DNA from: Smithella sp. ME-1
Lineage (GTDB): Bacteria; Desulfobacterota; Syntrophia; Syntrophales; Smithellaceae
Assembly (NCBI GenBank): GCA_000495415.1
Contig: AWGX01000058.1
Coordinates: 1-10,723 of the forward strand
Direction of reading: 5' to 3'
Length of the DNA stretch: 10,723 nt
Under the pieces are notes generated by a model. It was given only the letters and a program-made list of their open reading frames with translations, was not told where the DNA came from and searched no databases. Shown in pieces: positions 1 through 10,723 of the stretch (position 1 is its first letter; each line of letters begins with the position of its first letter). Both the position numbers and the translations under genes were made by a program.

Positions 1-31
1 CTTGCCGCCTCGTTATCCTTTGAATGTGACG

Positions 32-40
32 TGGTATAAT
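32..40 (+). promoter_or_regulatory. possible second, extended -10 promoter element
   Basis: TGGTATAAT (32-40) is a perfect extended -10 element, but only a poor -35 (TTATCC, 13-18, spacer 16) lies upstream. It could be an alternative start site for the first operon or chance AT-rich sequence. Confidence 0.3.
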
Positions 41-65
41 TGAAAATGGCACTAAAGTCACTTTA

Positions 66-94
66 TTGACAATCGTGATTTAAATACATATATT
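66..94 (+). promoter_or_regulatory. sigma-70-type promoter of the HExxH protein-fmdB unit
   Basis: A perfect -35 box TTGACA (66-71) is separated by 17 bases from TATATT (89-94), which matches the TATAAT consensus at five of six positions. Transcription would start near 101 and leave a leader of about 28 bases before the ATG at 129. The call is by inspection only. Confidence 0.65.
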
Positions 95-128
95 ACTGCC
101 GGATTGGAGAAAACTTTTTTGGTGATTT

Positions 129-665
129 ATGCCGCTTTATTTTAATGCACTGCAAGTGCCTATGGCAAAAAAAGCTTTCAACGATGCTGAAAAACTGGTA
201 GCAAACCAGTTCAGGTTAACTGAGCAAGATTTTAAAAAAACAAAATATGAAGTAAAAACACTTGCTTATTTAAACGAGCAGGAAATAAAAGAGGGAACAT
301 TCGCGCATCTTTGCAAATATAGTTATGAAAAAAAGGCTATCTATGACGATAGCCGCAAAGACGGGTTCGATTTTTACAGAGTATGTTTGCAGGATAACAA
401 TATTCTGGACGCAGTGAAAAGGGCTAATCCATTTATCAAACTGAGTCCTTTAATGCTTTATATAGCCGTGCACGAACTGATTCATGTTTTGCGTTTCGGC
501 AATGGTGAAATTGATTTTTACGCTGATAACGAAGAGAAGGAAGAAGAGGAAGTTGTTGTACATAATCTAACGAGAGCGGCTCTTCAACCTGTGAAAGGTA
601 ATGATTTGGAAATAGTATTGGATTGCTTCAGCAGTAATTTTAAAAACTTTGATATATTTAATTGA
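129..665 (+). CDS. conserved-looking HExxH protein of unknown function
   Basis: I do not recognise this 178-residue soluble protein. Its clearest feature is HELIH at residues 115-119, an HExxH motif of the kind that binds zinc in many metallopeptidases, inside a hydrophobic helix-like stretch (about 106-122). A strongly acidic run follows (134-141), then His145; one of these could supply a third metal ligand. There is no signal peptide or membrane segment. The start is fixed at ATG 129 because an in-frame TGA lies at 123-125. The ribosome site is weak: GGTGA sits only 3 bases upstream, and a better GGAGAAAA (106-113) is too far away. The stop is 16 bases before the FmdB start, so the two genes probably share the promoter at 66-94. 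Peptidase activity is not shown; the motif could also be structural or occur by chance. Confidence 0.8.
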   Translation: MPLYFNALQVPMAKKAFNDAEKLVANQFRLTEQDFKKTKYEVKTLAYLNEQEIKEGTFAHLCKYSYEKKAIYDDSRKDGFDFYRVCLQDNNILDAVKRANPFIKLSPLMLYIAVHELIHVLRFGNGEIDFYADNEEKEEEEVVVHNLTRAALQPVKGNDLEIVLDCFSSNFKNFDIFN

Positions 666-673
666 GGAAAGGA
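664..673 (+). promoter_or_regulatory. ribosome binding site that decides the fmdB start
   Basis: GAGGAAAGGA overlaps the stop codon of the upstream gene. It lies 8 bases before ATG 682, the normal FmdB start (MPIYEYKC). ATG 673 overlaps the site itself and the in-frame ATG 649 lies before it, so both are unlikely. The overlap with the upstream stop suggests translational coupling. Confidence 0.7.
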
Positions 674-681
674 TGTTTTTT

Positions 682-966
682 ATGCCTATCTACGAATATA
701 AATGCAATAAATGCGGCAAACAATTTGAAGCTTTTCAGGGGATTTCTGATCCGGAATTAAAAAGCTGCAAATTCTGCAAAGGAAAAGTGCAAAAATTAAT
801 GTCACTATCTTCTTTCAGTCTAAAAGGAACAGGTTGGTACGCGACAGATTATAAGGGCAAGAAACCGTCCGCAACAGCCAAGAAAGAAAAAAAGGAAACC
901 ACTGAAAGCCCCGCAGCAACAGAAACACCTAAGGCTGAAACTGCAAAAACCAGCTCAGAGGAATAG
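682..966 (+). CDS. FmdB-family zinc ribbon protein
   Basis: This is a 94-residue protein of the FmdB/CxxC zinc ribbon family. It has the diagnostic N-terminus MPIYEYKC and two CxxC pairs (Cys8/Cys11 and Cys29/Cys32) that should bind one zinc, followed by the usual hydrophobic Ser/Phe-rich segment (about 37-53). The last 35 or so residues are a low-complexity Lys/Glu/Thr/Ala/Pro tail, probably disordered, as in many family members. The family takes its name from a putative regulator in a formamidase gene cluster; its biochemical role is not settled, so no specific target is assigned. It is the second gene of the unit that begins with the HExxH protein and is followed by the hairpin at 993-1037. 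The longer reading from 649 adds 11 residues with no family resemblance and no ribosome site. Confidence 0.88.
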   Translation: MPIYEYKCNKCGKQFEAFQGISDPELKSCKFCKGKVQKLMSLSSFSLKGTGWYATDYKGKKPSATAKKEKKETTESPAATETPKAETAKTSSEE

Positions 967-992
967 CAACGCTCGCTAAGTAACGTATACAC

Positions 993-1037
993 AAATATTA
1001 AATCCCGATAAAAGACTTTTATCGGGATTTAATATTT
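993..1037. terminator. bidirectional hairpin terminator between convergent genes
   Basis: The arms at 993-1013 and 1017-1037 are perfectly complementary over 21 bp around a 3-base loop (GAC). A TTTT run at the end of the right arm serves + transcripts; the - side has only a short T-rich stretch. It lies between the ends of fmdB (+) and the diguanylate cyclase gene (-), where a shared terminator is expected. Confidence 0.8.
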
Positions 1038-1094
1038 TGATTAGAATAAAATTTTGGGGTAGCAGTAAATACTGTCTTTTCATATCTAAGAGAA

Positions 1095-2120
1095 TCAGGC
1101 TTTCGATGCAGGTTCGTATTCCACTCTATCCCGACCATTGGCCTTGGCTCTGTACAGCGCTGTATCAGCTCTGTCTATAGTTTCCTGAACTTGTTCATGA
1201 GGCTTATATTCCGTTACACCGACAGAAATAGTTATTCTGAAATCAGCGGGCAGAATGTCAAACTCAATACTTTTAATTATCTCCCGAATTCTTTCAGCAC
1301 ATTCTATGGCTTCACGTTTTTCCGAATGAGTCAGTATAAGAATAAACTCTTCGCCGCCATATCGCGCGATATGATCAATATTCCGAAGATTCATCTGGGC
1401 TTCCTGAGCCACTGTTTTTAGAACAACATCCCCGGCTGAATGGCCAAAACTGTCATTTACCCTTTTGAAGTGATCCAAATCGAATATACAGATGGAAAAA
1501 TAATTAATTCCTCTGTCTACAAGAGCTTTTTCATGTTCCAGAATTTTGTACATCTGGCGCCGGTTAAATACCTGGGTTAGTTCATCTATAATTGCAATTT
1601 TTTCGATGGTGGAAAGGGCGTGGGCTATCTTATTCCTTAGTCTGGTAATATAACCGCCAACCAATGAAAACCAGGGAAGAACCACTGCCAGAATTACGAT
1701 GTTTAACAAATCGTTCTTGTTGGTTAATTCCGGATTAATCTTATAGAGTAGAAATACAACCAGAGAGTAATTGACAACGGCAAAAGCAGATAGAAAAAGA
1801 AATTGCCACACATTCAATCTGAAAAGCCCAAAGACAAAAACAACCAGATAGGTAAGCAATACAACGCTTCTCATGGAACCAGCATAAAACACAATCACCA
1901 TTACCCAGAATGTTGCAATAATCATCTGCAGGAGGGTCAAACTGGGATCTTTAAATCTTTTATTAAATCCGCTTCTGATTATCGTGTATATAATTAAATT
2001 GCAGAAAAGAATGCCGAAGAAACTACGAACAAGAACATTTGAGGTCAACCTGCTTATTTCTCCCTGTGTATAAATAAAAACACAGATGGCCAACACCATC
2101 AGGTAAGACCCAAATGCCAT
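1095..2120 (-). CDS. membrane-anchored GGDEF diguanylate cyclase
   Basis: This 341-residue inner-membrane protein should make cyclic di-GMP from two GTP. Residues 1-157 form about six hydrophobic helices (roughly 3-19, 33-50, 64-81, 85-100, 104-126, 138-157), a likely sensor or anchor module. A short helix (160-178) leads into the GGDEF domain (about 176-335). The domain has IDELT (178-182), the metal-binding Asp in FDLDHFK (Asp214), the active-site signature GGEEF (255-259) and the C-terminal GV..Y and RAKANGRD motifs. The product-inhibition I-site RxxD is present as RNID (246-249), five residues before GGEEF, so activity should be feedback-controlled. There is no EAL or HD-GYP domain. The gene converges on fmdB and has its own promoter at 2219-2247. 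The ATG start has only a weak ribosome site, and no alternative start lies close upstream. Confidence 0.93.
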   Translation of the reverse strand: MAFGSYLMVLAICVFIYTQGEISRLTSNVLVRSFFGILFCNLIIYTIIRSGFNKRFKDPSLTLLQMIIATFWVMVIVFYAGSMRSVVLLTYLVVFVFGLFRLNVWQFLFLSAFAVVNYSLVVFLLYKINPELTNKNDLLNIVILAVVLPWFSLVGGYITRLRNKIAHALSTIEKIAIIDELTQVFNRRQMYKILEHEKALVDRGINYFSICIFDLDHFKRVNDSFGHSAGDVVLKTVAQEAQMNLRNIDHIARYGGEEFILILTHSEKREAIECAERIREIIKSIEFDILPADFRITISVGVTEYKPHEQVQETIDRADTALYRAKANGRDRVEYEPASKA

Positions 2121-2218
2121 TAAAAACCGTTTAAGCCTTAAGGTTTGATTAATATCGTCTTTAGGGAAAAAACTAAAAATAGTCGACCCCCTGTTTTTAT
2201 AATTACATGCTTTTTTAC

Positions 2219-2247
2219 CCTATAATCCCTATACTTAGGGTTGTCAA
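2219..2247 (-). promoter_or_regulatory. sigma-70-type promoter of the diguanylate cyclase gene
   Basis: On the - strand, TTGACA (2247-2242) is followed after 17 bases by TATAGG (2224-2219). The spacer holds an inverted repeat, CCCTA/TAGGG with a 4-base centre (2227-2240), which could be an operator. The predicted leader is about 90 bases. Confidence 0.5.
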
Positions 2248-2292
2248 TAATTCAATTAAAACAATTTATAAATCTAAGCAGGAGAAATTATT

Positions 2293-3336
2293 TCATGTTG
2301 TCGCGGCAAAATAAGATTGAAGTTCGCCGCATAATTCTTCCGGAACGGTCGGGCAAATTATTTCATTGTGTAACTTTTCAAAATAATTCAAATCGCTGGT
2401 TCCCAACGGATTAACCACAAATCGCGGCACAATTTTTCCCTGCACGCAAAAATTACGGTTGTTTGTCATCGTGGCATAGAATGCCATGTTGAAACTTATA
2501 AAATCATTTGCGTGCAAATAGCTGAATACCCTGGATAAGCCTGTCAGAAGTTCGTTGAAGTTAGCTTCCGTTAAATCAAAAAATGATGTTTTTTCCTTAA
2601 ATATAAAATCAATTTCTCCAGCCATGCCTTTTGGCGCAAAACTTGCCAACCAACTGATTGTACCTGTACTGGCAATAAATCTCTCTTTAGCATTTTTCTC
2701 CAAATCAACTAAATTACGCCATAAATTTTCTCCGTTGGTAGCCGCAGCGTAATTTTGGGCGCTGGACAAAAGCCGTTGCATAAAATTAGTGGGTTTATTC
2801 CCGGCAATTGTCTGTAAATGAGGATGAATCAATCCGCCACCGGCAGGCGGCATATAGTTCCAGTTAATTGAACAATATTTAAAACCCAAATTCAATTCAG
2901 CGGCACGATGAAAATAATCACGGCAGACAGCAAAACCATCACGCATTGTATCCGCTGTCAACTTATCCATTCCGAGGAAATGTTGTGAAGATAAAATCGC
3001 TACATTGTTACTTTGATCATAAGGAAAAGCGTTAGGAAACAGACAAGCTTCTCCCCGCCGGAATTTCCCTTCTTTGATAATATTAGGCATAAAATTAGGA
3101 GTTGTCTTTTCAAAAAGACCCGGACAAAAAGGACATAAAGATTCCGGTGATTTTTCCAAATAAAAATCCAAATCGGGTTTTTTAATTGGACGTACCCGGT
3201 AAGGTAAAATACGCGTCGATACACCGGTGATTTCATCATAACGTACTTCAATGGGAAGCTTCTTTTCCTGAAAACCGTTAAAATGATCAAGGTAACAACC
3301 TGTTGTTATTTCCCGCTTAAATCCGATATCTTTCAT
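2293..3336 (-). CDS. GalT-like nucleotidyl transferase of the HIT superfamily
   Basis: This is a 347-residue soluble protein, the usual length of a galactose-1-phosphate uridylyltransferase, and it shows that family's fold markers. An N-terminal RYDEITG segment (32-38) precedes CPFCPG (68-73). The active-site motif HPHLQ (171-175) corresponds to HPHxQ, in which the second His (His173) is the nucleotidylated nucleophile. Cys68, Cys71, His119 and His171 match the four zinc-ligand positions of the E. coli enzyme. Overall similarity outside these motifs seems low and no Leloir-pathway genes are nearby, so the substrate is unknown; it could use another sugar phosphate or nucleotide, as ADP-glucose phosphorylases do. 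It is the last gene of the selD unit, 35 bases after the DHH gene. A good ribosome site, GGAAAGGA, precedes the ATG by 6 bases. Confidence 0.8.
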   Translation of the reverse strand: MKDIGFKREITTGCYLDHFNGFQEKKLPIEVRYDEITGVSTRILPYRVRPIKKPDLDFYLEKSPESLCPFCPGLFEKTTPNFMPNIIKEGKFRRGEACLFPNAFPYDQSNNVAILSSQHFLGMDKLTADTMRDGFAVCRDYFHRAAELNLGFKYCSINWNYMPPAGGGLIHPHLQTIAGNKPTNFMQRLLSSAQNYAAATNGENLWRNLVDLEKNAKERFIASTGTISWLASFAPKGMAGEIDFIFKEKTSFFDLTEANFNELLTGLSRVFSYLHANDFISFNMAFYATMTNNRNFCVQGKIVPRFVVNPLGTSDLNYFEKLHNEIICPTVPEELCGELQSYFAATT

Positions 3337-3371
3337 AATATTTCCTTTCCTGTATTTTTAATATGATATTC

Positions 3372-4412
3372 TCATCTGACAGTATCATATTTTTGGTCCC
3401 TTTTTAGACTCTGAAAAAGAAACCGGTCAACATTTTGTTGAGATAAATCGCTACTTAATTTTTCATTTAATACTTCCAGAGAAATTTCCATTCGTGCGGC
3501 GCTTCGATGTCCGCCTCCTTTGCCGATTAAACCAAAAGCTCTTTGCGCAATTGCACCGCAATCATGTCTATAACCGTCGCCGCGAAAAATAATGATGAAT
3601 TTGTCATCGACGATTCCGGCTACAACAACGTAGTATGTGCCGATCAGGCGCAAATAAAAATCAGCTATCTGAACGCAAACGTCAGCACTTTCCACATTTC
3701 CCAGAAAACAAACCCGTTGATCGCGAAAACGATGCATATGGTGATAAGCATGATTATAATATTTTAAAAAACTTTCCGGTGTCTGATTAAGCTCAATGCG
3801 ACGGATGAACCGCAGGTTGGCGTATTTTGTGTGATAGGTGTAAGCGCTGATATCCTCAAAAACAGTATCACGATCAAAATTATTAGTGTCCGTCTTGATG
3901 CCATAAAGCAGAGCTGTATGTAAATTACGCGGAATTTTCACACGGGCACAAAGTAAATATTCAGTTAAGACGCTGGATAAGGCGCCATACTCAGGCCGGA
4001 TATCTTCCACCTGCGCCTGCCACTGGCCTTCACGCGGATGATGATCAAAAACAATATGCGGTTTTATGAAGTTTAACTTATCGCTAAGGAAAGAAGGTTG
4101 AGCGTCCAAAAATGCAATCAAACGGTAAGAATTTAAATCAACTTTATCAAGCAAGTGAATATGTAAACGCATGGACGAAACAAATTCAATATTCTGCCGC
4201 CTGATTAATGGCTCTGTAGAAACGAAAACACTTCTAGCCAGACCTGTGGTCTGCTGAAGTATTTCACGTAACGCCATAGCCGAGGCGATGGCATCGGGAT
4301 CAGGACTGCCGTACATTAGCAAAACCAACGAATCGTCAGGCTGAAACATCTCCATAAGCTTTTGGAAATTAAATTCTGTTTCTTTTTTGATCGAAATGGA
4401 CTTTATTTTCAT
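3372..4412 (-). CDS. DHH-DHHA1 phosphoesterase, NrnA-like
   Basis: This 346-residue cytoplasmic protein belongs to the DHH phosphoesterase superfamily (NrnA, RecJ), whose members hydrolyse short oligonucleotides, cyclic dinucleotides, pAp or polyphosphate with Mn2+. Visible motifs are PDPDA (37-41), Asp103 (FLDAQ), the signature DHH (123-125, in FDHHPRE), Asp175 (GIKTDT) and the DHHA1 motif GGGH (299-302). The His that normally precedes motif I is absent: the sequence is YGSPDPDA where NrnA-type proteins have an HxxPDxDA-like arrangement. One metal ligand may therefore differ and the exact activity is uncertain. It is the middle gene of a three-gene unit, 34 bases after selD. Its own ribosome site is poor; the nearest GGAGG (4445-4441) overlaps the end of selD and is 28 bases away, so translational coupling to selD is likely. 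Confidence 0.85.
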   Translation of the reverse strand: MKIKSISIKKETEFNFQKLMEMFQPDDSLVLLMYGSPDPDAIASAMALREILQQTTGLARSVFVSTEPLIRRQNIEFVSSMRLHIHLLDKVDLNSYRLIAFLDAQPSFLSDKLNFIKPHIVFDHHPREGQWQAQVEDIRPEYGALSSVLTEYLLCARVKIPRNLHTALLYGIKTDTNNFDRDTVFEDISAYTYHTKYANLRFIRRIELNQTPESFLKYYNHAYHHMHRFRDQRVCFLGNVESADVCVQIADFYLRLIGTYYVVVAGIVDDKFIIIFRGDGYRHDCGAIAQRAFGLIGKGGGHRSAARMEISLEVLNEKLSSDLSQQNVDRFLFQSLKRDQKYDTVR

Positions 4413-4446
4413 GGTTTAGTCAGAAGGAATTTCCGGTTGAGCCTCC

Positions 4447-5499
4447 TTAATAAACAAATATTTTGCCGGGATGATCTTTAACAACTTCACCGACAATAGC
4501 GGCATCACCGATTCCGGAACGACACATTTTTTTCACAAGATTTTGCGCTTCATCGCCGGGAAGACTGAAAAACAATCCTCCCGCAGTCTGTGGATCAAAA
4601 AGAACATCAAAAATCCACTCCGGGCAGGTCTTTTCTTTTTCGACTTGACTGATGCGAAAATTTTTATTGCGGTAAAGGCCGCCGGGAACAAAACCTGTTT
4701 CCATTAATTCACGTACACCGCGAAAAACCGGTATGGCCGAAGAATTGATACGCAGGCCGACATGGTCGCCCTCAATCATCTCACAGGCATGTCCAAAAAA
4801 ACCGAAGCCGGTGATGTCCGTACAGGAGTGAATGCCACCTGCAGCAATCATCAATTCCGATGCTTTCTTATTTAGCATGGTCATGGAATTAATCACCTGT
4901 TTTATTTGTTCGTCAGATGCTTCCCCGGCTTTAATAGCAGTACTGATAATTCCCGTTCCCAGGGGCTTTGTTAAAATTAATTTATCGCCAATATTCGCGC
5001 CGCGATTAAACAATACCTTATCAGGATGAACGACTCCTGTTACGGAAAGGCCATATTTGATTTCGTTATCTTCAACGCTATGTCCGCCTATAAGCAAAAC
5101 TCCGGCTTCGCGCATTTTATCCAATCCCCCGCGCAGTACTTCTTTGAGCACCGATTTATCCATTGTTTTGACCGGAAAACATACAATATTCAGAGCAGTG
5201 AGCGGTTTGGCACCCATGGCATAAATATCATTGAGCGCATTAACTGCGGCAATCTGACCAAACGTAAACGGATCATCAACCGTAGGTGTAAAAAAATCGA
5301 CAGTTTGAACAAGAGCCAAATCACCGGAAATTTTATACACTCCCGCGTCTTCCGCGTGTTCAAATCCGCTTAGCAAATTCGGATCTTGAATGAGCGGCAA
5401 ATCGCGCATGATTTCGGATAAGTCCGCCGGACCTATCTTACAGGCTCAACCCGCGCTCTGAACCGTCTGAGTTAAGCGAACAATCTTTTTTTCTTTCAT
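4447..5499 (-). CDS. selD: selenide, water dikinase (selenophosphate synthetase), selenocysteine-containing
   Basis: SelD makes selenophosphate from selenide and ATP, the selenium donor for selenocysteine and selenouridine. The longest stop-free ATG ORF begins at 5409 and lacks the active-site N-terminus. Upstream the frame continues to ATG 5499 through one TGA (5446-5448), giving QSAGUACKIGP with Sec18. This matches the Cys/Sec and Lys of the family motif (Cys17 and Lys20 in E. coli; Sec18 and Lys21 here). Read through, the protein is 350 residues, close to the 347 of E. coli SelD. Further family motifs are QTVDFFTPTVDDPF (metal-binding Asp68), NALNDIYAMG (87-96) and GGHS. ATG 5499 has a ribosome site (AAGAGGAA, spacer about 5), and the promoter at 5552-5580 suits only this start. 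It heads a unit with the DHH and GalT-like genes. Confidence 0.93.
5417..5437 (-). promoter_or_regulatory. bacterial SECIS element for the selD UGA codon
   Basis: In the - strand RNA, GATAGGTCC (5437-5429) pairs with GGACTTATC (5425-5417) over nine base pairs, one of them G-U, leaving a 3-base loop GGC. Seventeen bases separate the TGA (5448-5446) from the loop, and the loop begins with G. Both agree with the known loose bacterial SECIS pattern, in which the element lies inside the coding region just after UGA and is bound by SelB. Confidence 0.8.
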
Positions 5500-5551
5500 T
5501 ATTTCCTCTTTATAAAAACTACCTTTAGAAGTTAGGAAGTTAATTGTGCAA

Positions 5552-5580
5552 AGTATAAGAATAACGGGTTATCATGTCAA
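5552..5580 (-). promoter_or_regulatory. sigma-70-type promoter of the selD unit
   Basis: On the - strand, TTGACA (5580-5575), a 17-base spacer and TATACT (5557-5552, five of six consensus bases) place the start near 5545, about 45 bases before ATG 5499. The spacer contains a 12-base inverted repeat, ATAAC/GTTAT around two bases (5561-5572), which may be an operator. Confidence 0.7.
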
Positions 5581-5668
5581 TGAAGAATATATATTTAGAG
5601 GTATGCCAGCCAGGTTAAATTTTCCGTGTCTGAAACTTGGGACTCACTAAAGCTTGATGCCCATTAAA

Positions 5669-5703
5669 AAGGCCCCATAACCTTGGAGCGGTTATAGGGC
5701 CTT
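5669..5703 (-). terminator. rho-independent terminator of the OmpA-family gene
   Basis: In the - strand RNA a 14-bp stem (5703-5690 with 5682-5669) closes a 7-base loop and runs into five Ts. The only non-Watson-Crick pair is a U-G wobble in this direction; in the + direction it would be a C-A mismatch. This and the T run orient the terminator to the ompA-like transcript and insulate selD from it. Confidence 0.9.
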
Positions 5704-5729
5704 AATTATATTCAGAACGATGATTATAA

Positions 5730-6371
5730 CTATTTTTTCTTCAGCACTTCAATGACAGCTTGAACTCTGCGGTTCTTGTTTCTTCCTTCAGCAGTATCAT
5801 TGCCGGCAATCGGCTTAGTCGATCCATAACCAATAGCAGTAACACTGGATGCATCGATCCCGAATTTGTCGATCAGGTACTGCCTGACACTGTCAGCACG
5901 AGCCTGAGAAAGTTTCATGTTATTATCCGGATTATTGAATTTATCGACGTTGTCGGTATGGCCTTCGATTATAGCTTTAGCACCCGGATTAGCTTTCATG
6001 AAATCGGCTACCTTTTTGATGTCTTTATCATATTTATTCTTAATATCGGACTTGGCGGTATCGAATTTCACATTAAGCGGTATGGAGACCTTCTCAGTTA
6101 CCGGTTTTTCCTCTTTGGGAGCAGCTACTTCTACCGTAGCGACGGGTACTTCAGCCTGAGGAGCAGTGACCTCCGCAGGAGCTGCCGTTGTTTCATCCGT
6201 GGGAGGAGCTACTTCTTCCGTAACAGGCGCTTCAGCCCTTGGTGGAGGAACATAACCATCTTCCCACCACTGTTTAGCGGCAGCAGTAGTTCCTGTATTT
6301 GTTTCCGCCTGTACTGCAGTAACATAAAAAATCACCATTAAGACACTTGCTAAAACGAAACATTTTTTCAT
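5730..6371 (-). CDS. OmpA-family peptidoglycan-binding periplasmic protein
   Basis: This is a 213-residue exported protein. Residues 1-22 are a Sec signal peptide (Lys-Lys, hydrophobic core, VQA before Glu23); Cys4 is too early to be a lipobox, so cleavage by signal peptidase I is expected. Residues 40-92 form a Pro/Ala/Glu/Val-rich linker, probably extended. Residues about 95-211 are an OmpA C-terminal domain, which binds peptidoglycan through diaminopimelate, with EGHTD (136-140), LSQARADSV (154-162) and GYGSTKPIAGN...NRRV (181-203). There is no beta-barrel or transmembrane domain, so it should be a free periplasmic protein that contacts the cell wall and perhaps a partner through its linker. 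The ATG has a strong ribosome site (AAGGAGAAG). It is a single-gene unit with its own promoter and terminator. Pal and MotB share the domain, but neither a lipoprotein signal nor a membrane anchor is present. Confidence 0.92.
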   Translation of the reverse strand: MKKCFVLASVLMVIFYVTAVQAETNTGTTAAAKQWWEDGYVPPPRAEAPVTEEVAPPTDETTAAPAEVTAPQAEVPVATVEVAAPKEEKPVTEKVSIPLNVKFDTAKSDIKNKYDKDIKKVADFMKANPGAKAIIEGHTDNVDKFNNPDNNMKLSQARADSVRQYLIDKFGIDASSVTAIGYGSTKPIAGNDTAEGRNKNRRVQAVIEVLKKK

Positions 6372-6470
6372 AATCTTCTCCTTTTACTGATGATTTTAAT
6401 ATAAATAGATTTTTCAGAAAAACAATTTCTATTACTCAAAATATGAAAATTATATCGGATTACATAAATA

Positions 6471-6499
6471 CCTATACTAAAATAGATTTTTTCTGTCAA
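6471..6499 (-). promoter_or_regulatory. sigma-70-type promoter of the OmpA-family gene
   Basis: On the - strand, TTGACA (6499-6494), a 17-base spacer and TATAGG (6476-6471) predict a start near 6464 and an AT-rich leader of about 93 bases before the ATG. The same pair of hexamers occurs at the diguanylate cyclase promoter. Confidence 0.55.
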
Positions 6500-6542
6500 T
6501 TTATATATTGGTCATGCCTGGCAGAGATACACAATACCTCTT

Positions 6543-6583
6543 ATATAATTGATTTTATTTCATCGAAACAAAATCAATTATAT
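6543..6583 (-). terminator. hairpin at the end of the PFK-2/FBPase-2 gene
   Basis: The arms at 6543-6556 and 6570-6583 pair perfectly over 14 bp. The 13-base loop can extend the stem by four more pairs (TTTC/GAAA) beyond an A/C mismatch. The hairpin overlaps the stop codon (6574-6576). The stem is AT-rich and no strong T run follows on the - strand, so it may be a weak terminator or an mRNA 3'-end stabiliser. Confidence 0.5.
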
Positions 6584-7788
6584 CGTTTGAGTTCAAAAAG
6601 TTTTTTATAATGGGTTGAAGCAATATGATAAAAACGATCCTGTGGAACGTAAATATAGGGCACATCATCTTTTCTCCGGTAAAGAAAATGAGACAGAATC
6701 ATTCTATTGACTGCCTGATGTCCGACAATCATAATATTCTCCATTTGCTGGTTCAGAAAAAACGATTTTTTGATTCCCTGTGTTATCCGGCTTTTCATTG
6801 TTTCATAACTTTCACCTTCCGGATAGACATAATGATACTTATCTGCTCCTCGCTTTTTGAATACCTGCGGAAGCTTTCGCTCAATTTCCTCATAAGTCAT
6901 TCTTTCGCAGATTCCCGCGTTGATTTCATCAAACTCCTTGAGAGAAATAACCTTACAATTATCCTGCATTGCGCTAATGGCTTTGGCCGTATCGATGGTT
7001 CTGATTTTCGCGCTGGTAAATATATAAGAAATTTTCTTTTTTATAAAAAATGTTCCGAGGGCAGCCGCTTGTTTTTTGCCCTTTTCTGTTAATTTCGAAT
7101 CGCCACCTATGCGATTCTCAATGTTATACTCTGTTTCGGTGTGACGAATAAGAATAAGATTCCTCACTTCATCAGTTACCAGATAGTCGCGCAGACGCTC
7201 ATAAAAAGGAATTACGTCGCTGTGCTTTTCTTCTATAATCATGTTTTGCAGAGAATCTACACGAAGATAATTTCGTTCCACCTTCAATGGCACATAAATC
7301 ATCTTATAATAGTCAATTCTTTTTAGAAATTCTTTTGTCGCCTTATCTTTCAGATGAGAGAATTCGGGAAGTTTGATTTTTTCCTGGATGCTCAAATTCA
7401 GAATATCTTCCTCATTGTTAATACATTCGATGAAAAGAATCGGATGATCATCCAACTGTTTTTCAATTGTTGCACGTCGCTTTCTTCTGGCGTTGTTCGC
7501 ATCTAAAATCGCGATAACACCACTGTTTCGCAAATAAGCTTTTGCCTTTCCCATGTTAATGTGGGCAAATTTTTCTCTTAAAGCCATAGCTGCAGAATTT
7601 TCAGGAGAATAGAATTCGGAACAAGCTGTTTCCTGCAACGGCAAATAAATCCTGCGCAATTCTCCATTATTGAATATGCGGGTGGGAATACCATCCCTTC
7701 GAAAGGCATCCCGGAGACGAACGGCTAGGGTGGATTTACCACGGGCGGGTAGTCCCATCAAAACAATATACAACTTTTCGTCGCTCAT
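6574..7788 (-). CDS. bifunctional 6-phosphofructo-2-kinase/fructose-2,6-bisphosphatase
   Basis: This 404-residue cytoplasmic protein has the architecture of the eukaryotic PFKFB enzymes, which make and destroy the glycolytic regulator fructose 2,6-bisphosphate. The N-terminal kinase (about 1-205) has a Walker A motif GLPARGKS (12-19), FNNGELRR (39-46), which resembles FNVGEYRR, and LDANNARR (95-102), which resembles the DATNTTR motif. The C-terminal histidine-phosphatase domain (about 210-404) has the nucleophile His215 in LIRHTETEYN, RIGGDSKLT (226-234), Arg263 in TSAKIRT, Glu288 in FDEINAG, YPEGESYE (322-329) and His357 in VGHQAV. All of these match PFKFB positions, so both activities look intact. 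The eukaryotic N- and C-terminal regulatory extensions are missing. Proof of the substrate is lacking; a different phosphosugar or nucleoside is possible. It follows mop by 76 bases with a hairpin between. The ribosome site is GGGGA before the ATG. Confidence 0.88.
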   Translation of the reverse strand: MSDEKLYIVLMGLPARGKSTLAVRLRDAFRRDGIPTRIFNNGELRRIYLPLQETACSEFYSPENSAAMALREKFAHINMGKAKAYLRNSGVIAILDANNARRKRRATIEKQLDDHPILFIECINNEEDILNLSIQEKIKLPEFSHLKDKATKEFLKRIDYYKMIYVPLKVERNYLRVDSLQNMIIEEKHSDVIPFYERLRDYLVTDEVRNLILIRHTETEYNIENRIGGDSKLTEKGKKQAAALGTFFIKKKISYIFTSAKIRTIDTAKAISAMQDNCKVISLKEFDEINAGICERMTYEEIERKLPQVFKKRGADKYHYVYPEGESYETMKSRITQGIKKSFFLNQQMENIMIVGHQAVNRMILSHFLYRRKDDVPYIYVPQDRFYHIASTHYKKLFELKRYN

Positions 7789-7800
7789 TTTATCCCCTAA

Positions 7801-7836
7801 TTAAATAAGGGGGTTTATATTCCCCCTTTATTTAAC
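7801..7836 (-). terminator. hairpin between mop and the PFK-2/FBPase-2 gene
   Basis: GGGGG (7809-7813) pairs with CCCCC (7822-7826) around an 8-base loop, flanked by AA/TT and further A/T pairs with one bulged base. On the - strand it is followed by a short, imperfect T-rich stretch. It may be a partial terminator after mop that lets some transcripts run into the downstream gene. Confidence 0.55.
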
Positions 7837-7864
7837 ATTAAAGCTGTTTTCAAAAACGCCAGCC

Positions 7865-8074
7865 TTAATCAACAGCAATCATCACATTGGAAGCTTTCAC
7901 AATAGCATAAGCTTTTTTGCCCGGTTTCAAACCAAGCTTTTTCGCCGATTCCCTGGAAATCATCGAAACAACCTTGGCTCCGCCTGTCAGTTCTAGAAGT
8001 ATTTCTGTATTTACAGCACCCTCTGAAACCTTGATTACCTTTCCCTTTAAAATGTTGCGCGCACTTATCTTCAT
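7865..8074 (-). CDS. mop: molybdate/molybdopterin-binding Mop (molbindin, TOBE-domain) protein
   Basis: This 69-residue protein is a single Mop/TOBE domain, the length of the Clostridium molbindins, which assemble into hexamers that bind molybdate or tungstate oxyanions. Its family pattern is clear: SARNILKGKVIKVSEGAVN at the N-terminus, TEILLELTGGAKVVSMIS, then the ESAKKLGLKPGKKAYAIVKASNVMI segment. There is no ABC-ATPase or DNA-binding domain, so it is a free storage or buffering protein, not ModC or ModE. It has an excellent ribosome site (AAAGGAGG, spacer 5) and a full-consensus promoter at 8139-8167, suggesting strong expression. The PFK-2/FBPase-2 gene lies downstream across the hairpin at 7801-7836. 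The substrate oxyanion cannot be told from the sequence. Confidence 0.93.
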   Translation of the reverse strand: MKISARNILKGKVIKVSEGAVNTEILLELTGGAKVVSMISRESAKKLGLKPGKKAYAIVKASNVMIAVD

Positions 8075-8138
8075 GGTGTCCTCCTTTTGTTATATCTCTT
8101 GAAGAAGATGTTACCCAAGATTTACACCTACGGTTAAA

Positions 8139-8167
8139 ATTATAAAGAGAATGGATTTTTATGTCAA
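8139..8167 (-). promoter_or_regulatory. full-consensus sigma-70 promoter of mop
   Basis: On the - strand, TTGACA (8167-8162), exactly 17 bases, then TATAAT (8144-8139): every consensus base is present. The start should be near 8132, giving a leader of about 58 bases. An inverted repeat GGATTT/AAATCC (8153-8158 and 8170-8175) straddles the -35 box and could be a repressor site. Confidence 0.8.
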
Positions 8168-8221
8168 TGAAATCCTTGATATTAAATCCAGCGTGTATTG
8201 ATAAGCCATGTCGGTTCATGA

Positions 8222-9235
8222 TTATGGCATAAGACCTTCTTTTTTCATCCATAATCCTATGCGCTGAAGAGCATCTTCGTACTTTACGCGTGTACTCCAT
8301 CCCAATTCCCGTTTTGCTTTCGAATTATCAATATCATTATCGCGACCCATCATACCAACATTGTGCCGGGTAAAAGTCGTTTTAAAACGAAGTACGGCAC
8401 AAAGCGCACCAACAAAACCAGCCACCGGCCAAGCCAAAGCAAAAGGAAAAGAAATGAATGTCGTCGCTTTGATTTTTTTACCCATCAAACCGGCAATGTC
8501 TATAAAGTATTGGCGCCATGTAACCGCATAATCATCCCTGATATGATAAGTTTGTCCTGCGGCAATATCTTTTGTTCCCGCAAGTAAAAAAGCAGCTACC
8601 AGGTTTTCGACATAAACTAGGCTCGCGCTCCAGCGGCCACCATCGATGAGAGGAAGAAAAGGCTTGTTCAGGTTATCGACAGCATCACGGACCCATACGC
8701 TTGCGGGACCAATTACATTGGTCGGCCTGATTACCGTGCCGGAAATTTTTCCATCGCGGTGGTAATTCCATATCAGCCCTTCAGCATCGAGTTTGGCATC
8801 GCCGTAGAAGATACCTGTCTTGTATACTGGATCGTTTTCGCGTAGTCCTTTCCGATGTTTCGGACCGAGACCGGTAGCCACCACTGAGCTGACATACACA
8901 AAGCGATGTACTTTGCCGGCAGCTTCTTCTAAAATATTTTTTGTCGCGTCGTATATGGTATCGTAGAATTCCCTTCTGGTGCCCCAGTAGGTGACGCGCG
9001 CAGCCAGATGATATACGGTATCAATGCCTTTACAAATACCGCGGATTGTTTCAGGTATAGTGAGATCACCTCGCACTATCGAAACGCCCATTTGTTCAAG
9101 ATTTTCGGTTTTTTCACCGGGCATGGCCAAACCGGTAACATTAAATTTTTCATCCACGAGTCTCTTACAAAGGACTTTACCGATAAATCCGCCGGCACCG
9201 GTAACCAGAACATTTTTGCCTTGATTCGTATTCAT
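8222..9235 (-). CDS. extended SDR NAD(P)-dependent epimerase/dehydratase, 3-beta-HSD-like
   Basis: This 337-residue protein belongs to the extended short-chain dehydrogenase/reductase superfamily. It has the nucleotide-binding GAGGFIG (13-19), a conserved DLT (57-59), HLAA (76-79), the catalytic Ser pair (116-117) and YGDAK (Tyr144, Lys148), then IRPTNVIGP (169-177). A hydrophobic stretch (about 259-283) resembles the membrane-associating region of the 3-beta-hydroxysteroid dehydrogenase/sterol-dehydrogenase branch. The likely reaction is NAD(P)-linked oxidation or epimerisation of a sugar nucleotide or a hydrophobic alcohol; the substrate cannot be assigned. The ATG is preceded by AAGGAGAG at a good distance. 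The gene lies downstream of the OFA transporter terminator and no clear promoter is visible in the roughly 50 bases between them, so it may depend on read-through. Confidence 0.9.
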   Translation of the reverse strand: MNTNQGKNVLVTGAGGFIGKVLCKRLVDEKFNVTGLAMPGEKTENLEQMGVSIVRGDLTIPETIRGICKGIDTVYHLAARVTYWGTRREFYDTIYDATKNILEEAAGKVHRFVYVSSVVATGLGPKHRKGLRENDPVYKTGIFYGDAKLDAEGLIWNYHRDGKISGTVIRPTNVIGPASVWVRDAVDNLNKPFLPLIDGGRWSASLVYVENLVAAFLLAGTKDIAAGQTYHIRDDYAVTWRQYFIDIAGLMGKKIKATTFISFPFALAWPVAGFVGALCAVLRFKTTFTRHNVGMMGRDNDIDNSKAKRELGWSTRVKYEDALQRIGLWMKKEGLMP

Positions 9236-9287
9236 TACAATCTCTCCTTATTGTTAAGAATAACTGATTTCCACACGTAATAACAGC

Positions 9288-9317
9288 AAAAAAAAGCGGG
9301 CACAAAGCCCGCTTTTT
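9288..9317 (-). terminator. strong rho-independent terminator of the OFA transporter gene
   Basis: An 11-bp perfect stem with a GC-rich core (GCGGGC/GCCCGC plus five A/T pairs, arms 9291-9301 and 9307-9317) closes a 5-base loop. On the - strand it ends in a run of eight Ts (9295-9288). It could also work in the + direction, but no + gene is present. Confidence 0.92.
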
Positions 9318-9337
9318 CATTCTTAAATAATTAGAGT

Positions 9338-10570
9338 CTATGCCTTCTTTGGCGGTTTTAATAATATAGCTGCCAGGCACAATCCGATAGCCGCTAACAC
9401 CGCTGTCGGATAAAACGCAAATGTATAAGTTCCAAAAACATCCTTGGCCTGACCTGAAACGATGCCTCCAATAATTGCACCTAATCCGTAGGCAAAAAAC
9501 ACGACGCCATAATTACGCGCGTAATTTGTCATACCAAAAAATGTTGCAGTTGCCGTAGGAGCGATAGCCAGCCAACCGCCCAGACACATCCAAAATCCGA
9601 TAAAACTGATTACATAAAGATTGGTATCACCTTCTTTGGCAGTAATCATTATAATTGAAACAACAAGAATTATAGCCAGATTCAGCATGGCCGCATAGCG
9701 GGGTGTAATTTTATCAGTAAGAAAGCCAAAAAACGGACGTCCCAGAGCGTTAAAACAAGCGAATACGCCAACCAGTGTAGCTGCTGTTTCGCCTGATATT
9801 TTGATAATTTCATTACCGACCGGTTTTGATATTCCGATAGCCATCAACCCGGCCATAGCGCCAACAATGAAACATAAAAATAATCCCCAGTATGTTCCGG
9901 TTTTGACCATTTCGCCCGGTGTAAGATTAGCAGCGGCAGCTGCACCGGCAGCCGGTTTCCATCCTTGGGGAGTCCATCCGGCAGCAGGAAATCTTAAAGG
10001 CAGACTCAGGATAAAAAGGATAATTCCGAAGGCTATCCCGAAATACAAAAAGGTAGCAGGTAATCCCACAGAAGGAATCAAGGCGTTGGCTATTTTCCCC
10101 GTAATCAGGGCTGATCCGCCGAAACCGGCCACTATCAAACCGACTGCCAGGCCTTTTTTATCCGGGAACCATCTCGCACCTACAGCAATAGGGCAACCAT
10201 AAACCAGACCGACACCTGATCCGGCAATGACACCATATGTTACAATCAGAAACCAGATACTGGTGGCAAAACTGGAAAGAAGCCATCCCAAGCCCACAAT
10301 AACGCCGCCGATGATTGCAACATTGCGCGGCCCCATTTTTTCCATTAAACGTCCGCCAAAAAACATCAAAATGGCAAAGAAGGCCAGAAAAACCATAAAG
10401 GGTAGAATGGATAAGGACGCGGACGAATTAAAAGCTTGTTTTACAGGTCCCAGAAAGATACTGTAAGCATACACCGCGCCAAGACAAACGTTCATAACCA
10501 AACCGAGAACAACGTACAACCATCTGCCGCTTTCTGGCGGCATACCGAACACCTTTGTTTCACCAGTCAT
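9338..10570 (-). CDS. OFA-family MFS transporter (oxalate/formate antiporter-like)
   Basis: This 410-residue inner-membrane protein has about 12 hydrophobic helices and the marks of the oxalate/formate antiporter family of the major facilitator superfamily. These are GAVYAYSIF in helix 1 (31-39), GGRLMEKMGPR between helices 2 and 3 (72-82), RWFPDKKGLAVG after helix 4 (133-144), NALGRPFFGFLTD in helix 8 and NYGVVFFAYG in helix 11 (353-362). A central loop of Pro/Gly/Ala separates the two halves. From memory, OxlT places a substrate-binding Lys (Lys355) in helix 11; here the matching stretch has Tyr361 and no Lys, so oxalate specificity is not supported and another monocarboxylate is likely. 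I use ATG 10570, with a strong ribosome site 6 bases upstream, rather than TTG 10588, which would sit inside that site. The gene has its own promoter and terminator. Confidence 0.9.
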   Translation of the reverse strand: MTGETKVFGMPPESGRWLYVVLGLVMNVCLGAVYAYSIFLGPVKQAFNSSASLSILPFMVFLAFFAILMFFGGRLMEKMGPRNVAIIGGVIVGLGWLLSSFATSIWFLIVTYGVIAGSGVGLVYGCPIAVGARWFPDKKGLAVGLIVAGFGGSALITGKIANALIPSVGLPATFLYFGIAFGIILFILSLPLRFPAAGWTPQGWKPAAGAAAAANLTPGEMVKTGTYWGLFLCFIVGAMAGLMAIGISKPVGNEIIKISGETAATLVGVFACFNALGRPFFGFLTDKITPRYAAMLNLAIILVVSIIMITAKEGDTNLYVISFIGFWMCLGGWLAIAPTATATFFGMTNYARNYGVVFFAYGLGAIIGGIVSGQAKDVFGTYTFAFYPTAVLAAIGLCLAAILLKPPKKA

Positions 10571-10576
10571 CAGATA

Positions 10577-10586
10577 CCTCCTCCTC
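10577..10586 (-). promoter_or_regulatory. ribosome binding site that fixes the OFA transporter start
   Basis: GAGGAGGAGG (10586-10577 on the - strand) is 6 bases before ATG 10570. The longer reading from TTG 10588 would have no ribosome site and would add a six-residue basic leader (MRRRYL) unlike the family. Confidence 0.8.
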
Positions 10587-10636
10587 AAAAAATTAACAAA
10601 ATTTTGAATTCTTAAATTTAGGTCATTAGGGACAGG

Positions 10637-10665
10637 CTTATATGGAGAAAAGCCTTGTATGTCAA
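10637..10665 (-). promoter_or_regulatory. sigma-70-type promoter of the OFA transporter gene
   Basis: On the - strand, TTGACA (10665-10660), a 17-base spacer and TATAAG (10642-10637, five of six bases) predict a start near 10630 and a leader of about 60 bases. An inverted repeat AGGCTT/AAGCCT (10634-10639 and 10650-10655) covers part of the -10 box and spacer and may be an operator. Confidence 0.7.
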
Positions 10666-10723
10666 GGGAATATTGATCGTTATGCCAATGCGCTTTCCGT
10701 GGCTAACTTTGTTGGTCCCGATT

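Follow-up and report, generated by a model that had tools for sequence, protein, structure and literature searches.

An in-frame UGA with a conserved downstream hairpin in the selD gene of Smithella sp. ME-1 supports a selenocysteine-containing selenophosphate synthetase

The selD locus of Smithella sp. ME-1

We analysed a window of 10,723 nt, taken from contig AWGX01000058.1 of Smithella sp. ME-1 (GCA_000495415.1), which carries a gene for selenophosphate synthetase (selD) at the head of a run of three genes on the minus strand. The features of the locus, with positions counted in the window, are as follows.

5552..5580, minus strand: promoter-like TTGACA-17-TATACT, a consensus match only
5505..5509, minus strand: AGAGG, a likely ribosome-binding site 5 nt before the ATG at 5499, found by eye from the sequence
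5497..5499, minus strand: ATG start codon of selD, placed from the sequence; the residues that follow are conserved among relatives while their synonymous codons vary
4447..5499, minus strand: selD, selenophosphate synthetase, 350 residues with selenocysteine (Sec) read at residue 18; assigned by TIGR00476, Pfam AIRS and AIRS_C, and the PDB chains 2yye_A and 3u0o_A
5446..5448, minus strand: in-frame TGA read as Sec18; of 50 loci that extend to this codon, 49 have TGA and one has TGT, and the residue aligns with Cys in two solved SelD chains
5417..5437, minus strand: bacterial SECIS hairpin; conserved core formed by columns 15-19 and 25-29 of alignment A1 (5434-5430 and 5424-5420 in the window), with the loop CGGCG
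5407..5409, minus strand: ATG codon for residue 31, at which the table-11 open reading frame and most of the 120 listed database proteins begin; judged an artefact
3372..4412, minus strand: DHH-family phosphoesterase (Pfam DHH, 29.3 bits against a cut-off of 28.1)
2293..3336, minus strand: protein with an HPHLQ motif, third gene of the selD run, in the same conserved position

Under translation table 11, the open reading frame for selD is 5409..4447 on the minus strand and encodes 320 residues; as an earlier note on this DNA had pointed out, such a stop-to-stop call begins the gene at 5409 and loses the active site. Translation confirmed the note's further claim that the frame runs on to the ATG at 5499 through one TGA. 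With this TGA read as Sec, the frame is 5499..4447 and encodes 350 residues, with its single TGA at residue 18 followed by Ala19, Cys20 and Lys21. The read-through product matches the NCBIfam selD model TIGR00476 at 390.1 bits (cut-off 125, residues 8-317), and Pfam AIRS and AIRS_C at 98.9 and 77.7 bits, respectively. Aligned to 2yye_A and 3u0o_A, the product has residue 18 opposite a Cys and residue 21 opposite a Lys, which we take to be the catalytic residues of these chains, and this agrees with the proposal that Sec stands where the family has its catalytic Cys or Sec.

A ribosome site and a promoter had both been put forward as fitting the upstream start. The AGAGG motif does so by eye, but the promoter scan returned three promoter-like sites against 2.7 expected in shuffles; since such hits are no more frequent than in shuffled sequence, the TTGACA-17-TATACT match proves nothing about a promoter.

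Conservation of the in-frame TGA

A scan of genome contigs with SelD gave 52 loci, mostly from Smithella, Syntrophaceae and other Deltaproteobacteria, with some from Chloroflexota and other groups. The Sec site is TGA in 49 of these and TGT (Cys) in one (L049), and two loci (L025 and L037) are cut off before the site. The 49 TGA-bearing loci extend down to 42% identity to the window SelD. Searches of the genomes behind 49 loci (all but L025, L037 and L043) located SelD at 55 places with E up to 1e-30; 54 of these contain exactly one TGA, the exception being the Cys-type gene of genome G046.

We extended the survey to two further samples. In 149 genomes from the class of the near relative G003, SelD is found in 133 genomes at 138 places, 134 with exactly one TGA and four with none. 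The four places that lack a TGA start at profile position 43 or later: inspection of the stretches from G162, G124 and G119 showed that a contig edge cuts each gene at a point beyond the Sec site, and in the fourth, G154, the match starts at base 2 of its contig. All SelD places of this sample that extend to the site are of the Sec type (134/134). The order of G046 has SelD in 42 of 116 genomes, with one TGA at 17 places and none at 25, and therefore both Sec and non-TGA types of SelD occur elsewhere. A plasmid search returned SelD relatives, all of them under 60% identity.

The sequence Sec18, Cys20, Lys21 singled out in the earlier note is present in this protein, but Cys20 is no constant of the family. 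Its position is Ala or Ser in L040-L044, L046, L047, L050 and several of L122-L137, all of which are of the Sec type, and the second Cys seems to be dispensable in SelD.

A hairpin downstream of the TGA

The hairpin GAUAGGUCC-GGC-GGACUUAUC at 5437-5417 has 9 bp, including one G-U pair, and a loop that starts with G at a distance of 17 nt from the UGA, as had been described. The same stretch can also be drawn as 8 bp with the 5-nt loop CGGCG, 16 nt from the UGA, and it reads better in this form because the ninth pair is present in half of the distinct sequences (36 of 72). The model of the bacterial SECIS (bSECIS), as given in PMC13188914, has an apical loop of 3-9 nt, an upper stem of 4-16 bp, a G in one of the first two loop positions, a spacing of 16-37 nt and a minimum free energy of at most -7.5 kcal/mol. 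All of these published constraints hold here, with a loop of 3 or 5 nt, a stem of 9 or 8 bp, the G present, a spacing of 17 or 16 nt and an energy of -11.0 kcal/mol in a 45-nt stretch, so the claim of a known bacterial SECIS geometry stands by this model, with the spacing at the short end of the consensus (16-17 of 16-37 nt). Rfam at gathering thresholds gave no match in the window, and a family-based SECIS call was therefore impossible.

Taken alone, the hairpin is not rare. In the window, 8 of 390 TGA trinucleotides are followed in SECIS geometry by a helix of 9 bp or more, as are 122 of 11,500 TGAs in 24 related loci (homologous sites included), so that 1-2% of TGAs match. Folding z-scores were -0.57, -1.07 and -2.80 for stretches of 57, 45 and 71 nt, weak for all but the longest. 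The weight of the hairpin comes from its conservation. We aligned the Sec sites of 100 sequences, which reduce to 72 distinct ones and align without gaps, with 30 loci drawn from the 138 class-sample places and 30 (29 new) from the 42 places in the order of G046. Across the 72 distinct sequences, 91.9% of the cells of the five inner pairs are paired and ten cells are changed on both sides; none of 500 shuffles, which keep relatedness in, reached either value. The number of pairs changed on both sides (two of the inner five) is not unusual, being reached by 94 of 500 shuffles, and in a second hairpin test this count was reached by 54 of 500. When the partners were slid, pairing of the inner five fell to at most 52%. 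Pair 18:26 is U-A in 59 of the 72 sequences, G-C in five, A-U in one, G-U in one and unpaired in six, while pair 16:28 is G-C in 65, G-U in four and A-U in three. The three outermost pairs form in 28, 25 and 61 of the 72. On the evidence of this alignment, the core of the hairpin is conserved with some compensatory changes, and the two outermost pairs are not conserved.

Synonymous variation was compared in 126 six-codon windows across 50 sequences, excluding the truncated L025 and L037 and the Cys-type L049. It is lowest at codons 21-29 (windows from codons 23, 21, 24 and 22), and the codon for Pro24 is CCG in 49 of the 50 sequences. Among the 27 nearest sequences, the lowest values lie at codons 50-59 and 31-38 and not at the hairpin. 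Folding energy after Sec codons was -10.64 kcal/mol against -8.43 kcal/mol after Cys codons (one-sided p = 0.033, uncorrected for relatedness), a comparison of 100 Sec sequences (72 distinct) with 10 Cys sequences, one gene being counted twice, to which we give no weight. The ten Cys sequences were those found by our search motif, which missed many of the 25 non-TGA places in the order of G046. It also missed the TGA locus L136, which has the TGA and a GGGC/GUUC core able to pair.

Selenocysteine machinery in related genomes

Both selA and selB score over their cut-offs in 40 of the 49 relatives' genomes, and nine lack one or the other; taken singly, selB is over the cut-off in 44 and selA in 42. 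A tRNA-Sec is over its cut-off in 45 of the 49, a cut-off also passed by 5 of 14 controls. ARAGORN called tRNA-Sec with anticodon TCA in all eight loci given to it, including those of six near genomes (G001, G002, G003, G005, G007 and G008), and found no tRNA in the 10,723-nt window. There was no selA match in the two nearest genomes, G001 and G002 (90% identity), and no selB over the cut-off in G001, which is only 1.6 Mb. Neither selA nor selB is over the cut-off in G046, the only genome with a Cys-type SelD. The earlier note had named a genome without selA, selB and selC as a case against its reading; among the relatives, most carry these genes, with the two nearest giving no selA match. From what is known of the family, the host genome would itself be expected to carry selA, selB and selC.

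Matches to the formate dehydrogenase family Fdh-alpha with one in-frame TGA are present in 11 of 13 near genomes, ten of them over the family cut-off; not among them are G001, which gave no match, and G003. The 2-selenouridine synthase family was found in none of the 13 (E up to 1e-20), and selenophosphate in these genomes may therefore serve selenoproteins alone.

Reading of the in-frame TGA

Were the TGA a real stop, selD would be translated from Met31 as a protein of 320 residues without the active-site loop. An open table-11 frame for such a product exists, and the 120 database SelD proteins among the matches listed have 315-324 residues (320 in 111 of them), start near residue 31 without the catalytic residue, and all lack the active-site motif in their first 60 residues. 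Codon 31 itself argues against this start, being ATG in 12 of 49 relatives, TTG in another 12, and neither ATG, GTG nor TTG in 25 (CTG in nine of these), and by eye there is no ribosome-binding site before it. Moreover, conservation at the protein level extends over the 17 codons that precede the TGA: in all 27 sequences of at least 70% identity, Thr, Val and Ala stand unchanged at codons 12, 13 and 16, with four synonymous codons used at each, and codon 10 keeps Thr in 25 of the 27 with all four synonymous codons used. Over codons 1-17, the window selD differs from L001 by four synonymous codons and one non-synonymous codon, and by these comparisons of sequence we read the stretch as coding. 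The earlier note had named relatives with an ordinary stop here and a start at 5409 as the case that would count against it; with ATG in only those 12 of 49 at codon 31, and with the stop recorded at the Sec site being TGA wherever one is recorded and never TAA or TAG, the relatives do not show this. We consider translation from Met31 very improbable. The short database proteins are a systematic misannotation, and the gene model given here corrects one in which 120 relatives among the matches listed are all without the catalytic loop.

A nonsense mutation or sequencing error in a Cys-type selD would need a single base change, as TGA is one base from TGC or TGT, but this TGA is shared by 49 loci that represent several phyla and many separate assemblies, and it recurs in the two further genome samples, with a conserved RNA downstream; the chance that the gene is broken in this way is vanishingly small. 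UGA reassignment is known, and it counts for a reading in which the codon specifies another residue, whether Trp by reassignment or through non-specific read-through. For the latter there is also a proposal of non-Sec read-through of SPS1-UGA in hymenopterans (PMC4561486). The other named genes of the window nevertheless gain only 3-22 residues when TGA is read as a residue, as if TGA normally stops, the position in SelD is the catalytic Cys/Sec site, and Sec machinery is present in most relatives, all of which makes a residue other than Sec highly unlikely. As a search for other in-frame TGA genes in the window, this reading gave only those small gains, which look fortuitous.

SelD as a selenoprotein

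The observation of an in-frame UGA with a hairpin in selD is confirmed, and the reading of SelD as a selenoprotein is supported; the window almost certainly carries a functional selD whose product itself has Sec at residue 18. What is observed directly is the frame, its homology, the conserved TGA, the conserved core of the hairpin and the machinery in most relatives. From knowledge of the family, SelB would bind the hairpin just after the UGA and deliver Sec-tRNA(Sec), and the ribosome would insert Sec at residue 18, the catalytic position in what is probably a flexible N-terminal loop. The enzyme would then be expected to make selenophosphate from selenide and ATP, which SelA would use in forming more Sec-tRNA(Sec).

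Two solved SelD structures place the window protein. The best-scoring solved relative is 2yye (252.5 bits), which, with 2zod, we take to be SelD of Aquifex aeolicus; it has the same catalytic position, and the crystallised chain has Cys there and Ala where the window SelD has Cys20. The other, 3u0o, presumably SelD of E. coli, is homologous over residues 5-348, with its Cys and Lys aligned with residues 18 and 21, but it has Cys and not Sec and needs no SECIS. Syntrophus aciditrophicus we take to belong to the same order as Smithella and to a related anaerobic syntrophic lineage. A 2006 list of the selenoproteins of this species includes SelD (PMC1794560, Table 3), which upholds the statement that Sec-type SelD is known in other bacteria; by that list, the species has the same enzyme with Sec, and the window gene is a new individual gene. 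According to PMC4561486, Sec is encoded by 19% of the SelD genes of a reference set, its position never varying, and the bacterial SECIS elements of these Sec-type genes were recovered with RNAz. Our literature search, which covered open-licence papers, found no paper joining Smithella and selenocysteine. The window SelD is an ordinary example of a well-known selenoprotein family, although the individual gene is new, and to the known pattern, in which anaerobic Deltaproteobacteria have SelD of the Sec type, it adds a sample where this form looks fixed.

Neighbouring genes

The genes for the DHH-family phosphoesterase and the HPHLQ-motif protein lie beside selD in all 28 loci at or above 74% SelD identity and in none of the 24 other loci, some of which are short. 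Judging from the spacing, the DHH gene is probably cotranscribed with selD. The HPHLQ-motif protein matches nothing in Pfam or NCBIfam at E 0.001 (DUF4931_C appears at E 0.07 only), and we take it to be HIT/GalT-like. The run of selD, DHH and HPHLQ genes is a clade-specific gene order, and a link of this order to selenium is only a guess.

That an enzyme should need its own product for its own synthesis is a known curiosity of the SelD family. With the Sec form at 134/134 places in the class sample, new SelD would be made there only with selenophosphate from existing SelD, and one can imagine a closed loop that acts as a bistable selenium memory, with the DHH and HIT-like genes as unrecognised selenium partners. 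We regard this extension of the selenoprotein reading as unlikely.

Elsewhere in the window, a 178-residue protein with the HExxH motif HELIH is encoded at 129-665 on the plus strand and reaches no family cut-off; a MutH match at E 0.0039 falls short. This gene and that for an FmdB-type zinc ribbon (649-966) lie near selD in many Smithella-like loci. A TOBE-domain protein of the molybdenum-binding type, with 69 residues, is encoded at 7866-8074 on the minus strand and is too short for the length limit of the ORF list; a Cys-rich ORF of 143 residues that the list gives in another frame of the same stretch looks spurious. At 6574-7788 on the minus strand lies a gene whose product combines a 6-phosphofructo-2-kinase domain with a histidine phosphatase domain, an arrangement typical of eukaryotes.
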